A stretch of 64,000 bases of DNA from Thalassotalea hakodatensis (lineage in GTDB: Bacteria > Pseudomonadota > Gammaproteobacteria > Enterobacterales > Alteromonadaceae): NCBI RefSeq assembly GCF_030295995.1, contig NZ_AP027365.1:620001-684000 (forward strand). The letters are read 5' to 3'. This document shows, piece after piece, positions 1 to 64,000 of this stretch (positions are counted from its first letter, which is position 1; each line of letters starts with the position of its first letter). The position numbers and the translations under genes were made by a program. The notes beneath the pieces are model-generated. The model searched no databases and had not been told where the DNA came from. It worked only from the letters and a program-made list of their open reading frames with translations.

Positions 1-1
1 A

Positions 2-652
2 GATGAAGAAAGTAAACAACAAACTTTTTTTTACACCACGTTCACCGTCATGGGGTATATCGCTAAAGCCAAGGGTCGAGTAACAGAGCATGAGATCGCA
101 TTTGCTAGTGCCTATATGAATAAGCTTGGTTTAACTGCTGAAATGAAGAAGCAGGCACAAGATGCGTTTCGTGAAGGTAAATTGGCTGGCTTTCCTATAG
201 AAAAACAATTAACAACGTTCAAAAAACGTTGTGGTCACCGACAAGACTTGCTGTTAATGTTTGTGGAAATTCAGATTCAAGTTGCGTTTGCTGACGGCAG
301 TTTAGAGCAAAGCGAGCGTGAAGCTTTGCATGTAATAGCAAAAAAATTAGGTTTTTCGGCACGTGATTTAGATAAGTTGCTTGAAATGATCATGGCAGGA
401 GCACAGTTTCATCAAGGTGCAGAACAAGGGCAGTCACATCAAGAACAACTTGAACATGCCTATAAATTGCTAGGAGTTTCCCCTTCGGCATCGGCTCAAG
501 AAGTAAAAAAAGCGTATCGTAAACTCATGGCTCAGCATCATCCAGATAAACTTGTTGCAAAAGGCCTACCACCTGAAATGATGGAGTCTGCAAAAGAGCA
601 GGCACAAGACATTCAGGCGGCGTATGAGTTGATCAACAAAAAGAAAAGTTAG
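2..652 (+). CDS. djlA: Co-chaperone DjlA, 3' part (5' end outside window)
   Basis: This is a membrane-anchored J-domain co-chaperone that stimulates DnaK. The frame is open from base 2, and the residues before the ATG at 50 (...FFYTTFTVMG) continue the conserved DjlA sequence, so that ATG is internal and the gene starts upstream of the window together with its N-terminal transmembrane segment. What remains is the TerB-like central domain (QIQVAFADGSL motif) and a C-terminal J domain with the HPD tripeptide encoded at 539-547, followed by the DjlA-typical KLVAKGLPPEMM stretch. It ends 28 bp from the convergent DUF3530 gene. Identity is firm; only completeness is in question. Confidence 0.93.
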   Translation, partial: DEESKQQTFFYTTFTVMGYIAKAKGRVTEHEIAFASAYMNKLGLTAEMKKQAQDAFREGKLAGFPIEKQLTTFKKRCGHRQDLLLMFVEIQIQVAFADGSLEQSEREALHVIAKKLGFSARDLDKLLEMIMAGAQFHQGAEQGQSHQEQLEHAYKLLGVSPSASAQEVKKAYRKLMAQHHPDKLVAKGLPPEMMESAKEQAQDIQAAYELINKKKS

Positions 653-680
653 CCATGTGTTTACGACTTATCTGAGCGAA

Positions 681-1655
681 TTACCACCCGAGTGATGTTA
701 GCCAACCTTTAATTTGTGTTGCTAACGCATTGGCATCGTAATAGCCGGTAGTGAAGTTAAATAAGGTGGTCTGTCGATATTGAGACTTTGCAAGTTGTTT
801 AACGTACTTGGTACGTAGAGCCACATTACGAGGAACCTGAAAATGATCAGCTTTCAAAGAAACATCAAGTATAGGTAAGGTTAAGTCAGTCAGATGTTCT
901 GCCGCAATTTGTGTTTCTTGTGTCGTTGGCATGTAAGCACTTAACATGATATAGGCATTTGGTTTAGCAAATTCAGGCTGCTGTAAAATTGACAAAATTT
1001 GTGCAGCATTTTGCCCTTGTGCAATTAATATGATGATCCCAGGAAAGCTTTTTGCCTTTTCAATACTTGCGGCGATTAATGGGGCTAGTTGTTGTTGATA
1101 TTGAGCCAACTGTTCGGCATTTTCTGTTGCTTTAGCTGCATCGTCGAGCGCGTTTGAAGGATAGTTTTCAGGCTTATCAAGCGGTTGTAAACTAAATGTT
1201 GTCCATCCTTGTTTTGGCAATATTTTTCGTAATTCGTTGATGGCTTGAGGGCTCGTCGCCGGTTGTTGCCATTCTGGTATTAAAATAGCAATTCCTTTTG
1301 GTAATTCGCTATCATGGGTAGTCACTAAGGCAACGTGTTCATTATCATCGACCATAATATTTTCATATTCACCTTCTGGTAAATAATGCTTTAAATCTAA
1401 CGCATAAATTTCAGGCAATGTTTTAGGGAGTGATATTTCGGCTTTTTCAGGTGATTGTTGTTCATTAGTTACTGTTTCGGCATCAGCCTTGTTCGTCGTT
1501 TTTTCTGAAGCCTTTTCTGGTGTCGATTCGCTAGTGTTTTGTTGCGTTTCTTGTTCTTGGTTTTCTTGGCTGAACGAACGGCTAGAAATAGCTGAGCTAG
1601 CAACAATAAAGCTGATGATAACAGGCAAAAGTACTGCTTTTGTTAGTATGCCCAT
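681..1655 (-). CDS. DUF3530 family protein, exported, alpha/beta-hydrolase-like
   Basis: The 324-residue protein has an N-terminal hydrophobic segment (about residues 5-25) that looks like a signal peptide or anchor, then a low-complexity Glu/Thr/Lys/Gln-rich linker (about 30-75), then a globular domain resembling DUF3530. DUF3530 proteins have an alpha/beta-hydrolase fold. The stretch IIILIAQGQNAAQI (about 205-220) sits where such folds carry a nucleophile elbow, but it reads GQGQ-like rather than GxSxG, so I see no catalytic serine and the protein may not be an active esterase. It is convergent with djlA. No function is known to me. Confidence 0.7.
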   Translation of the reverse strand: MGILTKAVLLPVIISFIVASSAISSRSFSQENQEQETQQNTSESTPEKASEKTTNKADAETVTNEQQSPEKAEISLPKTLPEIYALDLKHYLPEGEYENIMVDDNEHVALVTTHDSELPKGIAILIPEWQQPATSPQAINELRKILPKQGWTTFSLQPLDKPENYPSNALDDAAKATENAEQLAQYQQQLAPLIAASIEKAKSFPGIIILIAQGQNAAQILSILQQPEFAKPNAYIMLSAYMPTTQETQIAAEHLTDLTLPILDVSLKADHFQVPRNVALRTKYVKQLAKSQYRQTTLFNFTTGYYDANALATQIKGWLTSLGW

Positions 1656-1816
1656 TACGATTCCTAATAATTATATCAATTGGTACTATATCGACACTTT
1701 AACGAAAAACTGTTGTTAAAAACAAGCTTACCGTTTCAGTTGATTAGCTAACTTCTTATCCCGAGCACCAATAAACTGTTGCAAAAATAAACGCGAAAGG
1801 TCAACAGACCCCAGTA

Positions 1817-2482
1817 TCAAAACGGGCAATCGGCTCCGATGGTTAGCATTCTTTGCTGAACTGGGTGATTAAATGTTAGTTCTCGTGCATGTAATAATAA
1901 ACGGTTGCTCATGCTAAGTGCTTGTGAGTGAGCATATAATCGATCTCCAAGTATGGGGTGGCCTAGATACAACATATGCACACGTAATTGATGAGAACGT
2001 CCCGTGACCGGCGTTAACTTAACTAAACTGGTTTGCTCGTCTGCACTTAGCACTTGGTAATGGGTCAGTGCCTTTTTACCAATCTTGTGGTCTATCTTTT
2101 GTTTTGGTCGATTCGGCCAGTCACAAATTAATGGTTGATCAATGGTTCCTGTTTCTTGCTCTGGATGACCAAAAATACGCGCAAGGTAGTATTTTTGCGT
2201 TAACCTTTTTTCAAATTGCCGACTAATTTCTACATGCGCGTGTTTATTTAATGCCATCAGCATGACACCTGAAGTTGCCATATCTAATCTGTGTACAATG
2301 GTAGCAGTTGGTAGTACACGTTGAACACGTGTTTGCAGACAGTCTTTATGCTCAGGTAGTCTTCCTGGTACAGAAAGAAGGCCACTTGGTTTATTCACCA
2401 CGACGATATCATTGTCTCGATACAGTATATCAAGGTAAGGAGATAACGGCGGTGAATAAACAAAATCAGGGTTTGCGCTCAT
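1817..2482 (-). CDS. rluA: Dual-specificity 23S rRNA/tRNA pseudouridine synthase RluA
   Basis: RluA converts uridine to pseudouridine at 23S rRNA position 746 and tRNA position 32. The 221-residue protein carries the family motif HRLDMATSG at residues 64-72 with catalytic Asp67, the N-terminal VVVNKPSGLLSVPG strand, and the C-terminal TPVTGRSHQLRVHM segment. There is no S4 domain, which separates it from RluC and RluD, and the length matches RluA. It begins only 2 bp after the rapA stop codon, so the two are probably co-transcribed, as in other gammaproteobacteria where rapA and rluA are adjacent. Confidence 0.93.
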   Translation of the reverse strand: MSANPDFVYSPPLSPYLDILYRDNDIVVVNKPSGLLSVPGRLPEHKDCLQTRVQRVLPTATIVHRLDMATSGVMLMALNKHAHVEISRQFEKRLTQKYYLARIFGHPEQETGTIDQPLICDWPNRPKQKIDHKIGKKALTHYQVLSADEQTSLVKLTPVTGRSHQLRVHMLYLGHPILGDRLYAHSQALSMSNRLLLHARELTFNHPVQQRMLTIGADCPF

Positions 2483-2484
2483 CG

Positions 2485-5403
2485 TTAGTGAGTCACCACG
2501 ATTAAACGGACTGCTTCGAATTTTAATTGTGCTTTTTCAATATAAGTCGTTAACTCTTGTTGTTGCAGACTAATAAAATCTAACTCTTCTTGACGAACAC
2601 TTGGATTGATAGCTTTTAACGCTGACAGTCTTTGCCATTCTTGTGTTAGCTTATCTGTCATTAGTGATTTGGCTGAAGTGATAAGCGAGTCAACATGCGA
2701 TTTGGCATGTGTCTCAGCTTTTTCAACCAGCGGAGATACTTGCTCTTTCAATGCTTTTATTAATTGTAAGGCAACCTGCTTTTTAACCGGAATGAGCTGT
2801 TGATCTAATACCGCTTCGCTGACTTTATCAGCAAGATTATTCCCTTTTTTATCAACCAATACACGAATTGGGGTGGTAGGTAAATAACGCTTCAGTTGCA
2901 GTTGGCTTGGCGCTGTTGCTTCAAGAGTGAACATACATTCTAGGAAGAATGTACCTGCAGGTAGTGCTGGGTTTTTAAGTAATCCAATACTTGAATTACC
3001 CACATCATCAGAAAGAACCAAATCAATCGCACCTGTTACCATGGGGTGGTCCCAAGTGAGCAAATGGTAATCTTCACAAGCTAAAGCGGTATCGCGATGA
3101 AAAGTGACTGTTGTACCATCATCAGGGAGACAAGGAAAGTTACCGCTTAACATATGTTCTGTAGGCTGTAAGGCAATAGCATTGTCTGCTTTGTCATCTT
3201 GTCCTATGCCAAACACGTCAAATACTTGAAACATAAATTGCGGTAAACGGGTATGGTTATCTTGCTGAATAATTTCATCAACTAACGTTTCAGCTCGGCC
3301 TTGTCCCGAAGAATTTAATTCTAACAATTTATCTCTGCCAGTTTCTAACTCTACCTTTATTTGTAAGTGTAATGTGTGACTGTCATCAACAAATTGTTTG
3401 ATTGATGCATCGTCAGCAACTGGCGAAAATTGTAAGTCTATTAATTGTTCTGTTTGAGCTTCGTATACGGAACGACCAGTAACACATGTATGCTCAAATG
3501 CGTTTAATCCTTGGTGATACCATTGGAATAAAGCGCTTTGCATTGAATGTTCAAAATAAGGCACATGTAAATTAACGGTTTGTGTTTGGCCGATTCGATC
3601 TAATCGTCCTATGCGTTGTTCGAGTAAATCAGGATTAGTTGGTAAATCAAATAACACTAAGTGATGGGCAAACTGAAAGTTCCTGCCTTCACTGCCAATT
3701 TCTGAACATAATAATACTTGGGCACTGTCTTCATCTTGGGCAAAGTATGCCGCTGCGCGATCTCGTTCGAAAATGCTTAACCCTTCATGAAATACAGCTG
3801 CTCTGATGCCTGCTTTTACTCGGAGGGCATTTTCTAATTCAATGGCGGTTTCAGCGTGTGCGCATATCACCAGTAATTTTTCTTTGTTTAGATCTTTTAA
3901 TAAAGTCGTTAAGTAATCAACGCGAGGGTCTATGTCGTACCATTGTTCAACAGACGCTAAACTGTATAAGCGTTCTGGTGTATTAATAAATTGTGCTTGT
4001 TTTTTAGCAACTAAATTTTCTCGGCTGTCTGATAATAAAAAATCTTCAATGCTTTCTTGATATGCTTGTGGCATGGTCAAAGGCGTAGCATGAAGCTTTC
4101 TTTCTGGAAAGCCTTTGATGGTATTTCGGCTATTTCTAAACAGAATGCGACCTGTACCATGCCGATCAAGCAGCTGATTTAATAATGTTTTACGTGCTTT
4201 CGATTGCTGTGCTTCATCCCCATTGAGATCAGCAAGTAGTGCACTGATATCACTTTCAGCCAGCAATGAAGTCAAAACTTGTTGTTGCTCATCATTTAAT
4301 GCGGTTTCAGCAACAAGCGCGTTGGCAGCATCAGCTACTTCGGTGTAATGCGTTTCTTCTTCTGTGAAGGTTTGATAATCATAAAATCGATCAGGGTCTA
4401 ATAATCGTAAACGAGCAAAGTGACTTTCATGACCAAGTTGATCTGGCGTTGCTGTTAAAAGTAAAACACCAGGAATTGTTTGAGCAAGTTGCTCTACACA
4501 AAGATATTCGATGCTTGCGTTATCAACTTGCCAATTTAAATGATGAGCCTCGTCAACGACCATCAGGTCCCATTTTTCTTCAATGAGTGCTTCATACCAC
4601 TGTGGTTGTTTAGTGATAAAATCTAGATTTACTAACACTAATTGTTCAGAAGAAAAAGGATTAACTGTTTCACCTTCATCACCTGAGTTAGCAATTTCTT
4701 GGCAACGTGTTTCGTCGAAAATGCTAAAGTGGAGATTAAAACGACGTAACATTTCAACTAGCCACTGATGAGTTAGCGATTCTGGCACAATAATCAATAC
4801 ACGTTGTGCCCTACCAGTAACCAACTGTTGATGAATGATTAACCCGGCTTCGATGGTTTTACCTAAGCCAACTTCATCGGCTAATAATACCCGTGGTGCA
4901 AATCGGCTGCCGACTTCATCTGCGATATATAGCTGATGTGGGATTAAACTAACGCGGCCGCCAGTTAAACCGGTAAGTAATGATTGTTGTTGCTGGAACT
5001 GATGTTTGAGGCTGTCTTTTCTTAAGCGAAACCAGTCTAACCTGTCGACTTGACCATTAAGTAAACGGTCATGGGGCTTATTAAATTTAATAAAGTGATC
5101 AATCATCACTTCTTTTAAACTTTCTGATGCTTCGTTATCAGTACGGATACCGTGGTAGGTTAATATCCCATTGGTTTCTTCTACATCATTAACAGATAAC
5201 TGCCAACCTTCGTGGCTAGGGATGATATCGCCCTGCTGGAAGATAACGCGAGTTAGCGGTGCGTTATCGATCGCATATTTTCTGATATCTCCGGTCGCGG
5301 TAAACATAATTGAGACAAAGCGACCTTCGACACTGGTGACTGTTCCTAATCCTTGGTCTGATTCTCCATCACTAATCCAACGTTGACCCTGCTGAAACGA
5401 CAT
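2485..5403 (-). CDS. rapA: RNA polymerase-associated helicase RapA
   Basis: RapA is a Swi2/Snf2-family ATPase that binds core RNA polymerase and promotes its recycling after transcription. Starting at the ATG at 5403 gives 972 residues beginning MSFQQGQRWISD, collinear with known RapA N-termini; GGAG lies 9 nt upstream. A longer in-frame start at 5433 lacks support. Visible are tandem N-terminal Tudor-like strands, Walker A DEVGLGKT (176-183), DEAH (284-287), LLLTATP, the helicase C-terminal block GSEGRNFQFAHHLVLFDLP with QRIGRLDRIGQ, and a C-terminal tail ending in RLIVVTH. All helicase motifs look intact. Confidence 0.96.
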   Translation of the reverse strand: MSFQQGQRWISDGESDQGLGTVTSVEGRFVSIMFTATGDIRKYAIDNAPLTRVIFQQGDIIPSHEGWQLSVNDVEETNGILTYHGIRTDNEASESLKEVMIDHFIKFNKPHDRLLNGQVDRLDWFRLRKDSLKHQFQQQQSLLTGLTGGRVSLIPHQLYIADEVGSRFAPRVLLADEVGLGKTIEAGLIIHQQLVTGRAQRVLIIVPESLTHQWLVEMLRRFNLHFSIFDETRCQEIANSGDEGETVNPFSSEQLVLVNLDFITKQPQWYEALIEEKWDLMVVDEAHHLNWQVDNASIEYLCVEQLAQTIPGVLLLTATPDQLGHESHFARLRLLDPDRFYDYQTFTEEETHYTEVADAANALVAETALNDEQQQVLTSLLAESDISALLADLNGDEAQQSKARKTLLNQLLDRHGTGRILFRNSRNTIKGFPERKLHATPLTMPQAYQESIEDFLLSDSRENLVAKKQAQFINTPERLYSLASVEQWYDIDPRVDYLTTLLKDLNKEKLLVICAHAETAIELENALRVKAGIRAAVFHEGLSIFERDRAAAYFAQDEDSAQVLLCSEIGSEGRNFQFAHHLVLFDLPTNPDLLEQRIGRLDRIGQTQTVNLHVPYFEHSMQSALFQWYHQGLNAFEHTCVTGRSVYEAQTEQLIDLQFSPVADDASIKQFVDDSHTLHLQIKVELETGRDKLLELNSSGQGRAETLVDEIIQQDNHTRLPQFMFQVFDVFGIGQDDKADNAIALQPTEHMLSGNFPCLPDDGTTVTFHRDTALACEDYHLLTWDHPMVTGAIDLVLSDDVGNSSIGLLKNPALPAGTFFLECMFTLEATAPSQLQLKRYLPTTPIRVLVDKKGNNLADKVSEAVLDQQLIPVKKQVALQLIKALKEQVSPLVEKAETHAKSHVDSLITSAKSLMTDKLTQEWQRLSALKAINPSVRQEELDFISLQQQELTTYIEKAQLKFEAVRLIVVTH

Positions 5404-5524
5404 AGAAATAAACTCCAAAAAAATGCGATGCAAAAAAGGGGCGCTATGGTAACGTTAATCATAGCGCTGATCATCTAATTTTTCTGAAAAATGGTGATTT
5501 TTATTAGGTTTGCTCAAAGAGTGT

Positions 5525-6364
5525 TTATTTAACGCCTAACTCTTTTAACCGTTCTAATAAATAGCTTTCTTGCGTGTGGCGATCTGATAGAACCACTTCG
5601 TCGCGCGGATGCAGGAACAGCGGTAAAGAAATGCGAGATTTCTTAGCTTCTTCACCAGATGGATTAATAACACGATGACTTGTTGAAGGGAAATACCCCT
5701 TTGAAGCCTCCTGCAGCATATCACCAATATTGATAATTAATTGTCCGAAATCTGCCGGTACGTCAAACCATTTTCCATCTTTAAGTTGCACTTGTAAGCC
5801 AGGTTCATTTGCTGCGGGTAAAATAGTGATTAAATTAATATCTTCATGGGCAGCGGCTCTAACTGCTCCGGGCTCTTCATCACCTGACAATGGTGGATAA
5901 TGTAAAACACGCAACAAGGTATTTGGCGTATTATTAATCATAGATGAAAGCGGTTCAGAATAAAGTTTAGCGACATCTTCAGGGCTATATTGCTCAATCC
6001 AGTCAAGTAATTCAGCAGCGAGTGAACTTGCAAGTTTATAGTAGGTGAGTATTTCTTCTTTTAATGACTCAGGAATTCTTCCCCATGGATAGACATGATA
6101 ATACTCTTTGATGTCTTTTTTCTGATGGCCTTTGGCAGTCTCTGAAATTGCAGGCGCAAAATAACCATCTTGGGTTGCAGGATCGAAAGCGTATTGCTCT
6201 GGGTCACCATGTTGAAAAAAGTCATACCAATGTTGGTAGATTGATTCAACCAGTTCTTGTTTTATCGGATGGTGCGTTAATACACCAAATCCAGTATCTC
6301 TTAAACTTTGGACGAAACGCTTTGGCGCGTCTTTTTCACGGTAATCGACCACTTGAACTTGCAT
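5525..6364 (-). CDS. Isopenicillin N synthase-family 2-oxoglutarate/Fe(II) oxygenase
   Basis: The 279-residue protein has the double-stranded beta-helix signature of non-haem iron oxygenases: the facial triad HxD at His173/Asp175 (AAHEDINLIT), distal His230 (STSHRVINP), and Arg244 in the RxS motif (KSRISLPLF) that holds the 2-oxoglutarate carboxylate. The N-terminal DIOX_N-like half includes FGVLTHHPI. Homologues are common in marine gammaproteobacteria, but the substrate is unknown; the isopenicillin N synthase name reflects fold only. It stands alone, 121 bp upstream of rapA on the same strand and divergent from a small lipoprotein gene. Confidence 0.88.
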   Translation of the reverse strand: MQVQVVDYREKDAPKRFVQSLRDTGFGVLTHHPIKQELVESIYQHWYDFFQHGDPEQYAFDPATQDGYFAPAISETAKGHQKKDIKEYYHVYPWGRIPESLKEEILTYYKLASSLAAELLDWIEQYSPEDVAKLYSEPLSSMINNTPNTLLRVLHYPPLSGDEEPGAVRAAAHEDINLITILPAANEPGLQVQLKDGKWFDVPADFGQLIINIGDMLQEASKGYFPSTSHRVINPSGEEAKKSRISLPLFLHPRDEVVLSDRHTQESYLLERLKELGVK

Positions 6365-6479
6365 AGTGAAAACTCATTTTGTTGCTGTACTTTTTTTAGT
6401 ATATCAAAACCTGTCTAGATGGTCAGGTAAAGTTTTTAAATAATCATAGCGTAAAGCTATCTAGAATAAAAAACATCGC

Positions 6480-6485
6480 TATAAT
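6480..6485 (+). promoter_or_regulatory. Candidate -10 element for the lipoprotein gene
   Basis: A perfect TATAAT lies 37 bp before the start of the small lipoprotein gene at 6523. No good -35 hexamer is visible at 16-18 bp upstream, so this is only a likely promoter element. Confidence 0.35.
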
Positions 6486-6522
6486 GAAAGGATAATGTAT
6501 TGAATCTAGGAAGAAAAAACTA

Positions 6523-6816
6523 ATGAAATTGACTGTAGTAATCGCGTTAATTATAAACGGTATGTTAACAGCTTGTTCAAGCAATTCTGAAACGTGTGAA
6601 GACATTACATTAGCGACTGAACAAATCCAAGAGTGTAAAACGTTACAGGGTAAAATTGATGCAGCGAAAGATAAACCTATTATTCGCACGGAATTAGAAC
6701 GTCGTTATCAGCAAGACTGTGTTGAAATGCGTTACTATCGCGACAGCCAGCAAGATGCTATTTGTGGTAACAAAGAAGAAATGCAAGCGTTAGAGGAGAA
6801 AGGAGTAAATAATTAA
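6523..6816 (+). CDS. Small putative lipoprotein
   Basis: The 97-residue product has a short signal peptide ending in the lipobox LTAC (Cys18), so it is predicted to be lipidated and held in the envelope. The mature part is charged, with four further cysteines (in ETCED, QECKT, QDCVEM and AICGN) that could form two disulfides in the periplasm. No domain is recognised; similar small EexN-like lipoproteins are common in this group, but I cannot assign it. It lies between the divergent oxygenase gene and the GGDEF-EAL gene and has its own TATAAT upstream. Confidence 0.65.
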   Translation: MKLTVVIALIINGMLTACSSNSETCEDITLATEQIQECKTLQGKIDAAKDKPIIRTELERRYQQDCVEMRYYRDSQQDAICGNKEEMQALEEKGVNN

Positions 6817-6905
6817 AACGTTATGATTATCAACGATAAATATTGATCAACAGTATAGCTATACCAATTAGAGGTTTTGCTAAAGTTATGATAATTTAAT
6901 GATAT

Positions 6906-9470
6906 ATGAGTAATAAATCATCAAGTGACGCTAATTCACTACCAAATAATGATCATGCATTAGCAAAAGAGGCATTGTCATTACTGGAAAAGTACCGAAC
7001 GCTGGAAGGGCGATATACTGCATTATTTACCCTTAATCAGCTTTCGCATGAATGTGCTGATCTTCGTACCTTTTACCCACAAGTACATAAAGCAATCGCG
7101 TCAATTATGAACGCGCCAAATTTTTACATTGTGATGTATGACCAAACATTTAATACCTTAAACTTTGTTTATGATATTGATGAAAAAGACAGTTTTCCTT
7201 CTGGTCCTGTTGATTATAACGACTGGTTAGGCTCAATGACTAGCTATGTGATTGAAACAGGTAAGCCTTTATTGGTGACGCCAGAAAAAATGGATGAAAT
7301 GCAAAATCAAGGTTTGCTGACAGCGGTGGGCACTATCGGAACTGATTGGCTAGGAGTGCCTTTAATTTGTGATGATTTGGTGATTGGCGTCATGGCGGTA
7401 CAAAGCTATAACGAAGAAACACGTTATCAAGAACATGATCTTGAAATGCTAACTTTTACTGCACAACATATCGTGACTGCCATGACACGACTTCAAGATC
7501 GAGAGCGTCTACAAAAAGCCGTAGATGCGCGCACTCATGAGTTGATGGAGCAAATACGTGAGCGAGAAAAGTCTGAGTTATTACAAGAATCTCTCTATCG
7601 AATTTCTGAATTAACTAATGATGCTTCAATTGATATCGAAAAATTCTATGCAATGGTGCATAACATTGTCGGTCAACTGCTAAACGCAGAAAATTTTTAT
7701 ATTGCTAATTTTAATCGTATTAAAAATATGATTACATTTGTTTATTACTCAGAGCAGGATTCTGAAGATCTGGCTGAAAAGTTTTCACCACGCAAATTTT
7801 CAAATGGTTTAACCGAGTTAGTCATTAAACAAAAAGACACCATCCTTTTGAATAAGCAGCAAATATTTGATTTGTATGAAAAGGGCGAAACAGCAAAGCC
7901 ACAGGCGAAAACGAAATCTTGGCTTGGCGTGCCTTTGATGCAATCGAAAGAAGCAATAGGGGCAATGGTTATTCAGAGTTACCAAGCGGGCATTATTTTT
8001 AATGAGAATGATGCCGAGCTGCTTAACTTTGTTTCACAGCACGTTTCCACTGCCATAAAACGACGCGAATTGGCACTGTTTGAGCGGCAAACACAAGAGT
8101 TGCTTGAGCAACAAGTGAAGTTGCGTACCGTTGAACTTGAAGAAGAAATTAAACAGCGTCGTGCCATTGAAGAAAAGCTTAAGCATGCTGCAACCCATGA
8201 TGGATTAACAGGGCTGGCCAATAGAGCTGTATTTTTAGATTTGTTAAATCATGCCATTGCATGTTGGGTAAGAAAACCAGAGCTGCAATTTGCTATCTTA
8301 TTTTTAGATTTAGATCGCTTTAAAGTGGTCAATGATAGTTTAGGGCATCATGCGGGAGATGTGTTATTAAAGAAAGTTGCTGAAGGCTTAAAAGATATCG
8401 TACGAACCAAAGATACCGTAGCACGACTTGGTGGCGATGAATTTGTCATATTAATTGAAGATTTAGTTGAACAACAAGAAGCTTATGATGTTGCTGAACG
8501 CATTACCGTGTTTCTTTCTACGCCTTTTTTGATCGAAAACCAGCCAGTTTTCATTGGCACTAGTATGGGAGTACTTTTTAATGATGAAAGGTACCAAGAT
8601 GCTGAAACCATGCTGCGTGATGCTGATATAGCTATGTATCACGCAAAAGATATGGGAAAAGGGCGTTATGAAGTGTTTGACTCTAGCATGCATAAGAAAG
8701 TGCAAAATGCGATGACATTAGAGGCAGATGCTCGTGAAGGAATTGATAAAAAAGAATTTTTTCCTTACTTTCAACCGATTGTACGCTTATCCGATAAAAA
8801 AATTGTTGGTTTTGAAGCCTTAGCAAGGTGGCAAAGTGAGAAAAGAGGTTTTGTCATGCCGAACGAATTTATTTCGCTCGCAGAAGAAACGAACCTTATT
8901 TTGGCATTAGATTTACAAATCATGGAGAAAGCGTGTTTTCAATTAAAACAATGGCAACTAAAATTTAAACGTGATGATCTATACGTGAGTTGCAATTTAT
9001 ATGGCAACCACTTCTTCGATCCTAATTTACCAACTGACATTGCCGCTATTTTGATAAAAGTTGGTATTAAAGCTAAACATTTACGGGTGGAGTTAACTGA
9101 AAGAGCGCTGCTTGAAAATAGCGACATGGTCTTAAAAAACATGAGAGCGCTAAAAGAAATGGGTGTGAAAATACTACTAGATGATTTTGGCACTGGGTAT
9201 TCTAGCCTAAGTTATTTACATCGTTTTCCTATTGATGTGCTAAAAATTGATCGCTCATTTATTAATAATATTCATAAACAAGGCAACCACCAAGCGATCA
9301 TCAAAACCATTATTGATTTAGCAACAAATTTACAAATGGGAACCGTTGGTGAAGGCATTGAATACCTCGCTGATGCAAACCTACTTTTGCAAATGGAGTG
9401 CATGTATGGCCAAGGTTATTATTTTCATAAGCCTATGCCTGCTGCGGCTATCGAAGAATGTTTAGGTTAG
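6906..9470 (+). CDS. GAF-GAF-GGDEF-EAL cyclic-di-GMP turnover protein
   Basis: The 854-residue cytoplasmic protein has two GAF sensor domains (about 35-195 and 235-390), a short coiled coil (about 395-425), a diguanylate cyclase domain (about 428-590) and an EAL phosphodiesterase domain (about 605-850). The active site GGDEF (509-513) is intact, with an RxxD inhibitory site (Arg500-Asp503) exactly five residues upstream. The EAL domain has EAL (637-639), DDFGTGYSS and GEGIE, so both activities look competent. GAF domains often bind small ligands or haem; neither shows an obvious haem or bilin motif. No membrane segment is present, and no strong ribosome binding site precedes the ATG. Confidence 0.93.
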   Translation: MSNKSSSDANSLPNNDHALAKEALSLLEKYRTLEGRYTALFTLNQLSHECADLRTFYPQVHKAIASIMNAPNFYIVMYDQTFNTLNFVYDIDEKDSFPSGPVDYNDWLGSMTSYVIETGKPLLVTPEKMDEMQNQGLLTAVGTIGTDWLGVPLICDDLVIGVMAVQSYNEETRYQEHDLEMLTFTAQHIVTAMTRLQDRERLQKAVDARTHELMEQIREREKSELLQESLYRISELTNDASIDIEKFYAMVHNIVGQLLNAENFYIANFNRIKNMITFVYYSEQDSEDLAEKFSPRKFSNGLTELVIKQKDTILLNKQQIFDLYEKGETAKPQAKTKSWLGVPLMQSKEAIGAMVIQSYQAGIIFNENDAELLNFVSQHVSTAIKRRELALFERQTQELLEQQVKLRTVELEEEIKQRRAIEEKLKHAATHDGLTGLANRAVFLDLLNHAIACWVRKPELQFAILFLDLDRFKVVNDSLGHHAGDVLLKKVAEGLKDIVRTKDTVARLGGDEFVILIEDLVEQQEAYDVAERITVFLSTPFLIENQPVFIGTSMGVLFNDERYQDAETMLRDADIAMYHAKDMGKGRYEVFDSSMHKKVQNAMTLEADAREGIDKKEFFPYFQPIVRLSDKKIVGFEALARWQSEKRGFVMPNEFISLAEETNLILALDLQIMEKACFQLKQWQLKFKRDDLYVSCNLYGNHFFDPNLPTDIAAILIKVGIKAKHLRVELTERALLENSDMVLKNMRALKEMGVKILLDDFGTGYSSLSYLHRFPIDVLKIDRSFINNIHKQGNHQAIIKTIIDLATNLQMGTVGEGIEYLADANLLLQMECMYGQGYYFHKPMPAAAIEECLG

Positions 9471-9584
9471 TGTTAGCCATTTTTGTAACCTAGATAACAC
9501 ACCTGATTTTTCACTTACTTAAATGCTTTACGAAATCGCTCGATAATTATCGGGAAGGTGCCTTTTAAAAATGCTACTCATTAG

Positions 9585-9603
9585 TCTTTATGCGAATTGG
9601 TAT
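9585..9603. repeat. Solo end of the 44.7-kb MITE-like repeat
   Basis: TCTTTATGCGAATTGGTAT is identical over 19 bp to the right end of the inverted-repeat element at 44699-44847. I find no matching left end within 200 bp, so this is a degenerate copy or a shared terminal motif. It sits in the 326-bp gap between the GGDEF-EAL gene and gltD, which otherwise holds only the gltD terminator and a small CGTAG/CTACG hairpin near 9670. Confidence 0.5.
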
Positions 9604-9748
9604 TAAATGAGTAAAAATATTTTGGTAAAACCCTGAACATATAAATACTGTGCGGCATTTGATTGGCGCGTAGCCGCTACGAGATACTGGATAAGCGCTG
9701 AATCACTTGTTGGCGAAAGTCTTTGGTTTTCCTTATAAAAGAATTAAA

Positions 9749-9772
9749 AAAGAGACGTATTACCGTCTCTTT
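9749..9772 (-). terminator. Intrinsic terminator of gltBD
   Basis: A 9-bp stem AAAGAGACG/CGTCTCTTT with a 6-nt loop is followed on the minus strand by a run of T, 25 bp beyond the gltD stop. Confidence 0.85.
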
Positions 9773-9796
9773 ATGTACCGATAAATTGACTTTTGA

Positions 9797-11242
<1,446 letters not shown>

Positions 11243-14200
11243 TTACTGTGCTTGAACGCGAAGTTCAGCAGAAGAACGACTACGATGACCTAAAAGTGTT
11301 TTTACGTCAGTAGCTGTTGGTTTAATTAATTTAAACATTGGTGAAAATTTATCAAAGTCTGCAAGAATTTCTTGGGCACGTAAGCTGCCTGTTTCTTCGA
11401 AATGTTCATTGATAATGCCGCGTAAATGTTCCATATGAATATTGAAATCAGAAACGGCTAACATTTCTATTGATTCATTATTCATTCGGATGGCGAGATC
11501 ATCGGCTTCGTCAAGTACGTAAGCAAAACCGCCTGTCATACCTGCGCCAAAATTTACGCCAACTTGACCTAATACGGTGACTATACCGCCGGTCATGTAT
11601 TCACAGGTATGATCACCTGTACCTTCAACCACTGCTTGGCAACCAGAGTTACGCACAGCGAAACGTTCACCTGCACGGCCGCATGCATATAGATTGCCAC
11701 CTGTGGCACCATATAAACAGGTATTACCCATGATCATCGTTTCATGACTCTTATAGGCAACACCTTTCGGTGGTTTGATAGTCAGTTTACCTCCAGCCAT
11801 TCCTTTGCCCACGTAGTCGTTTGCATCACCAGTTAAGGTTAATTCAAGACCACCAGCATTCCATACACCAAAACTTTGACCAGCGGTACCGGTTAATTGA
11901 ATTTTGATTGGCTGCGCAGCCATGCCTTGGTCACCATGCTGCCTTGCAATTTCACCTGATAATACCGCACCTACAGAACGATCAACGTTTTTGATGCTAA
12001 ATCGGAAGTTTCCACCTGTACTGTGTGCTACTGCATCACGTGCAGCAGCTAAAATTTCTTGATTTAACTTACCTTCATCAAATGGCTTGTTTTGCTCTGT
12101 TTGATGAACAGCAGTATTTTCTTTAGGGACAACGGGCGCAATGATAGGTGATAAATCAAGTTTCTGTTGCTTAGCACTAATACCTGCAAGTGGTTCAAGT
12201 AAATCTGTTCGACCAATAATTGCGGTCAAACTTTCCACACCTAATTGAGCTAAAATCTCACGCACGTCTTGAGCAACAAATTTGAAATAATTCATTACTT
12301 GATCAGGCAAGCCTTTAAAAAACTGCTCGCGCAACACTTCATCTTGAGTAGCAACACCTGTCGCACAGTTGTTTAAGTGACAAATCCGTAAGAATTTACA
12401 GCCTAGCGTTACCATAGGAGCTGTACCAAAGCCGAAGCTTTCAGCACCTAAAATAGCGGCTTTAACGATGTCTAAACCTGTTTTTAAACCACCATCTACT
12501 TGTAATCGTACTTTGTGGCGTAGACCATTAGAAACAAGTGACTGATGTGCTTCTGCTAAACCAAGTTCCCAAGGACAACCCGCGTATTTAACTGATGTTA
12601 ATGGGCTAGCCCCTGTACCTCCATCATAACCAGAGATAGTAATAAAGTCGGCATAAGCTTTGGCAACACCTGAAGCGATTGTACCAACGCCTGGGCCAGA
12701 AACGAGCTTGACAGAAATAACAGCCTTAGGATTTACTTGTTTTAAGTCAAAGATAAGCTGAGCTAAATCTTCTATAGAGTAAATATCATGATGCGGAGGT
12801 GGTGAAATAAGTGTTACGCCTGGTACTGAGAAACGTAATTTTGCAATAAGCGGCGTTACTTTATCTCCTGGTAATTGGCCACCTTCACCTGGTTTTGCAC
12901 CTTGCGCTACTTTTATTTGCAATACATCTGCATTGACTAGGTAGTGTGGTGTTACGCCAAATCGACCCGATGCAATTTGCTTTATACGTGAATTTTTCAC
13001 GGTACCAAAACGACGCTCATCTTCGCCGCCTTCACCAGAGTTTGAGAATCCACCTAAGCGGTTCATAGCAATAGCTAAAGCTTCATGCGCTTCAGGGCTC
13101 AAAGCGCCGATAGACATCGCGGCACTGTCAAAGCGTTTAAACATTTCAGTGTCTGCTTCTACCGAATCAATACTGATTGGTTTAGTGTCCGATTTAAGCG
13201 CAAGTAAATCACGTAAAGCGGCAGCCGGACGATTATTGACGGTCTCAGCAAATTTACGATAGTCGCTGTATTCACCACTTTGCACGGCATCTTGTAAATT
13301 TTTCACCACATCAGGGTTGTACGCATGGTACTCACCACCGTGAACATATTTTAATAAGCCTCCGTGACTTATTTTTTGATGGGCTAAGAAAGCTTTGCGG
13401 GCTAAATTAATATTATCTTGCTCTATATCAGTAAAGTCAGCACCTTGAATACGGCTTGGTAAGTCAGGGAAGCAAAGTTGCATGATATTTTGATTCAAAC
13501 CGATCACTTCGAAAAGACCAGCACAGCGATAACTTGCGATGGTAGAAATACCCATTTTAGAGAGTATTTTCAGTAAGCCTTTATTAATACCGTTACGGTA
13601 GTTTTCAACGGCTTCACGTGCCGATAAGTTGATTTGACCTTGATCGACAAGTTGTTCTACCGTTTCAAAAGCAAGATATGGATAGATAGCTGTTGCACCT
13701 AAACCGAGTAAAACGGCAAATTGGTGTGAATCTCTGACTGATGCTGTTTCAACAATAATATTCGAATCGCAACGTAATTGTTCATCCACTAAGCGTTTTT
13801 GTACCGCACCAACAGCCATAGCTGCAGGTATAGGCAAGGAGCCTTTATCAATTTGGCGATCAGAAAGAATTAAAATTACCGTGTTTTTATTACGAACAAG
13901 CTCAACAGCTTCATCACATACACGAAGAATTGCGGTTTCTAACCCTTCAGAAGCATGGTAATTTAAGCTTAACGTATCACTTCGGTAATGTTCAGGATCA
14001 AGCTCTCGCAATTGCTTTAAGCCGGTATACATTAATACAGGAGTATCAAAAAGGATTCTGTCTGCATGACCAGTAGTTTCATTGAATACGTTATGTTCAC
14101 GGCCAATACACGTACCTAATGACATCACATAACGTTCACGTAATGGATCTATAGGCGGGTTAGTCACTTGCGCAAATTGTTGACGGAAATAATCGTATAA

Positions 14201-15703
14201 GGTTCTTGGCTGACTTGATAACACCGCCATTGGCGTATCATCGCCCATTGAACCTGTTGCTTCTTGACCGTTTTCTGCCAGAGTTTTAACCACTTGTTGA
14301 ATTTCTTCATAACTGTAATTAAACAATTTATGATATTGGGCAATGCTTTTATCGTTAAATGCTCGCTTACCAATAAGCTCTGCATCGAGTTTTTCGAATG
14401 GCACTAAACGGCTAATATTTTTATCTAACCATTCACGGTACGGATGACGTACTTTCAAATCGTTGTCGATATCATTTGAGTTGAAAATTTTACCTGTATA
14501 GGTATCTACGGCAAGCATTTCACCTGGCCCTACACGGCCTTTTTCTACTACTTCATCTTCGCCGTAATCCCAAATACCCACTTCAGAGGCAAGGGTGATA
14601 AAACCATCACGTGTAATAACATAACGTGCAGGGCGTAAACCGTTTCTATCAAGGTTACAAGCAACATGGCGACCGTTAGTCATCACGATACCTGCTGGGC
14701 CATCCCATGGTTCCATGTGCATTGAGTTAAACTCATAAAATGCTTTTAAATCATCATCCATTAATGGACTGTTTTGCCATGCAGGTGGTACTAATAAGCG
14801 CATAGCACGGAATAAATCCATACCACCGGCTAAAAATAGCTCAAGCATGTTATCTAATGATGATGAATCAGACCCTGCTGCATTAACAAATGGCGCCGCA
14901 TTTTGTAAGTCAGGTAAGAGCGGAGATTGAAAACGATAAGTACGTGCTCTTGCCCATTGTCTGTTACCTTTAATGGTATTGATTTCACCATTGTGGGCTA
15001 AATAACGGAAAGGTTGTGCTAAGTGCCATTGTGGCGATGTGTTGGTTGAAAAGCGTTGATGAAATACACAGATTGCTGTTTGCATGCGTATGTCAGCAAG
15101 ATCTAAATAAAAGTTAGGTAAATCTACAGGCATCATTAAGCCTTTGTAGATGGTAACCAAGCATGACAAGCTAGCCACATAAAAGCGTTCGTCTTCAATA
15201 CGCTTTTCTGCGCGGCGGCGAGCCATATATAAACGGCGCTCTAGATCGCGATTACGCCAACCCGGAGGCGCATTGACAAAGATTTGTTCAATAGTAGGTA
15301 CATTACCGACTGCAATGTCACCTAATATGGAATTGTCAGTTGGCACGACACGCCAGCCAACTAAGGTTAGCATTTCTTGTGCAAGTTCTTGCTCAAGTAT
15401 TTCTTTAGTTTGTGCTGCAATGATAGGATCAGGGTTTAAGAAAATCATACCAACGGCATATTTTCTTCCGAGCTTCCAATCATTCTCTTCAGCAACTGCA
15501 CGGAAAAAGCTGTCAGGCTTTTTCATTAATAATCCACAACCGTCGCCTGTTTTACCGTCAGCATTTATACCACCACGATGTTGCATACGATCAAGTGCTG
15601 AAATTGCGGTTTTTACAAGCTTGTGGCTGTTTTCACCATGTTGATGTGCAATTAAGCCGAACCCGCAATTGTCTTTTTGAAAGTTGGGATCATAAAGCTG
15701 CAT
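11243..15703 (-). CDS. gltB: Glutamate synthase large subunit GltB
   Basis: This 1486-residue alpha subunit hydrolyses glutamine and channels ammonia to 2-oxoglutarate. The N-terminal class II amidotransferase nucleophile is Cys13 (NCGFGLIAHQHGE); the first 12 residues are presumably a propeptide removed to expose it. The central and FMN-binding synthase domains follow (GGEDERRFG; HDIYSIEDLAQLI; GCPWELGLAE), then the 3Fe-4S cysteines in CKFLRICHLNNCATG, and the C-terminal GXGXG beta-helix (GQSFGVWNAGGLEL). GGAGAG sits just before the ATG. The 792-bp upstream gap is unusually long and may hold regulatory sites. Confidence 0.97.
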   Translation of the reverse strand: MQLYDPNFQKDNCGFGLIAHQHGENSHKLVKTAISALDRMQHRGGINADGKTGDGCGLLMKKPDSFFRAVAEENDWKLGRKYAVGMIFLNPDPIIAAQTKEILEQELAQEMLTLVGWRVVPTDNSILGDIAVGNVPTIEQIFVNAPPGWRNRDLERRLYMARRRAEKRIEDERFYVASLSCLVTIYKGLMMPVDLPNFYLDLADIRMQTAICVFHQRFSTNTSPQWHLAQPFRYLAHNGEINTIKGNRQWARARTYRFQSPLLPDLQNAAPFVNAAGSDSSSLDNMLELFLAGGMDLFRAMRLLVPPAWQNSPLMDDDLKAFYEFNSMHMEPWDGPAGIVMTNGRHVACNLDRNGLRPARYVITRDGFITLASEVGIWDYGEDEVVEKGRVGPGEMLAVDTYTGKIFNSNDIDNDLKVRHPYREWLDKNISRLVPFEKLDAELIGKRAFNDKSIAQYHKLFNYSYEEIQQVVKTLAENGQEATGSMGDDTPMAVLSSQPRTLYDYFRQQFAQVTNPPIDPLRERYVMSLGTCIGREHNVFNETTGHADRILFDTPVLMYTGLKQLRELDPEHYRSDTLSLNYHASEGLETAILRVCDEAVELVRNKNTVILILSDRQIDKGSLPIPAAMAVGAVQKRLVDEQLRCDSNIIVETASVRDSHQFAVLLGLGATAIYPYLAFETVEQLVDQGQINLSAREAVENYRNGINKGLLKILSKMGISTIASYRCAGLFEVIGLNQNIMQLCFPDLPSRIQGADFTDIEQDNINLARKAFLAHQKISHGGLLKYVHGGEYHAYNPDVVKNLQDAVQSGEYSDYRKFAETVNNRPAAALRDLLALKSDTKPISIDSVEADTEMFKRFDSAAMSIGALSPEAHEALAIAMNRLGGFSNSGEGGEDERRFGTVKNSRIKQIASGRFGVTPHYLVNADVLQIKVAQGAKPGEGGQLPGDKVTPLIAKLRFSVPGVTLISPPPHHDIYSIEDLAQLIFDLKQVNPKAVISVKLVSGPGVGTIASGVAKAYADFITISGYDGGTGASPLTSVKYAGCPWELGLAEAHQSLVSNGLRHKVRLQVDGGLKTGLDIVKAAILGAESFGFGTAPMVTLGCKFLRICHLNNCATGVATQDEVLREQFFKGLPDQVMNYFKFVAQDVREILAQLGVESLTAIIGRTDLLEPLAGISAKQQKLDLSPIIAPVVPKENTAVHQTEQNKPFDEGKLNQEILAAARDAVAHSTGGNFRFSIKNVDRSVGAVLSGEIARQHGDQGMAAQPIKIQLTGTAGQSFGVWNAGGLELTLTGDANDYVGKGMAGGKLTIKPPKGVAYKSHETMIMGNTCLYGATGGNLYACGRAGERFAVRNSGCQAVVEGTGDHTCEYMTGGIVTVLGQVGVNFGAGMTGGFAYVLDEADDLAIRMNNESIEMLAVSDFNIHMEHLRGIINEHFEETGSLRAQEILADFDKFSPMFKLIKPTATDVKTLLGHRSRSSAELRVQAQ

Positions 15704-16449
15704 GTTTTCTCTCCTAAAAAAAATACCTACTTGGCACCAGAGTCGTTAAAATTAGAATAAAATTATGTAAAAAATGCATAATTACTCTGGTTTTTGAGCT
15801 AAGCGGAACCCCTAACATTAAACGCAAACTGGTTAAAGGTCAATAAAAATAGAGTTTTTGCTCGTAATTTATTTACATTTTTATATCCTGTTGTATTTAA
15901 AGGGTAAAGTATTGCTTTTTACATGAAAGAGCTCTTTATCTTAATGATAATTATTTACATTTAAGTGGGTTTTGATCGTTATGTGGTTGTATAATGTAAA
16001 TTTATTACATGATAGGTAAGGGCTAGCCACAGGTTTGCGATTTAGGTAATTTATGCAAAAAATTATTCACCTTAAACATTAAATAACTAACCTATAAAAA
16101 ATTGCTATTAAAAAGTTGGTAAGTCGAATGGAATAATTAGGGACTATTGCGCTTTCGAGAGTAAATGTTGAACCCAAAGGGTAGCGTTTTTTGTCATTTA
16201 TACGTCGTTATTGCTTTTTCATGGGAGTGCACAGAATAATCACACACTAATCGCAATGCCTTGTTTAAATATCAATAAACGGTGCAAAATAAACGCTAAA
16301 AATCAATAGGCCCTAGTGGAAATATTTAATTTATGTGTACAGGCAATATGTAGTAATCGTGTCTCAACAGTGAGTAGCAACTATGTGTGTCAGATAATCC
16401 TTAGTCAGTATTAACGCTGCGTGTCTTTTTAGCGGAAAATAGATAAAAA
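15704..16449. other. Long intergenic region upstream of gltB
   Basis: This stretch has no convincing gene. In the gltB leader, CCAGAGT at 15737-15743 can pair with ACTCTGG at 15784-15790, with a nested AATTATG/CATAATT stem inside. The heptamer TTTACAT or its complement occurs five times between 15765 and 16000 (15765, 15872, 15918, 15954, 15994), far more than base composition suggests. AATGATAATTATT at 15943-15955 resembles a Fur half-consensus. The rest, about 16010-16440, shows nothing I can name. Confidence 0.4.
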
Positions 16450-16474
16450 AATAGCAGGAATTGTTCCTGCTATT
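16450..16474 (-). terminator. Intrinsic terminator of folE2
   Basis: An 11-bp perfect stem AATAGCAGGAA/TTCCTGCTATT with a 3-nt loop is followed on the minus strand by seven T, 21 bp beyond the folE2 stop. Confidence 0.88.
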
Positions 16475-16495
16475 ATAAGAACGTATGCTTGAATA

Positions 16496-17419
16496 TTAAG
16501 GTTGGTAGCCGCCTGCTATACCTTTCGTCGTAATACTTACTGCATCATGGGCATGTAATGATTCAAGGTGGTTTATCTTTAACCAAAAGTCTTCAAACGC
16601 AGGTACTTGATTCATTGCAAATTGCAATTTACGTGCAGCATCTTCGCAGAACATTAAATTTTGACCGTTTAATCTAGCAAATTCTTGTTCATCTTCACGT
16701 TTCACTGCAGCTTGAACTGGGGTTTTTAACGCACCTTCTGTTAAATCTACAATGTCTTTAATTGGAAATTCAGTTAAGTTTTCACTAAGGCTTACTTTAA
16801 TCTCTGCTACTGAGCGTTGGCTATGAGGTGTTGCAACAATACCTTCTGTTGTACCTAGCCATTGATGAACATCATCGAGGTTTACGCTTTCTTCGTTAAA
16901 TGATTCTTTAAATGCACGTTGGATCAGTTGGCGAGCTAATGCTGCTGAACAAGGGCAAGTTGATGAATAACGCACATCAACATGAAGCTCTATGCTTAGC
17001 TTACCTTGGTTTAATCTACCGGTAATTGTAACAGGATAGGCTTTCCAGCCTTGTTTACCGCTAATGAGCGACTTTCTTCTTAAATGGTAATCGAAGCGAA
17101 AAACCACTTTAGCATTATCGCTAAGCTCTTGATGACTACTGATAAAACCATCAAGCAGGGTAACTAAGCTTTGATAGTTTAATTCATTACTTGTGGAGAG
17201 CTCATCAAGCAACAAATATAAGCGAGACATATGAATGCCTTTAGCTTGTGGTTCTTTTAAGTTAACAAACGCATCAACAAACGCAGAAACCATTCTAGGA
17301 GACTCATCTTTTGAAGATAACATAATAGGCATTTCAATATTGCTCATTCCCACCCAATCTAGTGTTCCTTCGGTTTGGGCAGTAGTATGATTTGCAATAT
17401 CAGGCATTAAGGTAGACAT
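16496..17419 (-). CDS. folE2: GTP cyclohydrolase FolE2 (type IB)
   Basis: FolE2 makes 7,8-dihydroneopterin triphosphate from GTP for folate and queuosine synthesis, and works with metals other than zinc. The 307 residues include the family stretches [29 protein letters not shown] with the catalytic/metal cysteine, and [17 protein letters not shown] lies 5 nt before the ATG at 17419. It is a single-gene transcript with its own terminator. FolE2 genes are often under Zur control in proteobacteria; only a bare GTTATAAC palindrome (17473-17480) is seen upstream, too little to call an operator. Confidence 0.95.
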
Positions 17420-17694
17420 GGAGACTCCGGTAATAGGGTGTTATATAAAGGGCTAGGCTTCCCCTAACTTCAGTTATAACAGGGTTAATGCATTTAAGCG
17501 TTTTTAGTAATGTTAACGCCTAGTTTTAAAGGGCGAGTATTTTGAATGAATTCATCGGTAAAAGCAATATTAAGCTGGTATATGCTATATCGGCCAACTG
17601 TCAGAAAATATATCCAGAAAGTAATATTGGAGCAGATTAATGACAAAATGAATTTGCCTGTTACAATGAATATCAACCGTACGTAGATAAATGA

Positions 17695-18045
17695 ATGTTT
17701 AATAATATGAAACAGTTAGATACTGAGCTGCTTGTTGGTTATATTGATAACCTTGGCGTAGATGTTGTGAGGCAGATGTTAGCGTTATACATTGAACAAT
17801 CTCAAATCTATTTAGATGATATAGCAGAAACAGTTGAGAATGAAAACCAGTCAGGTTGGCAAGAAGCATGTCATAAAATGAAAGGTGCTGCAGGTAGTGT
17901 TGGTTTATCTGTTGTACACCAGCAATTAGTACAGGTAGAAAAATCGACGGATGAGTGGCCACGCAAACGTGAGTATTTGGCCTTATTGAAACATGAGAAT
18001 CAGTTATCAATTATAACATTTGAAACGTGGCTAGATTCTCAGTAA
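17695..18045 (+). CDS. hptA: Stand-alone histidine phosphotransfer protein, HptA type
   Basis: The 116-residue protein is a single Hpt domain with phospho-accepting His60 in CHKMKGAAGSVGL. This sequence is almost identical to the Hpt domain at the C-terminus of E. coli ArcB (HKIKGAAGSVGL), and the protein resembles HptA of Shewanella, which relays phosphate from a separate hybrid kinase to ArcA. It is convergent with arcA, sharing a bidirectional terminator, which supports that partnership. The start could also be the ATG at 17707. No ArcB kinase is encoded in the window. Confidence 0.82.
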   Translation: MFNNMKQLDTELLVGYIDNLGVDVVRQMLALYIEQSQIYLDDIAETVENENQSGWQEACHKMKGAAGSVGLSVVHQQLVQVEKSTDEWPRKREYLALLKHENQLSIITFETWLDSQ

Positions 18046-18105
18046 CTTATTGCAGCCATTACTTATTTGATTGCATATGGCAAGTTGAGTTATTTGCGTA
18101 TATTA

Positions 18106-18130
18106 AAAAGGTTAGCATTACTAACCTTTT
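18106..18130. terminator. Bidirectional terminator between hptA and arcA
   Basis: A 10-bp perfect stem AAAAGGTTAG/CTAACCTTTT with a 5-nt loop has A/T tracts on both sides and separates two convergent genes. Confidence 0.8.
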
Positions 18131-18179
18131 ATAAACTGAGCTTTATGTTGTATTGTGTTGGTATAAAGAAAATTGTTAA

Positions 18180-18881
18180 TTATTCTACTTTACCGACGAA
18201 TCGATAGCCTTCGCCATGAATGGTATTAATTAACTCAACTTGTTTATCTACTGACTCAAAGTGCTTTCTTAATCGACGGATGGTTACATCAACTGTTCTA
18301 TCGTTTGAGCGTAAGTCTCGTCCGGTCATTTCTTTAATTAATTGTTGGCGGGTAACGATTTGGCCAGCATTGGCAATCAATAACCGTAATGCTCTATATT
18401 CACCGCGCGGAATTGAAATAATATCACCATTAGGTGCGGTCATTTGTCGAGAATTACCATCAAGTGTCCACTGATTGAATTTAACAATGGCATTATCAGT
18501 ATCATTTTTTCCTTGCGTGATACGATTTAATATATTGCGCGCTCGAATGGTTAACTCTCTAGGGTTAAATGGTTTAGTCAGGTAGTCGTCTGCGCCAATT
18601 TCTAACCCTAAAATTTTATCGATATCACTATCGCGGCCGGTAAGAAAAATAAGTCCTAGGTCGCTATTGGTGGTTAATTCTCTTGCCAAAAGTAGCCCGT
18701 TTTTTCCTGGTAAATTTATATCCATAATTACCAGGTTAATGGTATTATTTTTTAATTGCTGCTCCATCGCTTCGCCGTTTATTGCTTCTGAAACAATGTA
18801 ACCTTCTGCTTCGAATAAGTTGCGTAAATTAAATCGAGTAACTTCTTCGTCTTCTACAATAAGTATATGAGGTTTTTGCAT
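18180..18881 (-). CDS. arcA: Aerobic respiration control response regulator ArcA
   Basis: ArcA is an OmpR-family regulator that represses aerobic respiration genes at low oxygen. From the ATG at 18881 the 233 residues begin [12 protein letters not shown], like other ArcA proteins; a TTG at 18893 extends the frame but the GGA before the ATG favours the shorter form. The receiver has Asp54 ([19 protein letters not shown], nearly invariant in ArcA), FLTGRD and [15 protein letters not shown]; the winged helix has [17 protein letters not shown] and IHGEGYRF. An ArcA-like box lies about 165 bp upstream. The cognate phosphodonor is probably HptA, encoded next door. Confidence 0.95.
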
Positions 18882-19042
18882 GCGTTTTTCCAAAATAAAT
18901 ACAGTAATACGTAATCTAGTTTTTGTCTGTTAGTACAATTATAACGAATTTAAGTGTTATTGTTTATCGTTACATCTTAATAACAATTTTATACACCCTA
19001 ATATAAAATAACAAATATTCCAATGGCTAAAATCTAACCAGT

Positions 19043-19058
19043 GTTAATAAAGTGTTAA
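19043..19058 (-). promoter_or_regulatory. Candidate ArcA box upstream of arcA
   Basis: GTTAATAAAGTGTTAA consists of two GTTAA repeats spaced 11 bp, which is the arrangement of the E. coli ArcA box. It lies between the histidine kinase stop and the arcA start, about 165 bp before arcA, and suggests autoregulation. Confidence 0.5.
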
Positions 19059-19071
19059 GCTACATACTTGG

Positions 19072-20703
19072 TTAAAGTAGCTGTTCACTGATAGGGAACT
19101 GAATTTCAAACTTTGTACCTTGTTCGGGGTTGCTTTCTAGCTTAATACTCCCCCCGAGTGCTTGTGTTACCAAGTTATATACGAGATGTAGCCCTAAGCC
19201 GCTACCTCCCTCACCGCGTTTTGTTGTGGTGAAAGGTTCAAAAACCTTATCTTTAATCTCACTGGCAATACCTTGCCCATCATCTTGATACACCATATGA
19301 AGCGTTTCGCTATGTTGAGCAATTGACAAGGTAATATTACCATTTTCTTGACCATCAAAACCATGAGTAATTGAATTTAGAATTAAATTTATTAGCACTT
19401 GGTTAATGGGGCCTGGTTTACTCACAACAGTGAGTTCTTCAGGACAGTGGAAAGTAATATTGTATGGTGAGTTTTTAATTTGTGGTGCTAAGGTTAGCAT
19501 CATTTCATTAAGCAAATCATTGAAGTTAAATTGTCTAAATTCTTCACTTGACTGATCAACAGCCACCTTTTTAAAACTAGAAATAAGCTCAGCAGCGCGT
19601 TTTAAATTGCGATATATAATTCCTACGTTTTCTTCGCCTTCGGTAAGAAACTTCTTAAGTTGACTTGATTTTAAGGATTTATCTTCAAAGGATGCTTTAA
19701 TATCTGTCAGCCTATCGGAAAGCAACGTAGAAGCTGTAACACCTAAGCCTATAGGTGTATTTACCTCATGAGCAACTCCCGCGACCATATCACCTAAAGA
19801 TGCCATTTTTTCACTTTCTACCAGTTGGTCTTGGAACTGGTGTAATTTTTCTAAGGTAGATAATAACTCTTGGTTCGATTCTTTTAATGCGTCAGTTCGC
19901 TTGGTGACCTTGTCCTCTAATTCAATATTTAATTCTAGACTTTGCTTTTCTGCTAAACCTAATTGTGTGATATGCCGTTCAGTGCGGTTTAAGAAGTTAT
20001 TGATATTCATGGCTAAAATTTCTGCTTCTCTATAAGGTAAGCTTGAAATTCGTAAACTATAATCTTTTGATTGTGTGATTTTTAAAATATCGGTACTTAA
20101 CGTTCTTAATGGCGTCACTATGTAATATTCCAGTCGATAACTGACAAAAAAGACACAACAAAAAAGTAGTAGAATCAGCAAAACAAAAATAATAATAATA
20201 TGGGTATCGAACGACAAACCTTGTTGGGTATCTAGTTCAATATACACATAGCCTAGCTTTTGATCTTGTAGAGCAACAGGGGTAACAAACTTAACTACAT
20301 CACCTTCTTTGACGGGAGTTAGATAACGGTTCTTTTCTTGTGTCGTAATTTTTTCGCCAATAGTTTTAGCACTTTTTAAGTAATCGTAACCTGCGAAATA
20401 ATTGAAATTGTCTGTGGTATGTTCTAATGCGTAAACATCAATTTTTTGTATCGCTTCATTGGCAGAAAAAAGTTGTAATTTATCTTCTAAGGCAAATTTG
20501 TCACCACTGCGTAAATCATCTGATGCCAGCTGAACAACATAGTTAGCCCATTGGATAGTATTTTTTTCTAATTGATGTTCAGATTCATTTAAGAAAGTTT
20601 TTGCCATGTAGGCGCAAGCGAGTAAAACAAATAGCGACACAAACCCCACAATGCTGATCAGAATTGCGCGACGTATTGATTTTATGTCTCTATGAACTGG
20701 CAT
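19072..20703 (-). CDS. Membrane sensor histidine kinase
   Basis: The 543-residue kinase has transmembrane segments at about 12-34 and 168-189 enclosing a periplasmic sensor domain of about 130 residues, a HAMP-like linker (190-245), a coiled coil (250-300), a dimerisation domain with His312 in GDMVAGVAHEVNTPIGLG, and an ATPase domain with N box (NQVLINLILNSITHGF), DDGQGI and GSGLGLHLVYNLV. This AHE(V/I)NTPIG H-box subtype is not the ArcB type, and there is no receiver or Hpt domain. It precedes arcA by 190 bp on the same strand, so a functional link to ArcA is possible but unproven. Its signal is unknown. Confidence 0.88.
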   Translation of the reverse strand: MPVHRDIKSIRRAILISIVGFVSLFVLLACAYMAKTFLNESEHQLEKNTIQWANYVVQLASDDLRSGDKFALEDKLQLFSANEAIQKIDVYALEHTTDNFNYFAGYDYLKSAKTIGEKITTQEKNRYLTPVKEGDVVKFVTPVALQDQKLGYVYIELDTQQGLSFDTHIIIIFVLLILLLFCCVFFVSYRLEYYIVTPLRTLSTDILKITQSKDYSLRISSLPYREAEILAMNINNFLNRTERHITQLGLAEKQSLELNIELEDKVTKRTDALKESNQELLSTLEKLHQFQDQLVESEKMASLGDMVAGVAHEVNTPIGLGVTASTLLSDRLTDIKASFEDKSLKSSQLKKFLTEGEENVGIIYRNLKRAAELISSFKKVAVDQSSEEFRQFNFNDLLNEMMLTLAPQIKNSPYNITFHCPEELTVVSKPGPINQVLINLILNSITHGFDGQENGNITLSIAQHSETLHMVYQDDGQGIASEIKDKVFEPFTTTKRGEGGSGLGLHLVYNLVTQALGGSIKLESNPEQGTKFEIQFPISEQLL

Positions 20704-20793
20704 TAGAATAATATAGTTTATTTACCGTTAGCTTGATAATTGTTGATATCAAGCTAAATTGCAACTCAAATCTGTAAATTTCAATTACTTATC

Positions 20794-21822
20794 TTATTTT
20801 CTAGCTGAATACACAGTAAAGCCATGTTTGGTAGCTGCTGTGGATACCTTTTTAAAATATGACGCCATAATTGGCTGATATTTCAAAAAACTATTGGCTA
20901 CAACGGTTAATGTGCCGTTAGGTTTTATGTATTTATGGATACCCGCTAGAAAGCTTTCTGTTGCGGCGTAGTGTGTTTTGATTCCTTGGTGGAATGGCGG
21001 ATTTGTGACAACATGATCGTATTGTGCTTTTATTGACGATAAACTATTCGTTGCAATCAAGTTACCAGATAGCTTGTTTATTTTAAGTGTTTTTTCAGCC
21101 GATGCTAAGGCTAATGCGCTCACATCAGCAAGTTCAATAGTGATATGTTGATTTGTTTTCGCTAAATACGTTGCAATAACACCTGCACCTGTACCGAAGT
21201 CAAGCACATGGCCTGATAGGTTATTTGACAGGTATTCAAATAAAACGCTTGTGCCTTTATCAAGACCGCCTTGACTGAAAACACCGGGTAAAGCCGCTAT
21301 TACGCATTGTTCACCATTAATGGTTAAATCGTAATATTGAAACCAATCTTCAAGGTTAAAAGTGGGCAATTTATTTAAGGTTAATTCATACAAAACACAG
21401 TGCCGAGCAGAATCAATTTTATCAAGGGTGTTGTGATAACCTTGAGTCAACTTGCTTATTGATTTTATACCGCTTTTATTTTCTCCAACTATTAATATTC
21501 TTGCATTTTCTGACAAGTTTGCACTGAGCATTGCCAACGTAAACGTGAGTTCTTTTTTACTCTTAGGAAAGGTCATTATCACTAAGTCATGTAACGTTTT
21601 ACTTTGATATTGACTATGAAAAATGGCGTTACTTTTTACGGTATTGTCTCTAAATAGGTAAGCATCATATTGCGTATCGTAAAATGTTATCTCATCAGCA
21701 GATGAAATTTGCTGCAAATGATTAGCAAAGTTATCTTGTGGCATGTTCACTAATAAAGGTGACGAAGCGATGAGTAAATCATCATGACGGGCTAACACTT
21801 GGCTAAGGTTGGTTAAAAACAT
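20794..21822 (-). CDS. rsmC: 16S rRNA m2G1207 methyltransferase RsmC
   Basis: RsmC uses S-adenosylmethionine to methylate N2 of G1207 in 16S rRNA. The 342 residues consist of a degenerate N-terminal domain and a C-terminal catalytic domain, as expected for RsmC. The SAM-binding strand is HVLDFGTGAGVIATYLA (about 205-222) and the catalytic motif is NPPF at 274-277 (VVTNPPFHQGIKTHY). It is monocistronic and divergent from the DsbA-like gene. Confidence 0.93.
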   Translation of the reverse strand: MFLTNLSQVLARHDDLLIASSPLLVNMPQDNFANHLQQISSADEITFYDTQYDAYLFRDNTVKSNAIFHSQYQSKTLHDLVIMTFPKSKKELTFTLAMLSANLSENARILIVGENKSGIKSISKLTQGYHNTLDKIDSARHCVLYELTLNKLPTFNLEDWFQYYDLTINGEQCVIAALPGVFSQGGLDKGTSVLFEYLSNNLSGHVLDFGTGAGVIATYLAKTNQHITIELADVSALALASAEKTLKINKLSGNLIATNSLSSIKAQYDHVVTNPPFHQGIKTHYAATESFLAGIHKYIKPNGTLTVVANSFLKYQPIMASYFKKVSTAATKHGFTVYSARK

Positions 21823-21976
21823 TGATTGCTCAGTACAAATTGAATTCTACGCAGACAGAAAAGTACGTAAATTTGTGTCATAATAAGGCAGTATTCTACC
21901 TTATTATCTTGATGGTACCAAGGTTTAGCCTTACATTGTAAGGTGTAATTACTAGGAGTAAGTTATTGATATATGG

Positions 21977-23287
21977 TTGAAGCAAATACAAGCTTGGTGG
22001 TTTAGAAGCAACCTTTACAAGCGCATGCAAAATGCGAAATATTTTTTATTGCCATCATTGTTTAATAAAAAGCCTTGTATTGAAGTATATGTCGCGCTAA
22101 AAGATCCTCATAGCTATATGCTTATACAAGCGCTTATTCATATTGAACAACGTTATGAGGTAGACATAACATTATACCTTGTTTATGAATCTTTACCGGG
22201 GATAAACGTGTATCCCAAGCTTATGCGTCAGTGGGTGCTAACTGACGCTAATGTTATTGCACATCGCTATGGTTTAAAGGCAATTACCGTTGCGCCCAAT
22301 GACTCTCAATTATTAACAGGTCAGCAGTATTGGCAGCTATCAGTGAAAAATGTTGTCGATGCTGAAAAGCTTTTTACCACTACTTGGCAAGGCTCATTTG
22401 AATATTACTGTCAAACATCAACTCCGGTGATTAATTTTCAAATTAAAAATCAGCGTAGACTTGTTAATAAGGGACATTATTTAGCGGCCACCTGTTTTTT
22501 TGCTGGAGAATGGTTTTTAGGCGTGGATAGGTTAAAATATTTAGAGCAGCGATTACTGAGCCTAGGGTTGATAAAAAAAGACAGCGAACCGTATTTTCAG
22601 CATGAATTTAACGATGAACACTTCACTGATCTGACTGTACCAATAATTAAAGATAGAACTGTTGACGTTTATTTATCATTAAATTGCCCTTATTCGTATA
22701 TCGGGTTTGTTAAAGCGGTTCGTTTGGCAACAAAGCATCAATTAACATTATCGATTAAACCAATTATACCGATTGAAAAACGTGGCTTCAAAATTCCTGT
22801 TAATAAACAAAAATATATGTATATCGATGCTTATCGTGAAGCGAAAGCAGCCGATATAGCATTTTCAAATACTATTACTTGGTTTGATCAACACGTAGTG
22901 TGTTGTTACCAAATTTTTTCTTATGCAGCAGCGCAGGGGAAAGCCATTGATTATGTTAGCGCGGTTTTTAACGCTTTATTTGTTGAGTCTATTAACCTGA
23001 ATGATAAGCATGCAATGAAGAGAATGTGTCAGCAATTACAGATTGATCATGCTGAAGCGCTAGCCTACCAACAACAACATGATTGGCAAGTGTGGGCTGA
23101 ACAACATGTCAAAGAATTAGCTGAATTAGGTTTATGGGGAACTCCTTGTTTTAGATATCAAAGCACAAGTTGCTGGGGACAAGATAGATTCTTTTTAATC
23201 GAACAAGCTATTTCGCAACCCCCGGAAGTGAACAGTGAATATAGTGAAGAAGGTTATCCGGTTAAGGTTAATGTAAAAAGGCTTTAG
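21977..23287 (+). CDS. Tandem DsbA-like (2-hydroxychromene-2-carboxylate isomerase type) protein
   Basis: The 436-residue protein contains two thioredoxin-fold DsbA/GST-kappa-like domains: one from IEVYVALKDPHSYM (about 34) and one from VDVYLSLNCPYSYIGF (about 224), the second ending in the GLWGTPCFRY cis-proline loop. Each opens with a [D/N]CPYSY- or KDPHSY-type turn rather than CxxC, so glutathione-type isomerase chemistry is more likely than disulfide exchange. There is no signal peptide. The start is uncertain: TTG at 21977 is 18 nt from AGGAG (21954-21958), while an in-frame ATT at 21965 is at an ideal 6 nt. Function unknown. Confidence 0.75.
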   Translation: MKQIQAWWFRSNLYKRMQNAKYFLLPSLFNKKPCIEVYVALKDPHSYMLIQALIHIEQRYEVDITLYLVYESLPGINVYPKLMRQWVLTDANVIAHRYGLKAITVAPNDSQLLTGQQYWQLSVKNVVDAEKLFTTTWQGSFEYYCQTSTPVINFQIKNQRRLVNKGHYLAATCFFAGEWFLGVDRLKYLEQRLLSLGLIKKDSEPYFQHEFNDEHFTDLTVPIIKDRTVDVYLSLNCPYSYIGFVKAVRLATKHQLTLSIKPIIPIEKRGFKIPVNKQKYMYIDAYREAKAADIAFSNTITWFDQHVVCCYQIFSYAAAQGKAIDYVSAVFNALFVESINLNDKHAMKRMCQQLQIDHAEALAYQQQHDWQVWAEQHVKELAELGLWGTPCFRYQSTSCWGQDRFFLIEQAISQPPEVNSEYSEEGYPVKVNVKRL

Positions 23288-23366
23288 TAATTTTAGGTTT
23301 GCTACTGAGGTAAAGGATTTAAATTTAAACAGACCTAGTGTATTTTTGTTGTTAAATGTACGCAAA

Positions 23367-24251
23367 TTAAGCTAATAGTGTTTCGGTCACTTCAGTATCG
23401 CGAGCCATCCATAGCCTATCGTTGAATTTATCAAAAATTGAAAGATATCTTTTATTAAGGTCTCCGATGACTTTTTTTGGCGTTAACGCTATTTCGCTTT
23501 CTTTTTCTCCTGTTATTGAATAAAACTCAAGCTTGAAAGGCGCTGAATGCGTTTTAACTAATAAATGTGCACAATCAGTTGAAAACTGGCTAACACCCTT
23601 TGAAACCTCAGAAATGATGTTTTCGTTGCCATCTATTAACGAGCAAAGCTCTGATCTATCGCTAGGGTTGTCCATATGCATTTTGAAGTACTCACATCGG
23701 TGAAATAAAATGGTATTATTCACGTAAGCAACAGAGCAATCTGAGATATGCGAAGATTGAGATTTTTTCATTGAGTAAATAAAAGGATCATGAGTCGCAT
23801 ATTTATCATGAAGGTAAACCTTGGTGAAATAACTACTTTTAAATTTATAGAAATAATCTTCTAAGGGAAAAAGTAGCTCGTTATCTGCGATTTTGATTGC
23901 AGTTTTCAATGGACCTGTTTCATGTTGGTTATCTTCGGGAAAAGGCGATTTAAATGGGTATTTCTTAAATATTTTATTGTTAAAGTCATATTCAATGACG
24001 CTATGATCAAGAACACAGCCAAATCCAGAATCAGTTTTATAAAGCGCCCCCCTGTAGTTGAAATGATCAAATTTCATTCTAGGGATTTCATAATCAAGTA
24101 CTTCAAAATGTCCTGACTTCAATATTAGGAACCTTCCGCTACAGTGAGCATGAGAACCTAAAACGACACAAATTTCATTGGGTAATGAAATGCATCCATG
24201 GACAAAATAAGGCAAGTTATATTTGTTCAGTACTTTTGTTTTTAAAGCCAT
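23367..24251 (-). CDS. Uncharacterised protein, possibly beta-propeller-like
   Basis: I do not recognise this 294-residue protein. It has no signal peptide or membrane segment. Its sequence alternates short hydrophobic strands with turns (GRFLILKSGHFEVLDYE, GALYKTDSGFGCVLD, NNTILFHRCEYF, LLVKTHSAPFKLEFYS), which suggests an all-beta, propeller-like fold, with the ending NDRLWMARDTEV reminiscent of a closing strand. The coding strand is AT-rich compared with the flanking genes. It stands alone, convergent with the DsbA-like gene and divergent from the lysine-riboswitch operon, as a recently acquired or lineage-specific gene would. Confidence 0.6.
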   Translation of the reverse strand: MALKTKVLNKYNLPYFVHGCISLPNEICVVLGSHAHCSGRFLILKSGHFEVLDYEIPRMKFDHFNYRGALYKTDSGFGCVLDHSVIEYDFNNKIFKKYPFKSPFPEDNQHETGPLKTAIKIADNELLFPLEDYFYKFKSSYFTKVYLHDKYATHDPFIYSMKKSQSSHISDCSVAYVNNTILFHRCEYFKMHMDNPSDRSELCSLIDGNENIISEVSKGVSQFSTDCAHLLVKTHSAPFKLEFYSITGEKESEIALTPKKVIGDLNKRYLSIFDKFNDRLWMARDTEVTETLLA

Positions 24252-24431
24252 ATGAAATATTTATAAAAAGTTATTAACTATCAGTTGGTTAATATTAATA
24301 GCACATTAAAAAGGGTAAGTTAAGTAGGTGGATTAACTTCTATGTCCGAAGGTGCTTTAACCAAATAGCGTGTTGAACAATATTGTCAGATAAAGAAGAC
24401 TTTCATTACGTAAAGGGTTGGTGGTTGCGAG

Positions 24432-24455
24432 ATATTAGAATAAATGTTCTAATAT
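24432..24455. promoter_or_regulatory. 24-bp palindromic operator candidate before the lysine riboswitch
   Basis: ATATTAGAA and TTCTAATAT form a perfect 9-bp inverted repeat around a 6-bp spacer (TAAATG), 48 bp upstream of the aptamer. It fits a dimeric repressor site over or next to the promoter; no known consensus is matched. If transcribed it would form a hairpin instead. Confidence 0.4.
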
Positions 24456-24502
24456 GGAGTCCCTTTTATCGTAGGTGGGTTTCACCGGCCTACGCAAATA
24501 GG

Positions 24503-24667
24503 GCCAGAAGAGGCGCGTTTACTAGGTAGTTAATGGGAAGAGATCAAACTCTTATGAACATTAACCAGGGAGTATAACGCCGAGATAAATATATATTTGA
24601 TGATGTATTTGTCGGTTGTTCAGGCTGAATCCTGGCAACTGTCACCGTAAGGTGGAGAGCTTCTGGC
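24503..24667 (+). promoter_or_regulatory. Lysine riboswitch (L-box) aptamer
   Basis: The 165-nt element has the conserved lysine aptamer parts in order: P1 5' strand GCCAGAAG, the AGAGGCGCGTT core, GCCGAGATAAAT, GGCTGAATCC, TGTCACC, and GTGGAGAGCTTCTGGC whose end closes P1. These match the E. coli lysC leader closely. Lysine binding should stabilise P1. Downstream, GGAGAGCTTCTGG (24653-24665) is also complementary to CCTTCAGCTCTCC near 24717-24729, giving an alternative helix that would break P1. It controls the dapD-like operon starting at 24802. Confidence 0.93.
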
Positions 24668-24747
24668 CTTTGTCAGGTTTAGCTACTTCTCTTACGTAGT
24701 TATTCGTCTGCAAAGCCTTCAGCTCTCCATTTAATTTACACGTTATC

Positions 24748-24772
24748 GCGTGGCATTTCTGCCGCGCTTTTT
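24748..24772 (+). terminator. Riboswitch expression-platform terminator
   Basis: GCGTGGCA/TGCCGCGC form an 8-bp stem (one G-T pair) with a 4-nt loop followed by five T, 30 bp before the dapD-like start. Its placement after the aptamer suggests transcriptional attenuation by lysine. Confidence 0.75.
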
Positions 24773-24801
24773 GAACTGTTAGTTTTTGGAGAATTTACCT
24801 A

Positions 24802-25551
24802 GTGAGTTGGCAACACACCTTAGAACAATTAGAAGCAGGCACCATTAGAGCGGCTAATAAAGATGAGCATGGTACATGGCATGCAAATGTCGCGGCTAAA
24901 GAAGCGATATTAGCGGCTTTCAAAGCTGGAGAAAATACAGCATTTACGGGGCCATACCAAGGATTTGTTGATAAACATAATCTACCCGCCAGAGAAATGA
25001 CCGTTGCTGACGGTGTGCGCCTTGTACCGGGCGGCTCTTCTATACGTCGAGGTGCACATGTTTCACCTGGCGTAATTGTTATGCCACCAGCTTATATCAA
25101 TGTGGGGGCATTTGTTGACGAAGGTACCATGGTAGACAGTCACGCTTTGATTGGCTCATGTGCGCAAATTGGTAAAAATGTGCATGTGTCTGCCGCGGTA
25201 CAAATTGGTGGTGTATTAGAGCCTATTGGTGCGAGCCCTGTAATTGTTGAAGATGACGCATTTCTTGGGGCGGGTGTTGTCGTTGTTGAAGGTATCGTGA
25301 TCCGCAAAGGGGCAGTGCTTGCTCCGGGCGTAACACTTTCTGCTTCTGTGCCTGTTTACGATTGTGTTAACCATGTGCAACTAGCTAAAGGTGCTGATAT
25401 TCCTGAACGTGCGGTTGTGGTGCCCGGCACTCGACCGGTATCAGGTTTATGGGCTAATGAAAATGGGTTGAACATGGCTTGTGCGCTGATTGTTAAATAT
25501 CGTGATGAACAAAGTGATGCTTCATTAACGCTTGAATCAGTACTTCGATAA
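24802..25551 (+). CDS. dapD: Tetrahydrodipicolinate N-succinyltransferase-like protein (DapD family)
   Basis: DapD succinylates tetrahydrodipicolinate in the diaminopimelate/lysine route, using succinyl-CoA. The 249-residue protein starts at a GTG with GGAG 10 nt upstream. Its left-handed beta-helix of hexapeptide repeats contains the DapD hallmarks INVGAFVDEGTMVDSHALIGSCAQIGKNVH and GGVLEPIGASPVIVEDDAFLGAG. It is about 25 residues shorter than E. coli DapD, with a different N-terminal domain, so it is a divergent branch, perhaps with altered acyl donor or substrate. It is the first gene behind the lysine riboswitch and 11 bp ahead of the decarboxylase. Confidence 0.88.
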   Translation: MSWQHTLEQLEAGTIRAANKDEHGTWHANVAAKEAILAAFKAGENTAFTGPYQGFVDKHNLPAREMTVADGVRLVPGGSSIRRGAHVSPGVIVMPPAYINVGAFVDEGTMVDSHALIGSCAQIGKNVHVSAAVQIGGVLEPIGASPVIVEDDAFLGAGVVVVEGIVIRKGAVLAPGVTLSASVPVYDCVNHVQLAKGADIPERAVVVPGTRPVSGLWANENGLNMACALIVKYRDEQSDASLTLESVLR

Positions 25552-25562
25552 CAGGAGAAAAT

Positions 25563-26819
25563 ATGCAGCACTCAACGGGTGAGCAACTAACCAATAACTG
25601 GTATCAACAGTTTCAAAAAAGTGAAGGTCTACAACAGGCATTAAGTCATCATGTTAGTGATAATGTCGATGAACTTGCTTACTTTGTTTACGACTTAAAT
25701 GCATTAAAAAGTCATTTATCTTCCTTACAGCAACAAGATGTAGTGAAACTTTGGTATGCAGTAAAGGCAAACCCTTTATCACGTATTATTCAAACGGTTG
25801 ATCAAGCAGGGATTCAGTTTGACGTTGCCAGTAGCGGTGAACTACAGCAAGTGCTTGACCAAAATGTGAGTGCTAATCGAATACTCAATACTGGCCCTGC
25901 TAAATCGCGCGCTCAACTTGCCGAGTTTCTAGCCAAAGGGGTCAACACGTTTGTTGTTGAAAGTCCTAATCAGCTGAAGTGGTTGAATGAGCTAGCAAAT
26001 GAGCAGTCGGTAACGCCTGATGTGCTGTTACGAGTACAGTTACAATGGCCTGATGGTGAGAAAAATCCGTTAGGTGGTAACCAAATAACGCCGTTTGGTA
26101 TGTCATTAGACGCGTGGAAAAGCCATCATGTATCTTTGTATCCGCACCTGAATATATGTGGTCTACATATTTTTCAGTGGGGTAACATGTTGTCGAATAA
26201 AACAATGTATGCCCTATGGCAGCAAATGATAGAGCCTTTAGTGTCGCTTGCTAAAACCCTTGGTATGTCGTTAAAAATACTCGATTTAGGTGGTGGTTTA
26301 GGGATTGATTACCATGAGCACGGACAACAGTTACATTGGCCAGATATTATTGCCGATCTGGCGAAAATTAAGCAACAGGCAAATGTTGCCGAGCTATGGC
26401 TAGAACTTGGTAGATATGCTGTAGCTAATTGTGGTTACTATGTGACCTCAGTGGTTGATAAAAAGGTTAATTTTGACCAACAGCAATTAGTGCTAGCGGC
26501 AGGGATTAACCATTTGTTGCGACCGGGGATAACCGAGCAGCCTTTTCCTGTTCGGCTTTTACGTGATTCCTCGCAAAAAAATACGCTATTCGATTTACAT
26601 GGTCCGTTATGTACCAGTATGGATAAGCTTGGTAACTTACCGTTACCAACGGATGTAGATATAGATGACCGCTTATTATTTGGTTATGTAGGCGCATATG
26701 GTTTTACTGAGAGTATGCCATTCTTTTTATGCCATCAAACCGCTGCAGAATATGTTTATTGTGAGCAAGAGCTATCTCTTGTACGTGCAGCAAAGCCTGC
26801 GCAGTGGTATCTAGCATAA
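25563..26819 (+). CDS. Diaminopimelate decarboxylase-like PLP enzyme (fold type III)
   Basis: The 418-residue enzyme has the alanine-racemase barrel and C-terminal beta domain of LysA-type decarboxylases. PLP-binding Lys68 is in WYAVKANPL; FDVASSGE, ILDLGGGLGIDY and ELGRYAV form the phosphate and substrate sites; Cys350 in HGPLCTSMD and GYVGAYGFTES complete the active site from the second subunit. Its position behind a lysine riboswitch and a dapD-like gene favours meso-diaminopimelate as substrate, giving lysine. Carboxynorspermidine decarboxylase is the main alternative, because the specificity loop is not the canonical CESSD form. The gene is followed closely by the deacylase. Confidence 0.8.
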   Translation: MQHSTGEQLTNNWYQQFQKSEGLQQALSHHVSDNVDELAYFVYDLNALKSHLSSLQQQDVVKLWYAVKANPLSRIIQTVDQAGIQFDVASSGELQQVLDQNVSANRILNTGPAKSRAQLAEFLAKGVNTFVVESPNQLKWLNELANEQSVTPDVLLRVQLQWPDGEKNPLGGNQITPFGMSLDAWKSHHVSLYPHLNICGLHIFQWGNMLSNKTMYALWQQMIEPLVSLAKTLGMSLKILDLGGGLGIDYHEHGQQLHWPDIIADLAKIKQQANVAELWLELGRYAVANCGYYVTSVVDKKVNFDQQQLVLAAGINHLLRPGITEQPFPVRLLRDSSQKNTLFDLHGPLCTSMDKLGNLPLPTDVDIDDRLLFGYVGAYGFTESMPFFLCHQTAAEYVYCEQELSLVRAAKPAQWYLA

Positions 26820-26836
26820 TAATAAAAGAGACGATA

Positions 26837-27964
26837 ATGACAAATTTTACAAAAGACGTGATGCATGTAGGTGAAATGGCCAGTGGCGCAGCACTAACGG
26901 TTCCAGTGTATCGACTTAAAGGTGATTCAACAGCGCCGAGTGTATATATTCAGGCGAACATGCACGGTGCAGAAGTACAAGGTAACGCGGTAATTTTCCA
27001 ATTGCTGGAGTTATTAAGGAATACGCACGTTAAGGGTGATATTACCCTGGTACCGTATGCTAACCCTGTTGGTTGCAACCATAAAAATGGTGAATATACA
27101 CTAGGTAGGTTTGATCCTATCACCGGCGTTAATTGGAATAGAATGTATCATTTTTCGCCTGAAATGATAAAGCCGTTTGTCCGTGAGAGTATTGGTAAAG
27201 ACGATAAAACCATTGAGGCGAACTTTAAAGCATTAATGATCCAAAGTATTGAACAAAAACTTAATCACAATATTTTTGGTTTAACGACTGGGCAACGAAT
27301 CGCTTATCAGCTGCAGCGCTTAGCACACCAAGCAGACCTTGTGCTTGACTTGCATACTGGGCCAATATCTAGCAAACACTTATATTGCCCAGAATACGCA
27401 AAAGAAAGCGCTAAACACTTTGATATTCCGCATACCTTGTTGATCCCAAATCAATTTGACGGCGCATTAGATGAAGCAACCTTTTGCCCCTGGTGGCATC
27501 TACAAGAAGCTTTCGCAGAGTTAGGTATTAACTTTTCGATTAGCTCTGCTTCATTGAATAAAGAAAGCTTTACCGTTGAACTTGGCTCACAAGAACAAAT
27601 TGATTTAGATGTGGCTTTAGAAGATGCGCAAAGTATTTTGAGTTACTTACAGTATAAAGGCGTCATTGATGCGCCAGAATACCAAGCAAAACAAATGACT
27701 CGTTATGCATGTATGTTAAAAGACTATAAAGCCTATTATTCACCCATGGGCGGAATGGTAGATTATTTGGCTGAATTCGGACAACCTTTGCCTGCTGGCG
27801 AGCCGTTAGCAAGAATATTAAGAATGGATAACTATGGTGATGGTGATCCTCTGCATTATTTATCTTTGGATCAAGAAGTTATTCCTATTTTGCACTTTGC
27901 ATCAGCAAGTGTTAACCAGGGCACTGAACTTTATAAAGTGTTTACTAAGTATTTTACCTTGTAA
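26837..27964 (+). CDS. AstE/AspA-family zinc deacylase (succinylglutamate desuccinylase-like)
   Basis: Starting at the ATG at 26837 (purine-rich AAAGAGA upstream; a GTG at 26804 would overlap the decarboxylase) the protein has 375 residues. It is a carboxypeptidase-like zinc enzyme: His43 and Glu46 in NMHGAEVQG and His173 in DLHTGP are the zinc ligands, and Glu248 in FTVELGS is the catalytic base. Family members remove succinyl or acetyl groups from amino acids. As the third gene of a lysine-riboswitch operon with a DapD-like succinyltransferase, it is a good candidate to desuccinylate N-succinyl-diaminopimelate in place of the M20 enzyme DapE. That role is inference. Confidence 0.8.
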   Translation: MTNFTKDVMHVGEMASGAALTVPVYRLKGDSTAPSVYIQANMHGAEVQGNAVIFQLLELLRNTHVKGDITLVPYANPVGCNHKNGEYTLGRFDPITGVNWNRMYHFSPEMIKPFVRESIGKDDKTIEANFKALMIQSIEQKLNHNIFGLTTGQRIAYQLQRLAHQADLVLDLHTGPISSKHLYCPEYAKESAKHFDIPHTLLIPNQFDGALDEATFCPWWHLQEAFAELGINFSISSASLNKESFTVELGSQEQIDLDVALEDAQSILSYLQYKGVIDAPEYQAKQMTRYACMLKDYKAYYSPMGGMVDYLAEFGQPLPAGEPLARILRMDNYGDGDPLHYLSLDQEVIPILHFASASVNQGTELYKVFTKYFTL

Positions 27965-27993
27965 GTGAAAAATTTAATCAAATAATACTTTGT

Positions 27994-28029
27994 TTACACC
28001 AATAACTCAGTCGCGTGTTATTGGTGTAA
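27994..28029. terminator. Long inverted repeat between the lysine operon and yjgA
   Basis: TTACACCAATAAC and GTTATTGGTGTAA are a perfect 13-bp inverted repeat around a 10-nt loop, between convergent genes. T tracts are weak on both sides, so it may be a poor or Rho-assisted terminator. Confidence 0.5.
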
Positions 28030-28068
28030 CCTGCTTTTACTTAATGTTAGCCATAGCGTTTATGGGTA

Positions 28069-28587
28069 TTATTCTTCCGCGTGTTCTTTGATGTAAGCAA
28101 AGAGATCTCGATATGATTTACCCGGTTTTTCAGCGTTATGCTCTTTAGCTGCTTGGCGGACAAGTTGCCTTAATTTTTGTCGTTCCATTGCTGGGTATTG
28201 TTTAAGCATGGCTTCAATTTTATCGTTACCTTGAGTAATAAGGTCATCACGCAATTGTTCTAAACGTAAATGACGTGAGGTGTCTTGCTGATGTTTATTC
28301 GCCATTATATCTAATGCTTGATTCACATCTGTTAAATCAGTTTCAAGTAACACTTTACTCATAAACCTGACATGACGGCGTAATGCTTCAGGCTTATTTT
28401 TAATTTTGTCAGCGAGCGCTAACGCTTCAAGAATTTCTTCAGGAAAGGGCACTTTCGCGCGCTGTGCTTTGGAAAGCTTAACCAATTTCATGGCAAAGTC
28501 TTGCATAGCGTGCATTTCACGTTTTATTTCGGTTTTACTTTTATAATCTTCATCGAATTCATCGATATCGTGTTCGTACTGAGGCAT
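28069..28587 (-). CDS. darP: Ribosome maturation protein DarP (YjgA, DUF615)
   Basis: YjgA/DarP associates with 50S precursors and helps late large-subunit assembly. The highly charged, all-helical protein shows SKTEIKREM near the N-terminus and MERQKLRQLVRQAAKEH with KSYRDLFAYIKE near the C-terminus, as in the family. The ATG at 28587 gives 172 residues beginning MPQYEHDID; an upstream ATG at 28617 would add an unconserved MLKIFNDSVI. Neither has a clear ribosome binding site. It is divergent from pmbA, and the yjgA-pmbA pairing is conserved in gammaproteobacteria. Confidence 0.9.
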   Translation of the reverse strand: MPQYEHDIDEFDEDYKSKTEIKREMHAMQDFAMKLVKLSKAQRAKVPFPEEILEALALADKIKNKPEALRRHVRFMSKVLLETDLTDVNQALDIMANKHQQDTSRHLRLEQLRDDLITQGNDKIEAMLKQYPAMERQKLRQLVRQAAKEHNAEKPGKSYRDLFAYIKEHAEE

Positions 28588-28687
28588 AATAACGCTATCA
28601 TTAAAAATTTTAAGCATTATACAACAAGCGCGAACTCGCCTCTAGCAGTGAGAGCGTTTGCTTGCAACAAAAGAGCTATATTGACGA

Positions 28688-30031
28688 ATGACCGATATAA
28701 AAACAATCCCTGAACAAATGACAGATGTTAAACAAACCGTCGCAGACGCCTTAGCCTTAGCGAAAACACTAGGTGCAGATGGTGCTGAAGTGTCGATGAG
28801 CAGACAACAAGGTTTGAGTGTAACAACAAGACTAGGCGATGTTGAAACGGTTGAATTTACCAGTGACGGTGCTTTAGGAATAACGGTTTACCAGCAAGGA
28901 AGAAAGGGGAGTGCTTCAACCGCTGATTTATCGCAAGATGCGTTGAATCAAACAGTGCAAGCTGCAGTCAATATTGCTAAATATACGTCAGTGGATGAAA
29001 GTTCTGGGCTGGCAGATAAAGCGTTATTGGCAATGCAGCCGAAAGACTTAGATTTATACCACCCTAAAGTATTAACAACGGAAGAAGCGATTGATTTAGC
29101 CAATTCCTGTGAACAAGCTGCATTAAGTGCCGATGACAAGATCACTAACTCAGATGGCGCCACTTTGGCTTGTTTTGAGGGTTTTAAAGTTTATGGTAAT
29201 AGTCATGGTCAGATTGTGGGATACCCAAGTACCCGTCATAGTTTAAGTTGTGTCGTGATAGCCGCAGATAATGACGAAATGCAACGAGATTATGCTTATA
29301 GTGTCAGTCGTGAATTTTCACAATTAAATGCTCCGGAAGCTATCGGTAAAGAAGCGGCCAATGAAGTGCTTGCGCGTCTTAATGCACAAAAACTACCGAC
29401 GGCTAAGGTGCCTGTTATGTTTCGTGCAGATATTGCTAACACCTTTTGGGGACACTTTATTGCCGCTATTAGCGGCGGTAATTTATATCGTAAATCATCA
29501 TTTTTATTAGATGCATTGGGCGAGCAAATCTTTCCTTCGTTTTTAACGATAGAAGAAAAACCACATATTTTAAAAGGTTTAGCCAGCAGCGCATTTGATA
29601 GCGAAGGTGTAACCACGAATGATCGGGAAATTATCAAAAACGGTGATTTAGCCACCTATTTATTAACCAGTTATTCTGCGAGAAAATTAGGCATGACAAC
29701 AACAGGGCATGCTGGTGGTATTCATAACTGGCAGGTCAGTGCCAATGGTGGTGATTTTGACGCAATGTTAAAAACCTTAGGCACAGGTTTATTAGTGACA
29801 GAATTAATGGGCCAAGGTGTTAATGTTGTTAACGGCGATTATTCAAGAGGAGCAGCAGGTTTTTGGGTTGAAAATGGTGAAATTGCTTTTCCTGTTTCTG
29901 AAGTCACGATTGCAGGCAACCTACAAGACATGTTTAAAAATTTAGTGGCTGTTGGTAACGATTACGACCTAAAAGGCGCTATTAAAACCGGTTCAATTAT
30001 TATTGATCAAATGCAAGTCGCTGGAAATTAA
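28688..30031 (+). CDS. pmbA: Metalloprotease PmbA (TldE)
   Basis: PmbA/TldE forms a heterodimer with TldD that matures modified peptides and helps degrade the CcdA antitoxin. The 447-residue protein has the U62 family pattern: DGAEVSMSRQQGLSVTTRLGDVETVEF at the start and SYSARKLGMTTTGHAGG, MGQGVNVVNGDYSRGAAGFWVENGE at the end. It lacks the HExxxH zinc site found in TldD, as expected of the TldE subunit. tldD is not in the window. A weak hairpin CCGCAAT/ATTGCGG (30049-30068) follows the stop. Confidence 0.94.
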   Translation: MTDIKTIPEQMTDVKQTVADALALAKTLGADGAEVSMSRQQGLSVTTRLGDVETVEFTSDGALGITVYQQGRKGSASTADLSQDALNQTVQAAVNIAKYTSVDESSGLADKALLAMQPKDLDLYHPKVLTTEEAIDLANSCEQAALSADDKITNSDGATLACFEGFKVYGNSHGQIVGYPSTRHSLSCVVIAADNDEMQRDYAYSVSREFSQLNAPEAIGKEAANEVLARLNAQKLPTAKVPVMFRADIANTFWGHFIAAISGGNLYRKSSFLLDALGEQIFPSFLTIEEKPHILKGLASSAFDSEGVTTNDREIIKNGDLATYLLTSYSARKLGMTTTGHAGGIHNWQVSANGGDFDAMLKTLGTGLLVTELMGQGVNVVNGDYSRGAAGFWVENGEIAFPVSEVTIAGNLQDMFKNLVAVGNDYDLKGAIKTGSIIIDQMQVAGN

Positions 30032-30085
30032 CAGTGCTTAGTTGAGTGCCGCAATCTAGCAATTGCGGTGAGCAGCTGATTTGAA

Positions 30086-31444
30086 TTAACCCAGCAGTAA
30101 TGCTGCTGTACCTAAGAAGGCAAAAATGCCCACTACGTCAGTAATGGTTGTTAATATCACGCTTCCTGCTAATGCAGGATCAATATTCATTCGTTTGAGC
30201 ATAAGTGGGATAGTAACCCCTGCTATCCCAGCTGCAGTCATATTCATTAACATAGCAAAAGCAATAATACCGGCGAGTATTATGTCTTGTTTCCAAATAC
30301 CTACTACCGCGGCAATTAAAATTGCCCAAATAATGCCATTCAAAAAGCCAACGGCTAACTCTTTCATTAACAATACGCGGGAGTTTGAATCACCAACGTG
30401 GCCAAGTGCGATACCGCGGATCACTAGTGTTAGCGTTTGATTGCCTGCAACACCGCCCATGCTAGGAACGAGTGTGTTTAAAATGGCGAGAATGGTTAAT
30501 TGGCTTAAAATATCTTCAAACATGTTAGACACAACAACGGCAAAAATAGCGGTTATTAAGTTAACACCTAGCCATATAGAGCGGCGTTGAGTACTTTTTA
30601 ATATAGGCGCAAACGTATCCGCTTCATCATCAAGACCCGCCATACTCATCATAGAGTGCTCGGCTTCTTCACGGATGATATCGACAATATCATCTACAGT
30701 AATCCGACCTAATAAACGACCGTTATCATCAATCACCGGGGCAGAGAACCAATCATAACGTTCAAAGAGTTGCGCAACTTCTGTTTCGGGCATTTCAACA
30801 TTTACGGCTTCAATATCCGCATGAATTAACGTTGAAATAGACTCTTCTGGCTTTGCGGTAACGATAGCTGCAAGTGATACAGCACCAATAAATTTATCAT
30901 TACGGTCAACGACATAAAAAGAATCGGTGGCGACAGGTAATTCGCCCTTTAAACGTAAATACCTGAGTACAACATCCACGGTTACGTCAGGACGTATCGT
31001 GATGGTATCGGTATTCATGATACCACCAGCGGTATCTTCTTCGTATGAAAGTGCTTGTTCTACACGGCTTCGATCTTGCGAATCCATTGAATTTAGCACT
31101 TCGTTATAGACAGTATCTGGTAGTGTTCTTAACACCTCTGCAAGATCATCAACATCCATACCTTCAGCAACTTCTGCTAACTTTTCTGGACGGATATTTT
31201 TTAAGATGCCTTTACGTACTTCTTCACTTAACTCTTCTAATACTTCGCCATGATGATCAGGATCGATAAGTTGCCATAAAATAGTACGACTTTTATTTGG
31301 GGACGACTCAAGCAGTAGAGCGAGATCATAAGCGGGCATGTTTTGTAGTAGTTTGCGGACATAAACAAACATACCGCTGCCAAGCGCTTCATTGACTTGT
31401 TGTAGGCGTTGTTGGCTTTGTTCTTGTTCTGACACTTCCGGCAT
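30086..31444 (-). CDS. mgtE: Magnesium transporter MgtE
   Basis: MgtE is a magnesium-gated Mg2+ channel of the inner membrane. The protein has an MgtE N domain of helical repeats (about 20-125), a CBS pair that senses cytoplasmic Mg2+ (about 130-250, with EEDTAGGIMNTD), and five transmembrane helices (about 280-450) with the pore motif PSMGGVAGNQTLTLVIRG. I take the ATG at 31444, preceded by AAGGG; a GTG at 31468 has no ribosome binding site. It sits between pmbA and the nitrogen-PTS genes. I saw no magnesium riboswitch upstream. Confidence 0.93.
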   Translation of the reverse strand: MPEVSEQEQSQQRLQQVNEALGSGMFVYVRKLLQNMPAYDLALLLESSPNKSRTILWQLIDPDHHGEVLEELSEEVRKGILKNIRPEKLAEVAEGMDVDDLAEVLRTLPDTVYNEVLNSMDSQDRSRVEQALSYEEDTAGGIMNTDTITIRPDVTVDVVLRYLRLKGELPVATDSFYVVDRNDKFIGAVSLAAIVTAKPEESISTLIHADIEAVNVEMPETEVAQLFERYDWFSAPVIDDNGRLLGRITVDDIVDIIREEAEHSMMSMAGLDDEADTFAPILKSTQRRSIWLGVNLITAIFAVVVSNMFEDILSQLTILAILNTLVPSMGGVAGNQTLTLVIRGIALGHVGDSNSRVLLMKELAVGFLNGIIWAILIAAVVGIWKQDIILAGIIAFAMLMNMTAAGIAGVTIPLMLKRMNIDPALAGSVILTTITDVVGIFAFLGTAALLLG

Positions 31445-31663
31445 CATGCTACCCTTTGCCGTTTTCACGAAATTTGAATGCTAAAAATGAAACAGATGGG
31501 TGATGTTCTTAGAACGTCACCAAGGCATCTACTATATTTGGTATTATAGTCTATCTCAACTGGTTGGTTTTAGCAGCTTTTTTCTTATTGTAAATGTGAA
31601 CACTACATTGGCATAAAGGGGCGTTTTTCGTGTACGTTTATAATATCACCAAAGGCGAACACA

Positions 31664-31939
31664 TTATTCTTCTTCATCGAACTTGTTAGAAAATAGTTGG
31701 TGTACTTCATCTAATGCACGCTTAGCGTCAGGGCCCTCAGTATGAACAATCACTGTTTTACCCTGGCTACCGGCAAGTAACATTAAACCCATTATGCTAC
31801 TGGCATCAACTTGCTTACCCTCTAACTCAATCATTACCGTTGCTTTAAATTGTTGAGTTAATTGCGCTAACTTAGTGGCAGGTCGAGCGTGTATCCCTAA
31901 TTTGTTGCTGATTATGATTGAGCGAGAAAAGTGAGCCAT
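31664..31939 (-). CDS. ptsO: Nitrogen-PTS phosphocarrier NPr (HPr family)
   Basis: The 91-residue HPr-fold protein has the phosphorylated His17 in LGIHARPATKLAQL and the DASSIMGLMLLA helix. Its position next to rapZ and ptsN identifies it as NPr, which carries phosphate from PtsP to EIIA-Ntr (PtsN), rather than the sugar HPr. It ends in an acidic tail FDEEE. Confidence 0.92.
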   Translation of the reverse strand: MAHFSRSIIISNKLGIHARPATKLAQLTQQFKATVMIELEGKQVDASSIMGLMLLAGSQGKTVIVHTEGPDAKRALDEVHQLFSNKFDEEE

Positions 31940-32078
31940 ATGTTTAACCTTATCCCTTAAGTTGACGTGCTGTTAGTGTAAAGGTAATTTATTCAAAGCT
32001 GCTACGTTTTTACCGTTGTATTCATTCAATTACTTACTACGTTATTATGATGAAAAATACTTGCCAGACAAAGGTCTA

Positions 32079-32933
32079 TTATGTGCTGGGTAATTTAAGA
32101 TCGCGGTGACGAGCTTGTACATCTTTACGCTCTTTCTTTAAGTTAGATGCTAACAATTCGGCAATATATACAGAGCGATGCTTACCACCAGTGCAGCCAA
32201 TAGCGATAGTAATATAACTACGATTATTCCGTTCTAAATGCGGTAACCAAGTCATCATAAAGCTGTTTATCTGCCAGATAAACTTGGTCACAATTGGTTG
32301 GCTGGCGAGAAAGTCTTTTACTGGTTGCTCTAACCCAGTAAACGGCTTTAATTCTTTTTCCCAAAAAGGGTTGGGTAAAAAGCGCGCGTCAAAGACAAAA
32401 TCTGCATCTTTTGGTAGCCCGTGTTTAAAACCAAATGATTCAAACACTACTACCATGGAACCACTTTTTTTGCCCAATACTCGCTCGCGTATCAAGTCTG
32501 CAAGTTGATGTGGTGTTAACTGACTAGTATTTATATATAAATTGGCGCGAGCAGCAATGGGTTCAAGTAATTTCTTTTCTAAAGTCATCGCTTGGTCGAG
32601 TGCGATGTTCTGGCGAATGAGCGGATGCAAACGACGTGTTTCGCTAAACCGTCTAATAAGATCGCCGTCATCAGCGTCTAAATACACAATAGAAAGCTCT
32701 ACTGCACTAGGTAAATAATCGAGTATTTCTGGTACATCTGTTGGTTCAGCAGGTAAGTTCCTAACGTCTAGGCTTACAGCAACTGTTTCGTAGTCATTAA
32801 TAACCGTATGGGTCAATGCCGGTAATAAATTTACAGGAATATTATCTACACAATAATAACCTAAATCTTCTAACACGCGCAAAGCGACTGTTTTACCTGA
32901 GCCGGAGCGGCCACTTACTATCGTAAGTTTCAT
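32079..32933 (-). CDS. rapZ: RNase adapter protein RapZ
   Basis: RapZ is an RNA-binding adaptor; in E. coli it delivers the small RNA GlmZ to RNase E and is titrated by GlmY, so controlling glucosamine-6-phosphate synthase. The 284 residues contain Walker A GRSGSGKT near the N-terminus and a C-terminal RNA-binding domain with GCTGGKHRSVYIAE. It lies 15 bp downstream of ptsN. The GlrK/GlrR system that activates glmY in E. coli is also encoded in this window. Confidence 0.95.
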   Translation of the reverse strand: MKLTIVSGRSGSGKTVALRVLEDLGYYCVDNIPVNLLPALTHTVINDYETVAVSLDVRNLPAEPTDVPEILDYLPSAVELSIVYLDADDGDLIRRFSETRRLHPLIRQNIALDQAMTLEKKLLEPIAARANLYINTSQLTPHQLADLIRERVLGKKSGSMVVVFESFGFKHGLPKDADFVFDARFLPNPFWEKELKPFTGLEQPVKDFLASQPIVTKFIWQINSFMMTWLPHLERNNRSYITIAIGCTGGKHRSVYIAELLASNLKKERKDVQARHRDLKLPST

Positions 32934-32948
32934 TGATGAAATCCTAGG

Positions 32949-33404
32949 TTATTGGGCAGTAGATTTTAGTAATTGAAATAATTCGTGGTTGTTGTCGCAT
33001 TTGCGTACTTGCTTACACACGCTTTTATCGCTGAATACTTTGGCAATACTTTGTAGCGTTGATAAATGTTGTTGGCACTTAGCTTCCGGTACAAATAAGG
33101 CGATAAAAATATCTACAGGCCGATTATCAATGGCGTCAAATTCTATCGGGGTTTCTGCTGTAGCGATAACAATCATGACTTTATCTGTTGATGTTAGCCG
33201 ACCGTGTGGAATAGCAATACCATTACCGATACCGGTAGAGCCCATTTTCTCTCTTAACATTAAGCTTTCAAGTAAATTATAAGTGGTGACTTGATCGTTG
33301 GTATCAGCAGCTTTACTGCATAAAAGTTCAAGAATACGTTTTTTGCTGGTAGCTTGGACTGCACACAGTGTGCAGTCCTCTTTGATGATATCGATAAAAT
33401 TCAT
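32949..33404 (-). CDS. ptsN: Nitrogen regulatory EIIA protein PtsN
   Basis: EIIA-Ntr is the last phosphoacceptor of the nitrogen PTS and regulates potassium transport and stress responses by protein contact. From the ATG at 33404 (151 residues; a TTG at 33425 extends the frame without support) it shows REKMGSTGIGNGIAIPHGRL with phospho-His67, and ETPIEFDAIDNRPVDIFIALFVP. It is part of the rpoN-hpf-ptsN-rapZ-ptsO series. Confidence 0.94.
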   Translation of the reverse strand: MNFIDIIKEDCTLCAVQATSKKRILELLCSKAADTNDQVTTYNLLESLMLREKMGSTGIGNGIAIPHGRLTSTDKVMIVIATAETPIEFDAIDNRPVDIFIALFVPEAKCQQHLSTLQSIAKVFSDKSVCKQVRKCDNNHELFQLLKSTAQ

Positions 33405-33426
33405 AGTGGATTTTGTGATCAACAAA

Positions 33427-33714
33427 CTAATGTTGATTAATTTTTCCCTTGTATTTGAGGATCTGTTTATCGAGCTTATTGACGAGTGAATCTATTGATG
33501 TGTACATATCATTATTTTCCGCTTTAGCATGCACTTCAGTGCCACTTAGGTGTACGGTTGCTTCAGCAATTTGACTCAGTTTCTCAACCGTTAACACAAC
33601 ATAAACATTGTTAATGTGATCGAAGTGCCGCTCTAGCTTTGCAAACTTTTTATTGACGCTATCGCGCATAGGTTCAGTAATTTCAACATGATGTCCGGCA
33701 AGGTTAATTTGCAT
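33427..33714 (-). CDS. hpf: Ribosome hibernation promoting factor HPF (short form)
   Basis: The 95-residue protein is the short HPF/YfiA type that binds the 30S decoding region in stationary phase and promotes 100S dimers. It has the HVEITEPMRDSVNKKFAKLERHFD pattern at the N-terminus and HAKAENNDMYTSIDSLVNKLDKQILKYKGK at the C-terminus, and lacks the long-form dimerisation domain. It follows rpoN by 24 bp. Confidence 0.94.
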   Translation of the reverse strand: MQINLAGHHVEITEPMRDSVNKKFAKLERHFDHINNVYVVLTVEKLSQIAEATVHLSGTEVHAKAENNDMYTSIDSLVNKLDKQILKYKGKINQH

Positions 33715-33738
33715 AAGCGTTATCCTTTTACTAGAGAG

Positions 33739-35244
33739 TTAAAGTAAACTTTTACGTTGGTTAGACGGTGGAATATTTAACGATTCTCGATATTTAGCAA
33801 TCGTCCGTCTAGCAACATTGATACCCTGTTCAGCCAATAGTTCTGCCATTTTGCTATCACTCAGTGGCTTAGCAGGCACTTCTGCAGCAACGAGCTTTTT
33901 AATTAAAGCGCGAATCGCTGTTGAAGAACATTCTCCGCCATTTTCTGTACTTACATGACTAGAGAAAAAATATTTAAGTTCAAAAATACCACGCGGTGTA
34001 TGCATGTATTTTTGCGTGGTCACTCGTGAAATGGTCGATTCATGCATGTCTACAGCTTCAGCAATGTCGTTTAACACCATTGGACGCATGGCTTCTGGGC
34101 CGTGTTCAAAGAATCCTTGTTGACGTTGCACAATACAGTTAGACACTTTTAATAAGGTGTCGTTTCGACTTTCTAAACTTTTGATAAACCATTTAGCTTC
34201 TTGTAAGTTTGATCGAATAAACTGACTGTCATTCGTGTTTTTCATCGAGCGAGCCATTGAAGCGTATTGTTGATTTACTGAAAGCCTTGGTGCAGTATCT
34301 GGGTTTAATTCTACGATCCAACGACCATTTTTCTTTTCGACTGATACATCAGGTACCACATATTGATCTTCACCTTGGATCACAGAATCACCAGGGCGAG
34401 GATCTAAAGATTGAATTAAGCGGATCACTTCACGTAATTGATCTTCTTTGAGTTTTGCTTTCCGCATGATTTGTCGATAATCACGGTTACCGAGTAAATC
34501 AATGTACTCATTGATCACGAGTTTACTTTCATTTAACCATGGTGTGTCTTTATCAAATTGGTTCAGTTGAATAGTTAAGCATTCAGCAATTGATCGAGCA
34601 CCTACGCCTACGGGGTCAAAAACATTAATTCGCTTTAATACTGCTTCGACTTCATCAAGTTCAACGTCTTCAACACCAACTGATTCTAAAATTTCTTCTG
34701 TGGTGACGCGTAAATAGCCAGCATCGTCAATGGCGTCGATGATTGCCATGGCTATAGCTTCGTCTGTTTCACTGAACGGGGTTAGCTTCATTTGCCAGCG
34801 TAGGTGATCTTGGATGGAATCGGTGGTTTCGCCTTGGTAAACGTAATCGTCAGAGATAGGTGCTGCGCCGGTATTTGATACGCCAGCACTGTAACTTTCA
34901 TCCCATGTTGTATCGATATTCAGTTCTTCAGGGATATCTGATTTATCCATTGCTTCGGTGGTACTAATTTCGTCTACCGTTGGGGTAGAGTCTTCTGAAC
35001 CATCGTTATTGTTTGGTTTCTCGTCATTAGTGTTTGCGGAAAAAGCTTCTTCTAAACGATCAGGTTGGTTGTCTTCTACAGACGATGATGATTCGTCAAC
35101 CTCAAGCAAAGGGTTGCTTTCTAGTGCTTCTTGAATTTCTTGTTGTAAATCCAACGTGGACAACTGCAATAACTTGATCGCCTGCTGGAGTTGCGGCGTC
35201 ATTGTGAGTTGTTGTCCGATACGTAGTTGCAGACTTGGGCGCAT
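33739..35244 (-). CDS. rpoN: RNA polymerase sigma-54 factor RpoN
   Basis: RpoN directs transcription from -24/-12 promoters with AAA+ activators. The 501-residue protein has the Gln/Leu-rich region I ([17 protein letters not shown]), an acidic region II (about 50-130), the core-binding region, a helix-turn-helix ([17 protein letters not shown]) and the RpoN box [12 protein letters not shown] near the C-terminus. It is the first gene of the nitrogen-PTS block, 56 bp after lptB. GlrR in this window is a predicted partner activator. Confidence 0.97.
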
Positions 35245-35300
35245 TAATTACTTCTTATCCTTTCAAGTAAATCTTATATTTTTGCTAAAGCATATTATAA

Positions 35301-36032
35301 CTATAACGTGAATTGTTCACCAAGATATACATCTCTGACTTGTTGATTCGCTAGGATTTGATCTGCATCACCTTGGGCAATGAGTTCGCCATGGCTTACA
35401 ATGTAAGCATGTTCACACACATCAAGTGTTTCTCTAACGTTATGATCGGTTATTAATATGCCGATGCCTTTATTTTTTAAGTGTAGAATAATTTTTTTTA
35501 TATCACCTACAGAAATTGGATCAACACCCGCAAAAGGCTCATCTAACAGAATAAACTTAGGGTCAGCTGCTAGTGCTCTGGCAATTTCTACTCGACGACG
35601 TTCACCACCAGATAAACTCATACCTAAATTTTCGGTAATATGTCCAATGTTAAATTCTTCTACTAAATGTTCTAGTTTTTCTTCTCGTTCTATTTCTGTT
35701 AGTTCTTTTCTCGTTTGTAAAATCGCCATAATATTTTCATATACAGTCAATTTTCGAAAAATAGACGCTTCTTGTGGAAGATAGCCAATACCTCTGCGTG
35801 CTCGTTCGTGCATTGGTAGCAAAGTGATATCTTCGTCATTTAACGTAATGCTGCCGTTATCTTGGGTAACCAAGCCTACTATCATATAAAATGAGGTGGT
35901 TTTTCCTGCACCATTTGGCCCTAACAAACCAACGATTTGGCCAGCATTTACTTCTAAGCCAACATTTTTAACTACCATACGCCCTTTATAGGATTTAGCC
36001 AAGTGAGTAGCATTTAATTTCGCATTGTTCAT
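35301..36032 (-). CDS. lptB: LPS export ABC ATPase LptB
   Basis: LptB powers extraction of lipopolysaccharide from the inner membrane with LptF/LptG. The 243 residues hold Walker [10 protein letters not shown], the Q-loop, [15 protein letters not shown] signature, Walker [14 protein letters not shown] and the switch ITDHNVRE. It overlaps lptA by 4 bp. Confidence 0.96.
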
Positions 36033-36553
36033 GGATTTTTTTCTTCTAATTGCTTTGGCTGTAATACGGTTTTAACGCGTTGATCATTCTCGCTTTTAGC
36101 AAGTACTTGTTCAGTTAAGAAATTATAGGTAATCACACTACCGTTTACTTTACTGCCTTCTTGACGTAATTCGGCATTACCGGAAATGGTCACTGTGTTT
36201 TTGGCTGGCTCATATTTTATTTCATCAGCTTGTAGGTAAATGTGTGTTCCATCTTCTAGCGTTTGTTTAAACGTGGCGGGTTTACCTTGGGCAATATAAG
36301 TTTTTGTATCCGTTTCTGTTGCCGTAATAACTTGAACAAGATCAGCGTTGATCACTAATGAACCTTGCTTAATTACAACATTGTCAATATAACTGAAAAT
36401 TTTATTTTTAAGATCAGCAGCTTGTCGAGAAGCATCAATGCTAATTTCTTGCTGTAAGTCAATTTTGGCAGCGTTAACATTGAACACAGTGCTAACACTC
36501 ATGCTTAATAATAAAAGACTAATGTGCAGACGGTTGATAAATAGTTTGTTCAT
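36029..36553 (-). CDS. lptA: LPS periplasmic bridge protein LptA
   Basis: LptA polymerises into the beta-jellyroll bridge that carries LPS across the periplasm. The 174 residues have a signal peptide cleaved near [10 protein letters not shown] and the OstA-type repeats ([54 protein letters not shown]). Its start lies 35 bp inside the lptC coding region, a longer overlap than the 1-4 bp junctions elsewhere in this operon. Confidence 0.94.
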
Positions 36554-37085
36554 GTTGTGTGAGTGTTACCTGTTTCGTGTTTAAGTCTATTATTAACCCT
36601 GTGCCTTGCATAGCAAAATCAACACCTTTTATTTCTATGCGATTTTCTGAGCTAATAATATTGGTATTTAAATCGAGTTCTAAATACTTTCCATGAATTT
36701 CTCTAATTAAACTTTTTTCATCCGTTGAAATTAATAATACGTTGTTTTCGAGTTTGACTCGATTGCTATTGTAAAGTGTGCCTTCATTAGCGCTTATTTT
36801 CCAAGGAACATCACTATCTTTTGGGTATAAGGTATATTTAGGGTACTCAAAGTATGTGACTGCTAATTCGTTGTAATGTTCCATTCGCCTTGCATCAATG
36901 CGATAGGTTAAGCTTCCTAGTAACGAAAAAGCCTCACTTTTAAGTGATTCGGCGATAAAGTCAGGCGTGATGTTATTCTCAACCACTTCAATGTCTTCTT
37001 TTTTCGTGTGATGCCATTCAAGCACACTGTATGCCGCAATAGCAAAAGCAAAAAATAAAAACGATAATACCTGAGTTCGGCTCAT
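36519..37085 (-). CDS. lptC: LPS export bitopic protein LptC
   Basis: LptC links the LptBFG transporter to LptA. The 188 residues have one N-terminal transmembrane helix (about 5-20) followed by a periplasmic OstA-like jellyroll (YFEYPKYTLYPKDSDVPWKISANEG; LYNSNRVKLENNVLL). It overlaps kdsC by 4 bp and lptA by 35 bp, indicating translational coupling. Confidence 0.93.
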   Translation of the reverse strand: MSRTQVLSFLFFAFAIAAYSVLEWHHTKKEDIEVVENNITPDFIAESLKSEAFSLLGSLTYRIDARRMEHYNELAVTYFEYPKYTLYPKDSDVPWKISANEGTLYNSNRVKLENNVLLISTDEKSLIREIHGKYLELDLNTNIISSENRIEIKGVDFAMQGTGLIIDLNTKQVTLTQHEQTIYQPSAH

Positions 37086-37630
37086 ATACTTGCGCCTGTG
37101 GCATTGTGTAATGTGTTTTGACTTTGCATGAATAAGTCACAGGTTTCCCTAACTGCACCAAAGCCACCACGAGTAAACGTAGTATAGTCAGCGATAGACA
37201 GAATGCTTGGGTGCGCGTCACTCACCGCAATGCTTAAACCAACATGTTGCATACATTCATAGTCAGGCATATCATCACCTATATAGGCAACTTGTTTTGG
37301 CGTTAAGCTAAGATCTGCGATCATAGCCTTTAACGTTGGAAGTTTATTTTCTTGGCCTTGCACAATATGTTTGACCGTTAATGCTGTCATGCGGGTTTGA
37401 ACAATATTTGATTGCCTCCCTGTGATCACGGCAACGTCAACCCCGCTGGCGCTAAGTGCTTTAATGCCATAACCATCTTTAGTGTGAAATGCTTTAAGCT
37501 CTTCACCATCATTACCGAGATAAATTCGTCCATCTGAAAACACACCATCAATATCACAGACAAAAAGTTTTATCTTTTTCGCTTTGTTGTATACCTCAGA
37601 GGTTACTTCACCGTATAAGGTTGAAATCAT
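37082..37630 (-). CDS. kdsC: 3-deoxy-D-manno-octulosonate 8-phosphate phosphatase KdsC
   Basis: KdsC removes phosphate from Kdo-8-P in Kdo synthesis. The 182-residue HAD enzyme lacks a cap domain, with DIDGVFSDG as motif I (nucleophile and acid/base aspartates), ITGR as motif II, and YIGDDMPD as motif IV. It overlaps kdsD by 1 bp and lptC by 4 bp. Confidence 0.96.
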   Translation of the reverse strand: MISTLYGEVTSEVYNKAKKIKLFVCDIDGVFSDGRIYLGNDGEELKAFHTKDGYGIKALSASGVDVAVITGRQSNIVQTRMTALTVKHIVQGQENKLPTLKAMIADLSLTPKQVAYIGDDMPDYECMQHVGLSIAVSDAHPSILSIADYTTFTRGGFGAVRETCDLFMQSQNTLHNATGASI

Positions 37631-38595
37631 TACAGTACCCCTGAGGTTAGTAAATCATGCATATTCATTGCACCTATGGGTTTATTATGCTCATCAACGA
37701 TAATTAAACCATTAATTTTTTTGTCTTCCATGATTTTTAATGCCTCTGCCGCAAGCATACTTTGTGGCGCTGTTGTCGGTGTTTTTGTCATTACCGAAGA
37801 AATATTATCTTGATGAATATCTATTTTAGCATCGAGTATTCTACGTAAGTCACCGTCAGTAAACAAACCAACAAGTGCGTGCTCTTGGTTAGTGATGGCA
37901 GTCATACCTAGCCCTTTCAACGACATTTCGACGAGGGCATCTTTAACTTTTGCGTGTTGATCAACAACTGGAAGTCGTTCTCCAGTGTGCATGATATCTT
38001 GTAGCCTTAATAATAAACGTTTGCCTAAACTGCCACCTGGGTGCGATAAGGCAAAATCATCGGCAGTAAATCCACGGGCATTTAACAATGCCACCGCCAT
38101 CGCATCGCCAATCACAAGTGTTGCTGTTGTGCTAGAGGTTGGCGCCAAGCCAAGTGGACAAGCTTCTTGGGACACTTTATTACAAACATGAGTATCACTG
38201 AGTTTGGCTAACGTTGAATTCGGGTTACTACTCATGGCAATGAGCTTTGCACCAATACGTTTTATCACGGGTAAAATTGATAATACTTCACCGGTTTCAC
38301 CTGAATTTGAAATAGCGAGTACAATATCCTCAGGGGTGATCATACCTAAGTCACCATGGCTTGCCTCTCCCGGGTGAACAAAAAATGCAGGGGTTCCTGT
38401 ACTGGCAAATGTTGCGGCAATCTTTCCGCCTATATGGCCTGATTTACCCATACCAATAACGATTACACGGCCTTTAGTTTCTAACATTAATTGGCACGCT
38501 GTTTCAAAATTAACATCAATAAATTGTGTTAATTCGATAATTGATTGCGCTTCAATATTGATAACGTCTCTGGCTATTTTGCTAAAATTATTCAT
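37630..38595 (-). CDS. kdsD: Arabinose-5-phosphate isomerase KdsD
   Basis: KdsD converts ribulose-5-phosphate to arabinose-5-phosphate, the first committed step to Kdo. The 321 residues comprise a SIS domain (GMGKSGHIGGKIAATFASTGTPAFFVHPGEASHGDLG, about 48-85) and two C-terminal CBS domains (about 205-320). It lies 8 bp after yrbG, as in E. coli. Confidence 0.96.
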   Translation of the reverse strand: MNNFSKIARDVINIEAQSIIELTQFIDVNFETACQLMLETKGRVIVIGMGKSGHIGGKIAATFASTGTPAFFVHPGEASHGDLGMITPEDIVLAISNSGETGEVLSILPVIKRIGAKLIAMSSNPNSTLAKLSDTHVCNKVSQEACPLGLAPTSSTTATLVIGDAMAVALLNARGFTADDFALSHPGGSLGKRLLLRLQDIMHTGERLPVVDQHAKVKDALVEMSLKGLGMTAITNQEHALVGLFTDGDLRRILDAKIDIHQDNISSVMTKTPTTAPQSMLAAEALKIMEDKKINGLIIVDEHNKPIGAMNMHDLLTSGVL

Positions 38596-38603
38596 AGTGA
38601 GCT

Positions 38604-39587
38604 CTAATGTTTTAACTGGCTAAACAATAACAATTGGTATGCAACAAAGGAAACCAGCAACATAACACCGTTTAATCTGGTGATTTTAAAATTACCTAAA
38701 CGCCGTGTGAAACATAAGAAAAATAATAAAAATGTTACACCGAGCATATACGGTGCATCACGGTATGACGCTTCTGGGTCAATGCTACCAGGAGCAATTA
38801 AGCCGGCAAGAGAAAGCACGGCCAAAATATTAAAAATATTTGAACCGATAATATTGCCTAAGGCTAAGTCATCTTCTTTTTTGACGATACTCATAATACT
38901 GGCGGCTAATTCAGGTAAGCTTGTGCCAATCGCGATAACCGTTAGTCCGATAACCAAGTCACTAATACCAAATGCTTTTGCAATGAAAACAGACGCATCA
39001 ACTAAATATGTAGCACTTAATGGCAATATAATAATACCAACAGTTAACCAAAAGAGTGACGTAGGTGTTGGCAGAGCATCGGGTACTTCTTGTTCAGCCT
39101 CTAATACCATCGCATCATCAAGCGGGTGTGTTTTAGAACGACGTAAGGTAATAATCAGTAAGGTAAGAATGTACGCTACAAAACCTACAATTAAAATAAG
39201 CCCTTCAACGAAACTAAAATAACTGTCAGAAACAAACCAATAAGCGATACCCGTAATCGCAAGTACTAGAGGAATTTCCCGTTTGATGGTACTTGAAGAA
39301 ACAGATAGCGGGTGTAAAACTGCGGTGATACCTAACACCAATGCGATATTTGTGATGTTAGACCCTATAGCATTACCGATTGCAGTATCAGGGTTTCCTT
39401 GCAAAGAAGCAGTACCTGCAATCATCATTTCTGGTGCAGATGAACCCATAGCCACTATAGTTAGACCAATAATCATGGGGGAGATACCGATATTGCGGGC
39501 AAGAGAAGAGGCCCCTAAAACAAACTTATCGGCACTCCAAACTAAGGCGATTAAAGAAACTAATAATATAAAAATCTGTAATAACAT
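38604..39587 (-). CDS. yrbG: Calcium/sodium antiporter YrbG
   Basis: This is an inner-membrane cation exchanger of the CaCA family with about ten transmembrane helices. The two alpha repeats are visible as IVAMGSSAPEMMIAG (about 45-59) and VIAIGTSLPELAASI (about 217-231), with GNAIGSNITNIALVLG and GNIIGSNIFNILAVLS following each. GGAG lies 6 nt before the ATG. It is the first gene of the kds-lpt operon and divergent from mlaF. Confidence 0.94.
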   Translation of the reverse strand: MLLQIFILLVSLIALVWSADKFVLGASSLARNIGISPMIIGLTIVAMGSSAPEMMIAGTASLQGNPDTAIGNAIGSNITNIALVLGITAVLHPLSVSSSTIKREIPLVLAITGIAYWFVSDSYFSFVEGLILIVGFVAYILTLLIITLRRSKTHPLDDAMVLEAEQEVPDALPTPTSLFWLTVGIIILPLSATYLVDASVFIAKAFGISDLVIGLTVIAIGTSLPELAASIMSIVKKEDDLALGNIIGSNIFNILAVLSLAGLIAPGSIDPEASYRDAPYMLGVTFLLFFLCFTRRLGNFKITRLNGVMLLVSFVAYQLLLFSQLKH

Positions 39588-39922
39588 TCATCACTCCAAA
39601 ATTAAGGGGTAAATTGTCGCCCGTTGTAAGAGAAAAAAAAAGCGTTATTGTACGAAGATCGATAAAAAAGCGAAATGATTGCGATTTTTTTACAAATATT
39701 GACCAAAACAGTTACTTTTGAGTGGTTAATGTTACCTTATCTTTTTTTACGATGGCTACCTTGTGTGTAAAAATTGAGCACATCTTACACTTTCTTACGT
39801 TTGTACACGTTTTCTCACGTAATTTAGACATATTAAATGATGAAATTTGGATGAAGTATTTGTTGCAGTCAGGTAGAATTAGTACTACTTAAAAGATGGA
39901 AAATTAAACAGTATAATAAACC
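39588..39922. other. Divergent intergenic region yrbG/mlaF
   Basis: These 335 bp separate two divergent envelope operons and must hold both promoters. The sequence is AT-rich with A and T tracts, and 39780-39830 contains several irregularly spaced TTAC/CACG words that do not form a clean repeat. I see no gene or RNA structure. Confidence 0.5.
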
Positions 39923-40732
39923 ATGTCAGATATGTTGGTCGACATCAAAAATATGACTTTCAAACGGGAAGAAAGAATCATATACGATGAAATAAACTTA
40001 CAAATACCGAAAGGTAAAGTCACCGCAATCATGGGGCCGAGTGGTATCGGAAAAACGACACTTCTACGCCTGATTGGCGGACAGTTGCGTCCTGAATCTG
40101 GGCACATACTGTTTGATGGTAATGATATTCCTACGCTTTCTCGCCATGAGTTATATCAAGTACGAAAACGCATGAGTATGTTATTTCAAAGTGGTGCATT
40201 ATTCACCGATATGTCGGTTTATGACAACGTTGCCTTTCCCATGCGAGAGCATAGCAACTTATCAGAGCGCATTATTGAAAAAATGGTATTAATGAAGCTC
40301 GAAGCTGTTGGTTTACGAGGTGCACGCGACTTAAAACCGAATGAATTATCTGGTGGTATGGCACGTAGGGCTGCACTTGCTCGCGCGATTGCACTCGATC
40401 CTGAGCTTATCCTTTTTGACGAGCCTTTTGCTGGCCAAGATCCTATTTCAATGGGCGTTATTGTTCGATTGATAAAATCGTTGAATGATGCGTTAGGGTT
40501 AACATCTGTTGTGGTTTCTCATGATGTACCAGAAGTGATGAGCATCGCTGATTATATCTATATCATTGCTGAACAAAAAGTGATTGGTCATGGCACACCT
40601 GATGAAATTCGTCAGCAAACGTCTCCGCTGGTACAGCAATTTGTAAATGGAGAAGCCGATGGTCCGGTTCCTTTCCACTATAAAGCAGCAGCATATCAAG
40701 AAGAGCTATTAGGTAAAGGGAGCGTTAAATGA
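39923..40732 (+). CDS. mlaF: Phospholipid transport ABC ATPase MlaF
   Basis: MlaF drives the MlaFEDB complex that moves phospholipids between the inner membrane and MlaC to keep the outer membrane asymmetric. The 269 residues have Walker [10 protein letters not shown], signature [14 protein letters not shown], Walker [14 protein letters not shown] and the family C-terminal tail that holds MlaB. It overlaps mlaE by 4 bp. Confidence 0.96.
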
Positions 40733-41505
40733 ATTGGTTGCAATCAATAGGCCGTAAGGTTATTGGTCGAGTTAGCGCCCTTGGCAGAGCAATAATCATG
40801 CTAACCTCTGCACTAGCACATGTTCCTGATGTAAAACGTGGTTTTCCTTTATTAGTACAGCAGCTTTATGCTGTTGGTGTGTTGTCGCTAATTATCATCG
40901 TGGTATCTGGCACCTTTATTGGCATGGTGCTAGCGCTACAAGGGTATACTATCCTTGTTGGCTATGGTGCTGAGGCGAGTTTAGGGCCTATGGTGGCGTT
41001 ATCATTATTGCGAGAACTTGGGCCTGTAGTTGCCGCGCTACTTTTTGCGGGCCGAGCAGGTTCAGCACTAACGGCAGAAATTGGCTTAATGAAAGCCACT
41101 GAACAATTATCAAGTTTAGAGATGATGGCGGTTGATCCATTACGTAGAGTAATAGCACCACGCTTTTGGGCAGGCTTTATTTCACTCCCCTTATTGGCGG
41201 CAATATTTTCAGCAGTGGGTATTTTAGGGGCACATCTAGTCGGTGTTGATTGGTTAGGTGTTGATAGCGGTACATTTTGGTCAGTAATGCAAGCGCAAGT
41301 TTCGCTAGAAAAAGATATTTTAAATGGTGTGATAAAAAGCATTGTTTTCGCCTTTGTCGTGACATGGATAGCCGTTTATAAAGGTTATGATTGTGTGCCA
41401 ACTTCAGAAGGTATTAGTAGAGCAACAACAGCTACGGTTGTGCAGTCTTCTTTACTTGTTTTAGGTTTAGATTTTATTTTAACCGCGTTAATGTTTACCA
41501 AGTAA
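40729..41505 (+). CDS. mlaE: Phospholipid transport permease MlaE
   Basis: MlaE is the membrane subunit of the Mla transporter. The 258-residue protein has the MlaE/YrbE domain with about five membrane helices and the conserved stretches [52 protein letters not shown]. Its start is inside the mlaF stop region (ATGA overlap). Confidence 0.96.
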
Positions 41506-41554
41506 ATGTGTTCAGGTTTGGTTAAGCGGTGTTTGTGTTTAATGGGTGGATGAC

Positions 41555-42025
41555 ATGATGTCAAAAAAAATAGAAGTTTTTGTTGGGCTATTTGCGGTAA
41601 TTGGTATTGCTGCATTGTTAATGCTAGCGTTAAAAGTAGCCGATAGCGGTATTTCAGGTGGCGGAGAAACGTACAAGCTTTACGCCAAATTTGATAATAT
41701 TGGTGGTTTAAAAGTACGCTCGCCTATTAAGGTGGGTGGTGTTGTTGTCGGTAGAGTGAGTGAAATAAGCTTAGACTCTGACGATTACACACCTTTAGTT
41801 ACGTTGGAAATCGATACACGATTTAAAAACTTTTCAGAAGCAACATCAGTGTCTATTTTAACCGCTGGTTTGTTAGGCGAACAGTATATTGGTTTGCTAC
41901 CTGGCTTTATTGATGAGTCGGTTGGTACACTAAGAGAAGGTGATTACATAGAAGATACTAAACCCGCTTTAGTATTAGAAGAATTGATAGGGCAGTTTTT
42001 ATTCGGCCAAGGGAATGGTGATTAA
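41555..42025 (+). CDS. mlaD: MCE-domain lipid transport protein MlaD
   Basis: MlaD forms the hexameric MCE ring anchored in the inner membrane that receives lipid from MlaC. The protein (about 156 residues from the ATGATG at 41555; a GTG at 41546 would add three residues) has one N-terminal membrane helix and an MCE domain (YAKFDNIGGLKVRSPIKVGGVVVGRV; LTAGLLGEQYIGLLPG) and ends with LIGQFLFGQGNGD. GGA lies 4 nt upstream of the ATG. Its stop overlaps the next frame by 1 bp. Confidence 0.95.
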   Translation: MMSKKIEVFVGLFAVIGIAALLMLALKVADSGISGGGETYKLYAKFDNIGGLKVRSPIKVGGVVVGRVSEISLDSDDYTPLVTLEIDTRFKNFSEATSVSILTAGLLGEQYIGLLPGFIDESVGTLREGDYIEDTKPALVLEELIGQFLFGQGNGD

Positions 42026-42039
42026 TGATTGGGGAAAAG

Positions 42040-42744
42040 ATGAAAATGTTATCTAAACACACAGCAATTTTACTTACAGCATGTTTGGCATCAAGTAGTG
42101 CTTTTGCAACAGATCATAACGATGCGTTAATAACATCTCAGACGCCTTTTTATATAAATGAAGGTAGCGGCTCTACTACTATTAATACTGCTGATCCGTT
42201 TGATATGATTAAAGCTGTAGCTGATATCACCTTTAAACGCTTTGCTAGAGAACAAACGGAAATACGTAAAAATCCAAACTTATTAAAACAAATTGTCCGT
42301 GAAGAGTTAGTACCGTATATCGACTATCGTTATGCTGCTTTTAAAGTGATTGGCGCTAAGAATTTTAAGAATACGACAGCAGCAGAGCGTGATGAATTCG
42401 TACCTGTTTTTCTTAATTATTTAATCACCTCTTATGCACAAGTATTTACGCTATATAATAACCAAAAAGTAACCATTGAACAGGCTAGGTTATCAAATTC
42501 TGGTCGTATCGCATTTGTTAAAACGTTAGTGATAGAGCCGGGAAGAGAACCTATCGATATTTCATTTTCCACGCGAAAAAGCAGAGATTCTGACGAATGG
42601 AAGGCCTATGACATGGTAGCAGAAGGTATCAGCTTGCTTGATAGTAAAGAAGCTGAACTTGGTAGCTTGATCCGCCAAAAAGGGTTACCTTACGTAACGG
42701 AATTGCTAAAAGAAAAAGCCGAAAAAGATATTGTTTTTAAATAG
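42040..42744 (+). CDS. mlaC: Periplasmic phospholipid shuttle MlaC
   Basis: MlaC carries phospholipid between the outer-membrane MlaA-porin complex and MlaD. I take the ATG at 42040, directly after GGGGAAAAG, over the upstream ATG at 42025 that overlaps mlaD; the ATG at 42046 is also possible. A signal peptide ends near SSAFA. The mature protein shows the Tol-Tol-Ttg2 pattern (LVPYIDYRYAAFKVIG, YDMVAEGISLL). Confidence 0.93.
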   Translation: MKMLSKHTAILLTACLASSSAFATDHNDALITSQTPFYINEGSGSTTINTADPFDMIKAVADITFKRFAREQTEIRKNPNLLKQIVREELVPYIDYRYAAFKVIGAKNFKNTTAAERDEFVPVFLNYLITSYAQVFTLYNNQKVTIEQARLSNSGRIAFVKTLVIEPGREPIDISFSTRKSRDSDEWKAYDMVAEGISLLDSKEAELGSLIRQKGLPYVTELLKEKAEKDIVFK

Positions 42745-42753
42745 GGAAACTAC

Positions 42754-43050
42754 GTGAAAACATTAGAGATATTACCAAAAGCACATCAACTGGTGGTCAA
42801 GGGTAATTTAACACGTGAATTTATTACTGCTAATATAGAGCGACAATCTACTCGCGACCTTTCAAATAACATTACCCATATTAATTTATCACAAGTTAAT
42901 GCGGTAGATACTGCGGGGTTAGCATGGTTATTATTGATGGTTGAAAGGGCTCAAAAAGCAGATTTACCCCTTAAACTTGTTGATTTGCCTGAAGACTTGG
43001 TGAAATTAGCAAAATTAAGTGCGGTCTCGGCTTTCTTGCCAGTTCAATAA
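42754..43050 (+). CDS. mlaB: STAS-domain protein MlaB
   Basis: MlaB binds MlaF and stabilises the transporter. The 98-residue STAS domain has the conserved INLSQVNAVDTAGLAWLLLM strand and helix, with Thr in the DTAGLA loop where anti-sigma-antagonist relatives are phosphorylated. Translation starts at a GTG preceded by AGGGA, 9 bp after mlaC. Confidence 0.92.
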   Translation: MKTLEILPKAHQLVVKGNLTREFITANIERQSTRDLSNNITHINLSQVNAVDTAGLAWLLLMVERAQKADLPLKLVDLPEDLVKLAKLSAVSAFLPVQ

Positions 43051-43089
43051 GCCCTATAATCCCAGTAACTTTGTTAATGGGAGACCCTT

Positions 43090-43347
43090 GTGGAAGTTTC
43101 TGAAATTGAAAAATTAATTAATGATGCTGTTGAGCTTGACGAATTACACGTTAAGTTCGATGGCTCGCAATGTACGGTAATCGCTGTCGCTGATTTTATC
43201 GGAGAGTTATCACGAGTAAAACGCCAACAGTTGATCTTTGCTCCTTTATCACAAGCGATTAAAGATGGCTCTATTCACGCGGTAACGGTAAAAACCTTCA
43301 CAACGTCTGACTGGCAACGTGAAAAAATGTTTAACTTACCCCTGTAA
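43090..43347 (+). CDS. ibaG: BolA-family protein IbaG
   Basis: IbaG is an 85-residue BolA homologue that pairs with monothiol glutaredoxin and iron-sulfur clusters and is linked to acid stress. The sequence has the BolA-fold HVKFDGSQCTVIAVADFIGELSRVKRQQ and the C-terminal IHAVTVKTFT with the conserved His. The start is a GTG after GGGAGA. It is placed between mlaB and murA exactly as in E. coli. Confidence 0.93.
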   Translation: MEVSEIEKLINDAVELDELHVKFDGSQCTVIAVADFIGELSRVKRQQLIFAPLSQAIKDGSIHAVTVKTFTTSDWQREKMFNLPL

Positions 43348-44631
<1,284 letters not shown>

Positions 44632-44640
44632 CAGCATATT

Positions 44641-44668
44641 AAAACCACCTAGTAATGTAGGTGGTTTT
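44641..44668 (+). terminator. Intrinsic terminator of murA
   Basis: AAAACCACCT/AGGTGGTTTT form a 10-bp stem with an 8-nt loop directly after the murA stop. Confidence 0.82.
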
Positions 44669-44698
44669 CCCATTCTATAAAACTCTAATCACGTAATA

Positions 44699-44847
44699 AT
44701 ACCAACTCGCCCTTTGGGAGCGTGTTAGAGGCGCGATAATTGCGCAAAACGTGTTTGATGTAGAACAACTATACCTGTACACGTTTCGCTTATTCTCCCA
44801 CCTCTGACATCGCTCTGAACTGACTTAATCTTTATGCGAATTGGTAT
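44699..44847. repeat. MITE-like imperfect inverted-repeat element
   Basis: The 149-bp element has terminal inverted repeats ATACCAACTCGC and GCGAATTGGTAT (10 of 12 positions complementary). Inside, GGGAGCGTGTTAGAGG pairs imperfectly with CCTCTGACATCGCTC and GCGCAAAACGTGT with ACACGTTTCGCT, so the whole unit folds into a long hairpin. It has no coding capacity and fills the gap between convergent murA and degS. The right end recurs exactly at 9585-9603. This fits a miniature transposable element or large palindromic repeat. Confidence 0.65.
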
Positions 44848-44852
44848 AAGCT

Positions 44853-45914
44853 TTACTGTTCACTTTCTAAAATAGTAACGGGTATTTTTAATTGTTGTTC
44901 ACCGCGATATACAATAAAGATTAGTTCAGTGCCTGGTCTTGTTTCTGCTACTAAATCAAGTGCTTGAATAGTAGATGTAATAGGTGTGTCGCCAATTTGA
45001 GTGACGATATCGCCTGCGCGAAGTTTGGCAATGTCGGCAGGACTATTTTTAACAATCCCACTGATAAGAAAGCCGCGAGGGTTTTGACTAAACACTTGTG
45101 TGTCTATCCCTAACCACCCTCGAATGACTCGACCATTATCAATAATTTGTTGCATCACTTTGTAAGCCAGTTGGTAAGGGATCGCAAAGAAAATACCTTG
45201 AATATCAAGTTGTGGATTGATTTCACGGAATAAGCGCGAATTAATACCAACCAGAGCACCATTGGTGTTAACTAATGCACCACCTGAATTACCTTCGTTG
45301 ATAGCAGCATCCATTTGTAAAAACTGAGTATGATTTGTATTGCTTAAGCCTGTACGACCCGTTGCACTGATAATACCTTGCGTGATTGTTTGACCTAAGT
45401 TTAATGGGTTACCTATTGCAAGCACTACGTCGCCTGCCGATGCCTCAAGTTCAAAATTTTGCGGGATCACAGGAAGGTTATTAGCCTCAATTTTTAATAC
45501 CGCTAAATCGGTGTACACGTCATAACCTATAATAGTGGCAGGAAATCGTTGGCCATTTTGTAAATCAACACGAATTTGAGCGGCATTTTGCACGACATGA
45601 TAATTGGTCAGCATATAACCATTAGGATCCATTATTACTCCAGAGCCTAATCGCGTTACGCTGCGTGGGGCTTGCAAATAATTAACACTGTTTTGAATTT
45701 CTTCAGAATACAAGTTAACAACTGCAGGACCAGCACGTTGAACCGCCGTTGCATAGGAGAGCGGAGCAGGGGAAGTTTTTTGCGGGCGAAAAAAGCTCCA
45801 CCAGTTGTCACCTTCACCACTTAAATCAGGATATATAACTAAAAGGACGACAGCAAAAATAACGCCATAGCTAATAGCGTTAAGTACGTATTTTATTGAG
45901 TCTAAGATTTTCAA
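44853..45914 (-). CDS. degS: Membrane-anchored serine protease DegS
   Basis: DegS senses unfolded outer-membrane proteins through its PDZ domain and starts cleavage of RseA to free sigma-E. The 353 residues have one N-terminal membrane helix (about 10-28), a trypsin-like domain with catalytic triad His106 (TNYHVV), Asp136 (YTDLAVL) and Ser210 (EGNSGGALVN), and a single PDZ domain (about 255-345). It has its own transcription unit, as a terminator separates it from degQ. Confidence 0.95.
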   Translation of the reverse strand: MKILDSIKYVLNAISYGVIFAVVLLVIYPDLSGEGDNWWSFFRPQKTSPAPLSYATAVQRAGPAVVNLYSEEIQNSVNYLQAPRSVTRLGSGVIMDPNGYMLTNYHVVQNAAQIRVDLQNGQRFPATIIGYDVYTDLAVLKIEANNLPVIPQNFELEASAGDVVLAIGNPLNLGQTITQGIISATGRTGLSNTNHTQFLQMDAAINEGNSGGALVNTNGALVGINSRLFREINPQLDIQGIFFAIPYQLAYKVMQQIIDNGRVIRGWLGIDTQVFSQNPRGFLISGIVKNSPADIAKLRAGDIVTQIGDTPITSTIQALDLVAETRPGTELIFIVYRGEQQLKIPVTILESEQ

Positions 45915-45968
45915 AGGCGTAATTTACGGTTATTTTTTTAGAAGATTAACACATGTGTTAACAATAAA

Positions 45969-45993
45969 AAACGGCTCAATGATTGAGCCGTTT
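45969..45993 (-). terminator. Intrinsic terminator of degQ
   Basis: AAACGGCTCAA/TTGAGCCGTTT form an 11-bp stem with a 3-nt loop followed on the minus strand by a T run, 63 bp after degQ. Confidence 0.88.
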
Positions 45994-46056
45994 CTTGTGT
46001 ATGATGTTGCTAGTATAAAATACTAGCAACAGTTTTATCACATCATCAATGGAAAG

Positions 46057-47412
46057 TTAACGTATACGGATATACAAGTTTGAATTACCTCGAATGATGT
46101 GCAAGAGCGAGATACCATCACCTTCTTTAAGTAATTCACGAAGTTCGCCAATGTTACTGACACGGCTGCGGTTTACACCGCGAATAATATCGCCTTTGCG
46201 CAAACCTATCATATTTGCAGGAGAATCTTCTTCAATATCTGAAACTAAAACACCTTTAGCTTGGTCATGATTTTCAAGCTCAGCACCTTCAAGCATACGA
46301 TGAATTGACGCGGGTTCAACATTAGGGCTGTCAGCTTTTTTCAGCACTACGGAATAGGTTTTTTCTTTGCCATTGCTTTTAATGACAGTTAGCTTAACTT
46401 CACTGCCTGCACCAATAGCACCAATTTTACCGCGTAATTCTGAAAATGAGCGTATTTTTTTGCCATTAACTTTTGTGATGACATCACCTGCTTCAATACC
46501 TGCTTCATCTGCGGCTGAATCGATAGTAACTTGTTCAACAAACGCACCTTGTGCTTCTTCGAGCTCCATTGCCTTAGCAAATTCACCTGTTACACTTCTA
46601 CCGGCAACGCCAAGAACACCTCTGCGAACTTCACCAAATTCAATAATCTGTGTGACTAAACTTTTAACCATATTACTTGGTATGGCAAAACCAATGCCGA
46701 CATTACCGCCGTTAGGGCCAATAATTGCTGTATTAATACCAATTAGTTCACCGCGAAGGTTGATCAAAGCGCCACCTGAGTTACCGCTATTGATGGCGGC
46801 ATCTGTTTGAATAAAGTCTTCAAAGTTGTCAGCATTTAAACCACTTCTGCCTAATGCACTAATAATACCTGATGTAACAGTTTGTCCTAAGCCGAACGGA
46901 CTACCTATAGCGACGGCAAAATCACCCACTCGTAATTTGTCTGAGTCAGCGATGTTTACTGCAGTCAGATCTTCGGTACCCACTTGTAATAATGCTATAT
47001 CACTGTTTTCATCAGATCCCATTTTGGTTGCTTCAATTTGACGACCATCCTTTAGCGTGATTTGAATTTCGTCGGCTTCTTTGACCACATGATAATTGGT
47101 TACAATATAGCCTTTTTCTGCATCGATAATTACACCAGAGCCTAAGCCTTGGAATGGGCGCTCCCTTGACGGCGTTTGTCGAGGATTTCCAAAGAAAAAT
47201 CTAAATGCATCAGGTACACGTTGTTTTATTTCCTGTGTGCCTCTTACCGAAATGAGTACTACCGCAGGGGTAACATTTTCGAGCATGGGGGCTAAACTAG
47301 GTATTTGTTGCCCAGCAACGGATAATGGTAAATTTGCGTGTGCGGGTAGGCTTGCCATGGCAACGCCACCTGAAAGTAAAATACTACTCAACAGCACAGA
47401 TATTTTTTTCAT
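46057..47412 (-). CDS. degQ: Periplasmic serine endoprotease DegQ/DegP
   Basis: This HtrA protease-chaperone degrades misfolded periplasmic proteins. From the ATG at 47412 (AGGAG upstream; the longer start at 47436 would precede the signal peptide) it has 451 residues: a signal peptide ending near LPAHA, a protease domain with His108 (TNYHVV), Asp138 (NSDIALL) and Ser212 (NSGNSGGAL), and two PDZ domains (about 255-345 and 365-450). The short LA loop and the pairing with degS favour DegQ over DegP. Confidence 0.94.
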   Translation of the reverse strand: MKKISVLLSSILLSGGVAMASLPAHANLPLSVAGQQIPSLAPMLENVTPAVVLISVRGTQEIKQRVPDAFRFFFGNPRQTPSRERPFQGLGSGVIIDAEKGYIVTNYHVVKEADEIQITLKDGRQIEATKMGSDENSDIALLQVGTEDLTAVNIADSDKLRVGDFAVAIGSPFGLGQTVTSGIISALGRSGLNADNFEDFIQTDAAINSGNSGGALINLRGELIGINTAIIGPNGGNVGIGFAIPSNMVKSLVTQIIEFGEVRRGVLGVAGRSVTGEFAKAMELEEAQGAFVEQVTIDSAADEAGIEAGDVITKVNGKKIRSFSELRGKIGAIGAGSEVKLTVIKSNGKEKTYSVVLKKADSPNVEPASIHRMLEGAELENHDQAKGVLVSDIEEDSPANMIGLRKGDIIRGVNRSRVSNIGELRELLKEGDGISLLHIIRGNSNLYIRIR

Positions 47413-47536
47413 AACAGAGATCTCTCCTACTTTCATACTGATATTAATACGTTAACTTAAAGCACTTGTATATTTTAATGTTCATTTTGTTATACAAAGT
47501 GGTATGACTACTGACTAAGGATTTAACTGCAAGTTC

Positions 47537-48001
47537 CTATTTTTCAATGTCACTATTTGTAACAGCTTGTGTCTGATCAGCAAACAAGCCGCTTGCTGTA
47601 CCAGAATAATCGAGTGGTGCTTCGGTGACAGTTTCCTGTTTTGCACGTTCATTGCGATCGTGTCTTAACGCCACTGTTTGAGCGAGTTGTTCTTGCGTTT
47701 CTTTGGCGAAGAACGGCATAAAAATTTCTTCAGCGGTTGTGGCCTGTTGAAGGAGCTTAGTACTTTGCTCCATTTGTTGCATGGCCGTTTGGCAAGTATT
47801 ATTCATCTGTTCAAGTAGCTTTTTAGAGTCATCTAAGTGTTCTGCTACATCGAGTTTATATTGTGCTAAAGATGCTTCTGCTTCGCTTGCTTTCTCAGCG
47901 AGATTTTTACTCTCTTTGTTTGAAGCTGACATAAATTTATTGGCAAATATGCCTGCAATAGCACCGACGATAAAAATAATGATACCCACAACAATATTCA
48001 T
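47537..48001 (-). CDS. zapG: Cell-division associated protein ZapG (YhcB, DUF1043)
   Basis: ZapG/YhcB is an inner-membrane protein that coordinates division with envelope synthesis. The 154 residues have one N-terminal membrane helix (about 3-22, with VGAIAGIFANKF) then a long coiled coil (about 28-100), typical of DUF1043. It is divergent from zapE, matching the conserved order degQ-zapG/zapE. Confidence 0.92.
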   Translation of the reverse strand: MNIVVGIIIFIVGAIAGIFANKFMSASNKESKNLAEKASEAEASLAQYKLDVAEHLDDSKKLLEQMNNTCQTAMQQMEQSTKLLQQATTAEEIFMPFFAKETQEQLAQTVALRHDRNERAKQETVTEAPLDYSGTASGLFADQTQAVTNSDIEK

Positions 48002-48160
48002 AATTAAAAACCTTATTTAACAAGCCGTACAAATTGTAATAACGGAAAAAATTGGCGAAAATAGAGATTAACACACAAAGCCAAATTATTTGAAAGTTAA
48101 TATGTATGCTAAATTATTTTTTTCAAGCATTGGTTAACAATCAATAACACGTAACGTTAC

Positions 48161-49276
48161 ATGATACATTTATCTCCTATAGACAAGTATAAACAAGATC
48201 TCGAAAGAGACGACTTTCAATATGATCAAGCACAAGAGAATGCGGTAAAACACTTACAACGCTTATTTGAAGACTTACAAAACAAGCCTTTACCGGTTAA
48301 AGGATTTAAAAAAGTATTTAATAGGTGGAAGCGTGTTATTGAAAAATCAGCGCCTACAAGGGCAAAAGGTCTTTATTTTTGGGGCGGTGTTGGTCGTGGA
48401 AAAACCTATTTAGTCGATACGTTTTATGATTGCTTGCCTTTTAATAATAAAATGCGCGTGCACTTTCATCGTTTTATGCATCGAGTACATGAAGAATTAA
48501 AAACGTTATCAGGGCAAGCTGATCCATTAAAGATTATTGCGAAACGCTTTGCTGATGAAACCTGTATTATTTGTTTTGATGAATTTTTTGTCTCGGATAT
48601 TACCGACGCGATGATCTTAGGCACATTATTTGAGGAGTTGTTTGCTCATCATGTTACCTTGGTAGCAACCTCGAATATCATACCTGATGAGTTATATCGT
48701 AATGGTTTGCAGCGAGCTCGTTTTTTGCCTGCAATAGCTTTGATAAATCAGCATTGTGACGTTGTTAATGTCGATAGCGGTATAGATTACCGTTTGCGCA
48801 CGTTAGAACAAGCTGAGATTTATCACCATCCGCTTGATGAAAAAGCGACGGAGAACCTTCATCATTATTTTACTCAATTGTCGGTTGAAGAAGGGCGTTC
48901 AAATACCGTTATCGATATCAATAACCGTCAATTACATGCAATTGAAGCGTCAGATGGTGTCGTACATTTTGATTTTTCTGTGCTCTGTGAATCAGCTCGA
49001 AGCCAAAGTGACTACATGGAAATAAGTAAAGTGTATCATTCGGTACTACTTGCTAATGTTAAGCAGATGAGTGCCGATAGTGATGATGCTGCAAGGCGCT
49101 TTATTGCATTGGTCGATGAATTTTATGAACGAAAAGTAAAATTAATCATGTCTGCTGAAGTTGCAATGGAAAACTTATACAGTCACGGAAGGTTAACGTT
49201 TGAATTTAAACGCTGCTTAAGCAGACTACAAGAAATGCAATCACATGATTATTTAGCGTCTGAACACATTCCTTAA
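48161..49276 (+). CDS. zapE: Cell division ATPase ZapE (AFG1-like)
   Basis: ZapE is an AAA+ ATPase of the AFG1 family that affects Z-ring dynamics late in division or under stress. The 371 residues have Walker A GGVGRGKTYLVD, Walker B CIICFDEFFVSD and the family motif FHRFMHRVHEEL between them, plus the C-terminal LIMSAEVAMENLYSHGRLTFEFKRCLSRLQEM. Confidence 0.95.
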   Translation: MIHLSPIDKYKQDLERDDFQYDQAQENAVKHLQRLFEDLQNKPLPVKGFKKVFNRWKRVIEKSAPTRAKGLYFWGGVGRGKTYLVDTFYDCLPFNNKMRVHFHRFMHRVHEELKTLSGQADPLKIIAKRFADETCIICFDEFFVSDITDAMILGTLFEELFAHHVTLVATSNIIPDELYRNGLQRARFLPAIALINQHCDVVNVDSGIDYRLRTLEQAEIYHHPLDEKATENLHHYFTQLSVEEGRSNTVIDINNRQLHAIEASDGVVHFDFSVLCESARSQSDYMEISKVYHSVLLANVKQMSADSDDAARRFIALVDEFYERKVKLIMSAEVAMENLYSHGRLTFEFKRCLSRLQEMQSHDYLASEHIP

Positions 49277-49313
49277 GGTTCTTTCAAGTTCAGCTCAAAT
49301 TTTAATAGCCTCT

Positions 49314-50699
49314 TTATTCAGAGGCGACATCTTCTCGAAACTGCTCTGCGTCTAACTGATGCTTTTTGAGTAGCTTATAAAATTCTGTTCGATTACGTTG
49401 AGCAATACGAGCCGCTTGTGAAACATTTCCTGCGGTAATCTTTAACAATTTTGACAGGTAATCTCGCTCAAAATGTTCACGTGCTTCTTGAAATGAGGGT
49501 AACTGTGAGGTGCGATCTCTTAATGCATTACGAATCAGCGTATCACTGATTAGCGGTTCAGTGGCAAGTGCAACACTGTGTTCAATGACATTTTGTAGTT
49601 GCCTGATATTGCCTGGCCAAGGAGCGCTAATAAGTACCTCTATGGCTTCTTTAGTGAAGCCATTAATCTCTCGTTTAGTACTGGTTTTACTTTTATTAAG
49701 AAAGTGATTGGCAAGTAAAGGGATATCTTCTCTTCGTTCTGATAGTGGTGGTAAGGCAAGCTCAACAACATTTAGTCGATAATATAAATCTTCCCGAAAG
49801 TCATTATTCGCAATCGCTTGCTGCAGGTTTTGATGGGTTGCGGCAATAATGCGTACATCAACACTTACAGAGCTAGTACTGCCCACTGGGCGAATTTCTC
49901 TTTCTTGCAGCGCCCTGAGTAACTTAACTTGAAAATTCATTGGCATGTCACCAACTTCATCTAAAAATAACGTGCCGCCATCAGATGCTTCAAACAAGCC
50001 AACATGGTTTTGTTCTGCGCCAGTAAAGGCACCTTTTTTGTGGCCAAATAACTCAGATTCTAATAATTGTTCTGGAATAGCTGCACAGTTTATCGCGGTA
50101 AACGTATTGTCTTTACGATCACTTGCTAAGTGAATGGCTTGTGCTAGCAATTCTTTACCGGTTCCACTTTCACTGTGTATTAATACGCTAAAATCGCTTT
50201 GTGCTACCTGTTTTGCCTGTTGCAGTAAAGCTGCCATTACCGCACTACGACTAATAATTTTTTGCCGCCATATTTGCGATTTATCATCTTGTGTAAAAGT
50301 ATCAGCATGTGGTTGCAAATGAAGTGCTTGCTTAGCTGTTTCAAGAAGTTCTTGGCTTTCAAAGGGTTTGGTTAAAAAGCTAAACACCCCTTGTTTTGTT
50401 GCATGAATCGCATCAGGAATAGTGCCGTGGGCCGTCATAATAATCACAGGAAGGCTTGGTTGAACCGCACGTATTTTTTCAAATAATGCCATACCGTCCA
50501 TACCTTCCATACGTAAATCACTGATCACTAACTGAATGGGGTGGCTATCAACAATATTGAGTGCTTTTTTTCCATTATCTGCAGCATGCACGTGATAACC
50601 TGCGGCACTTAATCGAATACTAATTAGACGCAACAAACTTGGGTCATCATCAACCACTAATACGTTTAACTTTTCTTGCTGTTCGGTGTTACTGCTCAT
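49314..50699 (-). CDS. glrR: Sigma-54-dependent response regulator GlrR (QseF)
   Basis: GlrR activates sigma-54 promoters when phosphorylated by GlrK. The 461 residues comprise a receiver with Asp61 (VISDLRMEGMDG), an AAA+ domain with SESGTGKE Walker A, the sigma-54 contact loop GAFTGA, and DGGTLFLDEVGDMP Walker B, and a Fis-type helix-turn-helix at the end (NVSQAARIAQRNRTEFYKLL). It overlaps glrG by 1 bp. Two candidate binding boxes lie beyond glrK at 52759-52780 and 52880-52901. Confidence 0.95.
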   Translation of the reverse strand: MSSNTEQQEKLNVLVVDDDPSLLRLISIRLSAAGYHVHAADNGKKALNIVDSHPIQLVISDLRMEGMDGMALFEKIRAVQPSLPVIIMTAHGTIPDAIHATKQGVFSFLTKPFESQELLETAKQALHLQPHADTFTQDDKSQIWRQKIISRSAVMAALLQQAKQVAQSDFSVLIHSESGTGKELLAQAIHLASDRKDNTFTAINCAAIPEQLLESELFGHKKGAFTGAEQNHVGLFEASDGGTLFLDEVGDMPMNFQVKLLRALQEREIRPVGSTSSVSVDVRIIAATHQNLQQAIANNDFREDLYYRLNVVELALPPLSERREDIPLLANHFLNKSKTSTKREINGFTKEAIEVLISAPWPGNIRQLQNVIEHSVALATEPLISDTLIRNALRDRTSQLPSFQEAREHFERDYLSKLLKITAGNVSQAARIAQRNRTEFYKLLKKHQLDAEQFREDVASE

Positions 50700-51247
50700 T
50701 AATTTAGCTCTTGTGGTTGAATGTCTCTTTCGATGCTCTTTAACTGATTAATTTGTGTCGTTAGTTTATTGACTTGTTCTTTAAGGTTCTCGTTTTCTTT
50801 TTGTATATCTTCTAGTGCCTTCGTGCTTAACACATTTTTATTTAATGCAATAATCTGTTGATTTAATTGTTCTGATAATAATTCAATAAACGCTAAATCA
50901 AACACGGAAAAATGACTTTTATCTATTTGATTTAAAATGGTTTTTGATGTGTATGGGTTGTGTTGAATGGCTTTTGGTATGGCATACAATAAAGCGAGTT
51001 GTGCATGGTTTTTATATGGTGATTGTGTAGTGTTAGTCTTATTGTTTATGCGCGTAAACTCTTCGGATAATGCTTCAACGGGCAATGATTTTAACCATAA
51101 GTAATATTCACTCATTGTAGGTGAAACTGCCTTGTCTGATGTTAATTTACAGCCGCTGAACGCACACATTAATATAAAAAGTAATAGATAACTATTCAGT
51201 CGATATTGCTTAGGTGCAACGAAGGTGCGGAAGCTCTCCATGTTCAT
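50699..51247 (-). CDS. qseG: QseG/GlrG-type outer membrane lipoprotein
   Basis: The 182-residue protein sits between the kinase and regulator genes, where E. coli has the lipoprotein QseG (YfhG), which binds and modulates the kinase. It has an N-terminal hydrophobic stretch ending in a lipobox-like FSGC, a helical middle part with several leucine-rich helices, and a C-terminal coiled coil (LEDIQKENENLKEQVNKLTTQ). Sequence similarity to QseG itself is weak, so the call rests on position, lipobox and coiled coil. Confidence 0.78.
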   Translation of the reverse strand: MNMESFRTFVAPKQYRLNSYLLLFILMCAFSGCKLTSDKAVSPTMSEYYLWLKSLPVEALSEEFTRINNKTNTTQSPYKNHAQLALLYAIPKAIQHNPYTSKTILNQIDKSHFSVFDLAFIELLSEQLNQQIIALNKNVLSTKALEDIQKENENLKEQVNKLTTQINQLKSIERDIQPQELN

Positions 51248-51251
51248 GTTA

Positions 51252-52682
51252 TTAGTTATCCGTTAAGTTAAGTTTGATCATGGCAATTAAACCACGTTTG
51301 TTTGAATGGTTTTTTAACACGATAGTACCATTTAAGCGTTTTAATAATTCTTTTACAATAGTTAACCCTAAACCGCTGCTTTTGATCGGTGCATTTTCTG
51401 GTGCTGGCCCTTGGTAGAATGCATCAAATACTTTTTCGATAGCAGGAGAAGTAATACCAGGCCCTTGATCAGCTATAGTACAAATAAGTTGCTGTTCATC
51501 TTCAAAAACATCAATAAAGATTTTACCGTTATTTGGTGAATATTTAATTGCATTTGATAATACATTATCAAAAATGACTGATAACTGTTTACTATTTGTT
51601 GTTAAAGTAATGGCGTCAATATTAAGCACGGCTTCAATGTTTTTTCCATTAAGTTCAAGCTTTCGTGCGGCCAGACATTCTTCAATAAGAAGTGAAATAT
51701 TAACAGGTGCGGCAGAAAGTAAACTCGTTGAATCTAGTACAATATTAAAATCTAATAGTCCTTCAATTAACATTTGTAATCGATTAACATTACTGCGCAT
51801 AATTTCTGTGACTTCATATTGACCGTCGTTAAGTTGCCCTAAACTGTTGTCATAGAGTAGCTCTGTACCTTCACGTATTGCAGCAAGTGGTGTTTTTAAT
51901 TCATGGGATATATGACGAATAAAGCTCGATTTTTGTTGCTCTAAGGTGTGTAATCTTTGGCGCATTCTTTCTAGGGCTTTTGCAATGTTTTGAACCTCGG
52001 TCGCACCAGAAAAAAGAATTTCATCATCAAACTTACCCGTTTCTAAACGTTGAATTTTACGCTGTAAAGATTGTAATGGTTTTAAAATCATTAACGAAAA
52101 TAAAATGGCGATAATGATGGTAACAGGAATAATGAATACGCTATTTAACAGCACTTTCTGAGTTGTGTTTGCACTTGATTGTACTCGGCTAACTTGGAAC
52201 TGAATAAGCGCTTCACTTTCATTACCTAACTGAGCACTGAGATGATTCATGGTTTTAAAGTATTGTTGTAAATCGTCTAAGGAAGGCCTTTCTAACGCCG
52301 TTATTTGCAACATGGTTTTATTGACCTCTTGTCGCAATGATTGGCATAACTCGTTAATTGCCCGTGAAGAAGCTTGTTGCTCATATTGCTTGAGTACTCT
52401 GTTTACTTGTTGCTGTTGGCGGTAAACACGATCCAGCAATTCTTTTTCTTCTAATACAATGTATTGGCTGGCAGTACGTTGTAATAAATTTAATGAAGCA
52501 CTTAATTGTCGGTCATTTGCAACTGTGGCAGCAACACTTGAAATACTAGAAGCACTTTGTTCGGCTAGTTGGTGCAGTTTTTGACTGCCATAAAGTAAGG
52601 TTAATACCAAGGGTAAAATCACTGAGGTAAAACCAAAAATGGTTAAATGCTTAATCGAAATATTGCGTAGTGTTAAGTTCAA
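51252..52682 (-). CDS. glrK: Sensor histidine kinase GlrK (QseE)
   Basis: GlrK phosphorylates GlrR in response to envelope-related signals. The kinase has two membrane helices bracketing a helical periplasmic domain of about 150 residues, a HAMP domain (ILKPLQSLQRKIQRLETGKFDDEILFSGATEVQNIAKAL), the His box SFIRHISHELKTPLAAIREGTELL, and ATPase motifs NVLSNAIKYSP, DQGPGI and SSGLGLTIVKELL. The frame is open to a GTG at 52760, but that codon falls at a GlrR-type box; the TTG at 52682, with AGG 9 nt upstream, starts just before the first helix and is preferred (477 residues, the usual length). Confidence 0.9.
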   Translation of the reverse strand: MNLTLRNISIKHLTIFGFTSVILPLVLTLLYGSQKLHQLAEQSASSISSVAATVANDRQLSASLNLLQRTASQYIVLEEKELLDRVYRQQQQVNRVLKQYEQQASSRAINELCQSLRQEVNKTMLQITALERPSLDDLQQYFKTMNHLSAQLGNESEALIQFQVSRVQSSANTTQKVLLNSVFIIPVTIIIAILFSLMILKPLQSLQRKIQRLETGKFDDEILFSGATEVQNIAKALERMRQRLHTLEQQKSSFIRHISHELKTPLAAIREGTELLYDNSLGQLNDGQYEVTEIMRSNVNRLQMLIEGLLDFNIVLDSTSLLSAAPVNISLLIEECLAARKLELNGKNIEAVLNIDAITLTTNSKQLSVIFDNVLSNAIKYSPNNGKIFIDVFEDEQQLICTIADQGPGITSPAIEKVFDAFYQGPAPENAPIKSSGLGLTIVKELLKRLNGTIVLKNHSNKRGLIAMIKLNLTDN

Positions 52683-52758
52683 ATGAGGTTGCCTAACCGT
52701 TAACAAGTAAAGAGTATGAATAGTACGTATTTTTACGGTATTAGGTGGGGAATACAAC

Positions 52759-52780
52759 ACTGTCTTTAAATGGCGACAGT
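52759..52780. promoter_or_regulatory. GlrR-type box 1
   Basis: ACTGTC-N10-GACAGT matches the E. coli GlrR consensus TGTC-N10-GACA perfectly and extends it by one symmetrical base pair pair on each side. It lies about 88 bp upstream of the preferred glrK start and about 220 bp upstream of the predicted sigma-54 start site of the EF-hand gene. Confidence 0.75.
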
Positions 52781-52879
52781 TAATTTATTAATCAAAATTA
52801 TATTTAAGATACTGATCTTGCGATAAAAAATCACTCTTGAATTGCTTTATCTCCTTCAATAAATTTTTTAGCCTTCAAT

Positions 52880-52901
52880 ACTGTCGCCAAATGGCAACAG
52901 T
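52880..52901. promoter_or_regulatory. GlrR-type box 2
   Basis: ACTGTC-N10-AACAGT differs from the GlrR consensus at one base. Its spacer ends in AAATGGC, the same seven bases as in box 1, so the two are clearly related. It is centred about 100 bp upstream of the predicted sigma-54 start site. Confidence 0.7.
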
Positions 52902-52961
52902 TATTAGGGTTTATTGTCAGCTTTAATTTTATAAACTCAATAAAAACAGTATCTTAAAAAG

Positions 52962-52978
52962 TTGGCGCGCTTACTGCT
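52962..52978 (+). promoter_or_regulatory. Sigma-54 promoter of the EF-hand gene
   Basis: TTGGCGCGCTTACTGCT has the invariant GG (52964-52965) and GC (52976-52977) ten bases apart and matches TGGCAC-N5-TTGC at most positions. Transcription would start near 52989, leaving a 50-nt leader before the ATG at 53040. Two GlrR-type boxes upstream provide activator sites. Confidence 0.75.
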
Positions 52979-53039
52979 TTAGTGAGTCTGAACATTCCCA
53001 ACACTCTTTAATTAACAAAAGCAAAAAGGAAAATTTAAT

Positions 53040-53360
53040 ATGAAACCAGTTAGTTTAAAAAAGGTATGTGCAGTTGTAGCATTTTGTACCACAGGTGCTT
53101 TTCTCGTTAATGCCAATGAAAAACCAACAGCACCTAACATGGATAAGGGTGAAAAAGTGGCAAACCTTACTACTGATAAACAAATGACCTTTGACCAGCT
53201 ATTAAAGAATTATGATGATGATAGCAATGGTTTATTAAGTAAAAAAGAGCTAGAAAATGTATTAGATACTGGCTTGTTAGCGTCATTTGATGATATTGAC
53301 ACCAATAGCGACCAAGCAATTAGTGCAAGTGAATTTGCACAGTATGAAGGTAATAGCTAA
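53040..53360 (+). CDS. Secreted EF-hand calcium-binding protein
   Basis: The 106-residue protein has a signal peptide (cleavage near LVNA/NEKP) and two EF-hand loops. The first, DDDSNGLLSKKE, is canonical at positions 1, 3, 5, 6, 9 and 12; the second, DTNSDQAISASE, lacks the central glycine but keeps the ligands and the Glu at 12. It should bind calcium in the periplasm. AAAAAGGAAA precedes the ATG. Divergence from glrK, two GlrR-type boxes and a sigma-54 promoter mark it as a probable target of GlrR, possibly one feeding calcium or envelope status back to the sensor lipoprotein. Confidence 0.85.
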   Translation: MKPVSLKKVCAVVAFCTTGAFLVNANEKPTAPNMDKGEKVANLTTDKQMTFDQLLKNYDDDSNGLLSKKELENVLDTGLLASFDDIDTNSDQAISASEFAQYEGNS

Positions 53361-53467
53361 ACAATAGCTTTAAAACTAAGGAATTAGGGGTTACCGATTA
53401 TTGCTTTTATTGCTGATAAGTTAACGTGATTTATCAATGTAAGGCTTATTGGTCACAGCCGAACTGA

Positions 53468-53481
53468 GTGATGTAAATCAA
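53468..53481 (+). promoter_or_regulatory. Candidate FNR-type box
   Basis: GTGATGTAAATCAA matches the FNR consensus TTGAT-N4-ATCAA at nine of ten defined bases. It lies 54 bp before a strong terminator hairpin and about 110 bp before the small hypothetical gene. Confidence 0.4.
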
Positions 53482-53515
53482 TATCAGTAGCCCTTATACC
53501 AGTTGTTTTGGTATG

Positions 53516-53570
53516 TACGATTCCCCCGTTTATGTCGACTGTCTTCCCAACTCTCAGTCGGCTTTTTTTC
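53516..53570 (+). ncRNA. Candidate short sRNA with FNR box and strong terminator
   Basis: Between an FNR-like box (53468-53481) and a strong intrinsic terminator (stem 53535-53542/53556-53563, seven T) lies room for a transcript of about 45-55 nt. It would have a C-rich unpaired 5' end (TTCCCCCG) and a C-rich loop (TCTTCCCAACTCT), both complementary to ribosome binding sites. An extended -10 TGGTATGTA (53509-53517) could start it near 53523. The terminator end AGTCGGCTTTTTTT is the same as that of the FNR-activated sRNA FnrS of enterobacteria, but the rest does not align. It may instead be just the 3' end of the EF-hand transcript. Confidence 0.25.
53535..53570 (+). terminator. Intrinsic terminator upstream of the small hypothetical gene
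   Basis: GTCGACTG/CAGTCGGC form an 8-bp stem with a 13-nt loop followed by seven T. It ends 22 bp before the gene at 53592, so it acts either on the EF-hand transcript or on a small RNA. Confidence 0.8.
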
Positions 53571-53591
53571 GTGTGTAAAAAGGCGATGATA

Positions 53592-53924
53592 ATGAAAACA
53601 ATGCCGCGATATGTTCAATTAAATAATTGGATCTTTGAAGTCAAAGCCGTAAGAGCGTTACGTGTTGACAACTACGGTGACCCATATAGTGCTATAGCTT
53701 CACTGACAGTTAACGGTGACAATGCCTACTTTGATGGTTTACTTAGCAGAGAAAATGAAGTGTTTACCCGAGATGATTTTTCAACCTTCAAAGAATTTTG
53801 TTCTCAGTTATCGGTTAAACATGCTAATTTCGACCGATTTAAACAATCATCTATGGTAAGTGCTCAAGTTGATATTCCTCAATATCAATCAGCGGCTGCT
53901 AATGTGTTTCAGTTGGTTAAGTAA
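53592..53924 (+). CDS. Small hypothetical protein
   Basis: The open frame runs from 53508, but a terminator hairpin lies at 53535-53570, so the real start is the ATG at 53592 (MKTMPRYVQLNNW) with AAGG 9 nt upstream; an ATG at 53586 is also in frame. The 110-residue product has no signal peptide, and alternating strands (WIFEVKAVRALRVDNYG, IASLTVNGDNAYFDGLL) suggest a mixed alpha/beta fold with a helix RDDFSTFKEFCSQL. I do not recognise the family with certainty. Only 22 bp separate it from the terminator, so its promoter is unclear. Confidence 0.6.
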   Translation: MKTMPRYVQLNNWIFEVKAVRALRVDNYGDPYSAIASLTVNGDNAYFDGLLSRENEVFTRDDFSTFKEFCSQLSVKHANFDRFKQSSMVSAQVDIPQYQSAAANVFQLVK

Positions 53925-53975
53925 CTAATTATCAGGTTAAGTAACTAATAAGAACAGGTGTTATTTTTTAGCAAT

Positions 53976-54701
53976 TTATTGATAGTTATCTCTAAATTGA
54001 GAGGGAAGCTCGCCAAATAACTCTTTAAACTTTTTGCTAAAATAGCTGTGATCGCTAAATCCAGCCTTTTCTGCAACTTCCGCAATGGGCGTTGTAGTCT
54101 CTACCAATAACCTTCTTGCTTGCTCTAAGCGTAAATCATTAATAAATTGCTTGGGTGTTTTCTTTAAATACTTTTTAAACCTACGCTCTAACGCACTGAC
54201 TGATAAATGGGCAACCTGCGCTAATGTTTCAATCGTCAATGGCTGTTCAAAATGTTCTTTAATATAATCAACAGGCACTTTTACCGCCTCTAAACCGGTT
54301 AATGCCATGGCTTGTTTTTCTAAGTGTCTGGTAATACCGTATGATCCAATAATCTTGCCTTGATTATTATACAATGGGCGCTTTGTTGTACTATACCAAG
54401 CAATATGACCCCCTACATTCATATTCATTTCTAATCTTTCGGTGACTCGCTCGCCAGCCAAAATTTTCTCATCATCTCGAATAAATTGTTTAGCGATATG
54501 CGCAGGCGCAAAATGGTAATCGGTTTTACCTATCACCTGCTCAATTGACTTAACCCGTTGATGTTCTACGAAGGCTTTATTGGCATAGATAAATTGGTGT
54601 TTTTCATTTTTGATCCAAAAAAGCGTATCGGGTAATAAATCAAACATTTTTATCAGCTGTAAGGTTTCTATTTGTTCAAGTAATGTTCTATCAACGCTCA
54701 T
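53976..54701 (-). CDS. AraC-family regulator with N-terminal PAS domain
   Basis: The 241-residue protein has a PAS domain (about 15-130: LPDTLFWIKNEKHQFIYANKAF, IGKTDYHF, GSYGITRHL) followed by two AraC-type helix-turn-helix motifs (about 140-240: LTIETLAQVAHLSVSALERRFKKYLKKTPKQFI and PIAEVAEKAGFSDHSYFSKKFKELFGELP). It is divergent from the glycoside oxidation operon, so it most likely controls that operon, with the PAS domain as the ligand or redox sensor. PAS plus AraC is less common than the cupin-AraC type expected for sugar regulators. A 21-bp-spaced direct repeat lies between the genes. Confidence 0.88.
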   Translation of the reverse strand: MSVDRTLLEQIETLQLIKMFDLLPDTLFWIKNEKHQFIYANKAFVEHQRVKSIEQVIGKTDYHFAPAHIAKQFIRDDEKILAGERVTERLEMNMNVGGHIAWYSTTKRPLYNNQGKIIGSYGITRHLEKQAMALTGLEAVKVPVDYIKEHFEQPLTIETLAQVAHLSVSALERRFKKYLKKTPKQFINDLRLEQARRLLVETTTPIAEVAEKAGFSDHSYFSKKFKELFGELPSQFRDNYQ

Positions 54702-54752
54702 TTATAACCCAGTGCTAAAAATTGTAATCATGAAAAATATAATAACCGTTCG

Positions 54753-54780
54753 CCGATTTTGTTGCATTAAAAACCGATTT
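54753..54780. promoter_or_regulatory. Direct-repeat operator candidate for the PAS-AraC regulator
   Basis: CCGATTT occurs at 54753-54759 and 54774-54780, 21 bp apart, which is the two-helical-turn spacing used by AraC-family proteins. It is in the 145-bp gap between the regulator and the operon. Confidence 0.45.
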
Positions 54781-54846
54781 ATTAATAACACTTTATGTAC
54801 AGTAAGCCTATATTAAGTGGATAACCTCTAAATAATTGGGCCAGTA

Positions 54847-56007
54847 ATGAAGAAAATACGTATGGGCATGGTTGGTGGTGGTCAAGGTGCCTTTATTGGC
54901 GCTGTACATCGTATGGCCGCATTTCTAGATGGTAACATTGAACTTGTTTGTGGAGCGTTTAGTAGTAATGCCGAACGTAGTCAACAATCAGGAGCAGACT
55001 TAAACATTGCTCAACAGCGATGCTATGCAAGCTATCAAGAAATGTTTGAACAAGAGGCGGCGCTTCCCGCTGAAAAGGGCATGGAGTTTGTCGCTATTGT
55101 TACTCCTAATTATTTGCATTTCCCTGTCGCAAAAATGGCGATAGAGTACGGATTTCATGTGTTATCAGATAAACCGGCAACCTTCGATTTAGCAGAAGCA
55201 TTAGCGCTACAATCATTGCTTGAGCAACATAATACCTTGTATGGGTTAACACACACATACAATGGCTACCCGATGGTTAAGCAAGCTAAACATCTTGTTG
55301 CATCAGGTGAGTTAGGAAAGATAGTAAAAATTGTTGTGGAATATAGCCAGGGTTGGCTTGCATCAAAAGATGATGAAGCAAGTAAACAAGCCAGCTGGCG
55401 TTTAGATCCTAAAAAATCGGGTATAAGTTGTTGTATGGGAGATATTGGCGTACATGCAGCCAATTTAGTTGAATACGTGTCTGCTTTAAATATTACACAG
55501 TTATGCGCAGATCTTGAAACCACGGTTGCCGACCGACAACTTGACGATGACGGAACGGTTTTATTGCGCTTTTCAAATGGAGCAAAAGGGGTGCTGCTTG
55601 CTAGCCAAGTGTCGATTGGTGAAGAAAATAATTTACGTTTGCGTATATACGGTGATAAAAAAAGTCTTGAATGGTGGCAAATGGAGCCGAATACTTTGTG
55701 GCTAAAATCAGCTGACCAACCTACTCAAATGTTAAGAGCTGGTGTTGGGGAAATGTGTGACCAAGCTCTCAATGCAATGAGAACACCTGCTGGTCATCCA
55801 GAAGGCTATTTAGAAGCGTTTGCCAATGTTTACCAAAATTTTGTTGGTCAAGTGCGTGCTTTTCAGCGAGGCGAAGATGCTAGCAACGAGACTCATGATG
55901 TACCGGGTATTACAGAAGCTGTAAAAGGAATGGCATTTATTGAAAATACAGTACGCGCGAGTCAGTCAGACATGAAATGGCATCAATTATCGCTTGCGAC
56001 AGAATAG
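54847..56007 (+). CDS. Gfo/Idh/MocA-family NAD(P)-dependent oxidoreductase
   Basis: The 386-residue protein has an N-terminal Rossmann domain (MGMVGGGQGAFIGAVH, about 6-21; AIVTPNYLHFPVA; LSDKPATFDLAEA with the conserved Lys-Pro) and a C-terminal alpha/beta domain with GDIGVHAANLVEY. There is no signal peptide, so it acts in the cytoplasm. In related gene sets such enzymes oxidise or reduce sugars at C3, for example reducing 3-keto-sugars back to the free sugar. It is the first gene of the operon, 12 bp before the next. Confidence 0.88.
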   Translation: MKKIRMGMVGGGQGAFIGAVHRMAAFLDGNIELVCGAFSSNAERSQQSGADLNIAQQRCYASYQEMFEQEAALPAEKGMEFVAIVTPNYLHFPVAKMAIEYGFHVLSDKPATFDLAEALALQSLLEQHNTLYGLTHTYNGYPMVKQAKHLVASGELGKIVKIVVEYSQGWLASKDDEASKQASWRLDPKKSGISCCMGDIGVHAANLVEYVSALNITQLCADLETTVADRQLDDDGTVLLRFSNGAKGVLLASQVSIGEENNLRLRIYGDKKSLEWWQMEPNTLWLKSADQPTQMLRAGVGEMCDQALNAMRTPAGHPEGYLEAFANVYQNFVGQVRAFQRGEDASNETHDVPGITEAVKGMAFIENTVRASQSDMKWHQLSLATE

Positions 56008-56019
56008 AGAGGAAAAATT

Positions 56020-57072
56020 ATGACACAAATCAAAGGGCCAGGCATATTTTTAGCACAGTTCTGTAGTGATGAGGCACCGTTTAACGATTTAAAAAGTATT
56101 TGTGAATGGGCAGCTAGTTTAGGATACAAAGCGGTACAAATTCCTACTTGGGATAAACGTTTATTTGATTTAGAAAAAGCCTATGAAAATGAAAGTTATT
56201 GCGATGAAGTTAACGCGATTGTTAGGAAGGCTGGCCTGACGATTAGTGAACTTTCAACGCACCTCCAAGGTCAGTTAGTTGCCGTTCATCCTGCTTATGA
56301 TGCGCAATTTGATGCTTTTGCAGTTGAAGAGGTTCGTCATGATCCTAAAGCTCGTACTGAATGGGCAATAAACCAAGTTAAAATGGCGGCTAAAGTGAGT
56401 CAACGATTAGGTTTAACCGCACATGCTACATTTTCAGGCGCACTGTTATGGCAAACAGTTTACCCATGGCCACAACGACCAGCAGGCCTTGTTGAAGACG
56501 GTTTTGCAGAGCTTGCTAAACGTTGGCTACCTATTTTAGATGCCTATGAAGAAGCCGGTGTTGATCTTTGCTTTGAGTTACACCCAGGAGAAGATTTACA
56601 CGACGGCGTGACTTTCGAGCGCTTTCTTGCGGCAACAAACCACCATCCGAGGGCAAACATTCTTTATGATCCAAGCCACTTTGTTTTACAGCAATTAGAT
56701 TATTTAGCCTTTATTGATATTTACCATGATCGTATTAAAGCCTTTCATGTAAAAGATGCAGAATTTAGATCGAATGGGCGAAGCGGTGTATATGGTGGCT
56801 ATCAAAACTGGCAAGAGCGCCCTGGTCGCTTTCGTTCTTTAGGTGATGGTGAAATCGATTTTGCGCAAATTTTCAGTAAATTAACTCAATATGGCTTTCA
56901 AGGTTGGGCAGTGCTTGAATGGGAGTGTTGTTTAAAGCATCCCGTAGATGGTGCTCGTGAAGGCGCACCGTTTATCGAAAAATACTTAATTCGTACACCT
57001 GAACATGCCTTTGATGACTTTGCTGCAAGCGGTCAAGATGAGACATTAAACAGAAAAATTTTAGGTTTATAA
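56020..57072 (+). CDS. Xylose isomerase-like TIM-barrel sugar isomerase/epimerase (cytoplasmic)
   Basis: The 350-residue protein belongs to the AP endonuclease family 2/xylose isomerase-like barrel. Metal ligands are visible in order: Glu in CFELHPGED, Asp and His in LYDPSHFVLQQLDY, His and Asp in AFHVKDAEF, and Glu in VLEWEC. It has no signal peptide. Relatives include YcjR, which isomerises 3-keto-glycosides, and enzymes cleaving 3-keto-glycosides by elimination. With its neighbours, a role on keto-sugars in the cytoplasm is likely. GAGAGGAAAA precedes the ATG. Confidence 0.87.
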   Translation: MTQIKGPGIFLAQFCSDEAPFNDLKSICEWAASLGYKAVQIPTWDKRLFDLEKAYENESYCDEVNAIVRKAGLTISELSTHLQGQLVAVHPAYDAQFDAFAVEEVRHDPKARTEWAINQVKMAAKVSQRLGLTAHATFSGALLWQTVYPWPQRPAGLVEDGFAELAKRWLPILDAYEEAGVDLCFELHPGEDLHDGVTFERFLAATNHHPRANILYDPSHFVLQQLDYLAFIDIYHDRIKAFHVKDAEFRSNGRSGVYGGYQNWQERPGRFRSLGDGEIDFAQIFSKLTQYGFQGWAVLEWECCLKHPVDGAREGAPFIEKYLIRTPEHAFDDFAASGQDETLNRKILGL

Positions 57073-57080
57073 GGAAGAGT

Positions 57081-58289
57081 ATGAAAACAATAAATAAAAA
57101 TACGCTTTTTACTGCCTGTTGCTTAGCGTTGATCGTTACCGCAATGACCTTTGCTATCAGGGCGGGTATTTTAACGCAATTAAGCCAAGAGTTTGCACTA
57201 ACGGATGCAGAGCTTGGCTGGATTAATGCCATGGCTTTCTTGGGCTTTCCAGTGGCGATGATGTTTGGCGGCTTACTTTATAACTACTTAGGCGCAAAAA
57301 AACTCGTACTCATTGCTTTTGTTGGTCATCTTGTTGGCTTATTGCTGACCATTTCAGCGGATGGCTTTTGGACGTTGTTAATTTCAACCTTCTGTATTGG
57401 CTTTGCTAACGGTGCGGTTGAAGCTGGCTGTAACCCTATGATTGCCGATATGTATCATAAAAACCAAACCACTATGCTTAATCGTTTTCATGTGTGGTTC
57501 CCAGGCGGTATTGTTATTGGGGCGCTTATTTCAAAATTATTTACCGATGCGGGCATCGGCTGGCAAATTCAAATAGCGATCATGATCGTGCCAACGCTTA
57601 TTTATGGTTTTTTAATGTTCAGCCATCAATTTCCGCAAAGCGATAATATTGAAACATCAACGCGTAAAAACATTAAAGGACTGTTTTCACCCTTGTTTTT
57701 ATTTATGGCGTTTTGTATGACCTTAACGGCAACAAGCGAGCTAGGTACACAGCAGTGGATTGAGCGAATTTTAGGTGCATCGGGTGCTTCGCCTATGCTA
57801 ATTATGGCACTGATTACCGGTGTTATGGCAGTGGGCCGTTATTTTGCAGGACCATTAGTTCATCGTTTAAATCCATCAGGTGTCTTACTTGGCTCAGCAG
57901 TAATGACCACTATTGGTATTTATGCCATGAGTGTTGCCACAGGCGGTGCCGTTTATTTATGTGCCTTAATTTTTGCCTTGGGTGTTACGTATTTTTGGCC
58001 AACGATGATCGGCTTTGTCGCTGAAAACATTCCTCAGTCAGGTGCTTTAGGTATGTCGATCATGGGGGGAGCAGGCATGTTTGCCGTCAGTATGTGGAAC
58101 CCGTTTATTGGTCAGTGGATTGATGATGCGAGACAAGCCGCTTTGCTTGAAAACCCTGATCCGCAAATGGCTGAACTTGTTGCAGGTCAAGCAGCATTGG
58201 CTAACTTGTCTATTTTCCCAGTTATTCTTATTGTGGCATTCGCTGGGTTGACCTTATACATGCGAAAACGTAAACATGCGACAGAATAA
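57081..58289 (+). CDS. MFS transporter, probably for a sugar or keto-sugar
   Basis: The 402-residue protein has twelve predicted membrane helices and the MFS pattern (FGGLLYNYLGAKKLVLIA after helix 2; a long loop near 195-210). FxANGAVEAGCNPMIADMY in helix 4-5 resembles the FucP/GGP sugar:proton symporters. It lies 8 bp after the isomerase gene and probably imports the product formed by the periplasmic oxidoreductases and hydrolase encoded downstream. Confidence 0.85.
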   Translation: MKTINKNTLFTACCLALIVTAMTFAIRAGILTQLSQEFALTDAELGWINAMAFLGFPVAMMFGGLLYNYLGAKKLVLIAFVGHLVGLLLTISADGFWTLLISTFCIGFANGAVEAGCNPMIADMYHKNQTTMLNRFHVWFPGGIVIGALISKLFTDAGIGWQIQIAIMIVPTLIYGFLMFSHQFPQSDNIETSTRKNIKGLFSPLFLFMAFCMTLTATSELGTQQWIERILGASGASPMLIMALITGVMAVGRYFAGPLVHRLNPSGVLLGSAVMTTIGIYAMSVATGGAVYLCALIFALGVTYFWPTMIGFVAENIPQSGALGMSIMGGAGMFAVSMWNPFIGQWIDDARQAALLENPDPQMAELVAGQAALANLSIFPVILIVAFAGLTLYMRKRKHATE

Positions 58290-58307
58290 AGCAAGGTTGG
58301 GGAAAGT

Positions 58308-58919
58308 ATGAGTAACAATATTTTACTAAAATCAACGAGTAAACGTACCTTTGTTAAAGGTTTGTCAGCATTGTTGGGTGCCAGCACTGTCGCGCACTTA
58401 ACTGCGGGAAATGCGCTAGCGTCTGCGATGTCTTTTCAACAGAAAACTGGGGTACAGGCACGTAAATTATTTACTAAACAACAATTTAATGTACTTAGTG
58501 CCGTTTGCTCAACGATTATCCCTGAAACTGATACGCCTAGTGCTGCACAACTTAACGTACATGGCTTTGTTGACCATCAATTAGTTACTTGCCATCAAAA
58601 AACTGAACAAGTAAATGCTTTGGCGATTATTGATGTGATTAATGCTAAAGCAAAGCAGCTACACACAGCAGATTTTTATCAACTTACGGCTATTCAAAAA
58701 GTTCAGATATTAGAAAGTATTGAGTCCGGTGCTATGAGTTTCACTGAGAAACATCAACAGCAGTTTAGTGACTTGAAGGCGTTGATCGTTTTTGGCTATT
58801 TTACGACAGAGGTTGGGGCAACTGAGGTCTTAGCCTATCAAGCAGTTCCTGGAGGATTTAAAGGTTCAGTGCCTTATGACTCAGTGGGGAAAACATACGG
58901 CTCACTTGCTTATTATTAA
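58308..58919 (+). CDS. Gluconate 2-dehydrogenase subunit 3-family protein (Tat-exported small subunit)
   Basis: The 203-residue protein begins with a Tat-like signal: SKRTFVKGLSALLGAS with a Lys-Arg instead of the twin Arg, a hydrophobic stretch and an Ala-rich cleavage region near residue 40. The mature part (FNVLSAVCSTIIPETDTPSA; VGATEVLAYQAVPGGFKG) is typical of subunit 3 of FAD dehydrogenases such as gluconate 2-dehydrogenase and bacterial glycoside 3-dehydrogenase. It probably escorts the GMC subunit encoded 40 bp downstream, which has no signal, across the membrane. Confidence 0.9.
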   Translation: MSNNILLKSTSKRTFVKGLSALLGASTVAHLTAGNALASAMSFQQKTGVQARKLFTKQQFNVLSAVCSTIIPETDTPSAAQLNVHGFVDHQLVTCHQKTEQVNALAIIDVINAKAKQLHTADFYQLTAIQKVQILESIESGAMSFTEKHQQQFSDLKALIVFGYFTTEVGATEVLAYQAVPGGFKGSVPYDSVGKTYGSLAYY

Positions 58920-58959
58920 ATAAATTTGGCACGGGTTTAGCGTTGTTAAGAGGTTAGCT

Positions 58960-60693
58960 ATGCAACAAGATATATATATTCAACAAAGTGATCATATCTA
59001 TGATGCACTGGTTGTTGGCTCTGGTGTAAGTGGCGGTTGGGCAGCAAAAGAGTTATGTGAACGTGGGCTTAAAACACTGATGATCGAGCGTGGTCGCATT
59101 GTCGAACATAGAAAAGATTACCCTACAGAAGGCAAGGGTGTTTGGCAATACCCTAACCGCATGAAGGTCGATAATCTGTTAGTGGAAGAGCAATATAAAG
59201 TGCAACAACAGTGTTACGCTTTTCACGATGGTACTAAACATTTTTTCGGTAATGACAAAGACTTGCCTTACAGTACGAAAAAAGGCACTAATTTTAGTTG
59301 GATACGTGCTAACCAGTTAGGTGGAAAATCATTGCTTTGGCATCGACAATCATACCGGTTCAGTGACTATGATTTTAACGCCAATAAGTTAGATGGTCAT
59401 GGGAACGACTGGCCTATTCGCTATGATGATATTGCTCCTTGGTATTCACATGTTGAAAAGCATGCAGGTATTTCAGGTAATTATGATGGTTTACCTCAAT
59501 TACCAGACAGTGAGTTCTTGCCTCCTTTTGACTTTAGCTCGCCGGAAATAATGCTAAAAAATAAATTTGCAACATTATTTCCAGAACGACCGATGATAAT
59601 GGGCCGCACCGCTCATTTAACTAAACCTACTGAACTTCATTATTCACAAGGTAGAGTACAGTGCCAAGCACGAAATGAGTGTCAAAAAGGCTGTTCTTTT
59701 GGTGCTTATTTTTCAACACAAAGCTCTACGCTGCCTGCTGCAGCCAAAACAGGTAACTTACATATAGCACCAAATAGCGTGGTTCATAGTTTAATTTATG
59801 ATGAAACAACTAATCGTGTGAAAGGTGTACGGGTGATTGATAATAACGATTTATCAACCCGTGAATATTACGCAAAGGTAGTGTTTCTGTGTGCATCTAC
59901 GCTTGGTACAACGCAGATCATGCTCAATTCAACCTCGAAAAAGTTCCCTAATGGCATTGCCAATAGCTCTGGCACACTAGGGCATTATTTGATGGATCAT
60001 AATTATAACGCGGGTGCTTTTGGTCGCGTTGAAGGCTTTGAAGATGAAACCGTATCAGGCAGAAGACCTACCAATATTTATATTCCAAACTTTCAGTTTG
60101 AGCCAAAGCGCTATAAAGATCATTATGTAAGAGGGTATGCGCTAGCTGGTGGCGCTGGTCGAGGTGGCTGGAAAGGCGCCGCTAATAGTAAAGGCATAGG
60201 TGTTGGATTTAAACAAAGGCTCACCCAAGCGGGTGACTGGTATTTCAATTTAATGGCGCAAGGTGAAATGTTACCGCGTTTTGAAAACCATGTAGCGTTA
60301 CATTCAACGAAAAAAGACAAATGGGGTATACCGCAATTACATATCGATTGTACGTGGTCAGAAAATGAAATTGCTATGATGGCTGATGCTGAAGAAACAG
60401 CTAGAGATATGTTACTTAAAGCGGGTTTAAAAGACGTGCAAAGTTATAACTCAATTGACGGTGCACCACCAGGATTAGCCATTCATGAAGTAGGTACTGC
60501 GCGGATGGGGCGCGATCCGAAAAATTCGGTACTGAACGGTTTTAACCAAACACATGATATAGCGAACTTATTTGTTACAGACGGCGCGAGTTTTTGCTCA
60601 TCTGCGGTCGTAAACCCTTCGTTAACGTTTATGGCACTAACTGCAAGAGCTGTTGATTATGCCGTAAAAGAAATGAACGCTAAACGAATTTAA
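58960..60693 (+). CDS. GMC-family FAD oxidoreductase, probable glycoside 3-dehydrogenase large subunit
   Basis: The 577-residue flavoprotein has the ADP-binding motif GSGVSGG (20-26), the cysteine cluster CQARNECQKGCSFGA (a possible iron-sulfur or structural site), and the C-terminal catalytic pair His509 in HEVGTARMG and Asn552 in VVNPSLTFMAL. The overall pattern is that of gluconate/2-keto-gluconate and glycoside 3-dehydrogenases that pair with a subunit-3 protein, which is encoded directly upstream. It would oxidise a glycoside at C3 in the periplasm after co-export with the Tat subunit. The substrate cannot be read from sequence. Confidence 0.9.
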   Translation: MQQDIYIQQSDHIYDALVVGSGVSGGWAAKELCERGLKTLMIERGRIVEHRKDYPTEGKGVWQYPNRMKVDNLLVEEQYKVQQQCYAFHDGTKHFFGNDKDLPYSTKKGTNFSWIRANQLGGKSLLWHRQSYRFSDYDFNANKLDGHGNDWPIRYDDIAPWYSHVEKHAGISGNYDGLPQLPDSEFLPPFDFSSPEIMLKNKFATLFPERPMIMGRTAHLTKPTELHYSQGRVQCQARNECQKGCSFGAYFSTQSSTLPAAAKTGNLHIAPNSVVHSLIYDETTNRVKGVRVIDNNDLSTREYYAKVVFLCASTLGTTQIMLNSTSKKFPNGIANSSGTLGHYLMDHNYNAGAFGRVEGFEDETVSGRRPTNIYIPNFQFEPKRYKDHYVRGYALAGGAGRGGWKGAANSKGIGVGFKQRLTQAGDWYFNLMAQGEMLPRFENHVALHSTKKDKWGIPQLHIDCTWSENEIAMMADAEETARDMLLKAGLKDVQSYNSIDGAPPGLAIHEVGTARMGRDPKNSVLNGFNQTHDIANLFVTDGASFCSSAVVNPSLTFMALTARAVDYAVKEMNAKRI

Positions 60694-60710
60694 ATAATAA
60701 GGAATAAACC

Positions 60711-61565
60711 ATGAAAAATAAGCTAGTTACCCTAATGTGTGCCTGTTTACCTTTTGTAAGTCAAGCTGCTCTGGGGCATCAAGAAAACAGCGTAATTCCT
60801 AAAATAAGTGTGCAGTTATGGTCGGTGAAAGACGATATTAAATCGTCTTTTAAACAAACCATATCATCACTTGCTAATATGGGGTTTCAAGGCGTTGAGT
60901 TTGCAGGAAGCTTCGGCCCTTTTGAAAATAATCCAGAAGGGTTGAAAGCGTTCTTAAAGGCTAAAAACCTAGCGGCAAGTGGCGCACACTTAGGGTTTGA
61001 ACAACTGAATAAACAAAACTTTGCTGATACGGTCGCATTTTATAAAGCCGCGGGCGTATCTATGTTAATTGTGCCGTGGGATGAAAGAGCGTGGCATCCA
61101 GAAGGTGTGAAAGAAGTGGTTAGCTTATTAAATGACTTAAGCGTTCAGTTAAAACCTCATGGTATGCGTATTGGCTTTCATAATCACGATCAAGAATTTA
61201 ACAGCTTTGAGGGAACAACCTATTGGGATTACATTGCAGAAAACACTTCACAGGACGTAGTGTTGCAGCAAGATGTTGGTTGGACAACTTATGCTGGCAA
61301 AGACCCTGTTGAATACGTAAAACGCTATCCAGGAAGAACATTAACAACACACTACAAAGTAAAATTACCTGAAGGCACTAAAGGGAAATTACCGATCATA
61401 GGTAAAGACACTATTGATTGGCTAGCACTAACTAAAGCGAACATAGCAGTAGGTGGAACACTTTGGATAGTTGTAGAGCAAGAAGAATATCCAAACGGCC
61501 TGACTCCGATGGAAGCTGTTCAGCAATCGAAAAGAGGCTTAGAAAAAGTACTTAAGCAATTATAA
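60711..61565 (+). CDS. Periplasmic TIM-barrel sugar isomerase/lyase-like protein
   Basis: The 284-residue protein has a signal peptide (MKNKLVTLMCACLPFVSQA) and a xylose isomerase-like barrel: SVQLWSVKDDI at strand 1, GFHNHDQEF, LQQDVGWTTY, TTHYKVKL and VEQEEY in the metal-site strands. The usual H-x-K-D motif reads HYKVK, so one ligand may be missing. Exported relatives occur beside DUF1080 proteins in 3-keto-glycoside gene sets. It may act on the keto-sugar in the periplasm. It follows the GMC gene by 17 bp with AAGGAATAAACC as ribosome site. Confidence 0.85.
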   Translation: MKNKLVTLMCACLPFVSQAALGHQENSVIPKISVQLWSVKDDIKSSFKQTISSLANMGFQGVEFAGSFGPFENNPEGLKAFLKAKNLAASGAHLGFEQLNKQNFADTVAFYKAAGVSMLIVPWDERAWHPEGVKEVVSLLNDLSVQLKPHGMRIGFHNHDQEFNSFEGTTYWDYIAENTSQDVVLQQDVGWTTYAGKDPVEYVKRYPGRTLTTHYKVKLPEGTKGKLPIIGKDTIDWLALTKANIAVGGTLWIVVEQEEYPNGLTPMEAVQQSKRGLEKVLKQL

Positions 61566-61583
61566 TAAAGGACATAAGAGCAC

Positions 61584-62318
61584 ATGATAATGACAAAAAT
61601 ACGTGGAATGCATCAAGTAACACATAATTTCAAAGCCGTTTTAATTACAACAGCGTGTTTACTATTTTCATCGTCCGCAATGGCTGAAACTAATAATCAA
61701 TTAACTGATGCTGAAAAACAAGCTGGCTGGCAATTGTTGTTTGACGGTAAACAAGCTTCACAATGGCGAAACTACCAACAAAAAACACTGAGTGAACAAT
61801 GGCAAGTAATTGACGATACACTTACCTTAACTGGCAAAGGGGGTGGAGATATTATTACACAAACCCCTTATGAAAATTTTGAATTAAAACTTGATTGGCG
61901 TATTTCTGAAGCAGGCAACAGTGGCATTTTTATTCGTGTCGACGAAAAAGGGAAGTATGTCTATTCTCGCGCACCAGAAATTCAAATTCTTGATAACTTA
62001 AAGCACAGTGATAGAAAAGATCCGACGCATCGTTCAGGTTCATTATACGACATGATTGCCTCGCCAGACAGTTCGCACAAACTAGCAGGAGAGTGGAATA
62101 GCGTAAGGATACGTGTAAATGAAGGGCATTTAGAGGTCTGGCAAAATCAAGTGAAAACCACGGATATCGTTATGGGTAGTGATAGATGGAATGGGCTAGT
62201 AGCTAATAGTAAGTTTGCCACATGGCAAGGCTTTGGTGAACAAGAAAATGGCTATATTGGTTTACAAGATCATGGCGATGTTGTGTCATTTAGAAATATC
62301 AAAATTAAAGAGCTTTAG
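61584..62318 (+). CDS. DUF1080 (3-keto-disaccharide hydrolase family) protein, exported
   Basis: The 244-residue protein has a signal peptide (ending near SSAMA; the start could be a later Met) and one DUF1080 jelly-roll domain: WQLLFDGKQASQW, RISEAGNSGIFIRV, APEIQILDN, RSGSLYDMI and the closing GYIGLQDHGDVVSFRNIKIKEL. Pfam family PF06439 is named 3-keto-disaccharide hydrolase after enzymes that cleave C3-oxidised glycosides. Placed between two GMC oxidoreductases it should hydrolyse the oxidised glycoside in the periplasm. Confidence 0.9.
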   Translation: MIMTKIRGMHQVTHNFKAVLITTACLLFSSSAMAETNNQLTDAEKQAGWQLLFDGKQASQWRNYQQKTLSEQWQVIDDTLTLTGKGGGDIITQTPYENFELKLDWRISEAGNSGIFIRVDEKGKYVYSRAPEIQILDNLKHSDRKDPTHRSGSLYDMIASPDSSHKLAGEWNSVRIRVNEGHLEVWQNQVKTTDIVMGSDRWNGLVANSKFATWQGFGEQENGYIGLQDHGDVVSFRNIKIKEL

Positions 62319-62320
62319 TC

Positions 62321-64000
62321 ATGAAAGATAAAAAGCATCCAGTAATCGTAGTGGGCTCTGGTGCGGGTGGCGCAATGGCTGCTTATGTACTAACACAAGC
62401 TGGACACCGCGTGTTAATGCTAGAAGCAGGCCGAGATTATGACCCTAAAACCGAAACACCCATGTTTAAAACCAATGGTGAAGCGCCATTAATGGGCGCT
62501 GGTAACGTTGATAAAGACTTTGGTTTTTATGATGCAACGGTTGATGGCGGTTGGAGTGTGCCTGGTGAACCATACACTACCGGTGAAGGTTCTGATTTTT
62601 TATGGTGGCGAGCACGTATGTTGGGTGGCCGAACAAATCACTGGGGGCGGTATTCATTACGTTTTAGTGAACATGATTTTAAAGGTAAATCACGCGACGG
62701 ATTGGGCGCTGATTGGCCAATTGAATACTCGGATTTAGCACCTTGGTATGATAAAACAGAATACTTAGTTGGGGTATGCGGCACCAATACTGGGTTAGAT
62801 GATATGCCAGATTCATCTGACGGTGTACTTCAACCTCCGCCCAAACCAAGAGTGCCTGAATTGTTAATTGCTGCCGCGGCAAAAAAATTAGGCATACCAA
62901 CCGCGCCAATGCATCGAGCGGTATTAACACGTGCTAAAGATGATAGACAAGCGTGTTTTTATGCTACTCCGTGCGGTCGTGGTTGTTCTATTGGCGCAGC
63001 GTTTCAAACCACAACTTCATTAATTCCTATGGCGAAAGCAACAGGTAATTTAGAGGTTGTTACTGATGCAATGGTTAAGAATGTGACAGTTGATCAACAC
63101 GGTAAAGTAACCGGTGTTTGTTATGTTGATAAAAAAACAAAGACTGAAACATGCTTAACCGCTAATGTCGTTATTTTAGCAGCAAGTGCCTGTGAATCAG
63201 CACGTATTATGCTCAACTCCAAAAGTAAGCATCACCCAAGTGGCTTGGCTAATTCAAGTGGCCAGCTAGGGCGTAATATTATGGACTCAACAGGCACTGG
63301 CTTAGGAGCCTATATTCCCGCTTTAGCTGGAAGACCAAGGTATAATGAGGATGGTCATACTGCTAATCATTTATTTATTCCTTGGTGGGGGCACAAAGCA
63401 CAAGAAAAAGGCGAACTTGATTTCCCAAGAGGCTATCACTTTGAAATTGGCAGTGGTTTTGGTCAGCCAGGTTCTGGTGTAAGTTCAGGGTTGCAAGGTT
63501 ACGGTAAGGCATTAAAGCAACAGGTAAGAGACAAATATGGCTCGTCGGTTTATTTGAGCTTGCGGGGTGAAATGTTGCCAAATGAACATTGTTACATGGA
63601 AATTGACGATAACGTTAAAGACAAATGGGGAATTCCCGTTGCCAAGTTTCATTGGAAGTGGTCAAAACATGAATTGAATCAAGTGGCTCATGGTTTAAAA
63701 ACCGCAAAAGAAATATTAGAAACCATGGGAGCAACGTTTGACTATCCATTGCCTTCTGCTGAAAAAGCTATTTTGAAAGGTGGACAAATAATTCATGAGG
63801 TAGGCGCGACAAGAATGGGCGATTCGCCCAAAGATTCTGTGACAAACCAATGGGGACAAACGTGGGATTGCGATAACTTATTTGTCATGGACGCCGGTGT
63901 ATTTGCGTCAAATCCACACAAAAACTGTACATTAACCATCATGACATTAGCGATGCGAAATGCAACGTGGCTTTCTGAGCAAATGAACAAAGGGGCGCTT
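62321..64000 (+). CDS. Second GMC-family FAD oxidoreductase, 3' end beyond window
   Basis: The frame from the ATG at 62321 is open to the last base (560 codons). It starts 2 bp after the DUF1080 stop and is therefore coupled to it. It has the FAD motif GSGAGG (12-17), WWRARMLGGRTNHWGRYS, a cysteine cluster CFYATPCGRGCSIGA, and the catalytic pair His492 in HEVGATRMG and Asn531 in NPHKNCTLT. It is a diverged paralogue of the GMC protein at 58960-60693, and family length suggests only a few residues are missing. No signal peptide is seen; a small subunit for it could lie downstream, or it may share the one upstream. Confidence 0.9.
   Translation, partial: MKDKKHPVIVVGSGAGGAMAAYVLTQAGHRVLMLEAGRDYDPKTETPMFKTNGEAPLMGAGNVDKDFGFYDATVDGGWSVPGEPYTTGEGSDFLWWRARMLGGRTNHWGRYSLRFSEHDFKGKSRDGLGADWPIEYSDLAPWYDKTEYLVGVCGTNTGLDDMPDSSDGVLQPPPKPRVPELLIAAAAKKLGIPTAPMHRAVLTRAKDDRQACFYATPCGRGCSIGAAFQTTTSLIPMAKATGNLEVVTDAMVKNVTVDQHGKVTGVCYVDKKTKTETCLTANVVILAASACESARIMLNSKSKHHPSGLANSSGQLGRNIMDSTGTGLGAYIPALAGRPRYNEDGHTANHLFIPWWGHKAQEKGELDFPRGYHFEIGSGFGQPGSGVSSGLQGYGKALKQQVRDKYGSSVYLSLRGEMLPNEHCYMEIDDNVKDKWGIPVAKFHWKWSKHELNQVAHGLKTAKEILETMGATFDYPLPSAEKAILKGGQIIHEVGATRMGDSPKDSVTNQWGQTWDCDNLFVMDAGVFASNPHKNCTLTIMTLAMRNATWLSEQMNKGAL

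Follow-up and report, generated by a model that had tools for sequence, protein, structure and literature searches.

In its textbook form, bacterial lysine synthesis passes through free meso-diaminopimelate (meso-DAP), on the D centre of which the decarboxylase LysA acts. Among the closest described systems are the succinylase branch (DapD, DapC, DapE, DapF, LysA) and the acetylase branch (DapH, PatA, N-acetyl-DAP deacetylase), and the known N-acetyl-DAP deacetylase is an M20 enzyme. The locus described here lies within a 64,000-nucleotide stretch of Thalassotalea hakodatensis DNA (the window), in which a lysine riboswitch aptamer and a terminator precede three genes, A, B and C. It resembles the succinylase branch in its DapD-like acyltransferase and its lysine control, and the backbone chemistry is expected to be the same up to N-acyl-L,L-DAP. 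It differs in that the operon is without an M20 DapE, in that no dapF was recognised in it or in related operons when the ORF lists were judged by eye, and in that deacylation is proposed to come last. Furthermore, neither B nor C reaches the cut-off of a canonical model of that branch, and of two DapD models A satisfies just one. The features of the locus are as follows.

24500-24670, forward strand: lysine riboswitch aptamer (RF00168), located by Rfam cmscan
24650-24732, forward strand: alternative 12-bp helix from folding (24650-24661 paired with 24721-24732)
24748-24772, forward strand: intrinsic terminator between the aptamer and gene A, from a terminator scan and fold z
24802-25551, forward strand: gene A, DapD-like hexapeptide N-acyltransferase, 249 aa, GTG start
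25563-26819, forward strand: gene B, alanine-racemase-fold PLP decarboxylase, 418 aa
26412-26414, 26520-26522 and 26613-26615, forward strand: gene B residues R284, R320 and T351, with roles assigned via PMC8277567
26837-27964, forward strand: gene C, zinc deacylase of AstE/AspA type (M14), 375 aa when read from the ATG, with residues H43, E46, R102, H173 and E248 numbered from that codon

The RF00168 match covers the full model (1–182) at 93 bits against a gathering score of 30 (E 2.9e-23), and nothing else in the window reaches an Rfam gathering threshold. The terminator consists of an 8-pair stem (24748-24767) followed by TTTTT to position 24772. A scan of 24300-24900 returned two terminator-like sites, one per strand, against 0.5 expected in shuffles, and the 46-nt fold spanning 24735-24780 gave a z of -3.0. 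An earlier, sequence-only reading of this DNA had called both elements clear, as these results bear out. Folding of 24650-24775 yielded -50.3 kcal/mol (z -7.56), and the alternative helix is in competition with the aptamer’s 3’ strand. This helix does not overlap the terminator and is probably part of the expression platform.

Among 74 related loci, the covariance model placed a lysine riboswitch at 69, and a regular expression recovered 45 of the same 69. The gene orders led by the riboswitch in relatives were lysC-dapA-A-B-C, dapA-A-B-C, dapA-C, lysC-C and lysC-dapB-dapA-A-B, therefore indicating a lysine-biosynthesis regulon. The element precedes lysC-C in all six such loci, and also L131, L132 and the three operons of the f76 genomes. 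Within the runs containing lysC, dapA or dapB, LysC and two DapA products scored above their model cut-offs and two short DapB products below theirs. At L154, the gene behind a second riboswitch encodes an aminotransferase of the aspartate-aminotransferase type that falls below all model cut-offs. Co-regulation of the deacylase with lysine synthesis, as first claimed from the window alone, is thus upheld by the conserved riboswitch and by the lysC, dapA or dapB genes that adjoin C or A-B-C in relatives. Genes A and B travel together, adjoining one another in 18 of 18 genomes with A (among the 29 genomes of the dapD search, being 25 of the 52 chosen genomes plus four). Both are present in 66 of the 74 loci and neither in seven, and the remaining locus is truncated by the end of its contig. 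In many genomes C is found where A and B are not (lysC-C, dapA-C), and it therefore cannot act only on the product of B. The LysA-like genes of about 175 bits in lysC-C genomes were considered as displaced copies of B and rejected, giving only partial B matches of 54–59 bits at the seven loci covered (L134, L135, L137-L140 and L142).

The product of gene A scored 293.9 bits against the DapD model NF008808, above its cut-off of 204, but fell far below the cut-off of a second DapD model (TIGR00965, 184.3 against 375.4). The ARSE motif of DapD, the Glu of which (E189) is a candidate general base, was present in all four DapD rows and in none of the nine A sequences examined. Where DapD has Arg and Glu, A carries neutral residues, as do two solved DapH enzymes of the acetylase branch; however, A scored below the cut-off of the DapH model TIGR03532 (92.5 against 231.75 bits) and the rest of the protein is DapD-like. 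The original description of A as a divergent DapD-like succinyltransferase therefore stands as to DapD likeness through NF008808, whereas the absence of ARSE leaves its succinyl specificity doubtful, and the group that A transfers may be succinyl or acetyl.

In the Thermotoga maritima DAP decarboxylase (DAPDC), PMC8277567 describes Arg249 and Arg285 as binding DAP at its distal carboxylate, and Glu315 as binding it at the distal amine. The same paper reports that the E315T mutant lost most DAP activity and acted mainly on 2-aminopimelate, which is without the distal amine, and that most Glu315 mutants retained some DAP activity. In B, the distal-amine Glu beside the catalytic Cys is replaced by Thr in 14 of 14 sequences (Glu in 8 of 8 LysA rows), both distal-carboxylate arginines (R284 and R320) are kept in all 14, and the motif spacing agrees within one residue. 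B scored 186.4 bits against the LysA model TIGR01048, below the cut-off of 297.9. The B group received support of 100/100 within a 95/99 clade that holds SbnH and BtrK and lies outside the LysA clade, in a tree for which the program warned of long branches and in which one outlying row was a 363-aa ORF from L008 that is not related to the others. SbnH, FigC/FslC and BtrK are acyl-substrate decarboxylases of the same fold as B, although they belong to siderophore or antibiotic clusters and B to a lysine operon. SbnH acts on citryl-diaminopropionate and BtrK on a glutamyl-carrier, according to PMC7857480. Both share the Cys-Thr pair with B, but in the alignment lack the LysA-type RP arginine for the distal carboxylate that B keeps. 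Fold comparison was dropped as an arbiter, since Foldseek placed a LysA (2qgh) first and SbnH third with similar scores, leaving the fold undecided between the two. A preference of B for carboxynorspermidine, an alternative raised at the outset, found no support, with the nspC model matching 7 of 14 B sequences (best E 1.1e-7) against matches to all 14 by the LysA and PEP1 models at about 1e-61. The profile search for B used a threshold of E 1e-60 chosen by the analyst. No B was found on plasmids or on viral contigs, the viral search being sensitive to close relatives only. The initial label of LysA-like thus applies at the level of the superfamily, whereas a LysA isoenzyme for meso-DAP is doubtful given the Thr and the position outside the LysA clade. 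We propose from these features that B may be an N-acyl-L,L-DAP decarboxylase.

Gene C, the mechanical ORF of which starts upstream of the ATG at GTG 26804, scored 94.5 bits against the AstE/AspA catalytic domain PF24827 (cut-off 25). Pfam matched AstE_AspA_cat and M14 but not the M20 family of DapE, and C thereby also departs from the M20 deacetylase of the acetylase branch. H43, E46, H173 and E248 are invariant in 34 of 34 aligned sequences, the first two by construction, as the 34 were picked from 36 loci by a regular expression containing them; the two sequences left out carry all four residues on a separate check. H43, E46 and H173 are presumably the zinc ligands of this domain and E248 its catalytic residue. 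The carboxypeptidase-like zinc deacylase with these four residues that was read from the window is thus supported at the level of the superfamily. The arginine-catabolic AstE model TIGR03242 matched none of the 13 C sequences scanned at E 0.1, and the aspartoacylase model NF002601 (cut-off 180) matched one of 13 at E 0.011, and both identities were rejected on these matches, including the arginine-pathway AstE that had been named as a case against the DapE-like role. The nearest named models were DoeB, the N2-acetyl-L-2,4-diaminobutanoate deacetylase (13 of 13 matched, all weakly), and the Shewanella N-acetylornithine deacetylase SO_3749 (9 of 13, weakly). The window C scored far below both cut-offs, with 33.8 bits where DoeB requires 402.7 and 12.1 bits where SO_3749 requires 400. 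Both are deacetylases of N-alpha-acetyl-diamino acids, a series that lysine would continue, and C may accordingly be proposed as a deacylase of N-alpha-acyl-lysine, N-acyl-DAP or both. PDB entries 3fmc and 3lwu belong to the same subfamily (435 and 427 bits) and are named only as ‘(putative) succinylglutamate desuccinylase/aspartoacylase’, AstE/AspA-like. Distant relatives of C occur in 21 plasmid records, 15 of them among the matches listed at 27–32% identity.

The reading we favour, while holding it slightly short of an even chance, is that the operon forms a branch of the DAP pathway that serves lysine alone, is repressible by lysine and retains the N-acyl group until the last step. A would acylate tetrahydrodipicolinate, and a general aminotransferase would carry the product to N-acyl-L,L-DAP. 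B would then remove the carboxylate at the end with the free amine, where the centre is L, and from the resulting N-alpha-acyl-L-lysine C would free L-lysine. Lysine supply would in this way bypass DapE, DapF and LysA, with housekeeping genes continuing to make meso-DAP for the cell wall, and plentiful lysine would favour termination at the riboswitch and turn the branch off. We infer every substrate in this scheme, as well as which way the switch works and that B acts before C. The riboswitch regulon, the pairing of A with B, the Thr of B alongside both retained arginines, the clade of B, the weak DoeB and N-acetylornithine deacetylase matches of C, and the f76 genomes in which neither dapE nor dapD was found all point towards this route. 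Several observations weigh against it. The substrate proposed for B is L at the reacting end, for which the specificity of B is suggested by its clade only; Glu315 mutants of DAPDC mostly kept some DAP activity, and 2-aminopimelate differs from N-acyl-DAP. No A-B-C genome is convincingly without a canonical LysA, and a DapE-like C would account for lysC-C units better than an acyl-lysine deacylase would. C would probably also take N-acyl-L,L-DAP, which would explain both its occurrence without A and B and the genomes without a dapE found.

Elsewhere in its own genome, the window organism carries canonical dapE (557 bits), dapD (481 bits) and lysA (538 bits), so C replaces nothing there and is ruled out as its sole DapE. 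The suggestion of a non-homologous DapE replacement or a parallel route consequently survives for this organism in its second form. In four genomes (G343, G481, G585 and the draft G029), neither dapE nor dapD was found above model cut-offs and A, B and a C relative are present, making a DapE-like job for C plausible in these lineages. In the three small, near-complete f76 genomes, all of which carry A and B together with a C relative, C is unlinked to A-B and no riboswitch was found at the three C loci, which also counts against the acyl-lysine route; none was found in the G029 operon region either. The f76 genomes hold three to five AstE/AspA-type matches above cut-off each, those read including two copies of the aspartoacylase type and one, at L170, that matches DoeB better (67.6 bits), so C is not the sole candidate deacylase there. 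An unlikely alternative, which is the model first put forward, takes A and B as DapD and LysA isoenzymes and C as a non-homologous DapE, with lysine formed via DapF and meso-DAP. It gains from the four genomes above, from C standing with lysC or dapA in the absence of A and B, and from the precedent of SO_3749, an unrelated hydrolase that stands in for ArgE in Shewanella (PMC3219624). The missing distal-amine Glu and the tree position of B speak against it. A second meso-DAP decarboxylase would also be redundant, because canonical LysA was found in 17 of 18 A-B genomes, the exception being a 93% complete draft (G096) that is also missing canonical dapD. In G481 and G585 the LysA genome match shows internal stops, and the ORFs read are open at 393 aa each.

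It is improbable that C acts before B, releasing L,L-DAP that B would then convert directly to lysine, with only DapF and LysA bypassed. Such a route is compatible with C acting on N-acyl-DAP everywhere, and characterised members of the clade of B act on L centres, going by the substrates in PMC7857480, but the residue that follows the catalytic Cys of B is not an acidic one that could bind the free distal amine. Marginally less credible still is a general N-alpha-acyl-amino-acid deacylase role for C (supplying, for example, aspartate for LysC or salvaging acyl-lysine) with A-B making a different metabolite, for although C stands alone without a riboswitch at L118, L121-L129 and L133 and aspartoacylases belong to the same Pfam family, the aspartoacylase model touched a single C of 13, and a lysine riboswitch repeatedly governs C in company with lysC, dapA, dapB, A and B.

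Among the matches listed in the open-licence PMC literature, no paper dealt with this operon or described acyl-lysine as an intermediate of a biosynthesis. Slightly more tentatively, A-B-C may add another variant to the DAP family of lysine pathways, one in which the acyl group could differ from succinate, with C also supplying DAP for the wall in small genomes that are without DapE and canonical DapD; an acyl group other than succinate would keep the lysine branch insulated from the synthesis of DAP for the wall. If true, decarboxylation of an acylated DAP before its acyl group is removed would make the supply of lysine independent of that of the cell wall. It would also suggest substrates for three protein groups currently modelled as dapD, lysA-like and succinylglutamate desuccinylase-like, and would explain how a genome may manage when it has neither canonical dapD nor canonical dapE.

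The lysine riboswitch and the terminator that the sequence-only reading had placed upstream of the operon were both confirmed at its positions, and three genes follow:

24802–25551, same strand as the riboswitch, gene A (DapD-like acyltransferase)
25563–26819, same strand as the riboswitch, gene B (LysA-fold decarboxylase)
26837–27964, same strand as the riboswitch, gene C (AstE/AspA-type zinc deacylase)

Folding of the leader gave a 12-bp alternative helix in which the 3' side of the aptamer (24650–24661) pairs with 24721–24732. This helix is consistent with a switch, although it has no overlap with the terminator. From the terminator and by analogy with known lysine riboswitches, lysine would turn the operon off. 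Upstream of the riboswitch lie genes for a 436-aa protein whose C-terminal half carries a DSBA domain by Pfam (21977–23287) and a 294-aa protein with no Pfam match (23367–24251).

Canonical dapE (557 bits), dapD (481 bits) and lysA (538 bits), the last adjoined by dapF (305 bits, cut-off 114.65), are also present in the T. hakodatensis genome (4.28 Mb, one contig), which makes the operon a second set. C had been proposed as a DapE replacement or a parallel route; given the canonical dapE, the parallel set stands in this genome and the replacement does not. Among 52 chosen genomes, 48 with C and 4 without, lysA and dapE were each over cut-off in 51. The dapD model was run on 29 genomes, comprising 25 of these 52 and 4 others. 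Gene A occurred in 18 of the 29 with B adjacent every time, and C adjoined B in 15, the exceptions being three genomes of a single family, f76.

In named genomes of Thalassotalea, Colwellia and similar types, 74 loci contain C, arranged as dapA-A-B-C (42), A-B-C (24), dapA-C (5), C alone (2) and a truncated B-C (1). Both A and B are present in 66 loci and neither in seven; the remaining locus is truncated at a contig end. A covariance model made from 14 aptamers detected the riboswitch in 69 of these loci, the five without a match being L033, L073, L074, L078 and L080. Of 295 genomes of the order, 48 have C at more than 200 bits, and regions around 20 of those 48 were taken for gene order. Here lysC directly precedes C in six, lysC-dapA-A-B-C, dapA-A-B-C and dapB-A-B-C occur once each, and C stands alone in eleven. 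The riboswitch precedes all six lysC-C units and both units beginning lysC-dapA or dapA, while the dapB-A-B-C locus and the eleven C-alone loci gave no riboswitch match. Two DapA proteins from these units are over the dapA model cut-off. Genes for DarP, PmbA and MgtE adjoin the operon in the window (28069–31468), in locus L180 of the distantly related draft genome G029 and, as far as flanks reach, in 16–17 of the 74 loci, so the operon location looks ancestral.

The substrate of B is suggested by its active-site residues. B scored 186 bits against the LysA model (cut-off 298) and 183 bits against the exosortase-associated decarboxylase model (cut-off 478). In a 31-row tree, in which one row is an unrelated ORF and for which the program gave a long-branch warning, B formed a clade (100/100) inside a 95/99 clade with SbnH, BtrK and an exosortase-type decarboxylase, and eight LysA rows formed a separate clade (96/95). 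A further LysA-like gene of T. hakodatensis (L008, C1:351594–352790), presumably of the exosortase-A type, groups with SbnH and BtrK and also has Cys-Thr. In T. maritima DAPDC, Arg249 and Arg285 are reported to bind the substrate's distal carboxylate, and Glu315 its distal amine; E315T loses most DAP activity and acts mainly on 2-aminopimelate, which has no distal amine, while most other Glu315 mutants retain some DAP activity (PMC8277567). Both distal-carboxylate arginines (R284 and R320) are kept in 14/14 B sequences, whereas the glutamate, present in all eight LysA rows, is threonine (T351) in 14/14 B. Motif spacings agree (3, 36, 31, 28 in B against 3, 36, 30, 28 in DAPDC). SbnH and BtrK share the threonine but lack the R320 arginine in the alignment made. 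Because the arginines are kept and the glutamate is replaced, the predicted substrate of B carries a distal carboxylate but no free amine at that end, namely N-acyl-DAP. The AlphaFold prediction for B (mean pLDDT 78.9, with low values near 315–324 and 378–391) matches LysA and SbnH about equally, and the fold is thus not decisive.

C is by family an M14-type deacylase, close to structures 3fmc and 3lwu. Of 13 C proteins scanned, all matched the DoeB model weakly, nine matched the Shewanella N-acetylornithine deacetylase model weakly, and none matched the AstE model. SO_3749 is reported to complement an E. coli argE mutant with no detectable homology to ArgE (PMC3219624), and is thereby a precedent for such a replacement. 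Model NF052223 was, judging by its name, probably founded on SO_3749.

A 14-sequence B profile searched against 369 genomes of the class (E 1e-60 or better) matched, besides T. hakodatensis, only three genomes, all of f76 (2.0–2.1 Mb, 99–100% complete, GC 33–34% in the loci read). Their operon is lysC-dapB-dapA-A-B behind a lysine riboswitch. Locus L154 has two riboswitches about 1.6 kb apart (2442–2621 and 4010–4189), one heading this operon and the other an aminotransferase gene that fits aspartate aminotransferase models best, with all scores under the cut-offs shown; this aminotransferase may supply the branch's missing transamination step. LysA is over cut-off in f76. No DapE was over cut-off in the three genomes (no match at E 0.001 in G343 and G585; best 39.6 bits in G481), and the dapD search gave A only, with no canonical dapD, in all three. 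Relatives of C lie away from the operon (363, 365 and 366 aa; 34–37% identity to the window's C). Each genome has 3 to 5 AstE/AspA-type matches over cut-off (three of the further genes were read, across the family), and C is therefore the leading but not sole candidate for the missing deacylase. In an f76 genome without a DapE-type M20 match, an aspartoacylase-type gene (L168, 1483–2352) beside an ornithine-carbamoyltransferase gene (2363–3292) might be an ArgE stand-in. In the draft G029 (220 contigs, completeness 92%, contamination 5%), A, B and C are present and neither dapD nor dapE is over cut-off; G003, of the same genus, carries both of these genes and gives no match to the C of G029. 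These searches covered dapE and dapD, and an alternative way to DAP, involving dapF, DapL or DAP dehydrogenase, may exist in f76 and G029. A 225-aa divergent DapB occurs in both operons (L153:8845–9522, 82 bits; L180:1002–1679, 107 bits; TIGR00036 cut-off 122), suggesting common descent of the two gene sets.

Most likely, with substrates predicted, the leader would be read through in a lysine-poor cell, A would acylate tetrahydrodipicolinate, an aminotransferase would act next, B would decarboxylate N-acyl-L,L-DAP and C would deacylate N-alpha-acyl-lysine. The placing of B before C is suggested by residues and relatives. C probably also takes N-acyl-L,L-DAP, and this activity would explain the lysC-C and dapA-C units and the genomes lacking a dapE match. 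The strongest counterpoints are the canonical LysA kept in 17 of 18 A-B genomes, the occurrence of C where A and B are absent, and an L specificity of B that is predicted from its clade. Literature searches, by their listings, returned no publication that covers the A-B-C operon or treats acyl-lysine as an intermediate of biosynthesis. A general list of lysine riboswitch regulons has been published (PMC3766115), passages of a study on gaps in amino acid pathways mention no such route (PMC5764234), and the A-B-C genes may already be in a regulon database.

In A, most DapD motifs are kept, but the ARSE stretch, whose glutamate we take to be E189, a candidate base, is AG[VCA][VI] in 9/9 A proteins, nearer to AN[AV]V, the form seen in two solved DapH, than to ARSE. 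For the P. aeruginosa enzyme, Glu221, possibly a different residue, is named in the candidate-base role (PMC3281039). The acyl group is therefore not fixed as succinyl. If the group is not succinate, DapE would be prevented from draining the branch, and the presence of A beside canonical DapD would be explained.
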